A stretch of 64,000 bases of DNA from Georgenia yuyongxinii (lineage in GTDB: Bacteria; Actinomycetota; Actinomycetes; Actinomycetales; Actinomycetaceae): positions 496,001-560,000 of the forward strand of contig NZ_CP040915.1 of NCBI RefSeq assembly GCF_006352065.1, read 5' to 3'. Position numbers and translations under genes: made by a program. Below are positions 1 through 64,000 of this stretch, in pieces. Positions within the stretch are counted from its first letter, which is position 1; every line of letters begins with the position of its first letter. The notes beneath the pieces were generated by a model. It saw only the letters and a program-made list of their open reading frames with translations, searched no databases and was not told the origin of the DNA.

Positions 1-39
1 AAGGCCGAGGCCATGCTCGACGAGGTCCTCGCGTCCTGA
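1..39 (+). CDS. carD: C-terminal end of a CarD-family regulator (partial)
   Basis: Only the last 12 codons are present, reading KAEAMLDEVLAS followed by TGA. In actinobacteria the gene directly upstream of ispD-ispF is usually carD, the RNA polymerase-binding transcription factor that stabilises open complexes. The assignment rests on this gene order and on the short helical Glu/Leu/Ala tail; no domain can be examined here. Confidence 0.5.
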   Translation, partial: KAEAMLDEVLAS

Positions 40-112
40 CCCCGAGAGTGATCGACCGCAGCACGCGCGTGATGGCACCGGCCGTCACGCGCGTCGTGCG
101 TCCGGGGGCGGC

Positions 113-835
113 GTGAGCACGGCCGCCGTGCTGACCGCGGCCGGCTCGGGCACCCGGCTCGGCCGGGCGCTGCCCAAGGCGCTCGTCGAGCTCGCCGGGG
201 TACCGCTGGTGGTGCGCGCCGCCCAGGGGCTCGCGCTGGCCCGCTGCCTGGAGCTCGTGGTCGTCACCGTGCCGCCGCACGAGGTGCGCGGCTTCCAGGC
301 CCTGTTCCTGGGCGGGTACGTGCCCGGCACCCGCCTGGCCGCCCGCATCGTCCCGGGCGGGGCTACCCGGCAGGCCTCCGTCGCCGCCGGGCTTGCCGCA
401 CTGCCCGACGACGTCGACGTCGTCCTGGTGCACGACGCCGCCCGCTGCCTCGCCCCGCCCGCGCTGGTGCGCAGCGTCGAGGCCGCCGTGCGGCAGGGGC
501 ACCGCGCCGTCGTCCCCGCCCTGCCGGTGACCGACACCATCAAGGCCGTCGGGCCGGCCCACTCCAGCGGGGCGGAACCTGTCACGGCCACCGTGGACCG
601 TGGCGCGCTTCGTGCCGTGCAGACCCCGCAGGGCTTCGACCGGGCGCTGCTCGAGGCCGCGCACGCCGCCGGGGCCGCCCGGGCCGCGGACGAGGCGGTG
701 GCCGCGTCCGACGACGCCGGCCTGGTCGAGGCGCTCGGCGAGCCCGTGTGGGTGGTGCCCGGCCACGAGCGGGCCATGAAGATCACGACCCCGCGGGACC
801 TCGCGCTGGCCCACCTGCTCGTGGCCGAGGGCTAA
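113..835 (+). CDS. ispD: 2-C-methyl-D-erythritol 4-phosphate cytidylyltransferase IspD
   Basis: IspD joins CTP and MEP to give CDP-ME in the cytosolic non-mevalonate isoprenoid pathway. The 240-residue protein has the family's usual length and a nucleotidyltransferase fold. Near the N-terminus is the CTP-binding loop AAGSGTRLG, with Arg15 and Lys22 (in LPKA) at the expected catalytic positions. VHDAARC near residue 116 and TPQGFD near residue 171 are further family signatures. The start is a GTG. It lies 73 bp after the presumed carD and 190 bp before ispF, the usual actinobacterial order, except that the gap to ispF is widened by a repeat cluster. Confidence 0.95.
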   Translation: MSTAAVLTAAGSGTRLGRALPKALVELAGVPLVVRAAQGLALARCLELVVVTVPPHEVRGFQALFLGGYVPGTRLAARIVPGGATRQASVAAGLAALPDDVDVVLVHDAARCLAPPALVRSVEAAVRQGHRAVVPALPVTDTIKAVGPAHSSGAEPVTATVDRGALRAVQTPQGFDRALLEAAHAAGAARAADEAVAASDDAGLVEALGEPVWVVPGHERAMKITTPRDLALAHLLVAEG

Positions 836-844
836 CTATCTGTG

Positions 845-922
845 CGCGAGATGTCATCTTCTCCGCGAGATGTCATCCCGCCCGCCCTCCCGCGAGATGT
901 CATGATCTCACCGAGATGTCAT
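845..922 (+). repeat. Dispersed paired 13-mer repeat, locus A (two pairs)
   Basis: Four copies of CGCGAGATGTCAT or close variants start at 845, 864, 891 and 910. Each pair has starts 19 bp apart with a 6-bp spacer (CTTCTC in the first pair, GATCTC in the second). The pairs fill the ispD-ispF gap. The same paired unit recurs at five other places in this window. I do not recognise a named repeat family. Confidence 0.85.
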
Positions 923-1025
923 GGCTTCCCCGAGGGGTCCTGGTTGTCCGCGACATCCCTCCGAGGAACGCGCGTGCACGACGTCGCCGAGCTACGCCGT
1001 CGCCACGGCCCGCTAACTTGAGCCC

Positions 1026-1514
1026 ATGCAGCTGCCGCGCACCGGTATCGGGACCGACGTCCACGCCTTCGCCACCGCGGGCGAGCGCCCGATGGCCCTC
1101 GCGTGCCTCACCTGGCCCGGGGTGACGGGCCTGGCCGGCCACTCCGACGGCGACGTCGCCGCCCACGCCGCCTGTGACGCGCTCTTCGCGGCCGCCGGCC
1201 TGGGGGACCTCGGCACGCAGTTCGGCACGTCCGACCCGCGATGGGCCGGCGCCAGCGGCGCGGCCATGCTCACCGAGACCGCCCGGCGCCTACTCGACGC
1301 CGGCTACGCCATCGGCAACGTCGCCGTGCAGGTCATCGGACTGCGGCCGAAGATCGGACCGCGCCGGGCGGAGGCAGAGGCGGCCATGAGCGCCGCGCTC
1401 GACGCGCCCGTCAGTCTGAGTGCGACCACCACCGACGGGCTGGGGTTCACCGGCCGGGGGGAGGGCCTGGCCGCCATCGCGACGGCCCTGGTCGTCCCCA
1501 CGCCGCAGGGCTGA
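1026..1514 (+). CDS. ispF: 2-C-methyl-D-erythritol 2,4-cyclodiphosphate synthase IspF
   Basis: IspF cyclises CDP-ME 2-phosphate to MEcPP with release of CMP, following IspD and IspE in the pathway. The 162-residue length is typical of this homotrimeric zinc enzyme. The metal ligands are visible: Asp11 and His13 in GTDVHAF and His47 in [11 protein letters not shown]. The C-terminal signature [16 protein letters not shown] is also conserved. A TAACTT box at 1014-1019 ends 6 nt before the ATG, with no ribosome-binding site between them, so a leaderless mRNA with its own promoter is likely despite the ispD neighbour. Confidence 0.95.
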
Positions 1515-1563
1515 GCGACGAGCTCCCGCGCGTTCGCCGCCGGCCTTGAAACGCCGTCGACCC

Positions 1564-2973
1564 TCAGACGCCGGCGGGCCGGGAGTCAAGCGGGGTGTCG
1601 GTGCGGTGGGAGTGCGGGCGCACCGGCAGCAGCAGCGCCAGGCCCAGGGCGAGCACCAGGACGATGCCGAGGATGCCCCAGTACTGCACGTCGTTGCCCG
1701 TCAGACCGGTGGCCGCGGCGCCCAGTCCGAGGAACACGGAGAACGCGGCCGGGGCGAGGAAGCTCACGGCACGACCGGTAGTGGCGTACAGCCCGAACAC
1801 CTGGCCCTCCCGACCTGCCGGGATGAGCCGGGCCAGGAACGTGCGCGACGCCGACTGCGCAGGCCCGACGAAGATGCACAAGATCAGCCCGAGGACCCAG
1901 AACGCCGTCCGGCCTGCGTCGTGGAAGACGAACACCCCCGTGCCGGCGGCGATCATGCAGGCCAGCGCGAGCACGATGACCCGCTTGGGGCCTATGCGGT
2001 CGTCGAGGGCTCCGAACAGGATGGTCGCGACGCCGGCGACGAGGTTGGCGGCGACGCCGAAGATGATCACCTGCCCGGCGGTGAAGCCGAACGTGCCCGC
2101 CGCGATGACGCCGCCGAAGGTGAACACGCCGGCCAGGCCGTCGCGGAAGACCGCGCTGGCGAGCAGGAAGTAGACGGTGTTGCGGTCGGTGCGCCACAGG
2201 TCGGCGACGGAGCGGAACAGCAGGCGGTAGGAGGCGAGCAGGCCCGTGCGCTCGCCCTTGTCGCGGCGGCCCTTCGGGTCGCGGATCGTGAGGATGACGG
2301 GCAGCGAGAACACCAGTGTCCACACGGCGCAGATCAGCATGGTGACGCGGATGTCCATGCCGTCCTCGCTGGTGATGCCGAACATGCCCACCTCGGGGTC
2401 GATGAGCCCGAAGTAGACGACGAGCAGCAGCACGATCCCGCCGATGTAGCCCAGCCCCCACCCCAGGCCCGAGACCCGGCCGACCGTGGCCGGGGTCGCG
2501 ATCTGGTTGAGCATGGCGTTGTAGTTGACCGAGGCGAACTCGAAGAAGATGTTGCCCGCCGCCAGCAGCAGCATGCCCAGCCACAGGAAGTCCGGCGACG
2601 GCGCGACGAAGAACATCCCGGCCGACGCCGCCACCACCAGCGACGTGTTGACCGTCAGCCACAGCGTGCGCCGGCCGCTGCGGTCGGCCCGCTGCCCGGA
2701 GACGGGCGCGAGGACGGCGATGAGGAACCCGGCACCCGCGAGAACCCATCCGAGGGTCGCGTCCGCGCCCGCTCCGAAGGCGTCCGAGGTGAGGTACACC
2801 GTGAATACGAACGTGGTGATCACGGCGTTGAAGGCGGCCGAGCCCCAGTCCCACAGGCCCCACGCGTAGACGGGCCAGCCGAAGCGGCGTCTGCGCCCGG
2901 CGGGTCCCGGCGCACCGGCCGGCATGGTGGCTGCGGCGCCCGCGGGTGGCTCGGGCGCGGAGAGGTTCGTCAC
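1564..2973 (-). CDS. MFS transporter, UMF1 family
   Basis: A 469-residue polytopic membrane protein with about 12 hydrophobic segments. The opening VYAWGLWDWGSAAFNAVITT and the loop GQRADRSGRR (the MFS motif between TM2 and TM3) are typical of the UMF1/Atg22-like branch of the major facilitator superfamily. Members are predicted exporters of small metabolites; the substrate is unknown. It is convergent with ispF (50 bp between stops) and divergent from cysS. The first 30 residues are Ala/Pro-rich and probably cytosolic. The start is uncertain by a few codons. Confidence 0.85.
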   Translation of the reverse strand: MTNLSAPEPPAGAAATMPAGAPGPAGRRRRFGWPVYAWGLWDWGSAAFNAVITTFVFTVYLTSDAFGAGADATLGWVLAGAGFLIAVLAPVSGQRADRSGRRTLWLTVNTSLVVAASAGMFFVAPSPDFLWLGMLLLAAGNIFFEFASVNYNAMLNQIATPATVGRVSGLGWGLGYIGGIVLLLVVYFGLIDPEVGMFGITSEDGMDIRVTMLICAVWTLVFSLPVILTIRDPKGRRDKGERTGLLASYRLLFRSVADLWRTDRNTVYFLLASAVFRDGLAGVFTFGGVIAAGTFGFTAGQVIIFGVAANLVAGVATILFGALDDRIGPKRVIVLALACMIAAGTGVFVFHDAGRTAFWVLGLILCIFVGPAQSASRTFLARLIPAGREGQVFGLYATTGRAVSFLAPAAFSVFLGLGAAATGLTGNDVQYWGILGIVLVLALGLALLLPVRPHSHRTDTPLDSRPAGV

Positions 2974-3158
2974 GAGCGCACGTTAGCCCGCCGGGGTCAT
3001 CGGACGGTGAACATCCGGTGGCGTGTGGGGCGCGGCGCCGCGGGAACTGGGCTCCGGCGTCCGGAACCGGGGGGCCGAAGCCTGGACGCCCGGCCCGGCC
3101 TGGGCGTCGGGGACCCCGGCCCCGTCGCCGTGTCGGCCCGTCCCGGTAACCTGAGCCC

Positions 3159-4601
3159 GTGACCCTGCGACTCTACGACTCCGCCACCAGGTCGGTCCGC
3201 CCGCTCGAGCCCCTCCAGGCGGGCAAGGTCGGCATCTACCTGTGCGGTGCCACGGTGCAGGGCGCCCCGCACATCGGCCACATGCGCTCCTCGCTCGCCT
3301 TCGACGTGATGGCCCGCTGGCTGCGCCGCACCGGCCACGACGTCACCCTCATCCGCAACGTCACGGACATCGACGACAAGATCCTCGCCAAGTCCGCCGA
3401 GGCCGGCGCCCCGTGGTGGGCCTGGGCGTACCGGTTCGAGCAGGAGTTCACCGCCGCCTACGACGCCCTCGGCATCGGCCGGCCCACCTACGAGCCGCGC
3501 GCGACCGGCCACGTCACCGAGATGGTCGAGCTCATGGAGCGCCTCCTCGAGCGCGGCCACGCCTACCGCGGCGAGAGCGGCAACGTCTACTTCGGCGTGC
3601 GCTCCCTGCCGGACTACGGCTCCCTCACCCGGCAGGCCCTGGAGAACATGTCCGTCGGCGAGGACGACGACGCCGAGCCGGACAAGCGTGACCCGCGCGA
3701 CTTCGCGCTGTGGAAGGCCCCCAAGCCGGGGGAGCCGGCCTCCGCCAGCTGGCCCACGCCGTTCGGCCGTGGCCGGCCGGGCTGGCACCTGGAGTGCTCG
3801 ACCATGGCCCAGCGCTACCTCGGGGACACCTTCGACATCCACGGCGGCGGCATCGACCTGCGGTTCCCGCATCACGAGAACGAGCAGGCGCAGTCCCACG
3901 CCGCCGGGTTCGGCTTCGCCCGGCACTGGGTGCACAACGCCTGGGTGACCGTGGGCGGGGAGAAGATGAGCAAGTCGCTCGGCAACTCCCTCATCGTGGC
4001 GAACGTGCTCGAGCGCACCAGCGCCCCGGTGCTCCGCTTCGCCCTGGGCACCGTGCACTACCGCTCCACGGTGGAGTTCTCCGATGTCACCGTCGCCGAG
4101 GCCACCGGCTCTTGGGAGCGGTTCAGCGGCTTCGTCACCCGCGCGGTCGAGCGGGTGGGGGAGGTCGACGCCGCGGAGGTCGCCGCCCAGGGCCCCGGCC
4201 AGCTGCCCGCCGCCTTCGTCGAGGCCATGGACGACGACCTGAACATCTCCGCCGCCCTCGCCGTCATCCACGAGCACCTCCGCGCCGGCAACACGGCGCT
4301 GGCCGAGCAGGACGACGTCGCCACCCGCGCCGCGCAGCTGCAGGTGCGGTCCATGCTCGACGTGCTCGGGCTGGACCCGCTCGCCGCGCCGTGGCGCACC
4401 CAGGGCGGCTCCAGCGCGGACGGCGCGGAGCGGGAAGCGCTGGACGTGCTCATCACCGCGGTGCTCGAGGACAGGGTCCAGGCCCGCAAGAACAAGGACT
4501 GGCAGCGGGCCGACGCGCTGCGTGACCAGCTGGCTGACGCCGGCGTCGTCGTCGAGGACTCTCCCGACGGTGCACGCTGGCAACTGAAGGGAAAGAGCTG
4601 A
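3159..4601 (+). CDS. cysS: Cysteinyl-tRNA synthetase
   Basis: Class I synthetase charging tRNA-Cys in the cytosol. The 480 residues carry the HIGH signature (His38-His41), the KMSKS loop (269-273) and zinc ligands including Cys29 and Cys213, plus HHENE near 240. The C-terminal DALR-type helical region and the ending [16 protein letters not shown] separate it from the shorter mycothiol ligase MshC, which shares the catalytic fold. The start GTG lies 6 nt after a TAACCT box at 3147-3152, suggesting a leaderless transcript. The stop overlaps the rlmB start by one base, so translation is probably coupled. Confidence 0.95.
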
Positions 4602-5731
4602 TGGCAGGGAACTCCCAGCGCCGTGGCGCGGTGCGCAAGCCGGGCTCGAAGAAGGGCATGGTCGTCGGGTCCGGCGGGCAGCGCCGTCGGGGCCTCGAGG
4701 GCCGTGGCCCCACCCCGAAGGCGGAGGAGCGCGAGCACCACCCCGCCGGCAAGCGCAAGGCCGCCGCCGAGCGGGCGGCCGAAAAGTCCGGCAAGCCCTC
4801 CACCCGGTCCGGCCAGCCGGCCAGGTCCGGCCAGGCCGCCCGGTCCGGGCAGCCGTCCCGGTCCGGCCAACCGCCGGCGAAGTCCGGCCGGCCCGTCGCG
4901 GGCCGCCGCGGCGGCGACGGTGCTCGCGAGGCCGCCCGGGGCGAGGCGACGGTCGCGAAGGTCCGCGCCGCGCTCGGCGTCGGTCCCGACCACGAGCTCA
5001 TCGCCGGGCGCAACCCGGTCACCGAGGCCGTCCGCTCGGGCATCCCGCTGGCCCGGGTCTTCCTGGCCGGCGGCATGGCCACGGATGAGCGGGTCGCCGA
5101 GGTCGTGCGCACCGCCACGGCCCTGGGCACCCCGCTCCTGGAGGTCAGCCGCGGCGACCTCGACCGCCTCACCGAGGACGCCGTGCACCAAGGCGTCGTC
5201 ATCGAGGTGCCCCCGTACGCCTACCGCGATGCCCGTGACCTGCTCGACCGCGCCGAGCGCGCCCAGCACCCCGCGCTGATCGTCGCCCTCGACGGCGTCA
5301 CCGACCCGCACAACCTCGGCGCCGTGCTGCGCTCCGCCGGGGCCTTCGGCGCCGACGGCGTGCTCGTCCCCGAGCGCCGCTCCGCTGGCGTCAACGCCAC
5401 CGCGTGGAAGGTCTCCGCCGGGGCCGCCGCCCGCGTGCCCGTCGCCCGGGCGACGAACCTCGTGCGCACCCTGAACGAGCTGAAGGAGGCCGGCTGCTTC
5501 GTCGTCGGCCTCGACGGCGGCGGCGCCACCACCGTCGGCGAGCTCGAGCTGGCCACCGAGCCGATCGTGCTGGTCACCGGGTCGGAGGGCAAGGGCCTGA
5601 GCCGCCTCGTGCGCGAGACGTGCGACGTCGTCGCCTCCATCCCGATCGCCGCGCAGGTGGAGTCCCTCAACGCCGCCGTCGCCACCGGCATCGCGCTGTA
5701 CGAGGTGGCCCGGCACCGCCTGACCGCCTGA
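4601..5731 (+). CDS. rlmB: 23S rRNA (guanosine-2'-O-)-methyltransferase RlmB
   Basis: SpoU/TrmH-family enzyme that methylates the 2'-OH of a conserved 23S rRNA guanosine (G2251 in E. coli). The catalytic SPOUT domain fills the C-terminal half: motif 1 DPHNLGAVLRSAGAFGADG, motif 2 TGSEGKGLSRLV and motif 3 IPIAAQVESLNAAVATGIAL, which form the knotted SAM site. A substrate-binding domain starts with ELIAGRNPVTEAVRSG. The first 110 residues are a basic low-complexity tail with repeated RSGQ units, common in actinobacterial RlmB and probably RNA-contacting. The pairing with cysS is conserved in actinobacteria. Confidence 0.93.
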   Translation: MAGNSQRRGAVRKPGSKKGMVVGSGGQRRRGLEGRGPTPKAEEREHHPAGKRKAAAERAAEKSGKPSTRSGQPARSGQAARSGQPSRSGQPPAKSGRPVAGRRGGDGAREAARGEATVAKVRAALGVGPDHELIAGRNPVTEAVRSGIPLARVFLAGGMATDERVAEVVRTATALGTPLLEVSRGDLDRLTEDAVHQGVVIEVPPYAYRDARDLLDRAERAQHPALIVALDGVTDPHNLGAVLRSAGAFGADGVLVPERRSAGVNATAWKVSAGAAARVPVARATNLVRTLNELKEAGCFVVGLDGGGATTVGELELATEPIVLVTGSEGKGLSRLVRETCDVVASIPIAAQVESLNAAVATGIALYEVARHRLTA

Positions 5732-5794
5732 CCATCCCCCGGGCCTGACATCCATCCCGCGGCCGACCGGCCGCGGCGTGAAAGGAACGACGCC

Positions 5795-6958
5795 GTGACC
5801 TGGAACCGCACCGAGGGCGTGCTCGTCGCGCCCACGCTCGACCCGGAGGCGGTCGCCGCCCACCTTGACGCAGCGGCCGTGGTCGCGCGCCTGGAGTGGT
5901 ACCCCGGCACCGAGCACCTGCTCTCCGTCTCCATCCTGTCCGACGGCGCTGGCCGGGTGGGCACCAACCGGGACGGGCAGGTGGCGCCCGGGCCGGCCAT
6001 CGCCGAGCTGGCCGACGGTCTCGGGACGGCGTTCGACGCCGACGTGCTCATGGAGGGCGTGTACCCCGAGGGGCGGCACACCCTGGAGCCGGACGCCGAA
6101 GGCGCCGCAGACCCGGCGGCCGTGGACGACGGCATCCCCGGGGTGGTCGAGGACGACGTGCACGACGCCCGCACGGTGGTGCTCACCGCGATGTCCATGC
6201 GCCAGGCGCCGCTGCAGGCCAGCCTGCTGCGCCGCGACGTCACCGTCACCGAGCAGCCCGTGGGAGAGGAGACCCGCCTGCTGCTCGTGACGACCGGCAC
6301 GGGCCACGAGCTCGGCGTGCACGGCTGGGACCCTGACGCCTACCCGGTGCTGCGCCTGCAGGTCGACGACGAGGACCGCACCGCGACGCTCCTGCCCGGG
6401 CCCGAGGCCTCCGAGGGCGAGCCGGAGGGCGTCGCCGTGTTCAGCTGGGCGATGCACAGCCGGTTCGTGTTCGGCGACGGCGGGACCTCGGGCGGATCCT
6501 CGGGCGGGTCCTCGGGAGGGTCCTCGGGCGGGAGCGCGCCGAGCGCGTCAGATCCGGTCCGCGCGCTGGCCCACGACCTGCTCGGCGACGGCGACGACGC
6601 CGCGCTGTTCGCGGCCGCGATCCCCGGCGCCGAGCCCGAGGCGGTCGTCGCGTCGTTCGCCCGACCCGGCGCCGAGGGGCTCGCCGCGTTCATCGCGGCG
6701 CTGGGGCTGCCGGCCGCCGTGACCGAGGTGCTCGAGGGCCGCGCCGAACCGGAGAGCCTGCCAAGCGCCGTCGTCCACCACCCGGAGCGGCTGGACCGCG
6801 CCGCGGCAGCCTCGGCGAAGATCGTCCTGAGCTCGGGCGCCCAAGCGGTGCGCGCGGCGCCCGCCACCCCGTGGGTGGGCCGGGCGACCGTCGCGGCGGC
6901 CTGCGCGGTCGCCGCCGGCCTCGTGGTGCGCTGGCTGCTCCGGCGCGCGCAGCGATAA
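5795..6958 (+). CDS. Hypothetical actinobacterial protein with C-terminal membrane anchor
   Basis: I do not recognise the family. The 387-residue acidic protein has an N-terminal domain of about 230 residues that begins with EGVLVAPTLDPEAVAAHLDA and holds several beta-like segments. A linker of four 12-bp repeats follows (Gly-Gly-Ser-Ser units, 6488-6535), then an Ala-rich helical region and one hydrophobic segment near the C-terminus followed by Arg-rich residues. The topology suggests a large cytosolic part tethered to the membrane. The start is GTG, about 10 nt behind an AAAGGA sequence. It may be co-transcribed with rlmB, 63 bp upstream. Confidence 0.7.
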   Translation: MTWNRTEGVLVAPTLDPEAVAAHLDAAAVVARLEWYPGTEHLLSVSILSDGAGRVGTNRDGQVAPGPAIAELADGLGTAFDADVLMEGVYPEGRHTLEPDAEGAADPAAVDDGIPGVVEDDVHDARTVVLTAMSMRQAPLQASLLRRDVTVTEQPVGEETRLLLVTTGTGHELGVHGWDPDAYPVLRLQVDDEDRTATLLPGPEASEGEPEGVAVFSWAMHSRFVFGDGGTSGGSSGGSSGGSSGGSAPSASDPVRALAHDLLGDGDDAALFAAAIPGAEPEAVVASFARPGAEGLAAFIAALGLPAAVTEVLEGRAEPESLPSAVVHHPERLDRAAAASAKIVLSSGAQAVRAAPATPWVGRATVAAACAVAAGLVVRWLLRRAQR

Positions 6959-6995
6959 CGCGCCGGTGGCGCGGCATCTCACCCCGCCCCTCCCG

Positions 6996-7181
6996 CGTGA
7001 GATGTCATCTTCTCAGAGCCCCTTTCCCGCGTGAGATGTCATCTTCTCCGCGAGTCATAGCCGCCCCTGCGGGGCGGCCCGGTAGGGCTGGAAATGCTCG
7101 CGCGCGCTTTGTACCGTCCGATGTCGCGAGCATTTCCGGATCAGAAGTCATGACATGTCGCGGAGAAGATGACATCTCACG
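6996..7181. repeat. Dispersed paired 13-mer repeat, locus B, flanking a hairpin
   Basis: A single CGTGAGATGTCAT lies at 6996-7008. A pair follows at 7030-7042 and 7049-7058, the second copy missing three bases. On the other strand a pair lies at 7150-7162 and 7169-7181. The pairs keep the 19-bp start-to-start distance. Between the facing sets sits an inverted repeat with 13-bp arms. The region separates two convergent genes. Confidence 0.85.
7090..7137. terminator. Inverted repeat between convergent genes, possible bidirectional terminator
   Basis: Arms GGAAATGCTCGCG (7090-7102) and CGCGAGCATTTCC (7125-7137) pair perfectly around a 22-nt loop. There is no T-run. It is placed to end transcription of both convergent neighbours. 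Its arm begins with CGCGAG, like the surrounding 13-mer repeats, so it may instead belong to that repeat structure. Confidence 0.45.
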
Positions 7182-7211
7182 GGGGGACGCAAGGGGGCGA
7201 ACAGGCGGGCG

Positions 7212-8462
7212 TCAGTCGATGGCCGGGTCGTCCGCGATGCCGCCGTGGTGCAGGAAGGCGCGCTCGTCGGGGCGATGGCGCAGCACGTTATCGGTGTAGG
7301 ACCGGATGGCCTCGTGCATCGGCACGTCCCGCTGCTGCTGCTCGGAGATGAACCAGCGGTGCTCGAGCACCTCGTGGAAGATCTCCGCCGGCTCGAGCTT
7401 GCGTCGCAGGTCGCGGGGCACGGCGCGCACGGTGGGGGTGAAGACCTCGTCGAGCCAGTCGTGGGCGACGATGGTGAGGTCCTCGTTCTGCCGATCCGTC
7501 GCGGCGCGGTAGGCGTCGAGGTCGTTGAGCATGCGCCGGGCCTGGTTTTCTTGCACGTCTTGGCCGGTCAGGCGCATGACCTGGCGGTGGAAGTGGCCGG
7601 CGTCGACCACCTTGGGCTGGATGCTCACGGTGGTGCCGTCGATGTCGGTGGTGATCGAGAGCTCGCCCACGTCGTACCCGAGCTCGTTGAGCCGGTTGAT
7701 GCGGGCCTCCACCCGCCACCGATCGCCGGCCTCGAAGGACTCCTCGCGGGTGAGCTCGGCCCACAGCGACTCGTAGCGCTCCACGATCTGATTCCCGACC
7801 TCGATGACGTCGACGTCCTCGTCCAGGGCCTCCCCGGCCTGCAGGTCCATCAGCTCGCCGATGATGTTGGTGCGGGCCAGGTCCAGGTCGTAGTTGCGCT
7901 GGCCGGGGGTGAGCTGGGGGTGCAGCTCCCCGGTCTCGGCGTCGACCAGGTACGCGGCGAATGCGCCGGCGTCGCGGCGGAAGAGGGTGTTGGACAGTGA
8001 CACGTCGCCCCAGTAGAAGCCCGTGAGGTGCAGGCGAACGAGAAGCACGGCCAGGGCGTCGATGAGCCGGTCGGCGGTCTCGGGGCGCATGTACTGGCTG
8101 AACAGGGCCCGGTAGGGCAGGGAGTACTGCAGGTGCTCGGTGACCAGGGCCGAGTTGAGGGGCTCGCCGTCGGGGGCGACGCGGCCGGTGATGACGGCCA
8201 GCGGCTGCACCGAGGGGGTGTCGAGGCGGGCGAGGGCCCGGAGCTGGTCGTACTCGTGGTGGGCCACGGACTCGCCGATCTCCTTCACGGCGATGATGCG
8301 GCCGGAGAGCTTGACGAACCGGACCACGTGGCGGGAGATGCCGCGGGGCAGGGCGGCGAGGACGTCCTCGGGCCATTCCTCGAGGGGCACCTCCCACGGC
8401 AGGTCCAGCAGCGCCGGGTCCACCCGGGCCGCGGTGATCTGCAGCTGCTGTGCCGTGGTCAT
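7212..8462 (-). CDS. DUF4032 domain protein with kinase-like fold
   Basis: The protein is 416 residues from the chosen ATG. The first half resembles the lipopolysaccharide-kinase/protein-kinase-like fold: FVKLSGRIIAVKEIGE holds the likely ATP-binding lysine, and GFYWGDVSLSNTLFRRD with YLVDAETGEL resemble catalytic and metal-binding loops. The C-terminal half is the DUF4032 region common in actinobacteria. The substrate is unknown. The frame is open upstream to 8585, but that stretch runs into repeat locus C and reads as low-complexity sequence, so the ATG before TTAQQLQIT is preferred. Confidence 0.8.
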   Translation of the reverse strand: MTTAQQLQITAARVDPALLDLPWEVPLEEWPEDVLAALPRGISRHVVRFVKLSGRIIAVKEIGESVAHHEYDQLRALARLDTPSVQPLAVITGRVAPDGEPLNSALVTEHLQYSLPYRALFSQYMRPETADRLIDALAVLLVRLHLTGFYWGDVSLSNTLFRRDAGAFAAYLVDAETGELHPQLTPGQRNYDLDLARTNIIGELMDLQAGEALDEDVDVIEVGNQIVERYESLWAELTREESFEAGDRWRVEARINRLNELGYDVGELSITTDIDGTTVSIQPKVVDAGHFHRQVMRLTGQDVQENQARRMLNDLDAYRAATDRQNEDLTIVAHDWLDEVFTPTVRAVPRDLRRKLEPAEIFHEVLEHRWFISEQQQRDVPMHEAIRSYTDNVLRHRPDERAFLHHGGIADDPAID

Positions 8463-8543
8463 GGCGCCATTGTCTCGTGTCGGGGTGCCGGGCGGCGCGG
8501 GGGCGGGCTGCCGGGGACGTGAGGTTTGTCCGGTTGGGTCGGG

Positions 8544-8591
8544 ATGACTCGCGGAGGAAATGACATCTCGCGGAGGAGTCGACATCTCGCG
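8544..8591 (-). repeat. Dispersed paired 13-mer repeat, locus C
   Basis: Read on the minus strand, copies lie at 8579-8591 and 8560-8572 (starts 19 bp apart), with a third shortened copy at 8544-8552 lacking the bases corresponding to CAT. The cluster sits just upstream of the DUF4032 gene, in the 234-bp gap before the ABC ATPase gene. Apart from the repeats this gap holds only a GC-rich tract with no clear signal. Confidence 0.85.
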
Positions 8592-8696
8592 GGCGGGGAG
8601 AGCGGGGTGGGAGGGGGCGATCCCGGGGGGATGCGCCGCGGGGCGGGCCCTGGTGGCCCCGCCCCGCGGTGGTGGTGCTTCGGTCCCCTCGCGGGT

Positions 8697-9824
8697 CTAC
8701 TGCGACAGGCGCTCGCCGGTCGCGGAGGAGAAGACGTGCTGCTCCCCCTCGCGGATGCGCACGTGGATGAGGTCGCCCTTCATCGGCACGTCGCGCGGGT
8801 CGATCCGGACGATGACCTGGCTCTGGTCCTCGCCAGAGCCCAGGTGCTCGACGAGCTCGCGGGAGCCGTGCAGCTCACCGTAGACGTACGCGTCCGAGCC
8901 CAGCTCCTCCACGAGGTTGACCGAAACCGGGATGGTGCCCGGCTCGGGCGTCGAGACCCGGTCGAGGGACTCGGGGCGGAAGCCGACGATGACCTTGCCG
9001 TCGTCGGCCGAGCTGAGGGCGTCGATCGTGGTGCGGGTCAGCGGCACGCGGGCCTCGCCGAGCACGGCCGCGCCGTCCTGCACATGGAAGTCGCCCAGGT
9101 TCATCGCCGGGGAGCCGATGAAGCCGGCGACGAACACGTTGGCCGGGGTGTCGTACATCTCCCGCGGGGTGCCGACCTGCTGCAGGACGCCGTCCTTGAG
9201 CACCGCGATGCGGTCGCCCATGGTCAGGGCCTCGGTCTGGTCGTGAGTGACGTAGACCGTGGTGACGCCCAGGCGCCGCTGCAGGGAGGCGATCTGGGTG
9301 CGGGTCTGCACGCGCAGCTTCGCGTCGAGGTTGGACAGCGGCTCGTCCATGAGGAACACCCGCGGCTGGCGCACGATCGCGCGGCCCATGGCCACGCGCT
9401 GCCGCTGGCCGCCGGAGAGGGCCTTCGGCTTGCGCTGCAGGTACTCGGTCAGGTCGAGGATCTTCGCCGCCTCCTTGACCCGGTTCTCGATCTCGGCCTT
9501 GGGATTGCCGGCGATCTTCAGGGCGAAGCCCATGTTGTCCGCGACGGACATGTGCGGGTAGAGCGCGTAGTTCTGGAAGACCATGGCGATGTCACGGTCC
9601 TTGGGCTGGACGTCGGTGACGTCCCGGTCGCCGATGAAGATCCGGCCTGCGTTGACGTCCTCGAGACCGGCGAGCATGCGCAGCGAGGTGGACTTCCCGC
9701 AGCCGGACGGGCCGACGAGAACCAGGAACTCGCCGTCGGCGATCTCGAGGTCCAGGGCATCCACCGCGGGACGCTCCTGGCCCGGATACACCCTGGTGGC
9801 TTTGTCGAAGGTGACTGATGCCAT
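8697..9824 (-). CDS. msiK: Sugar ABC transporter ATP-binding protein, UgpC/MsiK type
   Basis: A 375-residue ATPase energising carbohydrate importers at the inner face of the membrane. Walker A GPSGCGKST is at residues 38-46, followed by the signature LSGGQRQRVAMGRAI, Walker B VFLMDEPLSNLD and the switch histidine in VYVTHDQ. A C-terminal TOBE/regulatory region of about 130 residues is typical of MalK/UgpC/MsiK. No permease or binding-protein gene is near, as with Streptomyces MsiK, a shared ATPase for several sugar transporters; that role is inferred. The ATG is preceded by GAGGAG at suitable spacing. Confidence 0.88.
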   Translation of the reverse strand: MASVTFDKATRVYPGQERPAVDALDLEIADGEFLVLVGPSGCGKSTSLRMLAGLEDVNAGRIFIGDRDVTDVQPKDRDIAMVFQNYALYPHMSVADNMGFALKIAGNPKAEIENRVKEAAKILDLTEYLQRKPKALSGGQRQRVAMGRAIVRQPRVFLMDEPLSNLDAKLRVQTRTQIASLQRRLGVTTVYVTHDQTEALTMGDRIAVLKDGVLQQVGTPREMYDTPANVFVAGFIGSPAMNLGDFHVQDGAAVLGEARVPLTRTTIDALSSADDGKVIVGFRPESLDRVSTPEPGTIPVSVNLVEELGSDAYVYGELHGSRELVEHLGSGEDQSQVIVRIDPRDVPMKGDLIHVRIREGEQHVFSSATGERLSQ

Positions 9825-9908
9825 AGAAATGCAACTCCTCCACCGGCAGGTACGTGCCGGACGATCCGTAGTGAAGGTGCCAGGTCGTGTCCGCTCTGAC
9901 ACAGCGGA

Positions 9909-9930
9909 GTCGCGGCACAATGTCCGCGAC
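9909..9930. promoter_or_regulatory. Inverted repeat upstream of the msiK-like gene
   Basis: Perfect 7-bp arms GTCGCGG and CCGCGAC lie around an 8-bp centre, 85 bp upstream of the ATPase start. The position and size fit an operator for a sugar-responsive repressor, but no binding protein can be named. Confidence 0.3.
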
Positions 9931-9960
9931 AACCACCGAGGTCATCTTCGCACAGAAGTG

Positions 9961-11048
9961 TTACGAGAAGGTGTCCAAAGTCCCTTGACGCAGCTGGACC
10001 AGGCGGACGAGCACGGCGGAGAACTCCTCCGGGTCGGTCACGCGGTACGCGGCGGCGCTGTCGCCGTCGCCGATCTTGATGCTCACGTCGCCCTCGCCGA
10101 GGACGGCGAACGCGTCCTCGTCGGTGGTGTCGTCGCCCGCGTAGAGGACGGCGTCGGCGCCGGTCTCCGGCCGCAGCCGCACCAGCGCGTCGCCCTTGGT
10201 CACCTCGAGCACGGCCATCTCCACCACCTCCTTGCCCACGATGACTTGCACGGCCCGGGTGGCCGGGCCGTCGAGCACGGCCTGGGTGAGCCGGGCGGCG
10301 TCGTCCCGGGCGGCCTGCCTGGTGTGCAGGACGGCGGCGGCGGGCTTCTCCTGCACCCAGGCGCCCTCGACGCCGTCGGCGATCTCGTGGGTAAGGCGGA
10401 TCAGCTCCGCGCGCAGCTCGGCCTGGTCGGCGCTGAGCTCGACCGGGCTCGCCTCCAGTGCGCCGGCACCGTCCGGCCCGGCGACGACGGTGCCCCACTG
10501 GGCGCCGTGGCTGCCCACCACCTTCGTGCCGGCGGGCACGTCGGCGAGCGCGACCAGGTCGTTCGCCTCCCGGCCGGAGACGACGGCGACCGTCACCCCG
10601 GCCAGCGCAACCAGGTCCGCGATCGCGGCCGCGGAGGTGGGCAGCATCCGGGACATCTTCGGGTCGAGCACGATCGGGGCGAGCACCCCGTCGAAGTCGA
10701 GCCCCACGAGGATCGTGGGCGCGGCGGCGAACGCACGCAGGGCGGCGTCCAGGCCCTCCTCCAGGTGGGCGGTGAACAGCGGCGCGGCCACGCCCGGGCC
10801 CGGGACGCCGGCGTCGTCCCCGGCCACCTCGGGTGCGCCCGCGTCGTCCCCGGCCACCTCGGGTGCGCCCGCGTCGTCCCCGGCCACCTCGGGTGCGCCC
10901 GCGTCGTCCCCGGCCACCTCGGCGGCTCCGCCGTCATCCGTGGCGTGCCCCGGAGCGTTGCCGCTTCGCGTCCCGTTCACCGGGCTGGGGGCGTCGACGG
11001 GGTTGTCCGCGCGGTGGCGGGGCGTGGTGGGGCGCTGGTCGTCGGCGC

Positions 11049-11052
<4 letters not shown>
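9961..11052 (-). CDS. otsB: Trehalose-6-phosphate phosphatase OtsB
   Basis: HAD-superfamily phosphatase that removes phosphate from trehalose-6-phosphate made by OtsA. HAD motif 1 is DFDGVLAP (nucleophile and acid/base aspartates), motif 2 includes VVSGR, and the C-terminal motif is YAGDDTTDEDAF. The protein is 363 residues, longer than a typical OtsB, because residues 1-90 form an acidic, Ala/Pro-rich tail with repeated DDAGAPEVAG units. The ATG overlaps the otsA stop (ATGA), so the two are translationally coupled. The frame stays open far upstream, but that stretch is antisense-like noise within otsA. Confidence 0.92.
10811..10920. repeat. 30-bp tandem repeat inside otsB
   Basis: Three identical 30-bp units and a 20-bp fourth unit run head to tail. 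Each unit encodes DDAGAPEVAG in the N-terminal tail of OtsB. The unit is a multiple of three, so copy changes lengthen or shorten the tail without breaking the frame. Confidence 0.95.
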
Positions 11053-12482
<1,430 letters not shown>

Positions 12483-12595
12483 GCGGTGCTTCGACTCCTT
12501 CAGTGGCCTGCCAGCCACGCTACCGGGGTCGGTGGCGAGGCGCGTCTTGGTGTGACGCCGGTCTCGCGCCGCCCCAGCAAAGTAGGTTGTCATTC

Positions 12596-13399
12596 GTGAC
12601 GGGCGACGGTGAGCAGCGCGAGGTGGGCGGGTACCGCCTCCTGCGTCGCATCGGCGCAGGCGGGATGGGCACTGTCCACGAGGCGGTCGACGCCGACGGG
12701 CGCCGGGTGGCGCTAAAGCTTCTCCACCCCCACATCGGCGCCGACCCGCAGGCCCGCAAGCGACTCTCCCGCGAGGTCGCGCTGCTGCACCGGGTGCGCG
12801 AGGCCGGCGTGGCTCGCGTGCTCGACGCCGAGGTCGAGGACGCCGAGGCGTTCGTCGTCACCGAGCTCATCGAGGGCCCCACCCTGGAGGAGGACGTGGC
12901 CGAGGACGGCCCCTTCACCCCCTCCGAGCTCTCCACCCTCGCCCACGGCCTCGCCGACGCGCTGCGCGCCATCCACGCCGTGGGCGTCGTGCACCGCGAC
13001 TTCAAGCCCGGCAACGTCATGATGAGCGAGCACGGCCCGGTGATCATCGACTTCGGTATCGCCCAGGTGGCCGACGACGCCCGTCTCACTCAGACCGGGA
13101 TGGTCACCGGCACCCCCGGCTACCTCGACCCCGAGGTCATCGCCGGCGCCGAGCCGTCCCCGGTGTGCGACTGGTGGGGCTGGGCTGCGGTGCTGCTCTT
13201 CGCCGCCACCGGCCGGCCACCGTTCGGGGCGCGGGCCCACCGGTGCCGTGCTCGCCCGGGTCGCCACGGGCCAGGCGGACACCGGGGGCCTCGACCCGGT
13301 CGTCGCCCGGGCCCTGGGGGCGGCCCTCGACCCCGACCCGGCCCAGCGGCTCGGCCCCGACGGGGTGCTCGCCGTCCTCGACGGTCAGTGGGGCGATGA
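12596..13399 (+). CDS. Serine/threonine protein kinase, catalytic part (5' part of a frameshifted gene)
   Basis: Hanks-type kinase: glycine loop GAGGMGTV (around 20-26), Lys41 in VALKLL, catalytic HRDFKPGN (133-140) and DFG at 152-154, then the GTPGYLDPE activation segment. After PPFG (about residue 211) the frame turns into Arg/Pro-rich nonsense, while the expected continuation GRGPTGAVLARV appears in the next frame. Removing one G from the GGGG run at 13226-13229 joins the two parts into a 681-residue protein. GTG 12596 sits 7 nt behind TAGGTT, so the mRNA is probably leaderless. It could be a true mutation or an assembly error. Confidence 0.8.
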   Translation: MTGDGEQREVGGYRLLRRIGAGGMGTVHEAVDADGRRVALKLLHPHIGADPQARKRLSREVALLHRVREAGVARVLDAEVEDAEAFVVTELIEGPTLEEDVAEDGPFTPSELSTLAHGLADALRAIHAVGVVHRDFKPGNVMMSEHGPVIIDFGIAQVADDARLTQTGMVTGTPGYLDPEVIAGAEPSPVCDWWGWAAVLLFAATGRPPFGARAHRCRARPGRHGPGGHRGPRPGRRPGPGGGPRPRPGPAARPRRGARRPRRSVGR

Positions 13400-14642
13400 C
13401 AAGCTCACTCGGGTGCTCGGCATGGCCGGGTTAGCCGGCTCCACAGTTGCCGGTGCCGGTGCCGGTGCCGGTGCCGGTGCCGGTGCCGGTGCCGGTGCGG
13501 GCGGTGCCGTGGCGGGTGGCGCAGCCACCAGGGCAATGCCGGACGGCGGTCCCCGCCTCCCAGCCGTCTCTCCCTTCGAGGACGGCACCCGCGCCGCGGG
13601 ACCCAGCGCCGCGGGACCCAGCGCCGCGACGGCGGTGCCGCAGGAGGCGGCCGGCTCTCGCTCGGCCCCGGTCGGCGAGCCGCCGACCCGTGCGATCCCC
13701 GTCGAGCCGCAGACGCGGGCGTACCCGGCGGAGCCCGCCACGCGCACGTTCCCGGTAGAGCCCGCCACCCGGGCGCTGCCGCTCGAGCCCGCCACCCAGA
13801 CGATGCCGGCCCAGCCGCCGCGGATGCCGGAGTCCTACCCACCGCGGCAGGGCGGACCGGTCGGCCACCCCCGGCAGGACGTGATGGGTTCCGGGTATCC
13901 CCCGACCGAGGCAGGCACGGGTTACCCCGGCAATCAGGTCGACCGAGGGCTGCCCATGGGCCCCGGCCACCCCGGCGGCTACGGCGCCGAGCCCTTCCCC
14001 GGCCGGCCCGGCGGGGACATCCAGCCCTACCCGGGCCAGCCCGGCTTCCAGGAGCCACCACCGGCGTGGGCGTTCCCGGCACGGCGCCGCACGCTGGTGG
14101 TCGGCGCCGTGGGCCTTGGTGTCAGCGCGGTGGCCACCGCCTTTCCGGGAGCCTTCCTGGTGGTCGTCGCGGCGTTGCTGGTGCTCACCGCGACCACGGG
14201 CTGGGCGGGCCGCTCGCGGCGCGCGTCGCGCCTGCGCCGCGGGGTCCGGCAGGGCGATGACGCGCGCATGCTCGCCGGCCTGCCCTGGCACCTGGTGCGC
14301 GGCGTCCTCAGCAGCCTGCCCGGCGCGCTCATCGGCGTCACCGTCGGCGCCGCGACCTGGTGGATCCTCACCGCGCTCGGCGACCCGCGGCTGGTCGAGC
14401 CGATCGTGCTCTGGGCCGCCGCGCTCCTTGCCCTGCTTGCCGCCTGGTTCGCCCCCGGCGGTCGCGCGGCACGCGACGGGGCACGCGCGATGGTGGAGGT
14501 GCTCACCCCGACGCGTGGCTTCCGCGCCCTGCTGGTGGTGCTGGTGCTTCTGGTGGCCGTCGTGCTGGTGGCGCAGACGGTCTTGGTGGCCCCGGCGCCG
14601 CCGAGCTGGTCGCCCCTCCCCGGGCCGCCCTTCGGCTTCTGA
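13248..14642 (+). CDS. Ser/Thr kinase, linker and membrane part (3' part of a frameshifted gene)
   Basis: This frame continues the kinase C-lobe (LARVATGQAD..., ending GPDGVLAVLDGQW) and would join the upstream part if one base were removed near 13228. Next come an Ala-Gly repeat encoded by eight GCCGGT hexamers, a long Pro-rich linker with degenerate units such as PATRTFPVE, and a C-terminal region with four to five hydrophobic segments (from about 14085) interrupted by an Arg-rich loop. There are no PASTA repeats. The joined protein would be a receptor-like or membrane-anchored kinase of unknown signal. Read alone, this part lacks ATP-binding and catalytic motifs. Confidence 0.75.
   Translation: MLARVATGQADTGGLDPVVARALGAALDPDPAQRLGPDGVLAVLDGQWGDDKLTRVLGMAGLAGSTVAGAGAGAGAGAGAGAGAGGAVAGGAATRAMPDGGPRLPAVSPFEDGTRAAGPSAAGPSAATAVPQEAAGSRSAPVGEPPTRAIPVEPQTRAYPAEPATRTFPVEPATRALPLEPATQTMPAQPPRMPESYPPRQGGPVGHPRQDVMGSGYPPTEAGTGYPGNQVDRGLPMGPGHPGGYGAEPFPGRPGGDIQPYPGQPGFQEPPPAWAFPARRRTLVVGAVGLGVSAVATAFPGAFLVVVAALLVLTATTGWAGRSRRASRLRRGVRQGDDARMLAGLPWHLVRGVLSSLPGALIGVTVGAATWWILTALGDPRLVEPIVLWAAALLALLAAWFAPGGRAARDGARAMVEVLTPTRGFRALLVVLVLLVAVVLVAQTVLVAPAPPSWSPLPGPPFGF
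13449..13496. repeat. (GCCGGT)8 hexanucleotide microsatellite
   Basis: Eight perfect GCCGGT units encode (Ala-Gly)8 just behind the kinase domain. Gain or loss of units would change linker length but keep the frame. Confidence 0.95.
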
Positions 14643-14742
14643 CGCCCTGCCGGTCCCGGGCACGGTCCCGCACCGCCTCCAGAAGCGAACCTAGACTGAA
14701 CAACGGACGCGGACAGTCCGCTGTTTGGAGGAGGCAGGCGCC

Positions 14743-15765
14743 ATGCGCATCGGTCTGATCACGGGCGGCGGCGACTGCGCCGGGCTCAACGCGGCCATCC
14801 GCGCCGTCGTCAAGCACGCCGTCGGCACGTACGGCCACTCGGTGATCGGGTTCCGCAACGGGTGGAAGGGCGTGGCGGAGGGGGACATCGTGCCGCTCAC
14901 CCGCCAGCACATCCGCGGCGTGCTGCCACTCGGCGGCACGCTTCTCGGCACCGCGCGCTACCACCCGCACGAGGCGAACGGGCTCGACGCCGTCCAGACC
15001 ACCCTGGAAGCCGAGCGCATCGACGCGCTCATCTGCATCGGGGGCGACGGCACGCTGCACGCCGCCAGCAAGGTGGCGGAGCGGGGCATCAACGTCATCG
15101 GCATCCCGAAGACCATCGACAACGACGTAGCGGGCACGGACGCATCCATCGGCTTCCACACGGCTGTGCACGTGGCCACCGAGGCGATCGACCGGCTGCA
15201 CACCACCGCCGAGTCGCACAACCGCGTCATGGTCGTGGAGGTCATGGGCCGCCACGCCGGCTGGATCGCGGTCAATGCCGGCATCGCGGGCGGCGCCGAG
15301 CTCGTGCTCGCCCCGGAATCGCCGTTCGACATGGACAAGGTGGAGCGCTTCCTGCGCCACCGGCACCGCGCGCACGCGTCGTTCTCCATCGTCGTCGTGG
15401 CCGAAGGAGCGGTGCCGAAGGAGGGTACCTCCATGCAGTTCGAGGTGGAGCTTGGCCGGTACGGGGAGATCGTGGCCGGGACGACCGGCGGACGCGTGGC
15501 CTCGGAGATCGCCTCCCGCACCGGCTTCGACACGCGGGTGACCGTGCTCGGACACATCCAACGCGGCGGCACTCCGCTGCCGGCCGACCGGATTCTCGGC
15601 TCCCGCTTCGGGCACGCCGCCGTCGAGGCCCTCCAGACCGGGCGCAGCGATGTCATGACGGCGCTGCGCGGCGAGCAGGTGGAGCTGGTGCCGCTCGCCG
15701 AAGTGGCCGGGCAGGTGAAGTACGTGCCGGCGGATCTGCTGGCCGTGGTGAACGCGCTGGCCTAG
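14743..15765 (+). CDS. pfkA: 6-phosphofructokinase (ATP- or PPi-dependent)
   Basis: Phosphorylates fructose-6-phosphate in glycolysis. The 340 residues have the N-terminal GGGDCAGLNAAIR, the donor loop GGDGT (Gly103), the catalytic PKTIDNDV (Asp126, Asp128), substrate-site MGRHAGW and GHIQRGGTP. Gly103 is what ATP enzymes carry at this place, whereas Lys123 is what PPi enzymes carry. This mixed pair is known from the actinobacterial group containing both the Amycolatopsis PPi-PFK and the Streptomyces ATP-PFK, so the phosphoryl donor cannot be read from sequence. GGAGGAGG lies 8 nt before the ATG. Confidence 0.92.
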   Translation: MRIGLITGGGDCAGLNAAIRAVVKHAVGTYGHSVIGFRNGWKGVAEGDIVPLTRQHIRGVLPLGGTLLGTARYHPHEANGLDAVQTTLEAERIDALICIGGDGTLHAASKVAERGINVIGIPKTIDNDVAGTDASIGFHTAVHVATEAIDRLHTTAESHNRVMVVEVMGRHAGWIAVNAGIAGGAELVLAPESPFDMDKVERFLRHRHRAHASFSIVVVAEGAVPKEGTSMQFEVELGRYGEIVAGTTGGRVASEIASRTGFDTRVTVLGHIQRGGTPLPADRILGSRFGHAAVEALQTGRSDVMTALRGEQVELVPLAEVAGQVKYVPADLLAVVNALA

Positions 15766-15786
15766 CGGCCCCCGTACCCTGGGACG

Positions 15787-16272
15787 GTGCGTGTGCGAAC
15801 CGATCGGTGGCGGCTGGGGGCCGTGCTGGCCGTCGCCGCGTGCACACCGCTCCTGCTGGCCCTGCTGACCGGCGCCGCCAGCCTGCACTGCGTGCCGGTC
15901 GGCGGCGGGTGGGCCCAGGCCGGGCTGCGCCTGGCGCTGCTCAGCCCGGACGAGGCCTGCCCGTACGGCTCCCTCGCCGTGGGCGCCACGGCAGGTCAGG
16001 CGCTGACGGTCGTCGTCGCCGTGGCCGTGCCCACCCTTCTCGCACACCTCGGCCTGCTCACCGGCCTAGCCGGCGTGGTCGGCGCGGCCCGGGCCGTCGT
16101 CGTCGCCCTGGCCCTCCGGCTCCTGGGGGCATTCCGTTCCCACGGATCGAGTGTGGTGGTCCCGGCAGCACGCCTCGCCGTCGCCCATGACGTGGTCCTC
16201 CCCGACCCGGCGGACACCCGGCGCAGTCCGCACCGGCGCGGGCCGCCGTCGCCGGTCGGCGCCCTGGGCTGA
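15787..16272 (+). CDS. Hypothetical small membrane protein
   Basis: I do not recognise this 161-residue protein. It has an N-terminal hydrophobic segment (about 10-30), a short extracytoplasmic-like loop with two cysteines in a possible disulfide arrangement (LHCVPVGGG and DEACPYGS), and two more hydrophobic segments between 62 and 115. A hydrophilic Arg/Pro tail follows. The GTG start is 8 nt behind a TACCCT box (15773-15778), consistent with a leaderless mRNA. Coding bias is like its neighbours. Confidence 0.6.
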   Translation: MRVRTDRWRLGAVLAVAACTPLLLALLTGAASLHCVPVGGGWAQAGLRLALLSPDEACPYGSLAVGATAGQALTVVVAVAVPTLLAHLGLLTGLAGVVGAARAVVVALALRLLGAFRSHGSSVVVPAARLAVAHDVVLPDPADTRRSPHRRGPPSPVGALG

Positions 16273-16347
16273 GCGGCCCCGCCCCACCAGGACGCACCTG
16301 CCGGCACCGGCACCACCCACGTCACGACCAAACGACAGGAACCACCG

Positions 16348-17121
16348 ATGTCCACCAACATGCCCAAGGCCCAGCGGCGCGAGGCCGCCCGCGAGGAGGC
16401 CCGCAAGCTCCGCGACGCGCAGGCCGCCCGCGAGAAGCGCAACCGCAACCTGCTGATCGGCGGGGTGATCGCGCTCATCGTGATCGTCGCGATCGCCGTC
16501 TTCGCCATCGTGCGCGAGGGCAACAAGCCCGCCATCGAGAACGTCGCGGTCGTCCCCGCGAACACCACCCTCGAGAACGGCGGCGTCTCCCTCGGTGCGG
16601 ACCTCGTGGCCGGCACGGCGAACGAGGGTGCGCCGGTGATCGACGTCTACCTCGACTTCACCTGCCCGCACTGCGCCACCTTCGAGGAGGTCAACGGGGA
16701 GGCGATCGACGAGCTCGTCGCCGCCGGCGAGGCCACCGTGGTCTACCACCCGATGCCCTGGCTCTCCGAGCCGGACTGGACCAACTTCTCCGCCCGCGCC
16801 ACGAACGCCGTCGCGGTGGTCGCCGACCAGGCGCCTGAGGCCTACAACGCCTTCCAGCGCGGGCTGTTCGAGCTCTTCGCCGGGGCAGCCGGCACGGAGC
16901 CGACCGACGAGCAGATCGCCACCACCGCTGTCGAGGCCGGCGTGCCGCAGGAGGTGGCCGACACCTTCACCGACCGCGAGTTCATCGAGTGGGGCGTCGC
17001 CGCCCGCGAGCAGTTCCAGAAGGACGGCTACCGCGGCACCCCCACGGTCCTGATCGACGGCAAGGAGTTCGAGGGCTGGACCGAGCCCGGCGGGCTCGCC
17101 GAGGCGGTTAACGCGGCCTGA
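16348..17121 (+). CDS. Membrane-anchored DsbA-like thioredoxin-fold protein
   Basis: The 257-residue protein has a short basic cytosolic N-terminus, one transmembrane helix (about 35-54) and an extracytoplasmic thioredoxin fold. The active site is CPHC in FTCPHCATF, and the cis-proline loop is RGTPTVLIDG. This matches the DsbA/DSBA-like group used in actinobacteria for disulfide formation in exported proteins; oxidase versus isomerase role cannot be told. The N-terminal helix rich in Arg/Glu/Ala is a common feature of the group. AGGAACC precedes the ATG. It stands alone upstream of tRNA-Thr. Confidence 0.85.
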   Translation: MSTNMPKAQRREAAREEARKLRDAQAAREKRNRNLLIGGVIALIVIVAIAVFAIVREGNKPAIENVAVVPANTTLENGGVSLGADLVAGTANEGAPVIDVYLDFTCPHCATFEEVNGEAIDELVAAGEATVVYHPMPWLSEPDWTNFSARATNAVAVVADQAPEAYNAFQRGLFELFAGAAGTEPTDEQIATTAVEAGVPQEVADTFTDREFIEWGVAAREQFQKDGYRGTPTVLIDGKEFEGWTEPGGLAEAVNAA

Positions 17122-17208
17122 TGCGCTGACCACGGCGGGGCGATGTCCCGCCGACCGGCCGGTGACGAGGCTGCCGCGCAGTTCGTGGCAGACTCGTCCC
17201 CGGCCCTC

Positions 17209-17284
17209 GCCGCCTTAGCTCAGCTGGTAGAGCACCCGCCTTGTAAGCGGACGGTCGTCGGTTCGATTCCGACAGGCGGCTCCA
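17209..17284 (+). tRNA. tRNA-Thr (anticodon TGT)
   Basis: A complete cloverleaf: 7-bp acceptor stem GCCGCCT/AGGCGGC, D-arm GCTC...GAGC, anticodon loop CTTGTAA with TGT, T-arm GTCGG TTCGATT CCGAC, and an encoded CCA at 17282-17284. The top pair of the anticodon stem is a C-A mismatch. It reads ACA codons, rare in this GC-rich genome. Confidence 0.95.
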
Positions 17285-17324
17285 TCTCAATGCAGCGTTC
17301 CGCCCCCCGACGACGTCGGGGCGC

Positions 17325-18185
17325 TCACTCGCCCGCGGCCACCCGTGCCAGCCGCTCGCGGTCCAGGATCGCCGTCCAGCGCCGGCCCGAGTCGATGACG
17401 CCGTCCTTGCGGAGCCTGCTCATCACCCGTGAGACGGACTCCGGCGTCGACGCGGTCATCCCCGCCAGGTCCGCACGGCTGAGCGGCAGCTGGAGGAGGG
17501 TGCCGCCGTCGCCCGCGCGCTCCTGACCGAGCTTGTCCGCCAGCCGCAAGAGCGTGGCCGCCACCCGTTGCGACACCGACCCGCTCATCCGATCCCCGAC
17601 GGCGGAGCGTGCCCGGGCGAGCCGGGCCGCGACGTCGTCGAGCACGCGCAGGGCCACCTGGGGGTGCTCGGTGAGCACGGACCGGAACGCCGCCGGGTCG
17701 ATGCGCAACGCGCAGGAGGTGGTGAGCGCCTCGGCGGTCTCGGGGTAGGTGGGCTCGCCAAGGGTGGAGAGCGTGCCGAAGAGGTCCCCGGGGGTGAGCA
17801 GGTCCGTGATGACCGTGGTGCCGTCCGCCGTCGGCTGGGAGACCTTCACACGGCCGGCCGCCAGGACGTAGAGATGGTCGGCGGGCTCGCCGGCGCGGTA
17901 GAGCGGGTCGCCCTCGCCCCAGGACAGGGACACCATGCGGCGGTCGATGTCGTCCAGCTCGGTCTCGGACAGGCCCGCGAAGTACCCGACCTGCCCGAGC
18001 ACCTGCATCCGGACCGGGCGGGGGCACGCGTGCGGCTGCGCGCACGTGCTCCGCAACGGGATGTGGCGCCGCGCCGGGCGCACGGCGGGCGCTTCCGCCG
18101 TCTCGCGCGCGCCCCGCACGGCCGCGTGCGCCGTCGTCCCCGCCTGGTCTGAACCCACGAATGCCTCCGTCTCTCGCTCGACCAT
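17325..18185 (-). CDS. Crp/Fnr-family transcriptional regulator
   Basis: The 286 residues comprise a long N-terminal extension, a cyclic-nucleotide-binding-type beta barrel (about 65-170), a dimer helix and a winged HTH (about 205-240). The recognition helix reads PESVSRVMSRL with the E-x2-SR pattern that in FNR contacts TTGAT-type half sites. Cys48, Cys54 and Cys158 could bind a redox cofactor, but the four-cysteine FNR pattern is absent. A TTGAC-N4-GTCAT box lies 19 bp before its start and faces the divergent metallochaperone gene; a second copy precedes the P-type ATPase. It probably controls both and perhaps itself. Confidence 0.88.
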   Translation of the reverse strand: MVERETEAFVGSDQAGTTAHAAVRGARETAEAPAVRPARRHIPLRSTCAQPHACPRPVRMQVLGQVGYFAGLSETELDDIDRRMVSLSWGEGDPLYRAGEPADHLYVLAAGRVKVSQPTADGTTVITDLLTPGDLFGTLSTLGEPTYPETAEALTTSCALRIDPAAFRSVLTEHPQVALRVLDDVAARLARARSAVGDRMSGSVSQRVAATLLRLADKLGQERAGDGGTLLQLPLSRADLAGMTASTPESVSRVMSRLRKDGVIDSGRRWTAILDRERLARVAAGE

Positions 18186-18203
18186 ACGGCGAATCGCGGT
18201 TGA

Positions 18204-18255
18204 TTGACGGCCGTCATGTTCGTTATCCGGCGCTGCTCGTAACGTCGATATCAGC
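18204..18255 (+). promoter_or_regulatory. FNR-like box and promoter of the HMA chaperone gene
   Basis: The palindrome TGACGGCCGTCA (18205-18216) sits inside TTGAC-N4-GTCAT. The -10-like TAACGT begins 35 bp after the palindrome start and is followed by CGATATCAGC. The same arrangement, with the same spacing, precedes the P-type ATPase. If transcription starts about 7 nt after the -10 box, the palindrome centre is near -41.5, the class II activator position. Confidence 0.7.
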
Positions 18256-18292
18256 ACCCGAAGACGGGTGAAAAATCGAGAGAGGACACACC

Positions 18293-18529
18293 ATGAGCAC
18301 CACCGCTCCCGCCACCACCCGCACCGTGCTGCGCGCCGAGGGCTTCTCCTGCCCCTCCTGCGTCGCCAAGATCGAGAAGCAGGTCGGCCGCCTCGACGGC
18401 GTGCAGGCGGTGAAGGTGCACTTCGCCTCCGCGCGGATCGAGATCGACCACACCCCCGAGGTCAGCGTGGACAGCCTCGTCGCCGCCGTCGCGAAGGCCG
18501 GGTACACGGCCGCGCCCGCGGCGTTCTGA
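18293..18529 (+). CDS. Heavy-metal-associated (HMA) domain metallochaperone
   Basis: A 78-residue single HMA domain of the ferredoxin-like fold that binds a soft metal ion, usually Cu(I), through two cysteines. The metal loop is GFSCPSCVAKIE, in place of the common GMTCxxC. The rest follows the family: LDGVQAVKVHFASARIEI for the central strands and VAAVAKAGYTA at the end. It likely hands metal to a P-type ATPase; the ATPase gene 2.8 kb downstream has no HMA domain of its own and shares this gene's promoter architecture. GAGAGAGG precedes the ATG at good spacing. Confidence 0.9.
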   Translation: MSTTAPATTRTVLRAEGFSCPSCVAKIEKQVGRLDGVQAVKVHFASARIEIDHTPEVSVDSLVAAVAKAGYTAAPAAF

Positions 18530-18549
18530 CCCACCCCGCCGACCGCGGT

Positions 18550-18619
18550 GCCCGCCTGTCGGGCGGGCGGTCTGGGGCTGAGAAGACGAGAGGGGCGCCG
18601 GCAGATGCCGGCGCCCCTC
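18550..18619. terminator. Two hairpins between convergent genes
   Basis: First hairpin: GCCCGCC/GGGCGGC-type 7-bp arms at 18550-18568. Second hairpin: GAGGGGCGCCGGC (18590-18602), tetraloop AGAT, then the exact complement to 18619. No T-run. Placed tail to tail, they can stop transcripts from the HMA gene and from the opposing membrane-protein gene. Confidence 0.75.
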
Positions 18620-18635
18620 CTCGCGTGCGTTGGAA

Positions 18636-19691
18636 CTACTGGACCGCCCAGTACACGCGGTTGTCGTCGAAGGAGAGGGTCTCCTCCACGAAGAGCTCGC
18701 CACCCTCGGTCGCGGCCGCCGGGACGTCGAGGCAGACCTGGTAGTCCGCGGCGCCTCCGTTGGTCAGGGTGGGGACGTCGACGACGGAGTTCGGCTCGGT
18801 GGCCATGCAGCCGGTGTCGTCGTACTGACGGCCGTCGCTGCCGCCGTAGGTGAAGAGCAGGTCGAACCAGGGGTCGCCCTCCTCGTCGCCGTTGTAGACC
18901 ACACTGATGTCGAGCAGCACGTACTGGTGCTCGGGGGCGCTGTTGAAGAGGTTTGCGTCGGCCATGACCTCGTTGGCGTTGAGGTTCACGGCGTTGACCG
19001 CGACCGTGTAGTCGCCCATCTGACCGCTCTGGCCGAGGGGGAGTGCGTCACCGGCCGGGGCGGCCGCGCCGTCCACCGCGGCGGACTCCTCCGCGTCGAG
19101 GGCCGCCTCAGCGTCGGCGGCCTGCTCCTCGACGACGGCGGAGGCGGACTCGAGCTCGCGCTGGACCGTCTTGTCGACCTCGTTGAGGACGGCGCCGAAC
19201 ACCACGTTCATGAGGATGCTGCCGATGATGGCGAGCCCGGCCAGCACGATGCCGGTGATCGCGAAGCCCTTGCCGCCCGCCTCGCCACGACCGACCTTGC
19301 GGATCGAGATGATGCCCAGGACCACCGCGACGATGCCGCCGATGATCGCGATCACGTTGATGACCGGGATCCAGGCGAGCAGGAGCGCGACGATGCCGAT
19401 GACGAACGCGGCGATCGCCATGCCGCTGCCCGGGCGCTGCGCCGCGTAGGGCGGCGGTGGCGCGTACTGCTGTTGCTGGTACTGGTCGAACTGCGGCGAC
19501 TGCGGCTGGCCGTAGGGGGCCTGCTCGTACGGCGACGCCGGCGGCTGCTCGGTGGGCACCTGGCCGTACTGGGGCTGCTCGTAGGGCGCTGCCGCGGGCT
19601 GGTCGAACTGCGACTGCTCGGAGGGGGTCTGCCCGTACTGCGGCGGCTCGTACTGCGGGGCGCCGGGGGGCGGCGTGTTGGACTGCGTCAT
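18636..19691 (-). CDS. DUF4190/DUF4352-type membrane protein
   Basis: The 351 residues show three parts. The first, about 90 residues, is a Gln/Pro/Tyr-rich cytosolic tail with repeated PYEQ and QYGQ units. Next are two transmembrane segments (IAAFVIGIVALLLAWIPVI... and FAITGIVLAGLAIIGSIL) joined by a short loop with RKVGRGE, which is the DUF4190 pattern. The third is an extracytoplasmic beta-rich domain from about residue 235 resembling DUF4352 (telokin-like), with two cysteines near the end. The function is unknown; similar proteins are common on actinobacterial membranes. Confidence 0.75.
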   Translation of the reverse strand: MTQSNTPPPGAPQYEPPQYGQTPSEQSQFDQPAAAPYEQPQYGQVPTEQPPASPYEQAPYGQPQSPQFDQYQQQQYAPPPPYAAQRPGSGMAIAAFVIGIVALLLAWIPVINVIAIIGGIVAVVLGIISIRKVGRGEAGGKGFAITGIVLAGLAIIGSILMNVVFGAVLNEVDKTVQRELESASAVVEEQAADAEAALDAEESAAVDGAAAPAGDALPLGQSGQMGDYTVAVNAVNLNANEVMADANLFNSAPEHQYVLLDISVVYNGDEEGDPWFDLLFTYGGSDGRQYDDTGCMATEPNSVVDVPTLTNGGAADYQVCLDVPAAATEGGELFVEETLSFDDNRVYWAVQ

Positions 19692-19842
19692 GAAAGGGAG
19701 TTCCTGGCTCTGCGAAGGAGATGCGGTAGCGGGGCGTCACACCCCGCCAAAAGAACGTATCGGACATCTCCAGTCCACAACGAGCCGAGACGCGCATCGT
19801 GATCAGATGTTCACCTGTGCTGCGCGTCTCCTCGTCCCTCGC

Positions 19843-19878
19843 AGCCGGGTGTTCGCTGCGCTCCTTCGCCACCCGGCT
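19843..19878 (-). terminator. Hairpin downstream of the DUF4870 gene
   Basis: Arms AGCCGGGTG and CACCCGGCT (9 bp) with an 18-nt loop, 35-70 bp after the stop of the leftward DUF4870 gene. A second GC-rich palindrome lies beside it. No T-run. Confidence 0.5.
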
Positions 19879-19912
19879 CCCGGCCGGGCTGGGCTGATGC
19901 TGACGCCAGACC

Positions 19913-20320
19913 TCAGGTGAGGATCGGCACCTGCATGGGGTACGTGTACGCCTCGCCCCGGCTCGCGCGCATCGCGCCGATGATCGAGAAGACGATCTGC
20001 AGCACCACGGCGGCGATCCACACGATGATCGCGACCGGGATGCCGATGAGGGTGATGAACAGGATCCAGCCCACGACGACGGCGATCCACACGGTGATGT
20101 TGAAGTTGAACGCCGTGGCGGCCGCGTTGCGGACGAGGTAGGACTTGTCCCGCCAGACGAGCCAGACGATCAGCGGCCCGAGCCAGCTCAGCCAGCCGGC
20201 GCTCAGCACCATCGCGATCAGCGGGGAGAGGTGGGCGAGCACGGCGATCGTGCGGTCGTCGCCACCTGGCGCCGGGCCGGGGTTGGGGCCGGTCGGGCCG
20301 TACGGGGGGTAGGAGCTCAC
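19913..20320 (-). CDS. DUF4870 domain membrane protein
   Basis: A 135-residue protein with a short Pro/Gly/Tyr-rich N-terminus, then three to four hydrophobic segments. DRTIAVLAHLSPLI and VRNAAATAFNFNITVWIA are typical of DUF4870 (Tic20-like) proteins, small polytopic membrane proteins of unknown role. The start is GTG with GAGAGG 8 nt upstream. The gene is oriented the same way as the DUF4190-type gene, with 221 bp and a hairpin between them, so separate transcription is likely. Confidence 0.85.
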   Translation of the reverse strand: MSSYPPYGPTGPNPGPAPGGDDRTIAVLAHLSPLIAMVLSAGWLSWLGPLIVWLVWRDKSYLVRNAAATAFNFNITVWIAVVVGWILFITLIGIPVAIIVWIAAVVLQIVFSIIGAMRASRGEAYTYPMQVPILT

Positions 20321-20451
20321 GGGTCTTACCTCTCATTGGGACTGACGTCTGGCCTGATGCCGGAGCATGCCGTCGCACCGGTGGTCTACCACAATCCGGG
20401 TGGCCTGCGTGTGAGCCGGGCCATGCGTGCCCGGGCGTTGCGCCGCGCCCG

Positions 20452-20481
20452 TTGACAGGCAAGTGTGTACTTGCCTACCGT
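20452..20481 (+). promoter_or_regulatory. Promoter with embedded operator of the ArsR-VOC operon
   Basis: TTGACA (20452-20457) and TACCGT (20476-20481) form a -35/-10 pair with an 18-bp spacer. Between them the inverted repeat AGGCAAGT-GTGT-ACTTGCCT fills 20457-20476. The ATG of the regulator follows 6 nt after the -10, so the mRNA is probably leaderless. A repressor bound here would block RNA polymerase. Confidence 0.8.
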
Positions 20482-20487
20482 TCCGGT

Positions 20488-20766
20488 ATGGCCGACGTCT
20501 TCAAGGCTCTCGCGGACCCCACCCGGCGGGCGATCCTCGACGAGCTCACCGAGCGTGACGGGCAGACCCTCTTCGAGATCTGCGGCCGCCTGACCATGAA
20601 GCACGGTCTCGGCTCCTCGCGGCAGGCGGTCTCACAGCACCTGGAGGTACTGGAGGACGCCGACCTGGTGACCAGCCAGAAGCAGGGCCGCTACACCATC
20701 CATCACCTGGACCCGCGCCCGCTCGTGGGCCTCACCGACCGCTGGACCAAGGAGCAACCCCGATGA
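20488..20766 (+). CDS. ArsR-family transcriptional regulator
   Basis: A 92-residue winged-helix protein: FKALADPTRRAILDELTE at the N-terminus, the recognition region SSRQAVSQHLEVLEDADLV, and the wing TSQKQGRYTIHHLD. No cysteine cluster of the classical metal-sensing ArsR type is present, so the inducer is unknown. It overlaps the following VOC-family gene by four bases. ArsR-VOC pairs are common and usually self-regulated; the inverted repeat inside its promoter is the obvious operator. The ATG 20488 start is favoured by the promoter position and by the family's N-terminus. Confidence 0.9.
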   Translation: MADVFKALADPTRRAILDELTERDGQTLFEICGRLTMKHGLGSSRQAVSQHLEVLEDADLVTSQKQGRYTIHHLDPRPLVGLTDRWTKEQPR

Positions 20767-21149
20767 AGATCACCCACATGAGCCTGTTCGTCGACGACCA
20801 GGAGAAGGCGCTCGCCTTCTACACCGATGTGCTCGGCTTCGTGAAGAAGACCGAGATCCCCATGGGCGACGTCAAGTGGCTCACCGTCGTCTCGCCCGAG
20901 GCGCCCGACGGCACCGAGCTCGTCCTCGAGCCCAGCAACCACCCCGCGGTGGCGCCGTTCCGGAACGCGCTGATCGAGGACGGCATCCCGTTCACGTCGT
21001 TCGCGGTCGAGGACGTCAAGGCGGAGCACGCGCGCCTGACGGCTCTCGGGGTGCACTTCACCCAGCCGCCCACCGAGATGGGCCCGGTGACCACCGCGGT
21101 CCTGGACGACACCTGCGGAAACCTCATCCAGATCGCCTCGATGGGCTGA
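20763..21149 (+). CDS. VOC (glyoxalase/dioxygenase-like) family protein
   Basis: A 128-residue protein of the vicinal-oxygen-chelate fold, made of two beta-alpha-beta-beta-beta modules. Module one opens with MKITHMSLFVDDQEKALAFYTDVLGF; module two with IPFTSFAVEDVKAEHARLTALGV and closes with DDTCGNLIQI. His5 is a candidate metal ligand; other ligands are not clear. Such proteins may act as glyoxalases, bleomycin-type resistance proteins or unknown lyases. Translation is coupled to the upstream ArsR gene by an ATGA overlap, so it is probably induced by the same signal. Confidence 0.88.
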   Translation: MKITHMSLFVDDQEKALAFYTDVLGFVKKTEIPMGDVKWLTVVSPEAPDGTELVLEPSNHPAVAPFRNALIEDGIPFTSFAVEDVKAEHARLTALGVHFTQPPTEMGPVTTAVLDDTCGNLIQIASMG

Positions 21150-21223
21150 GTCGCCGTTCCAGACTTCGCCATTGCCGGAGCCGGTAGGGGCGCCGCCCCA
21201 GCGCGCCGCTCTTCTGCGGTCGA

Positions 21224-21275
21224 TTGACGCCTGTCATTCTCGTTCCGGCCGGCCCCTCCTAACGTCGAGATCAGC
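21224..21275 (+). promoter_or_regulatory. FNR-like box and promoter of the P-type ATPase gene
   Basis: TTGACGCCTGTCAT (21224-21237), then TAACGTCGAGATCAGC at 21260-21275. The box-to-TAACGT distance is identical to that before the HMA chaperone gene, and intervening bases are also partly conserved. This points to one Crp/Fnr-type activator for both. Confidence 0.7.
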
Positions 21276-21311
21276 CCCACAAGGGAAGAGATCGTCGAAG
21301 GGAACGGAACG

Positions 21312-23261
21312 ATGAGAAGGACTTGGTGGCGCGGCCAGTGGGCCGTACCGGTCGCCTCGGGAGCGCTGATCCTGGCCTCCCTCGTCGCGGCTCGGCTGTT
21401 CGGCTCGGACCCGGTGTCCGACCTCCTCATGGTCGCCGCCGCCGTCGTGGCCGGCGCCGGCATCGTGGTCAAGGCCGTGCGCGCGCTGACCGCACGCGTC
21501 ATCGGCATCGACCTGCTCGTCTCGGTCGCCGCGATCGGCGCCGTCATCATCGGCGAGTACTGGGAGGCCGCCGCCGTCACCTTCCTCTTCGCCATCGGCC
21601 ACGCCCTCGAGCAGGCCACCCTCACCAAGACCCGCTCCGCGCTGGCCGAGCTGGTCGCCGTCGCCCCGGACGTCGCCGTCGTCCTGCGCGACGGCGAACA
21701 GGTCGAGGTCCACGCCGCCGCCGTCGCACCCGGCGAGACCGTCCTGGTCAAGAACGGCGCCAAGGTGCCCGTCGACGGTGAGGTCATCGGCGGCACCGGT
21801 GCCCTCGACGAAGCCTCCATCACCGGCGAGTCCATGCCCGTCGAGAAGTCCGACGGCGACCAGGTCTTCGCCGGCACCGTCTCGCGCGGCGGCCTGCTCC
21901 AGGTCCGCGCCACCGGTATCGGCGCCGACACCACCCTCGCCCGCATCATCCACCGCGTGGAGGAGGCGCAGGACGCCAAGGCCAAGACCCAGGCGTTCAT
22001 GGACCGCTTCTCCGCCTGGTACACCCCGGGGATCATCGTCCTCGCCGTCGTGGTCGGGCAGCTCACCGGCGACGTCGTCCTCGCCCTGACCCTGCTGGTC
22101 ATCGGCTGCCCCGGCGCGCTGGTCATCTCCATCCCGGTCTCCATCGTCGCCGGCATCGGCCGCGGCGCCCGCGACGGCATCCTCATCAAGGGCGGGGAAT
22201 ACCTGGAGACCTCCGCGAAGATCAGTGCCGTCGCCCTGGACAAGACCGGCACCCTCACCGAGGGCCGCCCGCACCTGACCGACGTCGTCGTCCTCGACCC
22301 CGCCGCCGACCGTGCCACCGTGCTCGGCTGGGCCGCCCGCGCCGAGGCCGGCTCCGAGCACCCGCTCGCCCGGCCGATCATCGACGCCGCCCGTGCCGAG
22401 GGCCTGGACGTCACCGGCCTGCCCGCACACACCGACCCGGTGCCCGGCAAGGGCATCCTGGCCACCCTCAACGGCCGCCGGGTGGCCGTGGGCAACCTGC
22501 CCCTGTTGGTCGCGGAGGGCATCGACGACGGCGGAGCCGCCGCCACCGTCGAGCGCCTCGCCGGCGCCGGCCGCACCCCGATGGTGGTCGCCGTCGACGG
22601 CCGCGTACTCGGCGTGGTCGCCGTCGCCGACCGGGTGCGGACGGACGCCGCCCAGATGGTCGCGAACCTGCACGCCGCCGGTGTGAAGAAGGTCGTCATG
22701 CTCACCGGCGACCAGCCACTGGTCGCCCGCGCCGTGGCCGCGCAGGTCGGGGTGGACGAGGTCCGCGCCGGGCTCCTGCCCGAGGACAAGCTCGACGCCG
22801 TGCGCGAGCTACAGGCCGAGGGGCACGTGGTGGCCATGGTCGGCGACGGCGTCAACGACGCCCCAGCCCTCGCCACCGCCGACATCGGGGTGGCCATGGG
22901 TGCCGCCGGCACCGGCGTCGCGATCGAGACGGCCGACATCGCGCTCATGGGCGACCAGCTGCTCAAGCTGCCCGAGGCCGTCGGGCTGGCCCGGCGCACC
23001 GTGCACAACATGCGGCAGAACATCGCCGTCGCGCTGGTCACCGTGGTCCTGCTGCTGGCCGGTGTGCTGCTGGGCGGGGTGACGATGGCGGTGGGCATGC
23101 TCGTGCACGAGGCGTCGGTGCTCATCGTCATCGTGAACGCGATGCGGCTGCTGCGCCGGAAGGCGGCACGGCACGCCCCGGTGAAGCTCACACCGGCCGC
23201 CGACGCCGCCGAGCGCGCCCTCCTGCGGTCCGCCGAGGCGCCGGCCGCGCCGCGCGGCTGA
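21312..23261 (+). CDS. P1B-type heavy-metal transporting ATPase
   Basis: A 649-residue pump without an N-terminal metal-binding domain. The phosphorylation site DKTGTLTEG holds Asp310; TGES (actuator), SEHPLARPI (the HP signature of P1B pumps) and MVGDGVNDAPALA are intact. The metal-site helix reads IGCPGALVIS (Cys266-Pro-Gly) rather than CPC or SPC, and the last helix pair reads MLVHEASVLIVIVNAMRLL, near the HEGGT pattern of P1B-4 pumps. The ion is therefore unclear. It shares a promoter pattern with the free HMA chaperone and likely forms one metal-handling unit with it. Confidence 0.9.
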   Translation: MRRTWWRGQWAVPVASGALILASLVAARLFGSDPVSDLLMVAAAVVAGAGIVVKAVRALTARVIGIDLLVSVAAIGAVIIGEYWEAAAVTFLFAIGHALEQATLTKTRSALAELVAVAPDVAVVLRDGEQVEVHAAAVAPGETVLVKNGAKVPVDGEVIGGTGALDEASITGESMPVEKSDGDQVFAGTVSRGGLLQVRATGIGADTTLARIIHRVEEAQDAKAKTQAFMDRFSAWYTPGIIVLAVVVGQLTGDVVLALTLLVIGCPGALVISIPVSIVAGIGRGARDGILIKGGEYLETSAKISAVALDKTGTLTEGRPHLTDVVVLDPAADRATVLGWAARAEAGSEHPLARPIIDAARAEGLDVTGLPAHTDPVPGKGILATLNGRRVAVGNLPLLVAEGIDDGGAAATVERLAGAGRTPMVVAVDGRVLGVVAVADRVRTDAAQMVANLHAAGVKKVVMLTGDQPLVARAVAAQVGVDEVRAGLLPEDKLDAVRELQAEGHVVAMVGDGVNDAPALATADIGVAMGAAGTGVAIETADIALMGDQLLKLPEAVGLARRTVHNMRQNIAVALVTVVLLLAGVLLGGVTMAVGMLVHEASVLIVIVNAMRLLRRKAARHAPVKLTPAADAAERALLRSAEAPAAPRG

Positions 23262-23307
23262 GGTCAGGCGTCTGGCCACCGAGGCCCCGCATCGACCGAC
23301 CGTCATA

Positions 23308-23345
23308 GGACCGAGCGACCGTGGTCAACCACAGTCGCTCGGTCC
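23308..23345. terminator. Long hairpin downstream of the P-type ATPase
   Basis: Arms GGACCGAGCGAC and GTCGCTCGGTCC enclose, after one C-A mismatch, a second stem GTGGT/ACCAC with a two-base tip. A smaller CACCG/CGGTG hairpin follows. No T-run. Most likely it ends the ATPase transcript; an operator for the vestigial transporter downstream is the alternative. Confidence 0.6.
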
Positions 23346-23451
23346 CAACACCGTCGGTCGGTGCTGGGCTCGAGCAGGCCGTCCGGCCGGCGGGACGTAA
23401 CGCCGCTCACGGACCTCGCTGCGTACTGTGCGCGCGGGTGAGGGAAGCCGG

Positions 23452-23679
23452 ATGACCACGCGCACGGATGTGGATCGCTTGTGGACCCGCGACTTCGTGC
23501 TGGCCGCGGTCGTCAACTTCTTCATCTCCGCCGTGTTCTACATGTTCATGACGACGATGGCGCTCTGCTGTCGACCGGTTCGGTGGGGGGGACACCGGGG
23601 CCGGGCTCGCCGCCGGCACGTCACCGAGGCCAGGGCCGAGATGGACCTGGAGATCGCCGCCGCGCGACTCGAGGCCTGA
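23452..23679 (+). pseudogene. MFS transporter remnant (N-terminus and tail only)
   Basis: The first 38 residues (LWTRDFVLAAVVNFFISAV followed by FYMFMTTMAL) match the start and first helix of drug-efflux-type MFS proteins. Immediately afterwards the frame shifts: AVDRFGGGDTGAGLAAGT, the normal continuation, is readable only in another frame, as if two bases were lost after MAL. Then the bulk of the protein is missing; the last 20 codons (TEARAEMDLEIAAARLEA) look like a cytosolic tail. AGGGAAG still precedes the ATG. This looks like a transporter collapsed by internal deletion. Confidence 0.6.
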
Positions 23680-23700
23680 GCCGCGCCGCGGCTCGGGCGG

Positions 23701-23967
23701 TCAGTCGATCGAGCCGTCGTCCTGCCCGGAGTCGCCGTGGACAAAGTCCTCTTCCTTGTCCGGGCCGGCGCCGACGAGCTCGGCGTCCGGGCCGTACTGC
23801 TTGGCGTCCGCGTCGGTGCGCGGGGCCTTGCCGGCCTTGCCGCCACTGAGGACGTCGCGCACGCGGGTGTGCTCGGTGGCGTTCACGCCCTCCGGCTGCA
23901 CGAGGCCCCGGTGGATGAGGGCATCCTCGACGAGCGCGGGCCGCGGAACGGTCGGGGTGGGCGTCAT
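23701..23967 (-). CDS. Hypothetical small acidic protein
   Basis: I do not recognise this 88-residue hydrophilic protein. It has no hydrophobic segment and no cysteine. A Gly/Lys/Ala stretch (SGGKAGKAPRTDADAK) separates an N-terminal part, which has a proline-rich start, from a strongly acidic C-terminal end. GAGGAG is positioned 5 nt before the ATG, the best evidence that it is translated. Downstream, tail to tail, lies the MFS remnant. The 179 bp upstream show no gene. Confidence 0.5.
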   Translation of the reverse strand: MTPTPTVPRPALVEDALIHRGLVQPEGVNATEHTRVRDVLSGGKAGKAPRTDADAKQYGPDAELVGAGPDKEEDFVHGDSGQDDGSID

Positions 23968-24146
23968 CGTGGCTCCTCGGTCCGGGGTAGGACTGGTGAC
24001 GAGGCGACCGCCCGGTAGGGCGAGAACCTCTCAAGACGATGATGCACCGTTGGGGCCGGCCGTGCCGACTTGATGTGCGTGTCGCCGGGTGGACGATTCC
24101 GCGGAAGCGCCGGTGCGGGGCCACCCCGCGCCCTGCAACCTGTGCC

Positions 24147-24842
24147 TCAGGCCAGCGACCAGTCCACCGGCTCCGCGCCCTGCGCCACGAGCAGCTCGTT
24201 CGCCCTCGAGAACGGACGGGAGCCGAAGAATCCGCGCGAGGCGGACAACGGGCTCGGGTGCGCCGAGGTGACCACCGGCGTCGTCCCGAGCATGGGCGTC
24301 AAGGTGGCGGCGTCGCGCCCCCACAGGATCGCCACGAGCGGCGCCTCACGCGCGACGAGCGCGCGGATGGCGTGCTCGGTGATCGCCTCCCAGCCCTTGC
24401 CGCGGTGCGAGGCCGGCGTGCCGGGCCGGACCGTGAGCACACGGTTGAGCAGCATGACGCCGTGGCGGGACCAGGCGGTGAGATCGCCGTGGTCCGGGGT
24501 GGGCAGCCCGAGGTCGTCGCGCAGCTCGCGGTAGATGTTCTGCAGCGACCTGGGGATGGGCCGCACGTCCGGCTGCACCGAGAACGAGAGCCCCATCGGG
24601 TGCCCGGGCGTGGGGTACGGGTCCTGGCCCACGATGAGTACGCGCACCTGCTCGAGTGGATAGGTGAAGGCGCGCAGGACGTCGGTGCCGGCGGGCAGGT
24701 AGTCGTGCCCGGCGGCAATCTCGGCGCGCAGGAACGCGCCCATCGCGTGGACCTGCTCCTCCACCGGTGCCAGGGCCCGGGCCCAGCCCGGGTCGACGAT
24801 CTCGGCCAGAGGGCGCGGGGCGGCGGTGGGGGAGGCGCTCAC
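24147..24842 (-). CDS. ung: Uracil-DNA glycosylase
   Basis: Family 1 UDG removing uracil from DNA as the first step of base excision repair. The water-activating loop [17 protein letters not shown], the uracil-binding strand MLLNRVLTV and the minor-groove/Leu loop [14 protein letters not shown] are all present in order, and the 231-residue length is normal. The typical loop GQDPYHxPGQAHG is here [13 protein letters not shown], a substitution set common in actinobacterial Ung. The GTG start is chosen because the frame has no better upstream codon. It is divergent from the DUF3263 gene. Confidence 0.95.
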
Positions 24843-24992
24843 CCGGGGAGGGTAACGCGGCCGCCGTCGTCGAGGAGGGCCCTACCCGGCAGTTCAAGCG
24901 CGGCCAACGCGACGCGCCGATATGAATGACACAAGTGTCGTTCGGCGCCTAACATGGGCGCGGCCCATCCAACCGAGCCGGAGGAGGAGAAC

Positions 24993-25295
24993 ATGGCCGC
25001 CGCGCACGTCGACGACGTCCCCACGCCCGCCGAGGCCGCCGCCCCGGCCGGTCTCACGGACACCGAGGCGCAGATCCTCGCCTTCGAGCGCCAGTGGTGG
25101 AAGTACGCCGGCGCCAAGGAGACCGCGATCCGCGACCTCTTCGACATGAGCGCCACCAGGTACTACCAGGTGCTCAACCAGCTCCTCGACTCCGAGGCCG
25201 CGCTCGCGTCCGACCCCATGCTCGTCAAGCGCCTGCGCCGCATGCGCTCCGAGCGACAGCGCGAGCGCTCCTCCCGCCGCCTCAGCGGCGTCTGA
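24993..25295 (+). CDS. DUF3263 domain protein
   Basis: A 100-residue protein with the DUF3263 core LTDTEAQILAFERQWWKYAGAK and then IRDLFDMSATRYYQVLNQLL. It is an actinobacterial family of small, probably DNA-binding helical proteins; the LFDMSATRYYQVLNQL segment looks like an HTH. The C-terminus is Arg-rich. GGAGGAGGAG lies just before the ATG, which decides this start over an in-frame codon 39 bp upstream. The gene directly before the LytR_C-domain protein is often from this family in actinobacteria. Confidence 0.85.
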   Translation: MAAAHVDDVPTPAEAAAPAGLTDTEAQILAFERQWWKYAGAKETAIRDLFDMSATRYYQVLNQLLDSEAALASDPMLVKRLRRMRSERQRERSSRRLSGV

Positions 25296-25384
25296 GTCCC
25301 CGCGACGCCGCACGCGCCGTGACTCGGCTCTCGAAGGCCGAGTCGGAATCGGCTCGCACGGGGCCGACCGGATAACCTGCGGGC

Positions 25385-26014
25385 GTGAGTACGCACAGCC
25401 ACGAGGACTACCCCGAGGACGAGTTCGACCGCGCCGGCCGCAACCGCATCCCCCAGGGTGTCCACCGCGCGCCCCGGTCGGTGTGGCGGGCGCTGCTCCC
25501 CGTGATCGCCGTCGTGGTCCTCGCCCCGCTGCTCGCCTGGGGGGCGATCACCCTCCTCGGCGGCACCGGCGGCCAGGCGCCGTCGGCCACCGCCACGCAG
25601 GAGGCGACGGCGGAGCCCACCGAGCCTGCCGAGTCGGCACCCGCGGGGGAGCCGACGGCGGAGACGCCTCCCGAGGCCCCCGAACCGACCGCGGAGCCCA
25701 CCCAGGAGGAGACCACCCCGGCCGCGCCGGTGGACTTCACCGCCGGGATCGTGGTGCTCAACGGCGCCGGCATCAACGGACTGGCCGGCAACCTCGTCGG
25801 CGAGCTCAGCTCCGCCGGATTCAACAACAGCGTGGCCGCCGACTACCGCGCCGGCGCCCCGGCCACCACCACCTTGTACTACAACAACGCCGAGCTGCTC
25901 CCGACGGCGCAGCAGGTGGGCGAGACCCTCGGGATCGCGAACCTGGTCGAGAGCGCCAGCGCTACCTCCTCCACGGACATCGCCGTGGTCCTCCGCGCGG
26001 ACTACTCCGGCTGA
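25385..26014 (+). CDS. LytR C-terminal-domain membrane protein
   Basis: The 209 residues form a cytosolic N-terminus (about 33), one transmembrane helix (SVWRALLPVIAVVVLAPLLAW lies at its core), an extracellular Ala/Thr/Glu/Pro-rich stalk, and a C-terminal LytR_C domain starting at IVVLNGAGINGLAGNLVGEL. The domain occurs at the end of LytR-CpsA-Psr wall-polymer ligases and in stand-alone proteins like this one; its function is unknown, with a cell-wall role inferred. The GTG start is 6 nt behind TAACCT, so a leaderless mRNA is likely. Confidence 0.82.
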   Translation: MSTHSHEDYPEDEFDRAGRNRIPQGVHRAPRSVWRALLPVIAVVVLAPLLAWGAITLLGGTGGQAPSATATQEATAEPTEPAESAPAGEPTAETPPEAPEPTAEPTQEETTPAAPVDFTAGIVVLNGAGINGLAGNLVGELSSAGFNNSVAADYRAGAPATTTLYYNNAELLPTAQQVGETLGIANLVESASATSSTDIAVVLRADYSG

Positions 26015-26018
26015 TGCC

Positions 26019-27509
26019 ATGAGCGGCCGGCGCGAGGTGCACGACGCCGTCGTCGTGGGCGCGGGGCCGAACGGCCTGGCAGCGGCCGTCACTCTCGCGC
26101 GTGCCGGGCTGGGCGTGCTGGTCCTGGAGGGCCAGCCGACCCTCGGCGGGGGCGCCCGCACCCTCGACCTCGGCCTGGCGCCCGGCGTGGTGCACGACCT
26201 GTGCTCCGCCGTCCACCCGCTGGCTTTGGCCAGCCCCTTCCTGCGCGAGTTCGACCTGCAGGCCCGCGGGGTGGGGCTCGTGCTGCCGGAGGTCTCCTTC
26301 GCCCAGCCGCTGCCCGGCCGGCCGGCCGGCCTGGCCTACCGGGACCTGGACCGCACGATGGCGGAGCTCGGGGCGGACGGCGCCGCCTGGCGCCGGCTCC
26401 TGGGCCCGCTCGTCGAGGCGCCCGACGCCGTCATCGCCCTGGCGTTGGGCGACCACCGGTCGGTGCCGCCGGAGGTGCTCGACGCGCCCGGCCTGCGGGC
26501 CGCCGTCGCCTTCGGGTCGGGCATCCTCGAGCAGGGCACCCGGGCGTGGGACCTCCGGTTCGACGGCGACGTGGCCCCGGCGCTGCTGATGGGGGTCGCC
26601 GCGCACGCGATCAGTCCGCTGCCTTCGCTGGCCTCGGCGGGCACGGCGCTCATGCTCGGCTCGCTCGCGCACTCGGTGGGCTGGCCGATCCCGGTCGGGG
26701 GTAGCCAGGCGATCACGGACGCGCTGGTCGCCGACCTGCGCGCACATGGTGGCGAGCTGCGCACCGACACCCCGGTGGCCACCTGGCGGCAGCTGCCGCG
26801 GGCGCGGGCGTACCTGTTCGACACCTCCCCGTTAACGCTCGTGTCCGTGTGGGGCGACCGGATGCGCCCCTCGGTGCGAGCCGCCTTGGAGCGGTTCCGG
26901 TTCGGCAACGCCGCGGCGAAGGTCGACTACGTGCTGTCCGGCCCGGTGCCGTGGGCGGACCCGCGAATCGCGGCGGCCGGCACGGTGCACCTGGGCGGGA
27001 CCCGGGCGGAGATGGCGGCCGCCGAGGCGGAGGTGGCCACGGGCCGGCACGTGGAGCGGCCGATGTCGCTGGTGTCTGACCCCACGGTGGCCGACCCGGC
27101 GCGCGAGGTCGGCGGCCTGCGGCCGCTGTGGACGTACGCGCACGTGCCGGCCGACTCGGACGTGGACATCACCGAGACGATGACGGCCCACATCGAGCGG
27201 TACGCGCCGGGGTTCCGAGACGTGGTGGTGACGTCCCGGTGCATCCCCGCTTCCCAGATGTGGCGGCACAACGCGTCCTACACCGGCGGGGACATCGCCT
27301 CCGGCGCCATCACGATGTGGCGGATGTTCGCCCGGCCCCGGGTCGCGTGGGACGTGTACGACGGCGGCGTGCCGGGGGTGTACCTGTGCTCGCAGTCCAC
27401 CGCGCCCGGGCCGGGAGTGCACGGCATGAGCGGGTGGCACGCGGCGCGGCGGGCGCTAAAGCAGCGCTTCGGGATCGCGCGGGCGCCGGAGCTGGGGCCG
27501 ACGGCGTAG
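26019..27509 (+). CDS. FAD/NAD(P)-dependent oxidoreductase (phytoene desaturase-like)
   Basis: A 496-residue flavoprotein. The dinucleotide-binding loop VVVGAGPNGLAAAVTLARAG at the N-terminus is followed by VLEGQPTLGGGARTLDL, the second Rossmann signature with the adenine-ribose-binding Glu. The C-terminal GVPGVYLCSQSTAPGPGVHGMSGWHAAR holds the FAD-binding end typical of the NAD(P)/FAD-dependent oxidoreductase group related to phytoene desaturases and PYROXD2. The substrate cannot be told; no carotenoid gene is near. It follows the LytR_C gene by 4 bp and is probably co-transcribed. Confidence 0.85.
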   Translation: MSGRREVHDAVVVGAGPNGLAAAVTLARAGLGVLVLEGQPTLGGGARTLDLGLAPGVVHDLCSAVHPLALASPFLREFDLQARGVGLVLPEVSFAQPLPGRPAGLAYRDLDRTMAELGADGAAWRRLLGPLVEAPDAVIALALGDHRSVPPEVLDAPGLRAAVAFGSGILEQGTRAWDLRFDGDVAPALLMGVAAHAISPLPSLASAGTALMLGSLAHSVGWPIPVGGSQAITDALVADLRAHGGELRTDTPVATWRQLPRARAYLFDTSPLTLVSVWGDRMRPSVRAALERFRFGNAAAKVDYVLSGPVPWADPRIAAAGTVHLGGTRAEMAAAEAEVATGRHVERPMSLVSDPTVADPAREVGGLRPLWTYAHVPADSDVDITETMTAHIERYAPGFRDVVVTSRCIPASQMWRHNASYTGGDIASGAITMWRMFARPRVAWDVYDGGVPGVYLCSQSTAPGPGVHGMSGWHAARRALKQRFGIARAPELGPTA

Positions 27510-27604
27510 CCGGGGGAGCCGCGAGCACCGCCGGCCGGCCCGGCGGGCGAGCTTGCCGCGGGAACGCCGCCAGGCTTTGTGCTCTCTCGCGAGCGCTACA
27601 GGAC

Positions 27605-27642
27605 ACGGCGAACGCGCCAGCTACAGCTGGCGCGCTCGCCGT
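27605..27642. terminator. Strong hairpin between convergent genes
   Basis: An inner stem CGCGCCAGCT/AGCTGGCGCG with a two-base loop is extended, past one A-C mismatch, by ACGGCGA/TCGCCGT. It marks the left border of the flagellar island and can stop both the oxidoreductase transcript and the leftward flgN-fliW transcript. Confidence 0.8.
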
Positions 27643-27670
27643 TCCGTATGGCGCTCGGTGCAGCGCCGGA

Positions 27671-28105
27671 TCAGGCGGCGTTGAGCGGGGCCCGCAGCGG
27701 CCAGTCGTCACCCTCGAGCAACGTCTGCACCGCCATGGCGGTCGCCGGGTTGATCACCACGGGAGCCAGGAGGTTCGCCGTGTGCGGATGGTCCTCGGTG
27801 GCCGGGTGGACGACGACGAGGACGGTGGCCGGCTGCTGCTCGGCGGTGTCCAGGCCCAGCCGGGAGAGCGTCTCGGCCGCGAGGTGGGGGTGGTAGTCCG
27901 GGAAGAACGGCTCGGGGTCGAGCAGGAAGAGCCGGGTCTCGGGCGAATCGACGCTGCGGAGCGTGAAGAGCTGACCCGCCCCGTCGATCGGGGTGAGCGC
28001 GAAGCGGTCGAGGTGGCCCAGCCCGGGGGGCGGGTCGAGAAAGGTGAGGACGGCGGCCGGCTCGGTGACGGGCACGTCCGCCGTCTCAGGCGTGGCGGCG
28101 CTCAT
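27671..28105 (-). CDS. fliW: Flagellar assembly factor FliW
   Basis: The 144-residue protein matches FliW: an opening beta strand (LTFLDPPPGLGHLDRFAL), RLFLLDPEPFFPDYHP, and VNLLAPVVINP-like sequence (ANLLAPVVINPATAMAVQ) near the end. In Bacillus, FliW binds either flagellin or CsrA; free flagellin titrates FliW and releases CsrA to repress flagellin translation. Both csrA and fliC are present here. It is the last gene of a leftward operon and overlaps flgL by four bases (ATGA). Confidence 0.92.
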   Translation of the reverse strand: MSAATPETADVPVTEPAAVLTFLDPPPGLGHLDRFALTPIDGAGQLFTLRSVDSPETRLFLLDPEPFFPDYHPHLAAETLSRLGLDTAEQQPATVLVVVHPATEDHPHTANLLAPVVINPATAMAVQTLLEGDDWPLRAPLNAA

Positions 28106-29019
28106 CGGAGGAAGTCCAGCAGGCTCGGCTGCAGGGCACGCGAGGTGGCGTTCAGCGCGGAGGCGTAGGCCACCTCCTGCATCTGCAGCTCGACGATCGT
28201 GGCGGCCAGGTCGGCGTCCTCGACGTCGCTGAGCTGGCTGTCGAGCATCACCTTGCGGTCGGCGATCGCCTCCCGGGCATTCTCGATCTGGTTGGTCCGG
28301 GCGCCAACGCTCGCGACTTCCTTCAACATGGCGTTCATGTGGTTGTCGATGGCGTCGAGACCCGCGCTCGCGGTAAGAGTGGGTACCGTCGGCGGCGTGC
28401 CGCTGCGAAGTCCGGCCGCGATCATGTTCAGCGTCTCAAAGACCGTGTCCCCGGGAACCCCGAAGACGGCGGTGCCGACCGAGTCAACGCGTGCTGCGGT
28501 GTTGTCGGCGACCCGGCGCTCAACCGCTGCGCCGGGCGTGCCGTTGAACGCGTAGGTGCCGTCGCCGTTGTTGGTGAAGGCCTCGCCGGCGTTGGATGTG
28601 CCGGCGAAGACCGACCGGCCGAGGTATTGAGCGTTGGCTTGCTCCCGTAGAGCCTCAGCGGTCTGCTCCAGCTCGATGGCGATCGCCTCGCGGGCGGAGT
28701 CGCTCAGCGCGCCACTGTTGCCAGCCTGGACCGTAAGGTCCCGCGCGCGGCGAAGCAGCGAGAGTGAGGTGTTGACTGCCGAGTCCACGGTCGTGAGCCA
28801 GCCGACGCCGTCCTGCACGTTACGGGCGTGCTGCGTGTTTGCCCGCCGGTCGGAGCGGATTCGCATGGCATCGACCATGCCGGCAGGGTCGTCCGACGCC
28901 TTGGTGATGACCTTCCCGGAGGACAGCTGGAGCTGGAGGTCCGACATGCGGCCCAGGTTCTGCTGCAGGTTGCGGAGGGCACTGAACTGCAACCCCTGCT
29001 GAGTGACGCGTCCGATCAT
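28102..29019 (-). CDS. flgL: Flagellar hook-filament junction protein FlgL
   Basis: HAP3 of the hook-filament junction, exported by the flagellar type III system. The 305 residues have the flagellin-like N-terminal coiled coil (MIGRVTQQGLQFSALRNLQQ, then LSSGKVITKASDDPAG) and C-terminal partner helix (LAATIVELQMQEVAYASALN) that assemble together, with a short variable centre. It follows flgK by three bases and overlaps fliW. The protein has no cysteine, as is usual for filament-type axial proteins. Confidence 0.95.
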   Translation of the reverse strand: MIGRVTQQGLQFSALRNLQQNLGRMSDLQLQLSSGKVITKASDDPAGMVDAMRIRSDRRANTQHARNVQDGVGWLTTVDSAVNTSLSLLRRARDLTVQAGNSGALSDSAREAIAIELEQTAEALREQANAQYLGRSVFAGTSNAGEAFTNNGDGTYAFNGTPGAAVERRVADNTAARVDSVGTAVFGVPGDTVFETLNMIAAGLRSGTPPTVPTLTASAGLDAIDNHMNAMLKEVASVGARTNQIENAREAIADRKVMLDSQLSDVEDADLAATIVELQMQEVAYASALNATSRALQPSLLDFLR

Positions 29020-29022
29020 GGG

Positions 29023-30474
29023 TTACCTCCCGACGATGCCGGTGCGGTTGATGAGCGTGTCGAGGATCTGGTCCACGCTGGTGATCACGCGGGCGGCGGC
29101 CTCGTACGCGCGCTGGTAGGCGAGGAGGTTCACGGTCTCCTCGTCGAGGTTTACGCCGGCCTGTGCGGTGAGCAGGTCGGACGCGACAGCACGGGTGGAC
29201 TCCGCGTTGGTGGCACGCTGACCGGCGGTCCGAGTCTGGACGCCGAGGTTCACCACGGCCTGGGACCACTGCTTTCCGAGTGCGTCGGCCAGGTCGGCGA
29301 TCTCGGCAGCGATGCTGCCGTCCAGTGCGCCCTTGAGGGGGTCGGCAGCGCGAATGTTGGCCCCATCGGTGATCAGCACGCTGATCCGAGTCGCGCTGGG
29401 GGCACCGGCGATACGGAAGAAGCGTTCGGCGTTCGAGGGCGAGGAGGGATCGGCAGCGGCAGGGGAGCCCGCGAGGTCCGTGCCTCTGGCGTGGGCGGTG
29501 TTGACCGCCGCCGCAAGCGAGCTCGCGAGCGTGTTGTAGTTCTCCGCGAGACCGGCGATTGCTCCGCCCTTGTTGGCAGGCGCAAGAGTCGAGAGCAGTC
29601 CGCTCAGTCGGCCACCGGTTGCGCCTGTCTCCCGGGTTGTCCCTGCCCAGACCAGCCGGACCGAGCCGGTGTCGGTGGCGTCTGCTTGGCCGAGGTCCGC
29701 GAAGATGTTCGCGCCGATGACGTCGACATGGTTGGTCTTGTCGCCGCGCACGAGGGCGTTGCCGCCGACCATCACGTCGACGGTGCCGTCCTCACGGAAG
29801 CGCGCCTCCGCGCCGACAAGGCTGCTGAGCTGGGTGAGTACCACGTTTCGCTCGTCGATCAGCGCATTGGGACTGCCGCCGGTGACCGTCACGGCTCGGA
29901 TGCGCGCGTTGAGGTCGGCGACGGCGTCGGCCGCGGTGTTGACATCCGTCGCCAGAGCGCGGGCCTGGGCGCGTGATGAGTTCCACTGCGCCTCGACGGC
30001 GCGGTGGCCGCCGGCGATCCGGCCCACCAGGGTGTTGGCGTTCTCGAGGAGGACGGCGCGGGCGGCAGGGTCGTCCGGCCGGTTGGCGACGGCCTCCCAA
30101 GAGGTGAAGAAGATGTCGAGGGCGGCAGCGAGGCCCTTCTCGCCAGGTTCGGCGATGGTCGACTGCAGCAAGGACCACGTCTCGGCGACGGCGTCGAGGA
30201 ACGACGCACCTGCTGTCTCCTGACGCACACGCGCTTCGAGGAAGACATCGCCGAGGCGCTCGACAGCAGTCACTCGCACACCCCCGTTCACCGTCGCGCC
30301 CGGGGTCGTGTGCATGGACGCCGCCACGGAACCGTCGATGGCCTGCAGGTTGGCGCGCTGCCGCGTGTACCCGGGCGTGTTGACGTTGGCGATGTTCTGA
30401 CCGGCGACCTCCAGCGCTTGGCGCTGGGCTATCAACGACGTCAGCGCACCGTTAAGTGTGGAGAACGTGCTCAT
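29023..30474 (-). CDS. flgK: Flagellar hook-associated protein FlgK
   Basis: HAP1, which joins hook and filament below FlgL. It is 483 residues, with the N-terminal axial motif TLNGALTSLIAQRQALEVAG and NIANVNTPGYTRQR, a large central region, and the C-terminal helix VNLDEETVNLLAYQRAYEAA followed by ARVITSVDQILDTLIN. Both ends are needed for axial assembly and both are intact. It lies between flgN, its export chaperone, and flgL, the standard order. Confidence 0.96.
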   Translation of the reverse strand: MSTFSTLNGALTSLIAQRQALEVAGQNIANVNTPGYTRQRANLQAIDGSVAASMHTTPGATVNGGVRVTAVERLGDVFLEARVRQETAGASFLDAVAETWSLLQSTIAEPGEKGLAAALDIFFTSWEAVANRPDDPAARAVLLENANTLVGRIAGGHRAVEAQWNSSRAQARALATDVNTAADAVADLNARIRAVTVTGGSPNALIDERNVVLTQLSSLVGAEARFREDGTVDVMVGGNALVRGDKTNHVDVIGANIFADLGQADATDTGSVRLVWAGTTRETGATGGRLSGLLSTLAPANKGGAIAGLAENYNTLASSLAAAVNTAHARGTDLAGSPAAADPSSPSNAERFFRIAGAPSATRISVLITDGANIRAADPLKGALDGSIAAEIADLADALGKQWSQAVVNLGVQTRTAGQRATNAESTRAVASDLLTAQAGVNLDEETVNLLAYQRAYEAAARVITSVDQILDTLINRTGIVGR

Positions 30475-30482
30475 CAGGCCTC

Positions 30483-30965
30483 TCAGAAGGTTTCGTCGAG
30501 CAGCTGGGCACCGAACGTGGCGGACGTCGATACGCCGGTCGGGTCGTAGGTGTGGACACCCTCGCGCAGGCTCATGAGGGTCTCCTGCGAAGCGCGGTGG
30601 GAGCTGGCCAGGAGGTCGCGATTGCTCCGGGAGATCGAGCTGACCTCCGCGGTCAGCCGCACGAAGTTCTTCCGATGCTCAAGGAGGATCCCGTCCCACG
30701 GGGCCGGGGAGGCGTTCGCCAGATCCAGGAGGCTGACGCCCGTGGGCAGCCCCAGGGCGATCGCGGCCTCGTCGACCTCGATGGAGCGCCCGACCTCGGC
30801 GAGGCGGATCGTCTCGAGGACTTCCTCCACCTCGCGCGTGGCCAGGGGAAGGCGCTTGGCGCGGCCGGTGACCAAAAAGAGCTGTTCGACCTCCAGCTTG
30901 AAGAGCAGCTGCTCCAGAAGCTCTCGCTCTCGCCAGAGGATGTCTGACAAGGCCCTCAGTGGCAT
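30483..30965 (-). CDS. flgN: Flagellar export chaperone FlgN
   Basis: A 160-residue, mostly helical protein in the position of FlgN, the cytosolic chaperone for FlgK and FlgL. It opens with LSDILWRERELLEQLLFKLE, followed by TREVEEVLETIRLAEVGRS, similar to the FlgN family's first helices. The C-terminal third is less conserved. GGAGG 7 nt before the ATG fixes the start. It heads the leftward operon behind a sigma-28-like promoter. Confidence 0.85.
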   Translation of the reverse strand: MPLRALSDILWRERELLEQLLFKLEVEQLFLVTGRAKRLPLATREVEEVLETIRLAEVGRSIEVDEAAIALGLPTGVSLLDLANASPAPWDGILLEHRKNFVRLTAEVSSISRSNRDLLASSHRASQETLMSLREGVHTYDPTGVSTSATFGAQLLDETF

Positions 30966-31003
30966 GTCCCCACCTCCGTGCTCGGTTGACCGGTCAGTAC
31001 ATC

Positions 31004-31030
31004 CCATCGGACGGGGAGGCGGAGGTGTGA
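31004..31030 (-). promoter_or_regulatory. Sigma-28-like promoter of the flgN-flgK-flgL-fliW operon
   Basis: Read leftward: TCAC (31027-31030), 15 bp, TCCGATGG (31004-31011). This matches the other flagellar promoters of the window (TCAT/TCAA-N15-GCCGAT) and the FliA consensus TAAA-N15-GCCGATAA in spacing and core. The predicted start of transcription is about 30 nt before the flgN ATG. Confidence 0.65.
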
Positions 31031-31044
31031 GTGATCGGGGGACC

Positions 31045-31072
31045 CAGTTCGTCGACGCCCGACGACGAACTG
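31045..31072. promoter_or_regulatory. Inverted repeat next to the flgN promoter
   Basis: Arms CAGTTCGTCG and CGACGAACTG with an 8-bp centre lie 15 bp upstream of the flgN -35 element. It could be an operator or a hairpin. The 372-bp divergent gap between flgN and the sigma factor gene holds this, a CRP-like site and an 18-bp palindrome, and no gene. Confidence 0.4.
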
Positions 31073-31114
31073 TCCCTTTGCGGCAATGCCGCGCAACGTT
31101 TGAGTAATTCGGCG

Positions 31115-31130
31115 TGTGACCTGCGACACA
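31115..31130. promoter_or_regulatory. CRP/GlxR-like binding site
   Basis: TGTGACCTGCGACACA matches the TGTGA-N6-TCACA consensus of cAMP-CRP-type regulators at nine of ten defined positions. It lies between the divergent flagellar operons. No CRP of that class is encoded in the window; the Crp/Fnr protein at 17.3 kb has an FNR-type recognition helix. Confidence 0.4.
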
Positions 31131-31231
31131 CCGGTGAATTGATGCTTGAACGCAAGTTTGCGGTGTGAGAGCGTCCGCATGTCTGAAGTTCGCACCCTCG
31201 GGGGATGGTGGGAATCGCGGTCTTCGGAGCA

Positions 31232-31249
31232 TTTCCACACGTGTGGAAA
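31232..31249. promoter_or_regulatory. Perfect 18-bp palindrome upstream of the flagellar sigma factor
   Basis: TTTCCACACGTGTGGAAA reads the same on both strands. Its AT-rich flanks stand out in this GC-rich region. It lies 89 bp before the sigma factor start and is a strong candidate operator for an unidentified dimeric regulator of flagellar gene expression. Confidence 0.6.
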
Positions 31250-31337
31250 ATGTGGCGCTCTCTGCCCGACCAGTCCTGTTCGCACCGTTCGATCGTCCCG
31301 GTGAGCCGGGCGACGGATCCCCGAGGGAGATATCGCC

Positions 31338-32180
31338 GTGACGTACGGTCGCCAAGAACAAGACGAGTTGATTGTCGAGAATCTGCCACTCGTCGGCTAC
31401 CACGTCTCCGAGATGATCCGGCGCGTACCCGCCCATGTGCAGCGTGACGAGCTGGCGGCGGCCGGGTCGCTGGCCCTTGTGCAGGCGGCTCGGGCCTTCA
31501 ACCCTGAGCTGGGTGTCCCGTTCGGCAGGTACGCAGCCGTGCGGGTGCGTGGCGCCATCGTCGACGAGCTACGCGGGATGGACTGGGCTTCGCGGGGCGC
31601 CAGGCATCGTGCGCGTAGGCTGGCCGAGACCAGCGAGCAGCTCACGGCTGCTCTGGGGCGTACACCCACGCGGGAAGAGCTTGCTGAGGCGCTCGGAGTG
31701 GACGTCGCGGAAGTGGAAGCGACGCGCGGCGACGCCGAACGTCGGGTGCTGAGCATCGACGCCGACGGCGCCGCGGCGGCGGAATCTTTGACCGCCGGAG
31801 GCCTCGGGCCGGAGGAGCGGCTGCTCGTCGACGAGAAGCTCCGTTACCTCTCCGCCGGCGTTTCCGAGCTGCCGGATCGGTTGCGGCTCGTGGTCGAGGA
31901 GCTGTTCTTCAGGGACCGGCCCGTTGTCGAGCTGGCCGAGGAGCTTGGTGTTACCCAGTCGCGGATCAGCCAGCTGCGGACCCAGGCGCTCGGAATGCTG
32001 CGTGACGCCATCAACTCCTCGCTCGACCCTGAGCTTGCCCCGGCGCCGGTCGTCGAGCCGGGAGTCGCCGAGAGGCGGCGGCAGGCTTACTACGCGGCGG
32101 TCGCCGAGCGTGCGAGCGCGACGGTCGCTCGTGGAGTCGTTGACGCTTACCCGTTCCGCGCTGCGGTCGACGCCGTCTGA
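31338..32180 (+). CDS. fliA: Flagellar RNA polymerase sigma factor, FliA/SigD (sigma-28) type
   Basis: A 280-residue sigma-70-family factor with region 2 (ENLPLVGYHVSEMIRRVP, then AAGSLALVQAARAFNPELG and FGRYAAVRVRGAIVDELRG), region 3 (LTAALGRTPTREELAEALGV) and region 4 (LPDRLRLVVEELFFRDRPVV, VTQSRISQLRTQAL). The FDWxSR-type region 2 ending (GMDWASRGAR) is typical of FliA/WhiG. A 45-residue tail follows region 4. GAGGGAGA precedes the GTG start. It probably reads the TCAN-N15-CCGAT promoters of the flagellar operons; no anti-sigma FlgM is seen in the window. Confidence 0.93.
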   Translation: MTYGRQEQDELIVENLPLVGYHVSEMIRRVPAHVQRDELAAAGSLALVQAARAFNPELGVPFGRYAAVRVRGAIVDELRGMDWASRGARHRARRLAETSEQLTAALGRTPTREELAEALGVDVAEVEATRGDAERRVLSIDADGAAAAESLTAGGLGPEERLLVDEKLRYLSAGVSELPDRLRLVVEELFFRDRPVVELAEELGVTQSRISQLRTQALGMLRDAINSSLDPELAPAPVVEPGVAERRRQAYYAAVAERASATVARGVVDAYPFRAAVDAV

Positions 32181-32201
32181 CGGTTAGTCGGCGCGAATTC
32201 C

Positions 32202-32228
32202 TCAACCCTGAGCAGGGTCGGCCGATCT
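32202..32228 (+). promoter_or_regulatory. Sigma-28-like promoter of fliC
   Basis: TCAA (32202-32205), 15 bp, GCCGATCT (32221-32228), the closest match here to TAAA-N15-GCCGATAA. It lies in the gap after the sigma factor gene. A start about 7-8 nt downstream would place the mRNA 5' end at the CGGA hairpin. Confidence 0.75.
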
Positions 32229-32236
32229 GACCGGTG

Positions 32237-32256
32237 ACAGCCCACGGATGGGCTGT
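32237..32256 (+). promoter_or_regulatory. Flagellin leader hairpin with CGGA loop, candidate CsrA site
   Basis: Stem ACAGCCCA/TGGGCTGT (8 bp) with loop CGGA (32245-32248) sits at the predicted 5' end of the fliC mRNA. A GGA in a hairpin loop is the CsrA signature. Two more GGA triplets lie in the ribosome-binding region (32273-32275, 32282-32284). The layout resembles the two-site hag leader of Bacillus subtilis. Confidence 0.65.
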
Positions 32257-32287
32257 TTCAGCACCCACTTCAGGAAGAAGAGGACCG

Positions 32288-33454
32288 ATGGCACTCACCA
32301 TCAACAACAACATTGCGGCGGTCAACGCCTACCGCAACCTGTCCAACACCCAGAATGACCTGAGCAAGTCGCTGGAGAAGCTGTCCAGCGGTTTCCGCAT
32401 CAACCGGGCCGCGGACGACGCTGCTGGTCTGGCCATCTCCGAGGGCCTGCGCTCGCAGGTCGGTGGCCTGAAGGTCGCCGCCCGCAACGCTCAGGACGGC
32501 ATCTCCGTCGTCCAGACCGCTGAGGGCGCGCTCACCGAGGTGCACTCGATCCTGCAGCGTCTGCGTGACCTCTCCGTGCAGGCGGCCAACGACTCGAACA
32601 ACCCCAACGCGCGCACGAACATCGAGACAGAATCTGACAGCCTCGTCGCCGAACTGAACCGGATCGCGGAGTCCACCAACTTCAACGGCACGAGCCTCCT
32701 CAAGGGTAATGGAGCGACCGGCAACCTCAAGTTCCAGGTCGGAGCGGGCTCGGATGTTGACAGTGTCATTGAGGTGAACCTCTCGGGTGCGAACGTGAAG
32801 TCCGTAGCGGGGGCGCTCGGCTCCGCAATGTCGGGCGCTAAGTTCGCCGTTGATACGCCGACGGCGGTTGGTGGTGTCCACACCTTCACCATCACGAAGG
32901 CGGGAATCGACACCACTGTCGCCACGGCAAATCTCGGAGCGCCGGGCGACTTTAAGACCGTCCAGGAGTTTGCGGACGCCCTCAATGCCGATGCGGACTT
33001 CACGAAGGAGTTGACCGCGCGGGTAAACGCTGATAACGAGCTCGTGGTTCGCGCCAAGAACGGCGGAGCGGTCGTTGGGGGTGCGACTGCGGGGACCGAC
33101 GCAGCGTCGGGAACTGGCGCCGGAACGAGTTCGGCTATCGCCGGGGCCAACGGGCTAGACTTCTCTACGAACGCGCTTGCTCGGCAGTCGATCGACAACA
33201 TCGACGAAAGCATCAAGACGATTTCGACGGCTCGTGCGGAACTGGGTGCTTACCAGAACCGTCTTGAGCACACCATCAAGAACATCAACGTCTCGATCGA
33301 AAACCTCACTGCGTCGGAGTCCCGTATCCGGGACACCGACATGGCCAGCGAGATGGTCAACTTCACCCGCTCACAGATCCTGTCCCAGGCCGGCACCGCC
33401 ATGCTGGCGCAGGCCAACCAGATCCCCCAGGGCGTGCTGCAGCTCCTCCGGTGA
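32288..33454 (+). CDS. fliC: Flagellin FliC
   Basis: The filament subunit, 388 residues. The N-terminal D0/D1 region (ALTINNNIAAVNAYRNLSNT, LSSGFRINRAADDAAGLAIS) and the C-terminal partner (RDTDMASEMVNFTRSQILSQ, ending QIPQGVLQLLR) are strongly conserved; the centre (about 140-300) is the variable surface domain. Codon choice in that centre is less GC-biased than in neighbouring genes. AGGAAGAAGAGGA precedes the ATG. Expression is probably set by the sigma-28 promoter and by CsrA-FliW. A hairpin terminator follows. Confidence 0.97.
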   Translation: MALTINNNIAAVNAYRNLSNTQNDLSKSLEKLSSGFRINRAADDAAGLAISEGLRSQVGGLKVAARNAQDGISVVQTAEGALTEVHSILQRLRDLSVQAANDSNNPNARTNIETESDSLVAELNRIAESTNFNGTSLLKGNGATGNLKFQVGAGSDVDSVIEVNLSGANVKSVAGALGSAMSGAKFAVDTPTAVGGVHTFTITKAGIDTTVATANLGAPGDFKTVQEFADALNADADFTKELTARVNADNELVVRAKNGGAVVGGATAGTDAASGTGAGTSSAIAGANGLDFSTNALARQSIDNIDESIKTISTARAELGAYQNRLEHTIKNINVSIENLTASESRIRDTDMASEMVNFTRSQILSQAGTAMLAQANQIPQGVLQLLR

Positions 33455-33487
33455 TCGAACGCCGGTGACCCCGGCACCAGCGTGACC

Positions 33488-33521
33488 GCGGCCGGCGGCG
33501 GGTGAACTCGCCGCCGGCCGC
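33488..33521 (+). terminator. fliC terminator hairpin
   Basis: Arms GCGGCCGGCGGCG and CGCCGCCGGCCGC pair perfectly around an 8-nt loop, 34 bp after the flagellin stop. There is no T-run. Some read-through into fliD-fliS is possible because no separate promoter is evident there. Confidence 0.8.
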
Positions 33522-33549
33522 ACCCATGTGAGCGAGGAAGGTGGATGCA

Positions 33550-35028
33550 ATGTCGAGCATGGCGATCGACGGTCTGGCCAGTGGGCTCAACACCACCGAG
33601 CTGATCAACGGCCTCATGCAGATCGAAGCCGCTCCCCAGGTGCTGCTCAAGCGTAAGTCCACCGAGACGACCAACCTCATCTCCGCACTGCAGGCGCTGA
33701 ACACCAAGGTGGCCTCGCTTGGCACCAACGCCGCCAAGGCTGCCAAGGCACCCTCGTGGGATATCCACAAGGTCGCCAGCTCGTCGTCCGCCGCGACGGC
33801 GACCGTGGCGGGTGGAGCAGCCGCCGGGACCCTCGAGTTCGCCGTCGACAGGCTCAGCGCCGGCCAGGTCTCCATGGTGAACCTGGACCTGGAGGCGGGG
33901 GGCACGGACCTTGGCACGCCGCCCACGCTGAGCGTCCTCCGGAACGGCAAGATCTACACAATCCCGGCATCCGGAGACCTTGACGTCATCGCCGCAGCCA
34001 TCAACAAGGCCAAGGACCTCGGGCTCAGCGCCGTCAAGGTCCGTGTCAGCAACGGCGTGGCCGGTGGAGAGCCCGAGTACCGCCTTCAGCTTTCCGGAAT
34101 CTCCGGCGAGGCCAACTCCTTCAACCTCTACGCCGGCGATGCGGAAGGCCGCGGATACGTCACCGTCGACTCGAACGGGGTCGCGACCGAAACCGCAATC
34201 GATCCCGGGATCGACCGCGTCGCGCACGGCATCGGATCAATTGCTTCGGACGACCCGGCCAAGCCGCTCGTCGTCGCGACGGACGCACAGATCACCCTGT
34301 GGCCCAGTGCTGGCGCTACCAATCCTTTGCAGCTGACGAGTGCTACGAACACGTTCGCTGGCGTCATGGCCGGCGTCGACGTGACGGTCAAGGCCCAAAC
34401 GGACGCCGCGCCGGTCGTGCTGACCGTCTTGCCGGATGGCGACGCCATTCGAAAGCTGGTCTCGGATGTCATCGGCTCTGTCGGCGTCGTCCTCTCCGAC
34501 ATCGCCTCTCGCGCGGCCGCGACGACGACCACCGCGACCGACGGACGCCCGGTCGTCTCAGGCGGCCTCTTCTCCGGTGACTCGGCTGTCAGGTTCCTCG
34601 CGGACAACGTGCGTTCGGCGGTGACGTTGCCCGTTGATGGCCGTTCGCCGTCGGCCCTCGGCATCAACATCGACCGCAGTGGCGCCATCTCGTTCGACCA
34701 GGCCGCCTTCGACGCGGCGATGGCTGAGGACGCTGAAGGCACACAAGCGATGGCGATGGCCATCGCCCTGCGCGTGGCGGACGTCGCGAAGACGGCATCC
34801 GACCCCATCGACGGCACGGTCACGAAGAAGATCGAGTCTCAGCAGAGCATGGTCCGGAACTTGGGCGAGCAGATCGCCAACTGGGACCGGCGCCTCGAGC
34901 AACGTCGAGCAGGACTCGAGCGCACCTACGCCGCCCTCGAGGTGACCCTTAGCGGCATGCAGGCCCAGATGAGCTGGCTCACCAGTCAGCTCGCCACCTT
35001 GCCGAAGATCGACACCGGCAAGAGCTGA
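33550..35028 (+). CDS. fliD: Flagellar filament cap protein FliD
   Basis: HAP2, the capping protein that guides flagellin polymerisation at the filament tip. The 492 residues start with MAIDGLASGLNTTELINGLM and end with the coiled coil NWDRRLEQRRAGLERTYAAL and then MQAQMSWLTSQLA, the two hallmark FliD regions. The middle is divergent. GAGGAAGG lies 8 nt before the chosen ATG; an in-frame GTG 9 bp upstream abuts the Shine-Dalgarno sequence and is less likely. fliS follows after 11 bp. Confidence 0.95.
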   Translation: MSSMAIDGLASGLNTTELINGLMQIEAAPQVLLKRKSTETTNLISALQALNTKVASLGTNAAKAAKAPSWDIHKVASSSSAATATVAGGAAAGTLEFAVDRLSAGQVSMVNLDLEAGGTDLGTPPTLSVLRNGKIYTIPASGDLDVIAAAINKAKDLGLSAVKVRVSNGVAGGEPEYRLQLSGISGEANSFNLYAGDAEGRGYVTVDSNGVATETAIDPGIDRVAHGIGSIASDDPAKPLVVATDAQITLWPSAGATNPLQLTSATNTFAGVMAGVDVTVKAQTDAAPVVLTVLPDGDAIRKLVSDVIGSVGVVLSDIASRAAATTTTATDGRPVVSGGLFSGDSAVRFLADNVRSAVTLPVDGRSPSALGINIDRSGAISFDQAAFDAAMAEDAEGTQAMAMAIALRVADVAKTASDPIDGTVTKKIESQQSMVRNLGEQIANWDRRLEQRRAGLERTYAALEVTLSGMQAQMSWLTSQLATLPKIDTGKS

Positions 35029-35039
35029 CGGGAGAAGCC

Positions 35040-35507
35040 ATGAACCAAGCAGTGCTCCTCAACCGCTTCAAGTCCGAGTCGGTAGCCACGGCCTCCCCGG
35101 CCAAGCTCCTGACGATGCTCTACGACCGCCTGGTCCTGGACCTGGACCGCGGCATCGAGGCTCTCAATCGCGACGACCGCGCCGAAGCCAACGCCCAGCT
35201 CACCCACGCACAGGAGATCATCCACGAGCTCCGCGCCAGCCTGGACGTCAATGCCTGGGACGGAGCGCAAGGCCTCCTCGACCTGTACGGCTACCTGCTC
35301 ACTGAGCTGGTCGGCGCCAACATCGCCCGCAGCGTCACCCGGGTCACCGCCTGCCGGGACCTCATCCTCCCGCTTCGGGACGCCTGGCACGAGGCAGCTG
35401 CGTCGACGACGTTGGCCGGCACGTCCGCCCAGGCCGCCCGCGCCGTCGCGGCCGCGGCCGCCGACCCCGCCGGCCACCAGCCGATCGGTGACCTCGGTGT
35501 CGCCTGA
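35040..35507 (+). CDS. fliS: Flagellin export chaperone FliS
   Basis: Four-helix cytosolic chaperone that binds the C-terminal disordered end of flagellin before export. The 155-residue protein has the signature SVATASPAKLLTMLYDRLVL followed by AQLTHAQEIIHELRASLDV; FliS is usually 125-135 residues, and the extra length is an Ala-rich C-terminal tail. The stop lies inside the next gene's start region (10-bp overlap). Standard position after fliD. Confidence 0.95.
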   Translation: MNQAVLLNRFKSESVATASPAKLLTMLYDRLVLDLDRGIEALNRDDRAEANAQLTHAQEIIHELRASLDVNAWDGAQGLLDLYGYLLTELVGANIARSVTRVTACRDLILPLRDAWHEAAASTTLAGTSAQAARAVAAAAADPAGHQPIGDLGVA

Positions 35508-35898
35508 ATCCGGTCTCGGAGCACCTGTGACACCTCGCGGAGAGGTCGACATTTCGCGGACCGCGGGAGGCGGCGCGCGCACCGGGGCAGGGGAAGAGGG
35601 CTTCCACGCCCGCTGGGTCGCCGCGCTGACCGAGCTCGAGGTCGACGTCGCCGAGGCCGAGCGCAGCCTCACCGGCGACCACATGCCCGAGCGGCGCGAC
35701 CCGTGGCAGCCGCCGCAGGAGCTCGGCCCCATGCCCGCTTCGCTCCGCACTCGGGCTCAGGCGCTTCTGGAGCGCCAGACCGAGGTCGCCCGCCAGGTTG
35801 CCGAGGCCGCCGCCATGAGCCGCAAGCAGGCCCGCGCCGTCCAGGCCATGCGCGCGAACGGACCTGCCCGACCCGTCTACGTCGACATGGCGGGCTGA
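35497..35898 (+). CDS. Small flagellar-operon protein after fliS (FliT-like position)
   Basis: A 133-residue protein in the place where FliT or another small chaperone is often encoded. Its C-terminal two thirds are helical (FHARWVAALTELEVDVAEAE; SLRTRAQALLERQTEVARQV; SRKQARAVQAMRANG). The N-terminal 25 residues are encoded across a copy of the dispersed 13-mer pair and read TPRGEVDISRTAGG, so the original start may have been replaced by repeat sequence. Starts are possible at GTG 35497 (overlapping fliS) or GTG 35527. I cannot confirm FliT homology. Confidence 0.65.
   Translation: MSPESGLGAPVTPRGEVDISRTAGGGARTGAGEEGFHARWVAALTELEVDVAEAERSLTGDHMPERRDPWQPPQELGPMPASLRTRAQALLERQTEVARQVAEAAAMSRKQARAVQAMRANGPARPVYVDMAG
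35527..35558 (-). repeat. Dispersed paired 13-mer repeat, locus D, inside a reading frame
   Basis: On the minus strand, variants of CGCGAGATGTCAT occupy 35546-35558 and 35527-35539, starts 19 bp apart. The copy forms the first codons of the small gene after fliS. It is more diverged than loci A-C. Confidence 0.7.
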
Positions 35899-35953
35899 TC
35901 AGCAGCATCTGGTACCAGCGCGGCACAGGGGCCGCAACCGTTACCCAACGTTC

Positions 35954-36003
35954 ATGAGAGAACTCTCCTAAATCTCTCATCTGCGACTTCACCCTGCCGA
36001 TGG
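35954..36003 (+). promoter_or_regulatory. Sigma-28-like promoter and overlapping inverted repeat of the flgB operon
   Basis: TCAT (35977-35980), 15 bp, GCCGATGG (35996-36003). The inverted repeat ATGAGAG-N13-CTCTCAT (35954-35980) ends exactly on the -35 tetrad, a typical place for an operator. The gap between the small gene after fliS and flgB is otherwise empty. Confidence 0.7.
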
Positions 36004-36082
36004 GACCGAACGAGCACGGATTGCTCATCAGGCAGGCCACGGATCGGCCGAACACCCGCGAGCTGGATGGGGCCCACTCGGC

Positions 36083-36424
36083 ATGTTCGACTCCGTGACG
36101 TCGGTGGCGATGAAGAGCGCCCTCGATGCCCTCGCCCTGCGCCAGCGCGTGATCGCCGACAACGTCGCCAACGTGCAGACCCCCGGGTTTCTTGCCGGAC
36201 GGGTCTCCTTCGAGGACGAGCTCGCCCGCGCCGTCGAGCGCGGCACTGGCGCCGCCGAACCTTCCGTCGCCCGCTCCCTCGAGCCCACCCGCACCAACGG
36301 CAACAACGTCAACCTCGACACCGAGACGCTCTCTAACGTCGACACCAACCTGCGCTACCAGGTGGCCACCCGCGCCATCGACGGCCAGTTCTCCGCCATC
36401 CGCACCGCGCTGAGGAGCAACTGA
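36083..36424 (+). CDS. flgB: Flagellar proximal rod protein FlgB
   Basis: A 113-residue rod subunit. It has the rod-family N-terminal motif (ALRQRVIADNVANVQTPGFL, the ANxxTPGY signature) and the C-terminal axial helix YQVATRAIDGQFSAIRTALR. It is slightly shorter than most FlgB proteins. It opens a long rightward operon and overlaps flgC by one base. FlgB, FlgC and FliE form the proximal rod; no flgF or flgG is present in the window. Confidence 0.95.
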   Translation: MFDSVTSVAMKSALDALALRQRVIADNVANVQTPGFLAGRVSFEDELARAVERGTGAAEPSVARSLEPTRTNGNNVNLDTETLSNVDTNLRYQVATRAIDGQFSAIRTALRSN

Positions 36425-36825
36425 TGCCCATCTTCGGCGCCATCGGCATCGCCGGCACCGGCATGACCGTCAACCGCAAGTGGCTCGACGCGGTCAGCGA
36501 CAACCTCGCCAACATGAACAACGCCGCCCCCACCGACGGCGAGGCCTTCCGCGCCCGCTTCGTGGTCGCCCAGGCCATGGACTACGGCGAGGCCGGCGGG
36601 GTGGAGGTGGCCGGCATCGAACTCGGCGACGCCGCAGGCCGCCTGGTCCACGAGCCCAGCCACCCCCTCGCGGACGAAGACGGCTACGTGCGCTACCCCG
36701 ACATCGACATGGGCTCCCAGATGACCTCGCTGATCATCGCCCAGCGCGGCTACCAGGCCAACGCGGCCGTGGTGGACCGCGCCAAGGAGACCTACACCGC
36801 CGCGCTGCAGATCGGGAGGAACTGA
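36424..36825 (+). CDS. flgC: Flagellar rod protein FlgC
   Basis: A 133-residue proximal rod protein. It begins PIFGAIGIAGTGMTVNRKWL, then VSDNLANMNNAAPTDGEAFR, a variant of the rod motif. The C-terminus, MGSQMTSLIIAQRGYQANAA, is the usual axial helix. It overlaps flgB by one base and fliE by one base (TGATG), so the three are tightly coupled. Confidence 0.95.
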   Translation: MPIFGAIGIAGTGMTVNRKWLDAVSDNLANMNNAAPTDGEAFRARFVVAQAMDYGEAGGVEVAGIELGDAAGRLVHEPSHPLADEDGYVRYPDIDMGSQMTSLIIAQRGYQANAAVVDRAKETYTAALQIGRN

Positions 36826-37178
36826 TGCCCATCTCCGGCATCGAGGGCCTGGGCGCCTTCATGGGCGGACCGGCCGCCGCGTTCGGCGTCCGCAACGTCG
36901 CCCCCACCTCCAACCTCGGCGACCTGCTCGAGCCCGGCAAGGCGGCCGACGGCGGAGCCTCCTCCTTCGGCGTCAGCCTCGCCTCCGCCGTCGACAACCT
37001 CACCGCGGCCCAGGCGAAGTCCTCCGACCTGGCGGTCAAGGCCGTCACCGGCGACCTCGACGACGTCCACGACTACACCATCGCCGCCACCGAGGCCGCG
37101 GTCACCCTGGAGCTCACGGCCGCCCTGCGCAACAAGGCCGTTGACGCCTTCACCGAGATCATGCGGATGCAGGCCTGA
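36825..37178 (+). CDS. fliE: Flagellar hook-basal body complex protein FliE
   Basis: A 117-residue junction protein linking the MS ring to the rod. The C-terminal half is recognisable: SSFGVSLASAVDNLTAAQAK followed by DLDDVHDYTIAATEAAVTLE and LRNKAVDAFTEIMRMQ, the conserved FliE ending. The N-terminal 45 residues are poorly conserved. The ATG overlaps the flgC stop. Confidence 0.93.
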   Translation: MPISGIEGLGAFMGGPAAAFGVRNVAPTSNLGDLLEPGKAADGGASSFGVSLASAVDNLTAAQAKSSDLAVKAVTGDLDDVHDYTIAATEAAVTLELTAALRNKAVDAFTEIMRMQA

Positions 37179-38755
37179 TGCCCGCGGCAGTCACCGGGTT
37201 CTTCGGGAAGGTCAAGAACACCTGGGCGCAGTTCTCGATGCCCCAGCGCACGCTCGTCATCCTTGCGATCGCGGTCCTCGTACTCGGCGCCACCGCGCTG
37301 TACTCCTGGGCGGCCAAGCCCACCATGGCGCCGGTGTTCTCCAACCTCTCCCCGGCGGACGCGTCCGCCGTCGTCGACCAGCTCGAGGCCGAAGGCGTGA
37401 AGTACGAGCTCGCCGACGGCGGCGGCACCGTCCTGGTCCCGCGCGAGCAGCTCTACGACCTGCGCATCTCCCTCGCCGCCACCGGCGTGGGCACCACCGA
37501 GGACGGCTACTCGCTCCTGGACGACATGGGCATGACCAGCTCGGACTTCCAGCAGCAGGTCACCTACCAGCGCGCCCTCGAGGGCGAGCTGGCCAAGACC
37601 ATCACCGCGATCAACGGCGTCTCCGCCGCCACCGTCCACCTCGCGCTGCCCGAGGAGTCGGTGTTCGTCGACCGCGCCGTGGACCCCACCGCGTCGGTGT
37701 TCGTCGACCTCGAGGCCGGCAAGCAGCTCGAGGCCTCCGCCGTCCAGGCCGTCATCAACCTCGTCTCCTCCGCCGTCCCGCACATGGACGCCACCGGCGT
37801 GACCGTGGTCGACGCCGCCGGCGCCGTGCTCTCCGCCACCGGCCTGGGCACCGGCCCGGGCGGCGCGTCCGACTACGAGGAGGACGTCACCTCCGACGTG
37901 CAGGCGATGCTGGACCGGGTGGTCGGCCCGGGCAACGCCGTCGTCTCCGTGCAGGCCGAGCTGAGCCGGGACGAGACCGACCGGCTCACCGAGACCTTCA
38001 CCCCGGCCGACGGCGCACCCCCGCTCTCGGAGTCCACCTCCACCGAGGAGTACACCGGCACCGGGCAGGCCGTCGGCGGTGTGCTCGGCCCGGACAACAT
38101 CGCCGTGCCCAACGGCGAGGGCGACGGCAGCTACACCCGCGAGGACTCCGTGCTGAACAACCCGGTCAACAAGGTCACCGAGCAGACCACGGTCAACCCC
38201 GGCGGGGTGGCGCGCCAGTCCGTCTCCGTGGTGGTCGACGCCCAGGCCGGCGCCGGGCTCAGCCTGGCCGAGCTCGAGCGCATGGTCACCGCCGCCGCCG
38301 GCATCGACCCCGCCCGCGGGGACATCGTGGCCGTGTCCCGCATGGCGTTCGACACCACCGCCGCCGACGCCGCCGCCGAGGCCCTGGCCGCGGCGGAGGA
38401 GCAGGCCGCCGCCGAGCGGCAGGCCGAGCTCATCCGCAACGCGATCATCGCGGTCGTGCTGCTGGTGATCGTGCTGCTCGTCGCCGCATTCATCCGCCGC
38501 GCCCGCCGCGAACGGCGCGAGGAGATCGACCTCGGCGAGCTCAAGCTGCTCCAGGCCCAGCAGGCCGAGGACGCCGCCGAGCTCGAGGCCGGCACGCCCG
38601 CGGACACCACCTACCTCCCGTCGGTCCCCGAGCCGATCCAGCTGCCGCCGGCCACCGAGGCGGACGCCATGCGCGCCGAGATCGCCGCGCTGGCCACCGA
38701 GGACCCGGCCGTGGTGGCCGCGCAGCTGCGCGAGTGGCTGGCGGTGCGCCGATGA
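37178..38755 (+). CDS. fliF: Flagellar MS-ring protein FliF
   Basis: The 525-residue inner-membrane ring protein. A first transmembrane helix at about 28-48 (LVILAIAVLVLGATALYSWA) is followed by the ring-building motifs (LSPADASAVVDQLEAEGVKY; LPEESVFVDRAVDPTASVFV) and a second transmembrane helix near 435. The C-terminal cytosolic tail ends with ALATEDPAVVAAQLREWLAV, the FliG-binding helix. It overlaps fliG by four bases. Confidence 0.96.
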   Translation: MPAAVTGFFGKVKNTWAQFSMPQRTLVILAIAVLVLGATALYSWAAKPTMAPVFSNLSPADASAVVDQLEAEGVKYELADGGGTVLVPREQLYDLRISLAATGVGTTEDGYSLLDDMGMTSSDFQQQVTYQRALEGELAKTITAINGVSAATVHLALPEESVFVDRAVDPTASVFVDLEAGKQLEASAVQAVINLVSSAVPHMDATGVTVVDAAGAVLSATGLGTGPGGASDYEEDVTSDVQAMLDRVVGPGNAVVSVQAELSRDETDRLTETFTPADGAPPLSESTSTEEYTGTGQAVGGVLGPDNIAVPNGEGDGSYTREDSVLNNPVNKVTEQTTVNPGGVARQSVSVVVDAQAGAGLSLAELERMVTAAAGIDPARGDIVAVSRMAFDTTAADAAAEALAAAEEQAAAERQAELIRNAIIAVVLLVIVLLVAAFIRRARRERREEIDLGELKLLQAQQAEDAAELEAGTPADTTYLPSVPEPIQLPPATEADAMRAEIAALATEDPAVVAAQLREWLAVRR

Positions 38756-39777
38756 GCGTCACCACCGGGGTGGGGCAGCTGACCGCCACCCAGAAGGCCG
38801 CCGTCGTGCTCCTGCAGATCGGGCACGAGCGCGCCGCCAAGGTGCTCGCCGAGCTCAGCGAGCAAGAGGTCGAGGAGATCACCGCCGAGATCGTCCGCAT
38901 CGAGAACGTGCCGCAGGGCACGGCCGACGCGGTGATGAAGGAGTTCCACCGCCAGCTCTCCACCGGCGCCCCCACCATCGGGCACGGCGGCCTGAGCTAC
39001 GCCCAGCGCCTCCTCGAGGCCTCCTTCGGCCCCGAGAAGGCCGCCGGCGTCCTCAACCGGCTGAGCACGATGATGGCCGGACAACCCTTCGACTTCCTCC
39101 AGCAGGCCGACGCCCGCCAGGTGCAGTCCCTCATCTCCGGCGAGCACCCGCAGACCATGGCGCTCGTCCTCGCGCACCTGCGCGCGGACCGGGCCTCCGC
39201 GATCATGGCCGGCCTCGAGCCGGAGCTGCGCACCGACGTCGCGCACCGCATCGCGCTGATGGAGCGCGCCTCCCCGGAGGTCGTGAAGATCGTCGCGGAG
39301 AACATCGAGCGCAAGGCCACCGCGGTGCTCACGCCGGGCGACATGACCGCCGTCGGGGGCGTGCAGCCCCTGGTGGAGATCCTCAACCGCTCCGACCCGG
39401 GCACCGAGAAGCAGATCCTCGACGCCCTCGGCGAGCGTGACTCCGAGCTCGCCGAGCAGGTGCGCGGCATGATGTTCACCTTCGAGGACATCATCCTGCT
39501 CGACGACCGCGCCGTGCAGCTGGTGATGCGACAGGTGGACGTCGCCACCCTCGCCGTCGCGCTCAAGGGCGCGCCCACCACGGTCGGCGACAAGACCCGC
39601 CGCAACCTCTCCGAGCGCGCCCGGGACAACCTGCGCGAGGAGATGGACCTCTCAGGCCCGGTCCGCCTGTCGGAGGTCCAGGACGCCCGCGGCCAGATCA
39701 TCACCGTGATCCGCAGCCTGGAGGAGAGCGGCCAGATCGTCATCCGCCGCGACGGCGAGGACGACTATGTCAGCTGA
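38752..39777 (+). CDS. fliG: Flagellar motor switch protein FliG
   Basis: The 341-residue torque-generating rotor protein. It has the N-terminal FliF-binding domain (TATQKAAVVLLQIGHERAAK), the EHPQ motif in SGEHPQTMALVLAHLR, and the C-terminal domain with ILLDDRAVQLVMRQVD and the charged torque helix LSERARDNLREEMDLSG. Length and domain order are standard. It overlaps both fliF and fliH. Confidence 0.97.
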   Translation: MSVTTGVGQLTATQKAAVVLLQIGHERAAKVLAELSEQEVEEITAEIVRIENVPQGTADAVMKEFHRQLSTGAPTIGHGGLSYAQRLLEASFGPEKAAGVLNRLSTMMAGQPFDFLQQADARQVQSLISGEHPQTMALVLAHLRADRASAIMAGLEPELRTDVAHRIALMERASPEVVKIVAENIERKATAVLTPGDMTAVGGVQPLVEILNRSDPGTEKQILDALGERDSELAEQVRGMMFTFEDIILLDDRAVQLVMRQVDVATLAVALKGAPTTVGDKTRRNLSERARDNLREEMDLSGPVRLSEVQDARGQIITVIRSLEESGQIVIRRDGEDDYVS

Positions 39778-40402
39778 GCCCGCCTTCGCCCCCGCCACGT
39801 TCGCTGCCGCCACCCCCACCTCCCGGGCCGCGGCGTCGACGGCGAGCGCGAGCGGGTACGCGGCCGGGTACGCCGCGGGGTTCAACGCCGGCTCCAAGGC
39901 GGCCGCAGTCGCCGCTGCCGAGGCCGAGCGGCGCCGCGAGGCCGACGAGATCGCGCACGCAGCACGCCGCGCCGCCGACGCCGAGACCGCCCTGACCGTG
40001 CTCGCCCAGACGGCGGCCGCCGCCCGGGCGCGCACCGCACCCGTGATCGGCGACGCACTGGAAACCGTGGTCCGCGCCGCCGTCGAGCTCGCCGAGGCGC
40101 TGCTCGGCGCCGAGCTGGCCGACGACGACACCTCCGCCCGCACCGCCCTCACCCGGGCGCTGACCGAGGCCGGGGAGGACGACGTCGTCCGGGTGCGCCT
40201 CAACCCCGAGGACCACGCCCACCTGCGCACCATGCTCGAGGCGCAGCCCGGCACGCTGGACATCCCTGCCGGCATCGAGCTCGTCCCGGACCCGTCGCTC
40301 GCCCGCGGCGACGCCGTCAGCGAGCTCACCGAGGGCTTCCTCGACGCCCGCCTCGGCACCGCGCTTGCCCGCGCCCGCGCCGCGCTGGAGGTGCGGCAGT
40401 GA
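39767..40402 (+). CDS. fliH: Flagellar assembly protein FliH
   Basis: A 211-residue regulator of the export ATPase FliI. The N-terminal 55 residues are Ala-rich with GYAAGYAAGFNAGSKAAA, the GxxxG-repeat helix typical of FliH; a long helix follows, then a C-terminal domain with VRLNPEDHAHLRTMLEAQPG and LARGDAVSELTEGFLDARLG. It overlaps fliG by 11 bp and fliI by four. Confidence 0.88.
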   Translation: MSAEPAFAPATFAAATPTSRAAASTASASGYAAGYAAGFNAGSKAAAVAAAEAERRREADEIAHAARRAADAETALTVLAQTAAAARARTAPVIGDALETVVRAAVELAEALLGAELADDDTSARTALTRALTEAGEDDVVRVRLNPEDHAHLRTMLEAQPGTLDIPAGIELVPDPSLARGDAVSELTEGFLDARLGTALARARAALEVRQ

Positions 40403-41724
40403 CGCTCCTGGTGGACACGCCCCGCTGGGCGCGCACCCTCGCCGCCGCCGCGCCCACCCGGGTGGGCACGGTGCGCTCCGTCGTCGGCCTGTCGATCGAG
40501 GTGACGGGGCTGCCCTGCGCGGTCGGGGACCTGGTGAGCATCGACGCCGGCAAGCAGGCGATCGGCGCGGAGGTGGTGGCGCTGGACCGCGCCGTCGCCC
40601 GCTGCATGCCACTCAGTGCCATCGGCGGACTGCGCGTGGGTGCGCCCGTGCGCGGGACCGGCCGCCCGCTGTCCGTGGGCGTGGGGCCATCGCTGCTCGG
40701 GCGGGTCCTCGACGGGCTCGGCCGACCGATCGACGGACGCGGGCCGCTCGGCGCCACCGAGGTGGTGCCGGTGGCCGGGCAGGCCCCGCCCGCGCTGGAC
40801 CGGGCCCGCGTGGACACCCCGCTGGAGCTGGGTGTGCGGGTGCTGGACACGCTCGTGACGGTCGGGCGCGGGCAGCGCATCGGCCTGTTCGCCGGCTCCG
40901 GGGTCGGCAAGTCCTCGCTGCTGTCGATGATCGCCCGCGGCACCGAGGCGTCGGTCAACGTCATCGGCCTGGTGGGCGAGCGCGGCCGCGAGGTGCGCGA
41001 GTTCCTCGAGGACGACCTCGGCCCGGAGGGCCTGGCGCGCTCCGTCGTCGTCGTGGCCACCTCCGACGAGCCCCCCGTGGTGCGCCTGCGCGCCGCATTC
41101 ACCGCCACCCGGATCGCCGAGCACTTCCGCGACACCGGCGCCGACGTGGTGCTCATGATGGACTCCCTCACCCGCGCGGCGATGGCCCAGCGCGAGATCG
41201 GCCTGTCCGTCGGCGAGCCGCCCGCCACCCGCGGCTACCCGCCGTCGACCTTCTCCATGCTCGCCCAGCTCCTCGAGCGGGCCGGCACCGGCACCACGGG
41301 GTCGGTCACCGGGATCTACACCGTCCTTGTCGACGGCGACGACCACAACGAGCCCATCGCCGACTCCGCCCGCTCCATCCTCGACGGGCACGTGGTGCTG
41401 GACCGCAAGCTCGCCGTCGCCGGCCACTTCCCTTCCGTGGACGCCGTCGGGTCGGTCTCGCGGGTGGCGTCCCGGGTGACCTCGCCGGACCAGCGCCGAC
41501 TGTCGACGGCGCTGCGCACCGTGCTCGCCGCGCGGCGCCAGGCGCAGGACCTGCTCGACGTCGGCGCGTACGTGGCCGGGTCGAACCCGCAGGTGGACGC
41601 CGCGGTCAACCACGCCGGGGCCATCGACGCGTTCCTGCGTCAAGGCATGGACGAGGCCGCGCCGGCGGCGCGGTCCTGGCAGCAGCTCGCGGAACTCGTT
41701 GGAAAGCTGGGGGTCGCCGCATGA
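40399..41724 (+). CDS. fliI: Flagellum-specific export ATPase FliI
   Basis: The 441-residue F1-beta-like ATPase of the flagellar type III export gate. Walker A is GLFAGSGVGKSS with Lys171; Walker B is ADVVLMMDSLTRAAMAQREI; GERGREVREF holds the catalytic Glu. The N-terminal beta barrel and C-terminal helical domain (KLAVAGHFPSVDAVGSVSR) are in place. Start is GTG, overlapping fliH. Confidence 0.97.
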   Translation: MTLLVDTPRWARTLAAAAPTRVGTVRSVVGLSIEVTGLPCAVGDLVSIDAGKQAIGAEVVALDRAVARCMPLSAIGGLRVGAPVRGTGRPLSVGVGPSLLGRVLDGLGRPIDGRGPLGATEVVPVAGQAPPALDRARVDTPLELGVRVLDTLVTVGRGQRIGLFAGSGVGKSSLLSMIARGTEASVNVIGLVGERGREVREFLEDDLGPEGLARSVVVVATSDEPPVVRLRAAFTATRIAEHFRDTGADVVLMMDSLTRAAMAQREIGLSVGEPPATRGYPPSTFSMLAQLLERAGTGTTGSVTGIYTVLVDGDDHNEPIADSARSILDGHVVLDRKLAVAGHFPSVDAVGSVSRVASRVTSPDQRRLSTALRTVLAARRQAQDLLDVGAYVAGSNPQVDAAVNHAGAIDAFLRQGMDEAAPAARSWQQLAELVGKLGVAA

Positions 41725-42152
41725 GTACGTTCCGTCTGGCCGGGCTGGGCCGGTTGCGCCGGCTGCAGGAGGACCACGCCGCCGCCGAGCTGGCGCGCCG
41801 CGCCACGGACCGCCGCGGCGCCGACCGGCGCACCGCCGACGCGCGGGACTGGCTGGCCGGCACGGTGCTGTCGGGGACGTCGGACCCGCAGAGCTGGCGG
41901 GCTGCCGTGGCCGCGCGCGCGGCGATGAGCGCGACGGTGATCGCCGCGCAGGCCGCCGCGGAGGTGGCGGCGGAGCACGAGACGCAGGCGCAGACCCAGT
42001 GGGTCGCGGCGCGCAAGCGGTCCAAGACGGTGGAGAAGCTCGCCGAGCGCCACCGCGACGAGGAGCAGGTGGCCGAGCTGCGCGCCGAGCAGCAGGTGCT
42101 CGACGAGATGGCCACCCAGCGGGCAGCGCGGCGCACGGAGGACGAGTCGTGA
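41721..42152 (+). CDS. fliJ: Flagellar export protein FliJ
   Basis: A 143-residue coiled-coil protein in the FliJ position between fliI and fliK. It starts FRLAGLGRLRRLQEDHAAAE and has long charged heptads; VEKLAERHRDEEQVAELRAE near the end is FliJ-like. FliJ is the stalk of the FliH-FliI ATPase, binding FlhA and recycling chaperones. Sequence conservation of the family is weak, so position carries much of the call. Confidence 0.85.
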   Translation: MSTFRLAGLGRLRRLQEDHAAAELARRATDRRGADRRTADARDWLAGTVLSGTSDPQSWRAAVAARAAMSATVIAAQAAAEVAAEHETQAQTQWVAARKRSKTVEKLAERHRDEEQVAELRAEQQVLDEMATQRAARRTEDES

Positions 42153-42988
42153 GCGGCGTCGCGGCCGTGCAGGCGCGAATGGCCGAGATCTCGGCGCGGA
42201 TCGCGATGGTGTCGGGAGCGACCCCGTCCGCTGCGACCGCTGTCTCCTCGCGAGATGTCAACTCCTCCGCGAGAAGTGACGCCGCGTTCGCTGCGGCGCT
42301 CGACACCGCGGTCGCCGGGACGGCCTCTTCGTCGTCGTCGGGGCTTTCGCCCGCCGAGCTGCTCGCCCGGTTCACCGGCGCGCAGGCCGGCACCGGCGCA
42401 GCGTTCGTCGCCTCGGCGTCGAAGTACCTCGGTGTGCCGTATGTGTGGGGCGGCGAGGACGCCACCGGCATGGACTGTTCCGGGCTGATCCAGCGCGCCT
42501 TCGCGGACATGGGCGTGTCCGTGCCGCGCACCGCCCGCGAGCAGATGAAGGTCGGCACCGAGGTGGGCTCGCTGTCCCAGGCTCAGCCAGGCGACCTCAT
42601 CGTCACCCGCGGTGGCGCCCACATCGCCATCTACCTCGGCGACAACAAGATCCTGCACGCCCCACGTCCGGGCGAGCAGGTCTCCGTCCGCGAGCTGTTC
42701 GAGACCGACGCGGACATCGACACGATCCGGCGAGTCGTGCCCGCCGCGTCCGCTCCCGGGTTCGACGCGGCCCAGGTGGCGGCGACGGCGGCGGCCGGGC
42801 TGGGTGGCAGTGCGGCGTTCGGAGGGGTCGGTGGTCTGGGGGCGGGTGGCGCGCTCGCGAGCCTTGGGACGGCAGGCTCGCTCGCCCGTCTGGGCGTGGG
42901 CTCGCTTGGCGGTCCGGGCGGTGGCGCGGCGGCCATGGCCGCGACCGAGCAGGCCCGACTGGCCCTTGGGCTGTCGGGGGCGATCTGA
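42149..42988 (+). CDS. NlpC/P60 peptidoglycan hydrolase in the flagellar operon
   Basis: The 279-residue protein has a central NlpC/P60 cysteine peptidase domain (about 85-190): ASKYLGVPYVWGG, catalytic Cys110 in MDCSGLIQRAF, His158 in GAHIAIYLGD and His170 in ILHAPRPG. Such enzymes cut D-Glu-diaminopimelate-type bonds in wall peptides. There is no standard signal peptide, so it is probably exported through the flagellar channel to open the wall for the rod, taking the part of FlgJ's muramidase; this is inferred. A Gly/Ala-rich tail follows. Residues 34-44 are encoded by a dispersed-repeat copy. It overlaps fliJ and fliK. Confidence 0.88.
   Translation: MSGVAAVQARMAEISARIAMVSGATPSAATAVSSRDVNSSARSDAAFAAALDTAVAGTASSSSSGLSPAELLARFTGAQAGTGAAFVASASKYLGVPYVWGGEDATGMDCSGLIQRAFADMGVSVPRTAREQMKVGTEVGSLSQAQPGDLIVTRGGAHIAIYLGDNKILHAPRPGEQVSVRELFETDADIDTIRRVVPAASAPGFDAAQVAATAAAGLGGSAAFGGVGGLGAGGALASLGTAGSLARLGVGSLGGPGGGAAAMAATEQARLALGLSGAI
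42249..42280 (+). repeat. Dispersed paired 13-mer repeat, locus E, inside the NlpC/P60 gene
   Basis: CGCGAGATGTCAA at 42249-42261 and CGCGAGAAGTGAC at 42268-42280, starts again 19 bp apart. It is read through in frame as part of SSRDVNSSARSD in the linker before the peptidase domain, so it does not break the gene. Confidence 0.75.
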
Positions 42989-44496
42989 TGAGCATCGGCA
43001 TGCTGCCATTTCCGCCCACGCCGGCGGCGTCGTCCGCTCCTGCCCGCGCGGGCGCGGTCTCCGGCGCCGACCGGAGCTCTCGGTCGAATCGCCCCGGCGG
43101 GGAGGACGCGTTCGCTTCCGCGCTGGCGGCGGAGGTCAACGAGCGCCCCGGTGCGAAGAAGACGCCGGGTGACCGCAAGGATCCGGCAGGGTCGCGCCCG
43201 AAGGCCGACGAGGCGGGAGCCGCGGCGCCGTCGATGGCGTCCTCAGGGCCGAACGCGCCCACGAGGGACGGCGAGAAAGCGGCCGTGGTCCCTGGTTCGG
43301 CCAGCGGTGAGACGACGACCGACGCGGCAACCCCTGCGACCATCTCGGCCGACGACGGTGCGGACTTCCCTGGCGCATCGATCCTCGACGCTCGAGCGGC
43401 CGCGGCGCCTACGGTGACCGGTTCGGTCGGCGGCGAGGCGGTTGCTGGCGCAGCGGCTGCGCCGGCCAGCGTGGCAGGTGCCGCAACTCAGTCAGCAGCC
43501 GCGGACCTCGTCGCGAGCTCGGCCGATACCGCGCGTCCCGCGGGCGCGAGCGCGATTGCCGGGGTGGGCGCCGCCGCCACATCCGCAGGCGGTACGCCGG
43601 CGGTGATCGCGCCGGGTGCCCTCGGTGCCGGTGCAGCTGCTCTCACTGCGAGCGGAATTCCGGGAGCGGGCGCCGCGACGGCGATGCCCGTCTCGGCTCC
43701 GGCCGCTGCCGTGGACGAGGCCGCCGCCCCCTTCCCGATAGACATTGACGCCGGGGGCCCGACCGTTCCAGCCGCAGCCACGGCGCCCGGCCCGGACGGG
43801 GCGGCCTCCGCGGGCACGGGTTCGCCCCTCACGTCGCAGACCAGCGGCACCGCGGCCGCCGTGCAGGCAGCAACCCTCGCGACCGGGTCAGAAGCACAGC
43901 CCGCCCCCGCCGCGAGCGATGCGCAGGCCATCACCGCGGCGTCCTCCGCGTCGGCCACCGCAGCGGCGAGCCCGCAGGTCCTCGTCGCGAGCACCGCGCC
44001 AGCCCCGCCGACGGCGCAGGCCGCACCCGTCGCCACCCCGGCCCCGGTGCCGCTGACCGAACAGCTCGCCGGCCCACTCGCCCGGCTCCGCGCCCTACCC
44101 GACGGCACCCACGTGCTGACGGTGCACATCGAGCCGGAGAGCCTCGGACCGCTGCGGGTCACCGCCCACATCACCGGCGAGGGCGTGCGCATCGAGCTGC
44201 TCGGCGCGACCGACGCCGCCCGCGAGGCCCTGCGCGTCACGCTGACGGATCTGCGCCGCGAGCTGGCCGCCACCGGCCTGAGCGCCGACCTCCAGCTCGG
44301 CCAGGAGCGCGGCGACGGCCGTCACGCGGGGCAGGCGGCGCAGGCCGGTGCCGGGAACCCTGACGGCTCCGGGCGCCCGGCCAGTACCGACCGACCGACC
44401 GGCGACCGGGGCAGACCAAGCCAGGCTCCGCCGTCGTCCATCCCACCGGGCCCGACCGGCCCGATCCGCCCTGGCACCCTCGACCTCTACGCGTAA
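42988..44496 (+). CDS. fliK: Flagellar hook-length control protein FliK
   Basis: The 502-residue molecular ruler of hook length. The C-terminal switch domain is clear (about 375-450): VLTVHIEPESLGPLRVTAHI, then GEGVRIELLGATDAAREALR and LTDLRRELAATGLSADL. Everything before it is a long Ala/Pro/Gly/Thr-rich disordered ruler, as usual. The tail after the domain is also low-complexity. It overlaps the NlpC/P60 gene by one base; the stop is TAA, 9 bp before flgD. Confidence 0.92.
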   Translation: MSIGMLPFPPTPAASSAPARAGAVSGADRSSRSNRPGGEDAFASALAAEVNERPGAKKTPGDRKDPAGSRPKADEAGAAAPSMASSGPNAPTRDGEKAAVVPGSASGETTTDAATPATISADDGADFPGASILDARAAAAPTVTGSVGGEAVAGAAAAPASVAGAATQSAAADLVASSADTARPAGASAIAGVGAAATSAGGTPAVIAPGALGAGAAALTASGIPGAGAATAMPVSAPAAAVDEAAAPFPIDIDAGGPTVPAAATAPGPDGAASAGTGSPLTSQTSGTAAAVQAATLATGSEAQPAPAASDAQAITAASSASATAAASPQVLVASTAPAPPTAQAAPVATPAPVPLTEQLAGPLARLRALPDGTHVLTVHIEPESLGPLRVTAHITGEGVRIELLGATDAAREALRVTLTDLRRELAATGLSADLQLGQERGDGRHAGQAAQAGAGNPDGSGRPASTDRPTGDRGRPSQAPPSSIPPGPTGPIRPGTLDLYA

Positions 44497-44505
44497 GGAG
44501 CGCTC

Positions 44506-45060
44506 ATGACAGTCCCCGCCGTCTCTGGCGCGTCAGAGTTCTACAGGAATGTCGGCGCCACGACCGACACGACCGCGGCCGACGCCGCCTCCGGGCCGCA
44601 GTCGCTCGGCAAGGACTCGTTCCTCGAGCTGCTCGTCGCGTCGCTGAAGTACCAGGACCCGAGCTCCCCGATGGACACCTCCGAGCTGATGGCCCAGACC
44701 ACGCAGCTGTCCACGATGGAGCAGCTTGTCGGGCTGACCGAGATGGCGCAGCAGAGCTTCGCGCTGCAGCAGCGCAGCTCGGCGTCCGCGCTCGTCGGGC
44801 AGTACGTGACGTACTACGACGGCGACGGCAAGCCGGTGACCGGGCTGGTGAAGTCGGTCGACCTCACCACCGAGACGCCGCTGGTTGTCATCGGCGACGT
44901 CGCGGTGCCGCTGCCGTACATCGCCGGGGTGGCTTCCCCGCCTGTTGGTGACGCCGCGCCGCCCGCCAACTCCAGCTCCGCCGCCGATGCCGCTAACGCG
45001 GTTACCCACACCTCAGAACCCTCCAGCCCGACGCCGTCCGGCGACGAGCAGAACGCCTGA
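44506..45060 (+). CDS. flgD: Flagellar hook assembly scaffold FlgD
   Basis: A 184-residue hook cap protein, exported and needed to polymerise FlgE. The conserved N-terminal region is present: LGKDSFLELLVASLKYQDPS, followed by MDTSELMAQTTQLSTMEQLV. Sequence from about 100 (GQYVTYYDGDGKPVTGLVKS) matches the FlgD hybrid domain, which looks shorter than in enterics. AAGGAG precedes the ATG. Confidence 0.94.
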   Translation: MTVPAVSGASEFYRNVGATTDTTAADAASGPQSLGKDSFLELLVASLKYQDPSSPMDTSELMAQTTQLSTMEQLVGLTEMAQQSFALQQRSSASALVGQYVTYYDGDGKPVTGLVKSVDLTTETPLVVIGDVAVPLPYIAGVASPPVGDAAPPANSSSAADAANAVTHTSEPSSPTPSGDEQNA

Positions 45061-45089
45061 CCCGCCGCCCGACCAGAAGGGACCTTCCC

Positions 45090-46316
45090 ATGCTCCGTTC
45101 ACTCTTCTCCGGCATCTCGAGCCTGAGGTCGCACCAGACCATGCTCGACGTGACCGGCAACAACATCGCCAACGTCAACACCACCGGCTACAAGGCCGCT
45201 CGCACGCAGTTCGAGGACACGCTCTCCCAGGTGATCCAGAACGCCGGGGCCCCGCAGGCAGGCCAGGGTGGCACGAACCCGGCGCAGGTCGGGCTAGGCG
45301 TGCAGGTCTCCGCCATCACCAATGACTTCACCGATGGCGCGACCCAGCAGACCGGCCGCGCGCTGGACATGAAGATCACCGGCGACGGGTTCTTCATCGT
45401 CAACAACGGCACCGAGCAGCTCTACACCAGAGCGGGCGCGTTCACGCTCGATGCGCTTGGCCAGCTGACGACGGCGTCGGGTGCGCTGGTTCAGGGGTGG
45501 TCGGCGGTCAACGGCGTGATTGACACTGCGGCGGGGCTGGGGCCGATCAGGCTGCCGGTGAGTACGACCATGGGCGCCACCGCGACGCAGAACGTTGTCT
45601 TCTCCGGCAACATGCCTTCAGACCTCTCGCACGACGATCCCAACACGGTTGCCGTGGAGCCAACGATCCTCACACGGGCCATCGACGTGTACGACGCCGC
45701 GGGAAACAGCCGGTCGTTGGAGCTTGTCTTCACCAAGACAGTTCCGCCTACGGTGGCGGGAGCTGCCTCGGAGTGGGCCATCAGCACGACAGACTCCACT
45801 GGTGCGGCGATCACCGGCACGATCGCTTTCGGCGGGGACGGGGCGTTGGTTTCTGCGGTGCTACCCGCGGTGGACGGCGTCAACGTGACCTTCGCTGAGC
45901 TCACGGGATATGCCAAGCTGACGACAGTCGAAGCTGCGAGCCAGGACGGTAAGGGAGCCGGCACCTTGCAGTCCTTCAGCATGAACGCCGACGGCACGTT
46001 GATTGGTTCCTTCTCCAATGGTTTCAAGGAACCGGTTGGACAGATTGCCCTCGCCAACTTCGCCAACGCCGCCGGTCTGGAGAAGGCCGGCGGAACGGCA
46101 TTCCGCAGCACCGTGAACTCCGGCGACGCACAGGTGGGTGTCGGCGGCACGGGTGGACGCGGCGCGCTCACCAGCCGGGCCCTGGAGATGTCCAACGTGG
46201 ACCTGTCTCAGGAGTTCACCAACCTCATCATCGCCCAGCGTGGTTTCCAGGCTGGCTCACGCGTGATCACCACCTCTGACGAGCTCCTCCAGGAATTGGT
46301 CAACCTGAAGCGGTAG
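45090..46316 (+). CDS. flgE: Flagellar hook protein FlgE
   Basis: The 408-residue hook subunit. It starts LRSLFSGISSLRSHQTMLDV followed by GNNIANVNTTGYKAARTQFE, and ends with NVDLSQEFTNLIIAQRGFQA then SRVITTSDELLQELVNLKR, the two axial regions. DMKITGDGFFIV and LYTRAGAFTLDALG are the conserved hook/rod core motifs. The central surface domain (about 140-330) uses less GC-biased codons. It is the last gene of the flgB operon, followed by a strong hairpin. Confidence 0.96.
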   Translation: MLRSLFSGISSLRSHQTMLDVTGNNIANVNTTGYKAARTQFEDTLSQVIQNAGAPQAGQGGTNPAQVGLGVQVSAITNDFTDGATQQTGRALDMKITGDGFFIVNNGTEQLYTRAGAFTLDALGQLTTASGALVQGWSAVNGVIDTAAGLGPIRLPVSTTMGATATQNVVFSGNMPSDLSHDDPNTVAVEPTILTRAIDVYDAAGNSRSLELVFTKTVPPTVAGAASEWAISTTDSTGAAITGTIAFGGDGALVSAVLPAVDGVNVTFAELTGYAKLTTVEAASQDGKGAGTLQSFSMNADGTLIGSFSNGFKEPVGQIALANFANAAGLEKAGGTAFRSTVNSGDAQVGVGGTGGRGALTSRALEMSNVDLSQEFTNLIIAQRGFQAGSRVITTSDELLQELVNLKR

Positions 46317-46374
46317 ACGGGCTGAGCAGCAGCACTCGGCTCTGCCCTGAAGCCTTGCTTCCGCGGAAGCGTCC

Positions 46375-46415
46375 ACGGCGGCGCCGTCGGTCCTCAGGAC
46401 CGACGGCGCCGCCGT
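46375..46415 (+). terminator. Terminator of the flgB-flgE operon
   Basis: A perfect 19-bp stem, left arm ACGGCGGCGCCGTCGGTCC, with a three-base loop TCA. It is the longest perfect stem in the window. A 14-bp palindrome GCTTCCGCGGAAGC lies just before it (46357-46370). No T-run follows. The rest of the 264-bp gap to the next gene shows nothing else. Confidence 0.88.
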
Positions 46416-46580
46416 CCACAATCGATCGGCGCCATTCGCTCGCCACCCAGGCTGCAGTGTCACGATCGCTGACGACGATCGCATCGCTGATCGGGGCGCC
46501 GTGGGCCAGCGACGAGGACAACACGCTTGCCCTCGCGGTGGTGGGTACGATCCTTCGTACACCGAGAGGCGGTGAGAGTC

Positions 46581-46817
46581 GTGTCTGAAGAGGGTCCTTA
46601 TGGGCCGCACACCGCGCGAATCCTCAGGCTTGCGGAGATCGTGAGAACAAGAGCCACCCACAATCTCGAACGAACAAGCCGGGGCCGTGAGTTGCTCGAG
46701 CAGTATTGGGAGCTGCAACGAGCGCTCGAGGAGGAGGACCGGCGCGCCGAGGTGCCGACATCGGCGGATGCGACGGTCGTCGGGGAGAGCTCGGGTTGTC
46801 AGCCGCCGCAGGCATGA
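46581..46817 (+). CDS. Hypothetical small helical protein
   Basis: A 78-residue hydrophilic protein, not recognised. The core HTARILRLAEIVRTRATHNL and GRELLEQYWELQRALEEEDR is amphipathic and likely helical. Two GTG starts in frame (46572 and 46581) are possible; GGTGAGAG before the second favours it. Its last 19 bp overlap the tail of the opposing methyltransferase gene. Codon bias is weaker than in its neighbours. A role in motility is only suggested by location. Confidence 0.5.
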   Translation: MSEEGPYGPHTARILRLAEIVRTRATHNLERTSRGRELLEQYWELQRALEEEDRRAEVPTSADATVVGESSGCQPPQA

Positions 46818-47470
46818 TCGCGGAATGGAGCGCCTTGGGACAGCGCCAGCGGCCCGACGATCAACTCCCGCGTCACCGCCGGCGTCGCCCGGAGTTCGAC
46901 GCGCTTCAGGACATCGGTGTCGAATCCCGCCCCGCGAAGCGCTGACCCGGTGTCCCGGCTGATGTGACAGCCACCGCTGAATGCGGGCCAGAACCTATCC
47001 AGGCGGTGCTGCCGGCGCGCGACGCGGCCGTCAACGCTACGCACGTGCTCCATTACGAGCAGCCGCCCGCCGGGTCGTAGCACGCGACGGAGCTCGCGAG
47101 CGACGGCCCCGACGTCGTCCACGCTGCACATGGCCAGCGTGGTGATGACCGTGTCGACGGAACCGTCGTCGAGCGGGAGCGACTCGGCGCCCACCGGATG
47201 CAGATGCATGGCGTCCGTCAAGAGTGGTTCGAGGCGCGCGCGCATGTACGGGTCCGGCTCCACGAGATGCACTTCAGTCACGGCCCGCGGCAAGTGCGGC
47301 AGGTTGTGACCGACGCCCGTACCGATGTCGACCGTGACGCCGCTGGCGTGACGCAGAAGCTCACGCCGATGCTCGCCGAGCGCCCCGTTCTCCGCGGCGC
47401 TGCTGGCCCGGGCGTAGTACCAGGCGAAGAAGCGGTGGCCACGCTCGGCACTGACAGGGGTGCGGGTCAT
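46799..47470 (-). CDS. Class I SAM-dependent methyltransferase
   Basis: The 223-residue protein has a Rossmann-type SAM-binding core: motif I VTVDIGTGVGHNLPHL, the acidic end of strand 2 in VHLVEPDPYMRARL, motif II-like GSVDTVITTLAMCSVDD and LRPGGRLLVMEHVRS. It resembles the UbiE/Methyltransf_11 group with unknown small-molecule substrate. The ATG start has AAGGA 6 nt upstream; a GTG three bases earlier lies too close to it. It does not look flagellar and may be an insertion into the island. Confidence 0.85.
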   Translation of the reverse strand: MTRTPVSAERGHRFFAWYYARASSAAENGALGEHRRELLRHASGVTVDIGTGVGHNLPHLPRAVTEVHLVEPDPYMRARLEPLLTDAMHLHPVGAESLPLDDGSVDTVITTLAMCSVDDVGAVARELRRVLRPGGRLLVMEHVRSVDGRVARRQHRLDRFWPAFSGGCHISRDTGSALRGAGFDTDVLKRVELRATPAVTRELIVGPLALSQGAPFRDHACGG

Positions 47471-47551
47471 CACGTGTCCTTGGCCGAGCGACTACGACAG
47501 TGACTACGGCGCCGCTACGTGCGACGTCACCCGCAGGCTACGACCTCGGAG

Positions 47552-48130
47552 TCACGCTCCGCCCACGACGACCGCCATCGTGCCGCCGCCGTAGCCTTTC
47601 ACCGTGGCGTCGACGTCCACGCGCGGCAAGTCGCTGGCCAGCCAGCCGACCACCTCCATCGGGGGAAATGTCCGCAGGGTCTCGTACACGGTGGAGAGTC
47701 GCACGTGCGGTGCGCCGTCGGCGTTGAAGAGGACTCCCAGGATGTTGAACACCTCGGAGATGTCGTCGAACTGCTGCCCCCACAGGCCGCCGCTGACAAG
47801 CCGCTCCTCGATCCGCCGCGGAGTGACCAGCGCGAGCGCGCCGGCGATGCGGGCGGCGAGCGGGGTATCCATAGCGACGATCGCGACGGTGCGCCGATCG
47901 TCGTCGGCGTACGCGCCGATGACGGTCGACCCCGCTGTCGTGAGCGGGTTCGCCGCGGGGCTGAGCTCGACGTCACGGCTCAAGGTCGCGCTCAGGACTT
48001 CACGCAACCGCGCCGCGGCCGGCAGGGGAGTGGACCGTGTGATCCGAGGCCGACGGCGGGCCGCCCGTCCCGGCCGCGAGGGGGCCTGGCGGTGCAGCGA
48101 TGCGGCTCCGTTTGCCGTGAGGGGCGCCAT
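47552..48130 (-). CDS. CheX/CheC-like protein (tentative)
   Basis: The 192-residue protein has a disordered N-terminus (about 1-55) followed by a domain that looks like the CheC/CheX fold: STVIGAYADDDRRTVAIVAM, then a helix and DISEVFNILGVLFN, where Glu-x-x-Asn matches the phosphatase motif of CheX and CheC, and the closing strands DVDATVKGYGGGTMAVVV. CheX-type proteins dephosphorylate CheY-P and shorten the motor response. No sequence search was possible; the call rests on pattern and on its place inside the flagellar island. Confidence 0.5.
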   Translation of the reverse strand: MAPLTANGAASLHRQAPSRPGRAARRRPRITRSTPLPAAARLREVLSATLSRDVELSPAANPLTTAGSTVIGAYADDDRRTVAIVAMDTPLAARIAGALALVTPRRIEERLVSGGLWGQQFDDISEVFNILGVLFNADGAPHVRLSTVYETLRTFPPMEVVGWLASDLPRVDVDATVKGYGGGTMAVVVGGA

Positions 48131-48200
48131 GGGGTGGATGACCCTCCTCGGTCTCGGTGTGGTCCTGTGCTGTCTTACTCCGATCTGGACTCGCAGTGGT

Positions 48201-48221
48201 AACAACTACCCGACAGTTGTT
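48201..48221. promoter_or_regulatory. Inverted repeat upstream of the CheX-like gene
   Basis: AACAACT-N7-AGTTGTT, with perfect 7-bp arms, lies 71 bp before the CheX-like start. It is unusually AT-rich for this region and could be an operator. The remaining gap to 48346 shows a GC-rich tract without a recognisable feature. Confidence 0.4.
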
Positions 48222-48346
48222 CAGAAGCGTGAGGAGCGGCTCGCTTCACGCACGTCGAGGTGCGCCCGGACCCGTTCGGGAACAGTTCACCAGGGCACGG
48301 CCAGGCCCGGGCCAGGCCCGCCCCGGCCCGGCGCGAGCGCACGCCG

Positions 48347-49279
48347 TCACGACAGCACGTCCTTCGTCACGAACCGCCCGTACGCCAGGGCCCCGAAGAG
48401 CACCACGTACCCCGCCTGCAGCAGGGCGTTGTCGGCGTACGTCGACCACACGATCGGCTCGCGCAGCAGGTCGGCGAACCCCAGCCAGTAGTGGCTGAAC
48501 AGCCATGGGTGCAGCCAGGCGAGCTGGTCGAGCGAACCGAGCACCTGCGCCACGATCGAGAGCACCACGGTCGTGGCCATCGCGCCCACCGGCACGTCCG
48601 TGAGCGTGGAGATGAACAGCCCCAACGCCGACAGTCCCAGCATCGACACCGCCACGTAACTGCCGACCAGCAGGGACCGCGTCACCGACTCGCCCACCCC
48701 GATGGTGTCCCCGGACAGCAGCGTCACCGGCCCCACCGGGAACAGCGCCGCCCCGATCCCCGCGCCGACCAGCACCACCGTCGCCGTCGCCGCCACGCAG
48801 AATGCCGCGGCGCCGACGTACTTCACCAGCAGCAGGCGCACCCGCCCGGCCGGCGCCACCAGCAGGTACCGCAGCGTGCCGAGGCTCGCCTCGCCGGCGA
48901 TCGTGTCGCCCGCGACCACCCCGACGGTCAGCGGCAGGAACAGCGGGATCGTCACCACCAGTGCGGTGACCGACACGAACAGCCCGTTCTGCGTGATCCG
49001 ATCCAGGAACGGCGGCCCCTCGCCCGGCCCCGGCGGGTCGGACGCCACCCGCACCGCGATCGCGATGATCACCGGGATGGCGGCCAGCGCCAGCAGCATC
49101 GCCCACGTCCGCCGTCGCCCGAACAGCACTCGCAGCTCCGAGCCCAGCAACGCCCATCCCGCCGACGGCGCAGCCTGGGTTGGCGCGTGAACGGCGCCGT
49201 CGGCCCGGGATTCCGTCACGCCCACTGCCTGTGGCTGCGTCAGGTTCCCGGCCGGCGGCTCCCCCTGGTCACTGGGCAA
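48347..49279 (-). CDS. ABC-2 type transporter permease
   Basis: A 310-residue membrane protein with six predicted transmembrane segments in the ABC-2 layout: WAMLLALAAIPVIIAIAVRV first, a large loop, FLPLTVGVVAGDTIAGEASL and TLRYLLVAPAGRVRLLLVKY typical of drug/antibiotic exporter permeases, and four further helices. It works with the ATPase encoded just upstream. The TTG start overlaps the ATPase gene by 11 bp; GTG 49219 is the alternative. Confidence 0.88.
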   Translation of the reverse strand: MPSDQGEPPAGNLTQPQAVGVTESRADGAVHAPTQAAPSAGWALLGSELRVLFGRRRTWAMLLALAAIPVIIAIAVRVASDPPGPGEGPPFLDRITQNGLFVSVTALVVTIPLFLPLTVGVVAGDTIAGEASLGTLRYLLVAPAGRVRLLLVKYVGAAAFCVAATATVVLVGAGIGAALFPVGPVTLLSGDTIGVGESVTRSLLVGSYVAVSMLGLSALGLFISTLTDVPVGAMATTVVLSIVAQVLGSLDQLAWLHPWLFSHYWLGFADLLREPIVWSTYADNALLQAGYVVLFGALAYGRFVTKDVLS

Positions 49280-50225
49280 CGTCGAACCCCTCCCCGGTCA
49301 GCGCGACGTACCGGTCCTCGAGCGACGCCCGCTCGACACCGAAACCGCGCACCCGCACCCCGGCCCCGACCAGGGCCGCGACGATGGCCTCGGGCGCCGG
49401 GGCGTCGTCGGGCAGCGGGGCGGTGAGGCCGGCGCCGTCGCCGTCGGACGTCAGCCCCAGCCGCGCCAGCTCCACCCGCGCCACGTCGACGTCAGGGGTG
49501 AGCAGCCGAACGTGTGAGCGGCCGGCGCGGCGCAGGGCGTCCATGCTGCCCTGCGCCACGAGCGACCCCACGCTCATCACCGCCACGTGCGTGCACATCT
49601 GCTCGACCTCGGTCAGCAGGTGGCTCGAGACGAACACCGTGGTCCCGCCGGCGGCGAGCGAGCGCACCAGCGTGCGCACCTCACGGGTGCCCTGCGGGTC
49701 GAGGCCGTTGGTGGGCTCGTCGAGCACGAGCAGCTCGCGCGGGGCAAGCAGCGCGTTGGCGATCCCGAGCCGCTGCTTCATGCCTAGGGAGTAAGCGCGC
49801 ACCTTCTTCTCGGCGGCGTGGGACAGGCCCACCCGCTCAAGCGCCTGCGCCACCCGGACGATGCGGCTGGCCGACGGCGCGTGCCGGTCCGCGGCGTCGA
49901 GGCGGCGCAGGTTGTCGGCGCCGGAGAGGAACGGGTAGAACGCCGGCCCCTCCACCAGTGCCCCGACGCGGGGGAGCACCTCGCCCAGGTGCCGGGGCAC
50001 GTTCCGCCCAAGCACCCGCACGTGGCCGTGGGTGGCCGCGGCGAGGCCGAGCAGCACCCGGATCGTGGTGGTCTTGCCGGAGCCGTTGGGGCCGAGGAAC
50101 CCGAAGACACTGCCGCTGGGGACGGCGAGGTCGACGCCGTTGACGGCGAGCTGGCGACCGAACCGCTTGGTCAGGCCGCTGGTCTCGATCGCCAGCGGCG
50201 TGCCGGGCGGGTCGCCGGCCGTCAC
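49269..50225 (-). CDS. ABC transporter ATP-binding protein (ABC-2 exporter)
   Basis: A 318-residue ATPase: Walker A GPNGSGKTTT, signature YSLGMKQRLGIANAL, Walker B LLVLDEPTNGLD, switch SSHLL. The C-terminal 90 residues after VEQMCTHVAVMSVG form a DUF4162-like region found in multidrug/bacitracin-type exporter ATPases. It shares an operon with the LolA-like lipoprotein-sorting homologue upstream and the permease downstream, with short overlaps on both sides. The substrate is unknown. Confidence 0.9.
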   Translation of the reverse strand: MTAGDPPGTPLAIETSGLTKRFGRQLAVNGVDLAVPSGSVFGFLGPNGSGKTTTIRVLLGLAAATHGHVRVLGRNVPRHLGEVLPRVGALVEGPAFYPFLSGADNLRRLDAADRHAPSASRIVRVAQALERVGLSHAAEKKVRAYSLGMKQRLGIANALLAPRELLVLDEPTNGLDPQGTREVRTLVRSLAAGGTTVFVSSHLLTEVEQMCTHVAVMSVGSLVAQGSMDALRRAGRSHVRLLTPDVDVARVELARLGLTSDGDGAGLTAPLPDDAPAPEAIVAALVGAGVRVRGFGVERASLEDRYVALTGEGFDVAQ

Positions 50226-51340
50226 TCGGTGGCTGCGGCCTGGAGCCGCTCGAGCGGGACCGAGCCGGCCAGCACCCGGCCGTCATCGGTGACCAGGACG
50301 TTGACCAGCGCGGTAGAGAGCAGGCGCCCACCCTCGACGGCGGTGGTGAGCTGGTCGAGCAGCGGCTCGTCCGTGGGGCTCGGGGCGCCCGCGGGGATGA
50401 CGACGACGGCGTCCCAGCCGGAGCCGAGAACAGTGGGCTCGGGGCCGGTGGCGTCGGGGCCCGCCGGGGGACTAGTGCCGTGGTCCGGGGCCGCGTCGGT
50501 CGAACCGGAGCCGTCGGACGGTGCCCAGGCTGCGCCGTCGTGCGCGAGGTCCTTCTCGGTGACCGTGGCACCGGACGGCGGGGTGAACTCGAACCTGCTG
50601 GGGTCGGGCGCGCCAAGGTCCAGTGAGGTGTAGGCCACCTCGAACGCCGGGTCGGACTGGCCGCGGGCGCGCACGGTGACGCCGAGCGGCATGCCGGTCT
50701 CGGCGTCGACGGAGATGGCGACGGAGTCCACCAGGGTCGCGTCGGTGCGCGGGGTCAGCACGAGCTCGTAGGCGGGCCGGCCGGCCACGGTGGCGTCGTC
50801 GCCGACCGTCACCTCGGTGCTCGGGTCGACGGCGGCGAGCAAGTGGTCCGCCACCTCCTCGGGCGTGGGCATGGCGCCCGCTGGCGCGTCCGGCTTCGCA
50901 CCGTCGTGCTCGGGCACGGTCACGTGCGTCGCAGCGTTCTCCTTGGAGTCGTAGAGCCAGACGTCGGTGCCGTTGCGGATGACGTCCTGCTCGGCGAAGT
51001 CGCTCATGACCTGCAGGCGCGCCTGGTCGGGGCCGCCGACGTAGAGGCGGCCCGAGCGGGAGCCGGAGAGCAGGGCGAGCAGGTCGCCGACCTGGGCGGC
51101 CTCGTCCCCGCCGGCACCCGCGGTCACGCCGTCGGGCAGTTGGGGCAGGCCGAGGTCGGCGGTCTGCTCGAAGGACCCCGAGAAGGCCTCGACCGAGTGC
51201 TCGCCGACCATGGTGAGGAGCTCGTCGGCGGACTTGTCGGGCAGGTCGGTCGCTGCGCCCGCCTGCGAGATGAGCGCGGCGGACACGACCACGACCGGCA
51301 CCGCGGCCGCGGGCACCCAGCGGGACCACGATCGGGCCAT
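50222..51340 (-). CDS. LolA-like lipoprotein-carrier-type exported protein
   Basis: The 372-residue protein has an N-terminal signal segment (WVPAAAVPVVVVSAALISQA, then GA) and a LolA/LolB-like half-barrel: SGSFEQTADLGLPQ, RLYVGGPDQARLQVM, DVWLYDSKENAATHV, VAGRPAYELVLTPRTDATLV and FEVAYTSLDLGAPDPSRFEF. Actinobacterial members are extracytoplasmic and of unknown ligand. A Ser/Pro/Gly linker precedes a C-terminal part. GGAGGTGA before the ATG is a near-perfect Shine-Dalgarno. It heads a three-gene operon with an ABC-2 exporter, hinting at transport or envelope sensing. Confidence 0.8.
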   Translation of the reverse strand: MARSWSRWVPAAAVPVVVVSAALISQAGAATDLPDKSADELLTMVGEHSVEAFSGSFEQTADLGLPQLPDGVTAGAGGDEAAQVGDLLALLSGSRSGRLYVGGPDQARLQVMSDFAEQDVIRNGTDVWLYDSKENAATHVTVPEHDGAKPDAPAGAMPTPEEVADHLLAAVDPSTEVTVGDDATVAGRPAYELVLTPRTDATLVDSVAISVDAETGMPLGVTVRARGQSDPAFEVAYTSLDLGAPDPSRFEFTPPSGATVTEKDLAHDGAAWAPSDGSGSTDAAPDHGTSPPAGPDATGPEPTVLGSGWDAVVVIPAGAPSPTDEPLLDQLTTAVEGGRLLSTALVNVLVTDDGRVLAGSVPLERLQAAATE

Positions 51341-51436
51341 CGGTTCACCTCCGGAAGTCACCACAGACGCTACGTGGTGCGGGCGGTAGCCGCCAGGGTG
51401 CTGAGCGAGGTCGGTGCGTCTACCCGTCGCCTCGTC

Positions 51437-51507
51437 GACCGACTGTCGCCGGGCGGACCGACTGCCGCCGGGCCGACCGAGGGTGGCGGGCCACCCTCGG
51501 TCGGCCC
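51437..51507. repeat. 19-bp direct repeats running into a perfect 17-bp hairpin
   Basis: GACCGACTGTCGCCGGGC (51437-51454) recurs with one change at 51456-51473 and partly at 51475. The arms GGGCCGACCGAGGGTGG (51470-51486) and its exact complement (51491-51507) then form a hairpin with loop CGGG. It lies in the 456-bp divergent gap before flbD. Apart from the flbD promoter I see no gene or other signal there. Confidence 0.8.
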
Positions 51508-51694
51508 CACGACCCTCGGTGGGCGCGGAGACCCGCACCAGAGCGGTGCAGGCAGCCGAAGATGGGGCCATCGGGGCCGATGTGGCGGGTGTGACCAGGC
51601 GCGGAACGGGCCGGCTACCAGATCCGCCCCACCCCCGCACGCCTCCACGCCGCAGACACGCAAGCCGAATCCGTGCAAACGCAACGGTAATTCC

Positions 51695-51721
51695 TCATCA
51701 CCTGCCGGTCCCGGCCGATGG
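51695..51721 (+). promoter_or_regulatory. Sigma-28-like promoter of the flbD-motA operon
   Basis: TCAT (51695-51698), 15 bp, GCCGATGG (51714-51721): the same core hexamers and spacing as the flgB promoter, with unrelated spacer sequence. The flbD start is 75 bp downstream. Confidence 0.72.
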
Positions 51722-51796
51722 GGAAGTGTGCAGGCCTCATGGACGGGGCGTGCACAGGGCTCATGGATGGGCCCTAAGACACAGGATGGAACGACC

Positions 51797-52084
51797 GTGA
51801 TCATCGTGCGACGCCTCACCGGGCAGCCTTTTGCGATCAACCCGGACTTGATCGAGCGCATCGAGTGCACCCCGGACACGATCCTCGTGCTGCTCGACGG
51901 CACCCGCTACATCGTCAACGAGTCCCTGGACGAGGTGGTCTCGCTCATCCAGGACCACCGCGCCGCCATCGTGGCGCGCTCCCTCACCGTCACCACCACG
52001 ACCGACACCGCCCCCACCGATCCCGGCATCGGCGGCGACAACGTCATCGTGCCCCTCCACACGCGGCCGAGGGGAGAGCAGTAG
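51797..52084 (+). CDS. flbD: FlbD-family flagellar protein
   Basis: A 95-residue member of the small FlbD/SwrD family: VIIVRRLTGQPFAINPDLIE, then CTPDTILVLLDGTRYIVNES and LDEVVSLI. In Bacillus the homologue SwrD raises motor torque for swarming, and the family sits beside motA-motB as here. The usual length is about 70; the extra C-terminal 30 residues are Thr/Asp-rich. AGGATGGA precedes the GTG. The stop directly touches the motA start. Confidence 0.9.
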   Translation: MIIVRRLTGQPFAINPDLIERIECTPDTILVLLDGTRYIVNESLDEVVSLIQDHRAAIVARSLTVTTTTDTAPTDPGIGGDNVIVPLHTRPRGEQ

Positions 52085-52855
52085 ATGGACCTCGCGACCA
52101 TCGTCGGCCTCGTCGTCGCCTTCGCGGCGGTCTGGGGCGCGATGACGATCGAGGGCACGCACGTCAGCTCGATCCTGCTGCCCGGCCCCATCGTCATCGT
52201 CTTCCTCGGCACCATCGGCGCCGGCCTGGCCGGCGGCATGCTCAAGGACGCCATCCACGCCGTCAAGCAGCTGCCCCGTGCCTTCGTCAGCAAGGCCCCG
52301 CGCCAGGGCGCCACCATCCCCACCGTCGTGCGCCTGTCCGACCGCGCCCGCCGCGAGGGCCTGCTCGCCCTCGAGGACGACGCCCGCGAGATCGAGGACG
52401 ACTTCCTCCGCGACGGCCTCACCGCCGCGATCGACGGCGCCGACCCCGAGGACCTCCGCGCGCTGCTGGAGGACCGGATCGACACCAAGCGCCGCCAGGA
52501 CAAGGTCGCGTCCGGGTTCTTCAACTCCCTGGGCGGCTACGCCCCGACCATCGGCATCATCGGCACGGTCGTCTCCCTGGTGCACGTCCTGGAAAACCTC
52601 ACCGACCCCGACTCGCTCGGCCCGCTCATCGCGGCGGCGTTCGTCGCCACCTTGTGGGGCATCCTGTCCGCCAACATGATCTGGCTGCCGCTGGCCAGCC
52701 GCCTCAAGCGGCTCTCCGACCTCGAGTGCGCCCAGATGGAGGTCACCCTGGAGGGCCTGCTCGCCCTGCAGTCCGGTGCGAACCCGCGGATGGTCAACGA
52801 GCGCCTGCGCAGCCTGGTGCCGGCGAGCGAGATCGTCGAGGACGAGGCCGCATGA
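52085..52855 (+). CDS. motA: Flagellar motor stator protein MotA
   Basis: A 256-residue four-helix stator subunit forming the proton channel with MotB. TM1 and TM2 are near the N-terminus (VGLVVAFAAVWGAMTIEG; ILLPGPIVIVFLGTIGAGLA), a cytosolic loop follows with conserved charged LLALEDDAREIEDDFLRDGL that meets FliG, then TM3 and TM4 (YAPTIGIIGTVVSLVHVL; PLIAAAFVATLWGILSANMI). Overlaps motB by four bases. Confidence 0.96.
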   Translation: MDLATIVGLVVAFAAVWGAMTIEGTHVSSILLPGPIVIVFLGTIGAGLAGGMLKDAIHAVKQLPRAFVSKAPRQGATIPTVVRLSDRARREGLLALEDDAREIEDDFLRDGLTAAIDGADPEDLRALLEDRIDTKRRQDKVASGFFNSLGGYAPTIGIIGTVVSLVHVLENLTDPDSLGPLIAAAFVATLWGILSANMIWLPLASRLKRLSDLECAQMEVTLEGLLALQSGANPRMVNERLRSLVPASEIVEDEAA

Positions 52856-53703
52856 CGCCCCCGCGGCGCCGTCGCCGCGGCGGCGGCGATCACGAGGAAG
52901 AGGAGAACACCGAGCGCTGGACCGTGAGCTACATGGACATGGTCACCGTCATGATGTGCCTGTTCATCGTGCTGTTCGCGATCAGCCAGGTGGACCAGCA
53001 GAAGTTCTACGCCCTGCGCGACTCCCTCGCCGCCACCTTCGGTCAGCCCCCCGGCGCCACCGTCCAGGTCCTCGACGGCGGACAGGGCGTCCTCTCTGCC
53101 GACGCGGTGGTCCCGGACCCGCCGGACGTCACCAACTACTCCGGCGGCCCCATCCAGGGCGCCGAGGACGCGGGCAACATCCAGAAGGCTCGCGAGGAGG
53201 TGGCCGACCTCAAGGAGCTCCAGCGCCTCATCCAGGAGGCACTCGAGCAGCGCCAGGTCGCCTCCGACGTCTCCTTCGCGATCACCGAGCGGGGCCTGAT
53301 CATCGGGCTGGTCAGCGCGGACGTGTTCTTCTCCGCTGAGAGCGCCGTCATGACGGACCAGGCGCTGCAGGTCATCGACGCCCTCTCACCCGTGCTGGCC
53401 CCGCGGCCCTACGAGCTGTCCGTCGAGGGGCACGCGAACAACCTGCCCACCCTGCGCTACCCGACCAACTGGGAGCTCTCCGCCGACCGGGCCAGCCAGG
53501 TGCTGCGCCGCATGGTGGAGCACGGCGGCGTCGCGCCCGAGCGGATGCGCTCCGTCGGACTTGGCGACGCGCACCCGCTCGCCGCCGAGGGCCTGGATCC
53601 CCTCGAGGTCAACCGCCGTGTGGACATCGTCGTCCTCTCCGACGCCCCCGAGGCCGTCCGCGTGCTCATGCCGCAGGTGGTCGCCGAGATGGAAGGAGCC
53701 TGA
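52852..53703 (+). CDS. motB: Flagellar motor stator protein MotB
   Basis: A 283-residue stator subunit. The N-terminus is basic; the single transmembrane helix carries the proton-binding aspartate (Asp29 in SYMDMVTVMMCLFIVLFAIS). The C-terminal OmpA-like peptidoglycan-binding domain reads YELSVEGHANNLPT, NWELSADRASQVLRRMVEHG and NRRVDIVVLS. A plug region lies between. The preceding acidic HEEEENTERW is common in MotB. Confidence 0.96.
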   Translation: MTPPRRRRRGGGDHEEEENTERWTVSYMDMVTVMMCLFIVLFAISQVDQQKFYALRDSLAATFGQPPGATVQVLDGGQGVLSADAVVPDPPDVTNYSGGPIQGAEDAGNIQKAREEVADLKELQRLIQEALEQRQVASDVSFAITERGLIIGLVSADVFFSAESAVMTDQALQVIDALSPVLAPRPYELSVEGHANNLPTLRYPTNWELSADRASQVLRRMVEHGGVAPERMRSVGLGDAHPLAAEGLDPLEVNRRVDIVVLSDAPEAVRVLMPQVVAEMEGA

Positions 53704-53736
53704 CGTGGACCAGAGCACCGACGTGGAGATCCGCTG

Positions 53737-54246
53737 ATGGTCGAGCAACGCACCGTCGGCCGCCCCGTGAACGTGCGTGGCACCCCACCCCAGGAACCCG
53801 AGACGAGGACATCCGTGACGCAGCAGGATCAGGCCACCAGGCCGCGACGTGGCAAGGGCGTGCTGGTGAGCCTCGCCGTCGTCATCGTCGTGCTCGTGGC
53901 CGCCGCCGCGTTCCTCCTGCGCCCGTGGGAGAGCGAGGCCGCCGCCGCGCCGGAGCAGGTCGAGCTGGGTCTCGTGGTGCCGGTGGAGCCCATCAGCATC
54001 AACCTCGCCGACGGCCACTACCTGCGCCTCGGCTTCTCCATCCAGCTGACCAAGGACGCGACGACGGAGCTTCAGGTGGCCCGCGCCCTCGACCTGGCCA
54101 TCGGGGTCTTCTCGGGCAAGCCCCTCGCCGAGATCAACGACCCCGCCCTCCGCGAAGAGCTCAAGACCGAGCTGGTGCGCCAGCTGAGCGAGACGTTCGA
54201 CGGGGAGGTGGTGGACGTCTACCTCACTGACTACGTCACCCAGTGA
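53737..54246 (+). CDS. fliL: Flagellar basal body-associated protein FliL
   Basis: A 169-residue single-pass membrane protein that supports stators. The TM helix is at about 41-60 (GVLVSLAVVIVVLVAAAAFL); the periplasmic-side domain has VEPISINLADGHYLRLGFSI and ends REELKTELVRQLSETFDGEV then DVYLTDYVTQ, the FliL signature (FTDFVVQ-type ending). The first 35 residues are poorly conserved, so GTG 53815 is an alternative start. Confidence 0.9.
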   Translation: MVEQRTVGRPVNVRGTPPQEPETRTSVTQQDQATRPRRGKGVLVSLAVVIVVLVAAAAFLLRPWESEAAAAPEQVELGLVVPVEPISINLADGHYLRLGFSIQLTKDATTELQVARALDLAIGVFSGKPLAEINDPALREELKTELVRQLSETFDGEVVDVYLTDYVTQ

Positions 54247-54273
54247 GGCCCCCACTTCATCGGACGCTTTTCC

Positions 54274-54300
54274 TCACAAAGGCCGCCGCCTGACCGATGT
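54274..54300 (+). promoter_or_regulatory. Weak sigma-28-like promoter before fliM
   Basis: TCAC (54274-54277), 15 bp, ACCGATGT (54293-54300). It matches the spacing and CCGAT core but overlaps the annotated fliM start; if used, the mRNA would begin near the in-frame GTG at 54308. It is the least certain of the six candidates. Confidence 0.35.
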
Positions 54301-55222
54301 GTCTGGCGTGACGGTCCACTCCAGCGTGCCCGGCGCCACCCGGTCGCCGGTGGCCTACGACTTCCGTCGACCCATGACGCTGCCGCGCGAGCACGCCCGC
54401 ATGCTCGAGATGGCCTTCGGGACCTTCTCCCGGCACTGGGCCAACCAGCTCGTCGCGCGCCTGCGCGTCTCGGTGACCGCCACCGTCACCGAGGTCAAGA
54501 TGTGCTCCTACGACGAGTACGTCGCCTCACTGCCCACCACGACCGCCGTCGTGCTGTGCACCGTGGACCCCGGCCGGCGCACCGGTCTCGTGCAGTTCCC
54601 CCTCGACGCCGCGCTGGTGTGGATCGACCACATGCTCGGCGGCCCCGGCACCCCCGGCGCCGTGCCCGAGCGCGAGCTCACCGAGATCGAGCAGCTACTC
54701 ATGGCCGAGCTGCTGCGCCGCGTGCTGGGCGACCTGAACTACTCCTTCGCCGGCATCACCGCCCTGGACGCCGTGTTCCGGCAGATCCAGTACACGCCGC
54801 AGTTCGTCCAGGCCGCCGAGGCCTCCACACCGGTCATCGCCGCACACCTGGTGCTGCGCGTGGAGAACCAGGACGTGCCGGTCTCCGTCATGCTGCCCGC
54901 CGAGGGCCTCATCGCCGCCATGCGCGACGGTGACCACGTGGACCTGCGCACCGCCGAGGAGGTCGCCGAGGAGAAGGCCCAGCGCAGGCGCCTCGAGGAG
55001 GCGGTCCAACAGGTCCCGGTCGACGTCGCCGTCCGGTTCGGCCCCATCACCGTCCACCCCCGCCAGGTCGTCGCCCTCCGCCCGGGGGACGTGCTCCCGC
55101 TCCACCACCCCGCCACCCGCCCGCTCGACGTCGTCGTGGGTGACCGGGTCCTCGCCCAGGCCGCCCCCGGCGCCCAGGGCTCCCGGCTCGCCGGCATGGT
55201 CGTCCACGTCAAGGAGAACTGA
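54299..55222 (+). CDS. fliM: Flagellar motor switch protein FliM
   Basis: A 307-residue C-ring protein between FliG and FliN. YDFRRPMTLPREHARMLEMA opens the middle domain; LVWIDHMLGGPGTPG and ELTEIEQLLMAELLRRVLGD are further FliM signatures, and the C-terminal SpoA domain reads VDVAVRFGPITVHPRQVVAL. The usual N-terminal CheY-P-binding peptide (LSQxEIDALL) is absent; only about 18 residues precede YDFRRP. No good ribosome-binding site precedes the GTG; GTG 54308 is an alternative. Confidence 0.94.
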   Translation: MSGVTVHSSVPGATRSPVAYDFRRPMTLPREHARMLEMAFGTFSRHWANQLVARLRVSVTATVTEVKMCSYDEYVASLPTTTAVVLCTVDPGRRTGLVQFPLDAALVWIDHMLGGPGTPGAVPERELTEIEQLLMAELLRRVLGDLNYSFAGITALDAVFRQIQYTPQFVQAAEASTPVIAAHLVLRVENQDVPVSVMLPAEGLIAAMRDGDHVDLRTAEEVAEEKAQRRRLEEAVQQVPVDVAVRFGPITVHPRQVVALRPGDVLPLHHPATRPLDVVVGDRVLAQAAPGAQGSRLAGMVVHVKEN

Positions 55223-55917
55223 TGAACACCACCGCCACCATGAGCGACCAGCAGGCCGTGACGGAGCTGGCCCGGCTGCTGCCCTCGCCGGTGCCGCTGG
55301 CCCCCCGCCGCGCCGGCGAGTTCGAGCGCCCCGCCCCGGACGCCACCGCCGTCGTCGCCACCTTCGTGGGCCAGCGCAGCGCCGAGCTCATGGTCGTGGC
55401 CCAGCAGTCCGTCACCGACGCCATGGCCGGCGCCGGCACCCTCTCCCTCGCCGAGGCCCTGCGCCCGGCGCTGGAGGCCGCCTCCCGGGCGCTGGGCCCG
55501 GGCGTGCTCGGCACCGCGGAGACCCGCCCGGCCGGTGAGGTCTTCACCGGCCCCGGCACGGTCGTCTACGCCCTCGACGCCGCCACCAGCACCGAGGCAT
55601 GGTTCGGGTTCCGCGAGAAGGGCGGCGTCCCCGCCGCCGGCACCGGCGCCCCCGCCGCGCCGCTGCCCTCGGGCGCCATGCGGGTGCTCTACGACGTCGA
55701 GATGACCCTGACCACCGAGATCGGCCGCACCCGCCTGCCCGTGCGCGACGTCCTCGAGCTCACCCCCGGCGCCGTCCTCGAGCTCGACCGCTCCGCCGGC
55801 AGCCCCGCCGACGTCATGGTCAACGGCCGCCTGGTCGCCCGCGGCGAGGTGGTCGTGGTCGACGACGAGTACGCCGTGCGCATCACCGAGATCGTCTCCA
55901 CCGAGAACCTCGGGTAG
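55222..55917 (+). CDS. fliN: Flagellar motor switch protein FliN (extended, FliY-like)
   Basis: A 231-residue switch protein. The C-terminal 80 residues are the FliN/SpoA domain (YDVEMTLTTEIGRTRLPVRD, then VLELDRSAGSPADVMVNGRL and GEVVVVDDEYAVRITEIV). The N-terminal 140 residues are not found in short FliN proteins; ATAVVATFVGQRSAELMVVA followed by LAEALRPALEAASRALGPG recalls the CheC-like part of FliY. It overlaps fliM by one base and fliO by one base. Confidence 0.92.
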   Translation: MNTTATMSDQQAVTELARLLPSPVPLAPRRAGEFERPAPDATAVVATFVGQRSAELMVVAQQSVTDAMAGAGTLSLAEALRPALEAASRALGPGVLGTAETRPAGEVFTGPGTVVYALDAATSTEAWFGFREKGGVPAAGTGAPAAPLPSGAMRVLYDVEMTLTTEIGRTRLPVRDVLELTPGAVLELDRSAGSPADVMVNGRLVARGEVVVVDDEYAVRITEIVSTENLG

Positions 55918-56585
55918 TGCTCGACAGCGTGCTGCTGGGCCTGCGGGTCGCCCTCTCCCTCGCCCTTGTCCTCGTCATCCTGTGGTTCATCGCGCGCAAG
56001 GTGAACCAGGGCGGCGCAGCCACCCGGCGGGTGCCCATCACCGTGCTCGGCCGGCAGAGCCTGGGCCGGCGCTCCGGCCTTGCCGTGGTCGAGGTGGCCG
56101 GCCGCACCCTGGTGGTGGGCGTCAGCGAGACCGGCGTGCAGCTGCTGACCGAGCTCGACGGCGACGCCGCGGCGGGTGGCGTCTCGGCCGCCGACCTGGG
56201 TGGCTCACGTGCATCGAGGACGGCGGACCTCGCCGCGTCCCTCGGTGGCGCCCCCGTAGCCGGTGGGCAGGTGATCGCCGGACGCTTCAGCCCCGCTGCC
56301 GATGACCGTGCAGCGCGCGGTGCTGGCGTCTACTCCACCGCCGACGCCGCTGATGACGGCGACGTCCAGGCCGAGCGGCCCGCGTTCCGTCCGGTCGGCG
56401 CCGAGCGTCGGCGCCGCTCCTTCGAGCAGGTCCTCGCCACCGAGACCGACATCGTGCCCCGGCACCGCGCCCGCCGTCGCGCCCCGGCGCCCCAGCTCAC
56501 CACCGGACCCCTGTCCGGCTCCGTCCTCGACAAGACCACCTGGACGCGCACCTGGGCGGCCATCCAGGAGCGGTCCGCCCGATGA
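55917..56585 (+). CDS. fliO: Flagellar biosynthetic protein FliO
   Basis: A 222-residue protein with one N-terminal TM helix (LLGLRVALSLALVLVILWFI) and the cytosolic FliO core RVPITVLGRQSLGRRSGLAV, VEVAGRTLVVGVSETGVQLL. FliO helps assemble the FliP ring of the export gate. The remaining 120 residues are Ala/Arg-rich and not conserved. Position between fliN and fliP is standard. Confidence 0.88.
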   Translation: MLDSVLLGLRVALSLALVLVILWFIARKVNQGGAATRRVPITVLGRQSLGRRSGLAVVEVAGRTLVVGVSETGVQLLTELDGDAAAGGVSAADLGGSRASRTADLAASLGGAPVAGGQVIAGRFSPAADDRAARGAGVYSTADAADDGDVQAERPAFRPVGAERRRRSFEQVLATETDIVPRHRARRRAPAPQLTTGPLSGSVLDKTTWTRTWAAIQERSAR

Positions 56586-57496
56586 GCACGCTCGTCGACG
56601 GCGGGTCCTTGCGCCGAGCGCGCCCGTTTGCGGCCGCGGCGGGTGGTCCACCACCCGCGCCTGCCGCGAACAGCAGCGCTCGGCGTGACCGGGCGCGCTC
56701 GCCAAGGACCCGCGGGCTGCTCCTGACGGTGCTGGCACTGGCGGTCGCCGTCGTCCTGGTCGTCCTCGCCGCCACCGGCGCACTCGCGGCGCCCACCGAC
56801 CCCACCCCGCCGACCGACCCCACCGCCCCGCGGGACCCGGCGCTGGACATCACGGTCGACGGTGAGCCGGTCGCGCCGTCGACCTCCGTGGTGGTGCTGC
56901 TCGGCATCACGCTGCTCTCGGTGGCGCCGTCCCTGCTGCTGATGATGACGAGCTTCACGAAGATCTTCGTCGTCCTCGCGCTGACCCGGAACGCCCTCGG
57001 CCTGCAGGGCGTGCCGCCGAACCAGGTGCTAGCCGGGCTGGCCCTGTTCCTGTCGATCTTCATCATGTTCCCGATCCTGGGCGACATCAACGCGATCGCC
57101 GTCCAGCCCTACCTCGCCGGCGACCTGACGTTCACCGCCGCGCTGGACACCGCCGCGGACCCGCTGCGCACCTTCATGCTCGGGCAGACCCGCGAGGAGG
57201 ACATCGCGCTGCTCACCCGCGCCGCGGAGATGCCCAACCCGGCCAGCCCCGAGACCACGCCGATGCAGACCCTCATCCCGGCGTTCATGCTGTCGGAGCT
57301 GCGCGCCGGGTTCGTCATCGGTTTCGTCATCTTCGTGCCGTTCCTGGTCATCGACCTGGTCACCTCCGCGGTCCTGATGAGCATGGGCATGATGATGCTG
57401 CCGCCGGTGATGATCTCCCTGCCCTTCAAGATCCTGCTGTTCGTGCTGGTCGACGGCTGGGGACTCATCGTCACGACGCTGGTGGGCAGCTACTGA
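56582..57496 (+). CDS. fliP: Flagellar export gate protein FliP
   Basis: A 304-residue core subunit of the export gate. After an Ala-rich basic leader, a signal-peptide-like helix (LLLTVLALAVAVVLVVLAAT, ending GALA-AP) precedes the mature part, in agreement with cleaved FliP proteins. Family motifs are LMMTSFTKIFVVLALTRNAL, GVPPNQVLAGLALFLSIFIM, ELRAGFVIGFVIFVPFLVID and GMMMLPPVMISLPFKILLFV. The leader before the signal helix is unusually long. Confidence 0.96.
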   Translation: MSTLVDGGSLRRARPFAAAAGGPPPAPAANSSARRDRARSPRTRGLLLTVLALAVAVVLVVLAATGALAAPTDPTPPTDPTAPRDPALDITVDGEPVAPSTSVVVLLGITLLSVAPSLLLMMTSFTKIFVVLALTRNALGLQGVPPNQVLAGLALFLSIFIMFPILGDINAIAVQPYLAGDLTFTAALDTAADPLRTFMLGQTREEDIALLTRAAEMPNPASPETTPMQTLIPAFMLSELRAGFVIGFVIFVPFLVIDLVTSAVLMSMGMMMLPPVMISLPFKILLFVLVDGWGLIVTTLVGSY

Positions 57497-57768
57497 TGGA
57501 CACCAACGCCGTCCTGGACATCGCCGCCGTCGGCCTCGAGCTGGCCGCCAAGCTCGCCGCGCCCGCGCTCCTCACCGCCCTGGTGGTCGGGTTCACCGTC
57601 TCCCTGCTGCAGTCGGTCACCCAGATCCAGGAGATCACCCTCAGCTTCGTGCCGAAGGCGATCGCGGTCGCCCTCGCGCTCATGCTGGCCGGGAACTGGA
57701 TGATCTCCGAGCTGGTCATGACCACCCACGAGCTGTTCGACCGCATCCCCGAGCTGCTGGACTCCTGA
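57496..57768 (+). CDS. fliQ: Flagellar export gate protein FliQ
   Basis: A 90-residue, two-helix membrane protein that surrounds the FliP5FliR1 gate. LAAPALLTALVVGFTVSLLQ and SVTQIQEITLSFVPK are the family signatures. Its start overlaps the fliP stop, and its stop overlaps fliR. Confidence 0.96.
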   Translation: MDTNAVLDIAAVGLELAAKLAAPALLTALVVGFTVSLLQSVTQIQEITLSFVPKAIAVALALMLAGNWMISELVMTTHELFDRIPELLDS

Positions 57769-58514
57769 TGGACCTGGTGCGCGAGCTCGAGCCGCTGCTC
57801 CTGGCCGCGGTGCGGGTGACGGTCTTCCTCGTCCTCGCCCCGCCGTTCAACCACGGCGCGGTGCCCGGCCCCGTCAAGGCGATGCTCGGCGTCGGCCTGG
57901 CGTTCGCGCTCGCTCCGCCGCTGGCCGCGCCGAACCTGTCCACCGCGGGCTTCGTCGGCCAGCTCGTCAGCGAGGCCGTCATCGGCGGCGGGCTGGCGGT
58001 CCTCGTCGCCACCGTGTTCGCGGCCGTGCAGTCCGCCGGCCGGCTCATCGACATGCACGGCGGCTTCGAGATGGGCATGGCGTTCGACCCCATGACCATG
58101 GTCTCCGGCGCGCCCTTCACCCAGCTCTACGCGCTGACCGCGACCGTGCTGCTCTTCGTCTCCGACGGCTACCAGCTGGTCATCGGCGGCCTGGCCCGCA
58201 CCTTCGACGCCGTCCCGCTGGGCGCCACCCTCGACATGCCGGCCCTGGCCGAGACCCTCGCCAGCGCCGTCGGGCAGATGATGCTCGCCGCCCTGCAGGT
58301 GGCCGGGCCGCTGATCGCCGTGCTGTTCCTCGCCGACGTCGGCCTCGGCCTGCTCACCCGCGTGGCGCCCGCGCTGAACGCGTTCGCGCTCGGCTTCCCG
58401 TTGAAGATCCTCATCACCCTCTCCCTCGGCGTCTTCGCGCTCATCGCCCTGCCCCGCGTTGTCAGTGGTCTCGCGGAGGATGCCCTCACCGGGATCGGGA
58501 GGGTGACCGGATGA
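57768..58514 (+). CDS. fliR: Flagellar export gate protein FliR
   Basis: A 248-residue membrane protein with about six TM segments. RVTVFLVLAPPFNHGAVPGP, VKAMLGVGLAFALAPPL and MHGGFEMGMAFDPMTMVSGA (a close relative of the GxxMGxxMAxxxDP motif) mark it as FliR. Overlaps flhB by four bases, consistent with the FliR-FlhB fusion seen in some bacteria. Confidence 0.96.
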   Translation: MDLVRELEPLLLAAVRVTVFLVLAPPFNHGAVPGPVKAMLGVGLAFALAPPLAAPNLSTAGFVGQLVSEAVIGGGLAVLVATVFAAVQSAGRLIDMHGGFEMGMAFDPMTMVSGAPFTQLYALTATVLLFVSDGYQLVIGGLARTFDAVPLGATLDMPALAETLASAVGQMMLAALQVAGPLIAVLFLADVGLGLLTRVAPALNAFALGFPLKILITLSLGVFALIALPRVVSGLAEDALTGIGRVTG

Positions 58515-59608
58515 GCCAGTCGGGGCAGGAGAAGACCGAGAAGGCCACGCCGCAGCGGATGAAGAAGGTCCGCCGCGACGGCGGCCTGAGCCGCTCGCAG
58601 GACCTCACCTCGTGGCTGGTGGTCGGCGCCGCCGCGTTCATGCTGCCCACCGTGATCGCCGCCGCTGCGTCCGCCGGCCGGGAGCAGCTGCGCATGGTCG
58701 GCGCCGCCGCGGCCGCCCCCGAGCCGGCGACGGCGGTGCGCGCCCTGACCGCCGGGATGGGCTCGGTCATGCCCACCTTGCTGCCCGTGCTGGCCGCCGC
58801 CGCGCTCGCGGCCCTCATCGCCGGCGCCGCCCAGGGCGGCATCCACTTCAAGAAGCTCAAGCCCAAGTTCGAGAACCTCAACCTCGTCAAGGGGATGAAA
58901 CGCGTCTTCGGCCTCCAGGCGTGGTGGCAGGGCGCCAAGGCCGCACTGAAGACCGCCGCCGTCGGCACCGTGCTCTACCTGGCCATCGTCGGCATGGTCC
59001 CGCTCGTGCTCGGCTCGGGGCAGGTCCCGCTCGCGCTCCTGCTCGACGAGATCGGCTCGCGGATCTCCTCCGTCCTGATCTGGGGTGTGGTCGCCGGCCT
59101 GGCCCTGTCCGTCATCGACGTCGTGGTGGTCATGCGCCGCAACCGCAAGCAGACGCGGATGACCAAGCAGGAGGTCCGCGACGAGAACAAGAACACCGAG
59201 GGCGACCCGCAGATCAAGTCCGCCATCCGCTCGCGGCAGCTGGCGATGAGCCGCAACCGCATGATGGCGGCCGTCGCGGACGCCGACGTCGTCATCGTCA
59301 ACCCCGTCCACTTCGCGGTCGCCCTGCGCTACCAGCCCGGGCAGGGCGCGCCGCGCGTCGTGGCCAAGGGGCAGGGGTACGTGGCCACCCGCATCCGGGA
59401 GAAGGCGGCCAAGCACCATGTCGCCGTCGTCCAGGACATCCCGCTGGCCCGCACGCTGCACGGGCTGTGCGAGCTCGGCCACGAGGTTCCCGAGCACCTC
59501 TACGAGTCCGTCGCCCGCGTGCTCGCCTTCGTCATGTCCCTGCGCCGGCGCGGCAGCGCCGCGGGCATGCACCGGGTCCCCGCGGCCCGAGGAAAGGACC
59601 ACCAGTGA
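58511..59608 (+). CDS. flhB: Flagellar export switch protein FlhB
   Basis: A 365-residue export-gate protein with four TM helices and a cytosolic autocleavage domain that switches substrate class. It opens EKTEKATPQRMKKVRRDGGL, the family's hallmark; VKGMKRVFGLQAW follows TM2. The autocleavage site reads Asn264-Pro265-Val266-His267 in place of the usual NPTH. The C-terminal domain (VALRYQPGQGAPRVVAKGQG; VQDIPLARTLHGLCELGHEV) is complete. Confidence 0.96.
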   Translation: MSQSGQEKTEKATPQRMKKVRRDGGLSRSQDLTSWLVVGAAAFMLPTVIAAAASAGREQLRMVGAAAAAPEPATAVRALTAGMGSVMPTLLPVLAAAALAALIAGAAQGGIHFKKLKPKFENLNLVKGMKRVFGLQAWWQGAKAALKTAAVGTVLYLAIVGMVPLVLGSGQVPLALLLDEIGSRISSVLIWGVVAGLALSVIDVVVVMRRNRKQTRMTKQEVRDENKNTEGDPQIKSAIRSRQLAMSRNRMMAAVADADVVIVNPVHFAVALRYQPGQGAPRVVAKGQGYVATRIREKAAKHHVAVVQDIPLARTLHGLCELGHEVPEHLYESVARVLAFVMSLRRRGSAAGMHRVPAARGKDHQ

Positions 59609-61659
59609 AGAACCGCCAGATCTCGCAGTTTTTCGCCCCCATCGGCGTGGTGGGGATCGTGCTGCTGCTCGTGGTGCCGCTGCCGGCCCCGCTGCTCGAC
59701 GTACTCATCGCCATCAACATCACCGTCTCGGTGCTGGTGCTGCTCACCACGATGTACATCAAGAAGCCGCTGGACTTCTCGATCTTCCCGTCACTGGTGC
59801 TAGTGGCCACGCTGTTCCGCCTGGGCCTCAACGTCGCCGCCACGCGCCTGGTGCTGCGCGACGCCTACGCCGGGCAGGTCATCGACGCCTTCGGGCACTT
59901 CGTGGTGGGCGGCTCGCTCGTCATCGGCCTGGTGATCTTCCTGATCCTCGTGGTCATCCAGTTCGCGGTGATCACCAACGGAGCCGGCCGCGCCGCCGAG
60001 GTCTCGGCACGATTCACCCTCGATGCCATGCCCGGCAAGCAGATGGCCATCGACGCCGACCTCAACGCCGGCCTCATCGACGAGCACGAGGCCCGCCGGC
60101 GTCGCGCCGAGGTGGCCTCGGAGGCGGACTTCCACGGCGCCATGGACGGCGCGTCGAAGTTCGTCAAGGGTGACGCCATCGCCTCGGTGGTCATCACCAT
60201 CATCAACCTCATCGGCGGCTTCATCATCGGCATGGTCACCCACGGCATGTCCGCCGGGGAGTCGATCGAGACCTACGCGATCCTCACCGTCGGTGACGGC
60301 CTGGTCACCCAGATCCCCGCGTTGCTGATGTCCGTGGCCACCGGCCTGGTGGTCACCCGCGCCACCGCCGACGAGGACATGGGCACCGCGGCCTCGAAGC
60401 AGCTGCTGCAGTCGCGCAACGCCCTGGCCATCGCCGGCATCGCCGCCCTCGCCCTGGGCCTGATCCCCGGCCTGCCCAAGATGCCGTTCATCATGGTGGG
60501 AGTCGTTCTGCTGGTGCTCGCCCAGCGGGTGCGGAAGGCCGACCAACAGGCGGAGGCGGAGGCCACCGCGCCCGTCGGCAACGCGCTCCAGCCGGCGCCG
60601 GAGACCACCGAGCAGCTCATCGAGCAGATGCGGGTGCACGCCCTCGAGATCCTGCTCGCCCCGGACCTGGTGGACCTCGTGGGCGGCTCCGCCGACCAGG
60701 ACCTGCTCGCCCGCGTGCGGGCGCTGCGCCGCAAGACCGCCCTGGAGATGGGCTTCGTCCTGCCCCCCGTGCGCACCCGCGACTCCGTGGACCTGCCGGT
60801 GGCCGCGTACGCCATCAAGATGTCCGGGGTCGAGGTGGCCCGCGGGCAGGCCCCCTCCGGGCGGATGCTGGCGCTGGGCGACGGGCTGGACAACCTGCCC
60901 GGCAGCCTCGTCCACGAGCCCGTCTTCGGGCTGCCCGGCAAGTGGATCCCCGCCGAGCTGCGGCACAGCGCCGAGATGGCCGGCGCCACCGTGATCGACC
61001 GCACCTCGGTGATCATCACCCATTTGTCCTCGCTGATCAGCACGCACGCCCCGCGGCTGCTCGGCCGCGAGGACGTCCGGGTGCTCAACGAGGGCCTCAA
61101 GCAGACCAATCCCTCGGTGGTGGAGGAGCTCGTCCCGGCGCTGCTGTCCCTGGGGGAGGTGCAGCGGGTGCTCCAGGGCCTGCTCGCCGAGCAGGTGCCG
61201 ATCCTGGACCTGGCCCGGATCTACGAGGCGCTCACGCTGCGCGGGAAGGTCTCCACCGACGCCGAGGGGCTCGTGGAGGCGGCCCGGGTATCGCTGGGCG
61301 ATACGATCGTGGATCGCAACGCCAGCGACCACGTGCTGCGCGTGCTCACCATCGAACCGGCCACCGAGCAGATGCTGCTGGAGTCCTTGCGCCCGGGCGA
61401 CGGCGGCACCCAGCTCTCCCTTGCCCCGGACCGGGTCGAGGGGCTGCTCAACTCGGTGCGCGCCCAGGTGGAGGCGGCCGAGGCGAGCGGCAAGCAGGTG
61501 GTCCTGGTGTGCGCGCCGGCCATCCGGCCCGCGCTGCGCAGGCTGGTCGCGCTCGCAGTGCCCCGGCTGCCGGTGCTGTCCTACAGCGAGGTCTCCGGGA
61601 CCACGCTGACGATCGACACGGTGGGAGTGGTGGGTGTCGGACACGCAATTGCTGCTTGA
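59605..61659 (+). CDS. flhA: Flagellar export gate protein FlhA
   Basis: A 684-residue export-gate component with eight TM helices in the N-terminal half. The FHIPEP-family motif is clear: KKPLDFSIFPSLVLVATLFR, LNVAATRLVL, ITNGAGRAAEVSARFTLDAM and PGKQMAIDADLNAGLIDEHE. The C-terminal cytosolic part (from about 325) forms the chaperone-docking ring. The GTG start overlaps the flhB stop (GTGA), and AAAGGA lies upstream; this codon restores the second residue KNRQISQ. Confidence 0.97.
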   Translation: MKNRQISQFFAPIGVVGIVLLLVVPLPAPLLDVLIAINITVSVLVLLTTMYIKKPLDFSIFPSLVLVATLFRLGLNVAATRLVLRDAYAGQVIDAFGHFVVGGSLVIGLVIFLILVVIQFAVITNGAGRAAEVSARFTLDAMPGKQMAIDADLNAGLIDEHEARRRRAEVASEADFHGAMDGASKFVKGDAIASVVITIINLIGGFIIGMVTHGMSAGESIETYAILTVGDGLVTQIPALLMSVATGLVVTRATADEDMGTAASKQLLQSRNALAIAGIAALALGLIPGLPKMPFIMVGVVLLVLAQRVRKADQQAEAEATAPVGNALQPAPETTEQLIEQMRVHALEILLAPDLVDLVGGSADQDLLARVRALRRKTALEMGFVLPPVRTRDSVDLPVAAYAIKMSGVEVARGQAPSGRMLALGDGLDNLPGSLVHEPVFGLPGKWIPAELRHSAEMAGATVIDRTSVIITHLSSLISTHAPRLLGREDVRVLNEGLKQTNPSVVEELVPALLSLGEVQRVLQGLLAEQVPILDLARIYEALTLRGKVSTDAEGLVEAARVSLGDTIVDRNASDHVLRVLTIEPATEQMLLESLRPGDGGTQLSLAPDRVEGLLNSVRAQVEAAEASGKQVVLVCAPAIRPALRRLVALAVPRLPVLSYSEVSGTTLTIDTVGVVGVGHAIAA

Positions 61660-62815
61660 CGGCCCCGAGCTCGACCCGCTGATCGAGCGCGCCCGCGACC
61701 TGGGTGGCCGCGTGGTCAAGGCCGAGCGCGTGCGCCGCATGTTCGGCAAGGCCCGCTTCGAGGTGACCGTCCAGGTGCCCGGCCTGTCCGACGGCGGAGC
61801 GGCACCCGGCGGGCCCGGCAGGACCGGCGCGGCCGGCGCGGCCGGCGCCGGGCCGGTGTCCGCGCCCGCCGGACTGGCCGCACTGCTCGCGGCGGCGGAC
61901 AGCGGCGACGGCGTGGGTGCCCCCACCTGGACACCGCTGGGCGCACCGACGCTCGACAGCGCCACCCGGGACCGTGCCGCCCAGCAGGGTGGTGCCCGCG
62001 AGAGTGCACCAGCCGCCGGCCGACCGGGTACGGCTGACGACCGACCGGGTCCCGCCACGGGCCGACCGGGTATGGCAGTCGCCGCCGCGTTCACCGCCAT
62101 GGACGGCGGCCCGACGGGCGGCCAGGAGGTCGTCGGCCCTGGTGCGCTGACCCGGGCGGAGATGGCCGCCCCGGCGCTCCTGCGCGATCTCGGCGTGCCA
62201 GCGCCGCTCGTGCCGCCCGCCGTCGCCGACCCCCTCGCCGGCCTGCTCGCCCTGGCCGCCCGGCTCCCGCGCCCCGTCGCGCCCGCGCTGCGCCCAGGCA
62301 ACGTGGTCGCCGTCGTCGGGCAGCCGGACGAGGTGCTCGAGACCTGCGCGCAGATGCTCGTGCGCCTGCGGGAGCATCCCTACCAGCTCGTGCTCGTGGG
62401 GGAGGAGGCGGCCATGCCCGGTACCGGCACCCGCCTGACGAGCCCGCGCCGCGCCGCCCGCCTGCGCAGCGAGCACGCCGACAAGGTGCTGGTGATCGCC
62501 GTCGGCGCCGGCACGTCGAAGTCCGAGCGCCGGGTGGCCGAAGGAGTGCTCGGTGCGCTCGCGCCCGACCAGGTCTGGGCCGCGCTGGACGCCCGGCTCA
62601 GCCCCGGCGAGCTGGCCCAGCAGCTGCAGGACCTGCCGGTGGGCAGGGTGGACGCCGTCGCGGGTCAGCGCGCGTGGCAGGCGGCCCGGCCAGGGACCCT
62701 GCTCGACCTCGGCCTGCCGGTGGGCTGGCTCGACGGCCTGGCCGCGACCCCCACCGTGTGGGCGGCCGTGCTCGACGAGGCACGCACGAAGCCGGCGTTT
62801 CCCGTCCTGCGTTGA
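61634..62815 (+). CDS. FlhF-like protein without GTPase motifs
   Basis: A 393-residue protein in the place of flhF, directly behind flhA. The N-terminus (PLIERARDLGGRVVKAERVR, then RMFGKARFEVTVQV) resembles the FlhF N-domain. A Pro/Gly/Arg-rich linker follows (about 50-175). The C-terminal domain has an SRP-GTPase-like strand order, but where GPTGxGKTTT should stand it reads VVAVVGQPDEVLETCAQMLV, so nucleotide binding of the usual kind is lost. It may still act in placing the flagellum. Overlaps flhA by 26 bp. Confidence 0.65.
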   Translation: MSDTQLLLDGPELDPLIERARDLGGRVVKAERVRRMFGKARFEVTVQVPGLSDGGAAPGGPGRTGAAGAAGAGPVSAPAGLAALLAAADSGDGVGAPTWTPLGAPTLDSATRDRAAQQGGARESAPAAGRPGTADDRPGPATGRPGMAVAAAFTAMDGGPTGGQEVVGPGALTRAEMAAPALLRDLGVPAPLVPPAVADPLAGLLALAARLPRPVAPALRPGNVVAVVGQPDEVLETCAQMLVRLREHPYQLVLVGEEAAMPGTGTRLTSPRRAARLRSEHADKVLVIAVGAGTSKSERRVAEGVLGALAPDQVWAALDARLSPGELAQQLQDLPVGRVDAVAGQRAWQAARPGTLLDLGLPVGWLDGLAATPTVWAAVLDEARTKPAFPVLR

Positions 62816-62878
62816 CCGCCCCGCCCACCGGGCCGGGCGTCACCGCCGCGATGGCAGCGGCCAGGTAGTGTCGGGGCC

Positions 62879-63139
62879 GTGCTGGTGCTGAGTCGACGCG
62901 TGGGCGAGCAGATCGTCATCGGGGACGACATCGTCGTAACCGTCGTCGACGTGCGCAACGACACGGTGCGGCTGGGCATCGCCGCCCCGCGCAGCGTCAC
63001 CGTCAACCGCGCCGAGGTGCGCAAGGCCGTCGAGGACGCCAACCGCGAGGCCAGCGCCGCCGACGACAGCGCCCTGGACTCCCTGCGCGCCCTGACCGCC
63101 CGTCACGACCCGGCCGCGAAGCGCCCCGCCCAGGAGTGA
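62879..63139 (+). CDS. csrA: Carbon storage/translation regulator CsrA
   Basis: An RNA-binding homodimer that blocks translation by binding GGA motifs in mRNA leaders. The 86 residues start MLVLSRRVGEQIVIGDDIVV and include VRLGIAAPRSVTVNRAEV, with the RNA-contact residues Leu4, Arg6 and Arg44-equivalent in place. The family is usually 60-75 residues; the extra tail is helical/disordered. The GTG lies 7 nt behind TAGTGT, possibly leaderless. With fliW and the flagellin leader hairpin it forms a complete control loop. Confidence 0.95.
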   Translation: MLVLSRRVGEQIVIGDDIVVTVVDVRNDTVRLGIAAPRSVTVNRAEVRKAVEDANREASAADDSALDSLRALTARHDPAAKRPAQE

Positions 63140-63321
63140 ACCTGTAGAGCCGTCGCCGGTGGCGACGCGCTCGACGGCGCGGTGGAAGTGGCGTGGGCCG
63201 CCCCCGGCCCGTGCTCGACGGCGGGACCCATCACAACGCTGGCCGCAGGTGGGTCGTCACCATTTCGCCACTATCCGCAGTCACATTCGTCACACCAGCA
63301 CCACAGGTCACATCTAACTTC

Positions 63322-63348
63322 TCATTTTCTGACGTTCGTCGCCGATTC
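63322..63348 (+). promoter_or_regulatory. Sigma-28-like promoter of cheA
   Basis: TCAT (63322-63325), 15 bp, GCCGATTC (63341-63348), 50 bp before the cheA start. It sits in a stretch (63230-63360) less GC-rich than its surroundings. The 258-bp gap between csrA and cheA holds no convincing gene. Confidence 0.72.
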
Positions 63349-63397
63349 CACCACTGACGACTGATGGCGGCCGAGCTGTGCGTGAGGAGGTGTGAGT

Positions 63398-64000
63398 GTG
63401 GACGACGAGATGGCGGAAATCATCGACGAGTTCCTCGTCGAGAGCAAGGAAAACCTCGACCAGCTCGACCGTGACCTCGTCACGCTCGAGACCACGCCCG
63501 GATCGCGCGACCTGCTCAACAGCATCTTCCGCACGCTGCACACCATCAAGGGCACCAGCGGGTTCCTCGCCCTCGCCACCCTCGAGCGGCTGACCCACGC
63601 CGGTGAGGCCCTCCTGGTCGACCTCCGGGACGGTCGGCGCAGCCTCGACCCGGGGGTCACGGACCTCCTCCTCACCCTCGCGGACACCGTCCGGGCGGTG
63701 CTCGACGGCGTGGCGGCCGACGGCCGGGACGACGGCGTGGCCGTCCAGCCCCTCATCGCGGAGATCCAGCGCGTACGCGACGGCGCGGCGCCGGGTCGTG
63801 ATCGCGTCCCTGGGCGGACCGGCTCACCGGTAGCCGCGGAACCGGACGCATTCACTGCGCCCGACCGAACCGCCGGCCAGCACGCCCCCGTCGGCCAGGA
63901 CACCACCGCCACGGCCCCTGCCGTGGCGCTGGGCGGTACGCCCGAACCTGACCCGGCCGCACCCGCCCACACCGGCTCCCTGGCTCCCGAGGGTCCCGCG
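63398..64000 (+). CDS. cheA: Chemotaxis histidine kinase CheA (5' part, cut by window edge)
   Basis: The frame stays open to the window end (201 codons). The N-terminal Hpt domain is complete: EIIDEFLVESKENLDQLDRD, then IFRTLHTIKGTSGFLAL with the phospho-accepting His48, and THAGEALLVDLRDGRRSLD. An Ala/Pro/Thr-rich linker, which would lead to the CheY-binding P2 domain, begins at about 140. CheA phosphorylates CheY in response to receptors. GAGGAGG lies 7 nt before the chosen GTG; an in-frame GTG 6 bp earlier is too close to it. Confidence 0.93.
   Translation, partial: MDDEMAEIIDEFLVESKENLDQLDRDLVTLETTPGSRDLLNSIFRTLHTIKGTSGFLALATLERLTHAGEALLVDLRDGRRSLDPGVTDLLLTLADTVRAVLDGVAADGRDDGVAVQPLIAEIQRVRDGAAPGRDRVPGRTGSPVAAEPDAFTAPDRTAGQHAPVGQDTTATAPAVALGGTPEPDPAAPAHTGSLAPEGPA

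Follow-up and report, generated by a model that had tools for sequence, protein, structure and literature searches.

For the REP/BIME repeats of E. coli, binding of gyrase or of a nucleoid protein has been proposed, while DNA uptake sequences (DUS) number roughly two thousand per genome and lie at gene ends. In the excerpts consulted of three further accounts, a single REP unit is an imperfect palindrome carrying a GTAG or CGTC tag (PMC3733652), tandem forms are reported for REP/REPIN repeats too (PMC3116915), and the TAACTGA direct repeats of Beggiatoaceae form about 170 sets (PMC4679880). Among the literature matches listed, in a search part of which carries little weight, there was no report of the paired-box repeat described here.

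The core of this box is GAG-N-N-GTCA, with a spelling that differs per species. In the genome under study, two boxes at 19 bp make up an arm of 31 bp, which occurs by itself, facing a second arm, or at each end of an element of ~153 bp. The boxes are directional, and often lie just past a stop codon, oriented with the reading of the gene. Our tentative main reading, to which we give a probability of about 0.4, is that of REPIN/MITE-like repeats, lacking RAYT, which have probably come to work as a directional module at gene ends that a putative factor reads. We infer the gene-end role of the boxes and, along with it, a trans-acting reader, spread by copying, and an effect on transcript ends.

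Paired boxes in the window and across the genome

The window, that is, the whole stretch of 64,000 nucleotides analyzed, corresponds to positions 496001-560000 of a 4,171,640-base contig. A first-pass annotation had described pairs of a 13-mer in it with starts 19 bp apart, and such pairs are indeed present, including truncated and decayed ones that keep the pitch (Table 1). Specifically, the pairs starting at 845/864, 891/910, 7150/7169 (minus strand) and 8560/8579 (minus strand) matched a two-box pattern with at most three mismatches, which was found 0 times in 100 shuffles, and those at 35527/35546 and 42249/42268 were decayed, by eye, and still 19 bp apart. Single boxes with up to two mismatches numbered 12 in the window versus 2.1 expected. 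The products of the genes flanking the first pair are IspD and IspF according to Pfam.

Table 1. Boxes, box pairs and the MITE-like element in the window.
Feature	Position	Strand	Context
Box pair, exact consensus	845..876	+	Between ispD and ispF; start 9 nt past ispD stop
Second box pair, same ispD/ispF gap	891..922	+	C-rich stretch 877-890 precedes pair
Single box	6996..7008	+	Past stop of + gene 5795-6958; unpaired
Arm of long element	7030..7061	+	Second box short by 3 bases
MITE-like element, arms facing	7033..7185		Block common to second genomic place
Opposite arm (box pair) of long element	7150..7181	-	Past stop of - gene 7212-8462 (DUF4032, Pfam)
Box pair	8560..8591	-	Between two - strand genes; 105 nt past upstream stop
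Decayed box pair, pitch kept	35527..35558	-	Opposite to neighbouring + genes
Decayed box pair	42249..42280	+	In frame within ORF 42149-42988; reads SSRDVNSSAR

The dispersed nature of the repeat and its fixed spacing, both noted in the window, extend to the whole genome, in which the paired box CGCGAGATGTCAT with starts 19 bp apart occupied 177 places at up to two mismatches and the reversed pattern none. A chance origin of the paired boxes is ruled out by the shuffles, the excess of single boxes and this reversed control. The sample from this genome (G000, the G-codes denoting the nine genomes of the genus) was drawn from the listed part of the 177 places, ranked by mismatch count, and comprised 30 loci and 40 regions round most of the other listed places, plus the window. 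Samples from the relatives G107 and G126 comprised 20 regions each, from among the matches listed. Gene calls came from a home-made caller based on codon usage, with the window as training set, and can be wrong in single cases.

Same-strand neighbors 14-25 bp apart were at exactly 19 bp in 122 of 123 cases in the own genome, 81 of 85 in G107 and 53 of 54 in G126; these spacing counts are biased because the loci were mostly chosen with the 19-bp pattern, while gene context, direction and leader counts were not picked for. With a looser single-box pattern, in which only the terminal CG leans towards the next box, 18 of 18 neighbor pairs 14-25 bp apart were at 19 by eye, among the matches listed. 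The proposal that the spacing is under constraint therefore stands only in part: there were 6 spacing variants among 262 neighbors versus 536 linker substitutions over 2,560 sites, but most loci had been selected by the pitch itself, G107 and G126 have longer arrays in which tandem duplication alone keeps the pitch, and a further relative, G022, has boxes without it. The same annotation had put 19 bp close to two helical turns, an overestimate, given that 19 bp is ~1.8 turns of B-DNA; the pitch could reflect a dimer, or a repeated module, bound along one side of the helix.

Exactly two boxes were present in 84 of 100 arrays of the own genome. The conserved block of ~32 bp reads CGCGAGATGTCA-TCTTCTC-CGCGAGATGTCA, and outside it these arrays had no conserved sequence apart from base composition. 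The second box was more variable, with the spelling GACATGTCA in 18/122 second boxes versus 4/122 first boxes. A profile of 222 units gave a directional box in which no dyad was noted by eye.

Palindromic and MITE-like forms

A facing arm (at least 20/31 matches) within 120 nt downstream accompanied 36 of 99 arrays, which thus form inverted doublets of the REP/REPIN kind, with each palindrome counted twice, once per arm; there was 1 such arm upstream and 1 in shuffled sequence. The offset was 0-1 or 19-20 for 27 of the 36; at offset zero, the two arms form a palindrome of 62 bp. Solo arms were the majority (63/99 arrays without a facing arm). Additionally, the window block 7033-7185 and a second place, L089 (near 1,878,085), were 91% identical over 156 columns, with facing arms at both ends and unrelated flanks, so that, as in a MITE, terminal inverted repeats bound one block and the box pair is therefore the arm of a MITE-like element. 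A third place, L030 (near 934,307), had the interior and one arm in common with these (84% over 126 columns) and a left arm remnant (19/31). In total, the ~153-bp element had two full copies, one of them in the window, and one partial copy. At palindromic copies, no target-site duplication was seen by eye. The element interior (window 7062-7149; L030 ~1680-1770; L089 ~1585-1675) contained two hairpin-forming stretches in the three copies, AAATGCTCGCG...CGCGAGCATTT and GCCGCCCC...GGGGCGGC.

Arrays or arms were located within called genes in eight cases. The internal copies in L010, L026 and L104, the last a palindrome, were convincing by coding signal and position, L104 being the weakest of the three because one side has a negative coding score (arm scores of 13.8 on one side and -5.9 on the other). 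We take the host gene of L010 to resemble an ABC exporter and that of L104 a PucR-type regulator. The copies in L023, L092, L125 and L146 were near gene ends or had a doubtful downstream coding signal. All single-direction genic copies were oriented with the gene. The pair at 42249 lay, in frame, within a variable linker of its protein, presumably NlpC/P60-like; in the same linker, G126 had a single box of its own spelling at another spot and G094 had no pair there. The palindromic and MITE-like forms, the in-frame genic copies, and arrays present or absent at one gene end between species uphold the earlier suggestion of a small mobile or amplified element.

We also pursued potential sources of the element. 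A plasmid source was rejected, with 0 plasmid matches for the 50-base consensus, and for the interior no more than four plasmid matches came up, all weak, with E about 0.9 and 19-26% query coverage. A phage source was rejected as well, window 6990-7185 having no phage match, as was a viral source, for which viral-contig searches gave 1, 1, 0 and 0 hits and no match to the element interior. RAYT (Y1_Tnp, PF01797) was found in 0/9 genomes of the genus and in 5/14 control genomes, and the absence of PF01797 from 9/9 genomes rules out RAYT-driven REPs. The own genome had only three rve-type transposase matches, and the 31-bp arm (at least 18/31) was absent within ~1.5 kb of all three loci, so that a transposon with box arrays round its transposase was rejected for these rve-type loci.

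Purely selfish REPIN/MITE-like repeats, moved by an enzyme other than RAYT for which the boxes would be putative sites at the arm, are a serious contender, if short of an even chance. Gene-end placement would then result from a target preference for a C-rich tract on the 5' side, together with selection against insertion elsewhere. The palindrome, the MITE-like forms and the in-frame genic copies all fit such repeats, as do the presence or absence of arrays at the same gene end and a leader that tracks array direction, not gene direction (below). However, the genus lacks RAYT, none of the three rve matches comes with an arm, and target-site duplication went unseen by eye.

Direction, gene ends and the C-rich leader

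The position of the arrays relative to genes had escaped the first-pass annotation, which did not see direction, gene-end position, leader, palindrome or the unpaired box at 6996. In the three species, arrays lay in 51 convergent, 53 tandem and 3 divergent gaps, and all 28 gaps with both orientations had the arrays facing, with 0 backing. Predicted gyrase or nucleoid-protein sites between convergent genes would account for the scarcity of divergent gaps, but leave the single sense arrays near stops and the species spellings unexplained, and we regard them as very unlikely. Only tandem gaps make orientation informative, since either orientation trails some gene when a gap is convergent; in tandem gaps, single arrays pointed with the genes in 31 cases and against them in 12 (p=0.005). 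Sense arrays in tandem gaps started 0-35 nt past the upstream stop in 30 of 35 cases versus 9.6 expected if uniform, and convergent-gap arrays in 30 of 36 versus 13.7 expected, while opposite arrays did so in 3 of 15 versus 4.6 expected. It is at this tight placement past stops, closer than mere tolerance predicts, that the selfish explanation performs worst; overall it explains nearly as much as the gene-end reading and is nearly as likely. The 12 of 43 single tandem-gap arrays that point against the genes, on the other hand, count against the gene-end reading.

L008 and L035 carried arrays against the genes near the start of the downstream gene, which presumably resembles cmk, in matching positions of G000 and G126, and form a conserved exception to the sense rule. 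Facing arrays were also seen on either side of one gene, which we take to be acetyltransferase-like, in L017/L018 (G000:C1:116991-117735), and further facing arrays bracketed other single genes. Gene-carrying transposons were considered for these and dropped, because the gene-end rule alone yields facing, not backing, pairs round one gene.

The 20-30 nt before the first box were C-rich and G-poor, with a mean (C-G)/30 of 0.26 over 149 arrays. At 6-15 nt before the first box, C was 0.53-0.55 and G 0.16-0.21 in the own genome, and G107 and G126 followed the same trend. This leader goes with the array, not the gene, because the 27 opposite-type arrays were still C-rich (mean (C-G)/30 of 0.185, p=1.5e-5). 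It was not universal, the first array past ispD in the window being without one. Inheritance of the leader within the inverted repeat was unsupported, in that the two leaders of a facing pair were no closer than leaders from different elements (identity 8.3/20 within versus 8.7 between elements).

RNA round the stop of 57 array genes was weakly folded, averaging -8 to -12 kcal/mol for 40 nt, versus about -12 to -15 kcal/mol for 40 nt in 52 other genes, while the best hairpin within about 165 nt of an array-gene stop was not significantly weaker (p=0.10). Gene ends were compared across relatives, among them those of two genes presumed to be kgd and argG. Past kgd, a hairpin was present in 9/9 species; in G000 and G126 four boxes lay between the stop and the intact hairpin, the G094 version was decayed, and G022 had a single box of its own spelling beyond the hairpin. 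Past argG, a facing palindrome was found in G000 and G094 where most others carry a hairpin, and G107 had a hairpin followed by facing arrays. Since arrays are present or absent beside hairpins at these two ends, they are additions and not obligatory terminators; together with hairpin strength, the comparison leaves arrays as replacements for hairpin terminators unsupported. The kgd arrays, preceding an intact hairpin and so not needed for termination, also count against the gene-end reading. In G076, a relative without boxes, the region past argG (L201, 2931-3050) carried an unrelated 19-bp tandem repeat, GATCCCTCTGTTGCCGAAC, in 6.3 copies.

The kgd arrays, lying before the terminator hairpin, would therefore be transcribed, which is what would be expected of a 3'-UTR RNA element whose boxes a putative RNA-binding protein or small RNA reads in the mRNA tail, setting stability or end processing. 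The sense direction just past the stop and the unstructured leader are consistent with this explanation as well. We nonetheless consider it improbable, as a pitch fixed at 19 bases would be expected of DNA sooner than of flexible RNA, some arrays lie on the opposite strand, and Rfam gave 0 matches at gathering score in seven array loci, a result that also tells against a known structured RNA.

At the ispD gene end, G126 carried a 3-box array in its own spelling, and in the 8560 gap, upstream of the DUF4032 gene, arrays were present in G107 and G126 and a decayed one in G094. Gene ends in common with the own-genome sample made up 3/21 loci of G107 and 5/22 of G126. Ten shared sites, including the ispD gap, the gap upstream of the DUF4032 gene and one G107/G126 site, were compared by eye; array direction agreed in nine, the exception being the DUF4032 gap in G000 versus G107, and the linkers differed.

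Under the main reading, the family would have multiplied by copying in the manner of REPIN/MITE elements, and a putative trans-acting factor, its specificity shifting between species, would recognize boxes at fixed spacing. This factor would most likely act at gene ends, where leader and boxes may help to stop RNA polymerase from one side, as a polar roadblock, perhaps with Rho. A more specific version appears doubtful, namely a lineage-specific gene-end system in which a putative DNA-binding factor of species-shifting specificity reads GAG-N-N-GTCA boxes past the stop and ends transcription one-sidedly, at sites seeded by a palindromic mobile element.

Species spellings and comparison with known systems

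Across the nine genomes, pairs with at most one mismatch numbered 182 in G000, 173 in G126, 109 in G107, 11 in G133, 5 in G094 and 1 in G119, and 0 in G052, G022 and G076; all controls were 0 across the nine. The box is spelled GAGATGTCA in the own genome, GAGA(C/G)GTCA in G107 and GAGACGTCA in G126, and the 19-bp pitch was present in all three. G107 and G126 had longer tandem arrays, with linkers that resembled each other more inside one array than from locus to locus (identity 0.80 versus 0.64 in G107 and 0.69 versus 0.59 in G126), which did not hold for G000 (0.78 versus 0.77). Arrays in these two relatives therefore grow by local duplication, which itself keeps the pitch.

Among noncoding 9-mers in a 400-kb portion of G022, those with the strongest over-representation belonged to GAGCGGTCAAGTAC, and the 12-mer GAGCGGTCAAGT with at most one mismatch occurred 10 times, versus 0 for the reversed control and 3 and 1 for permuted controls. 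All 10 boxes were noncoding, and for the seven with a measurable distance past the stop, six were at 4-30 nt and one at 95. Only 2 of the 10 were in tandem gaps, both in sense direction, and the leader was not significantly C-rich (mean 0.14, p=0.09). These boxes were mostly single, with one pair spaced 24 bp; membership of the family therefore does not depend on the pitch. A copy number at chance level or loss of the 19-bp phase had been named beforehand as outcomes that would count against the element; the own genome showed neither, and it is G022, with its mostly single boxes, that departs from the phase. Repeat autocorrelation detected no 19-bp excess in sampled noncoding DNA of G022, G119, G052, G094 and G133. 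G133 had a 16-bp tandem repeat containing CGGTCAAGAGC (L278, ~14459-14520), which may be one more spelling or a repeat of another kind, and, in the sample L273-L282, TTTCACGTG(AA) between genes (18 copies versus 0.2 expected), which we take to resemble ParB parS sites.

Outside the genus, exact GAGANGTCA-N10-GAGANGTCA was found in 0/395 other genomes of the order, and a related pattern, sought in 150 further genomes of the family, matched only in two members of the same genus, G107 and G126. A search of 84,980 species for exact GAGATGTCA-N10-GAGATGTCA returned seven lone matches in unrelated organisms, about the chance number for 18 fixed bases in 257 Gb, a collection from which the own genome may be left out. 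On these pattern searches, the family appears to be confined to this genus. DNA uptake sequences specific to the genus and split into dialects would seem extremely improbable, the boxes occupying about 100-200 places per genome versus roughly two thousand for DUS, and having a fixed pitch, although gene-end position and species spellings do recall the Neisseriaceae DUS, whose dialects are the subject of PMC3630211.

If the gene-end reading is true, a short mobile repeat would have turned into a directional gene-end mark, with a spelling that changes per species together with its reader. The genus would then offer a natural series, of four spellings or more, in which to follow a change of code in a genome-wide recognition system, with a bearing on transcript ending in high-GC actinobacteria. 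Even a purely selfish repeat would be a REPIN-like family with a mobilizer other than the known RAYT, still to be found.

Compared with REP/REPIN repeats, as far as the consulted excerpt of PMC3116915 describes them, the boxes are similarly short, present in many copies, mostly intergenic, arranged as inverted doublets and singlets, and apparently non-autonomous. They differ in that the unit is not itself a hairpin and has a fixed 19-bp pitch, and in their sense direction near stops, their C-rich leader and the lack of Y1_Tnp in 9/9 genomes. MITEs, in the portion of PMC10969869 available, likewise have facing terminal arms and no coding capacity (62-153 bp here), but for the present family no parent transposon was found, target-site duplication was unseen and 63/99 arrays were without a facing arm. 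Rickettsia palindromic elements (about 150 bp), in that same portion, resemble it in having in-frame copies within unrelated genes, which are a minority here. The TAACTGA repeats of Beggiatoaceae, in the excerpt of PMC4679880, are also short direct repeats between genes with a possible regulatory role, whereas they lie just upstream of start codons and across distant phyla. Finally, the DNA uptake sequence dialects of Neisseriaceae (PMC3630211) share species-specific spellings with the boxes, which are fewer and keep a fixed pitch.
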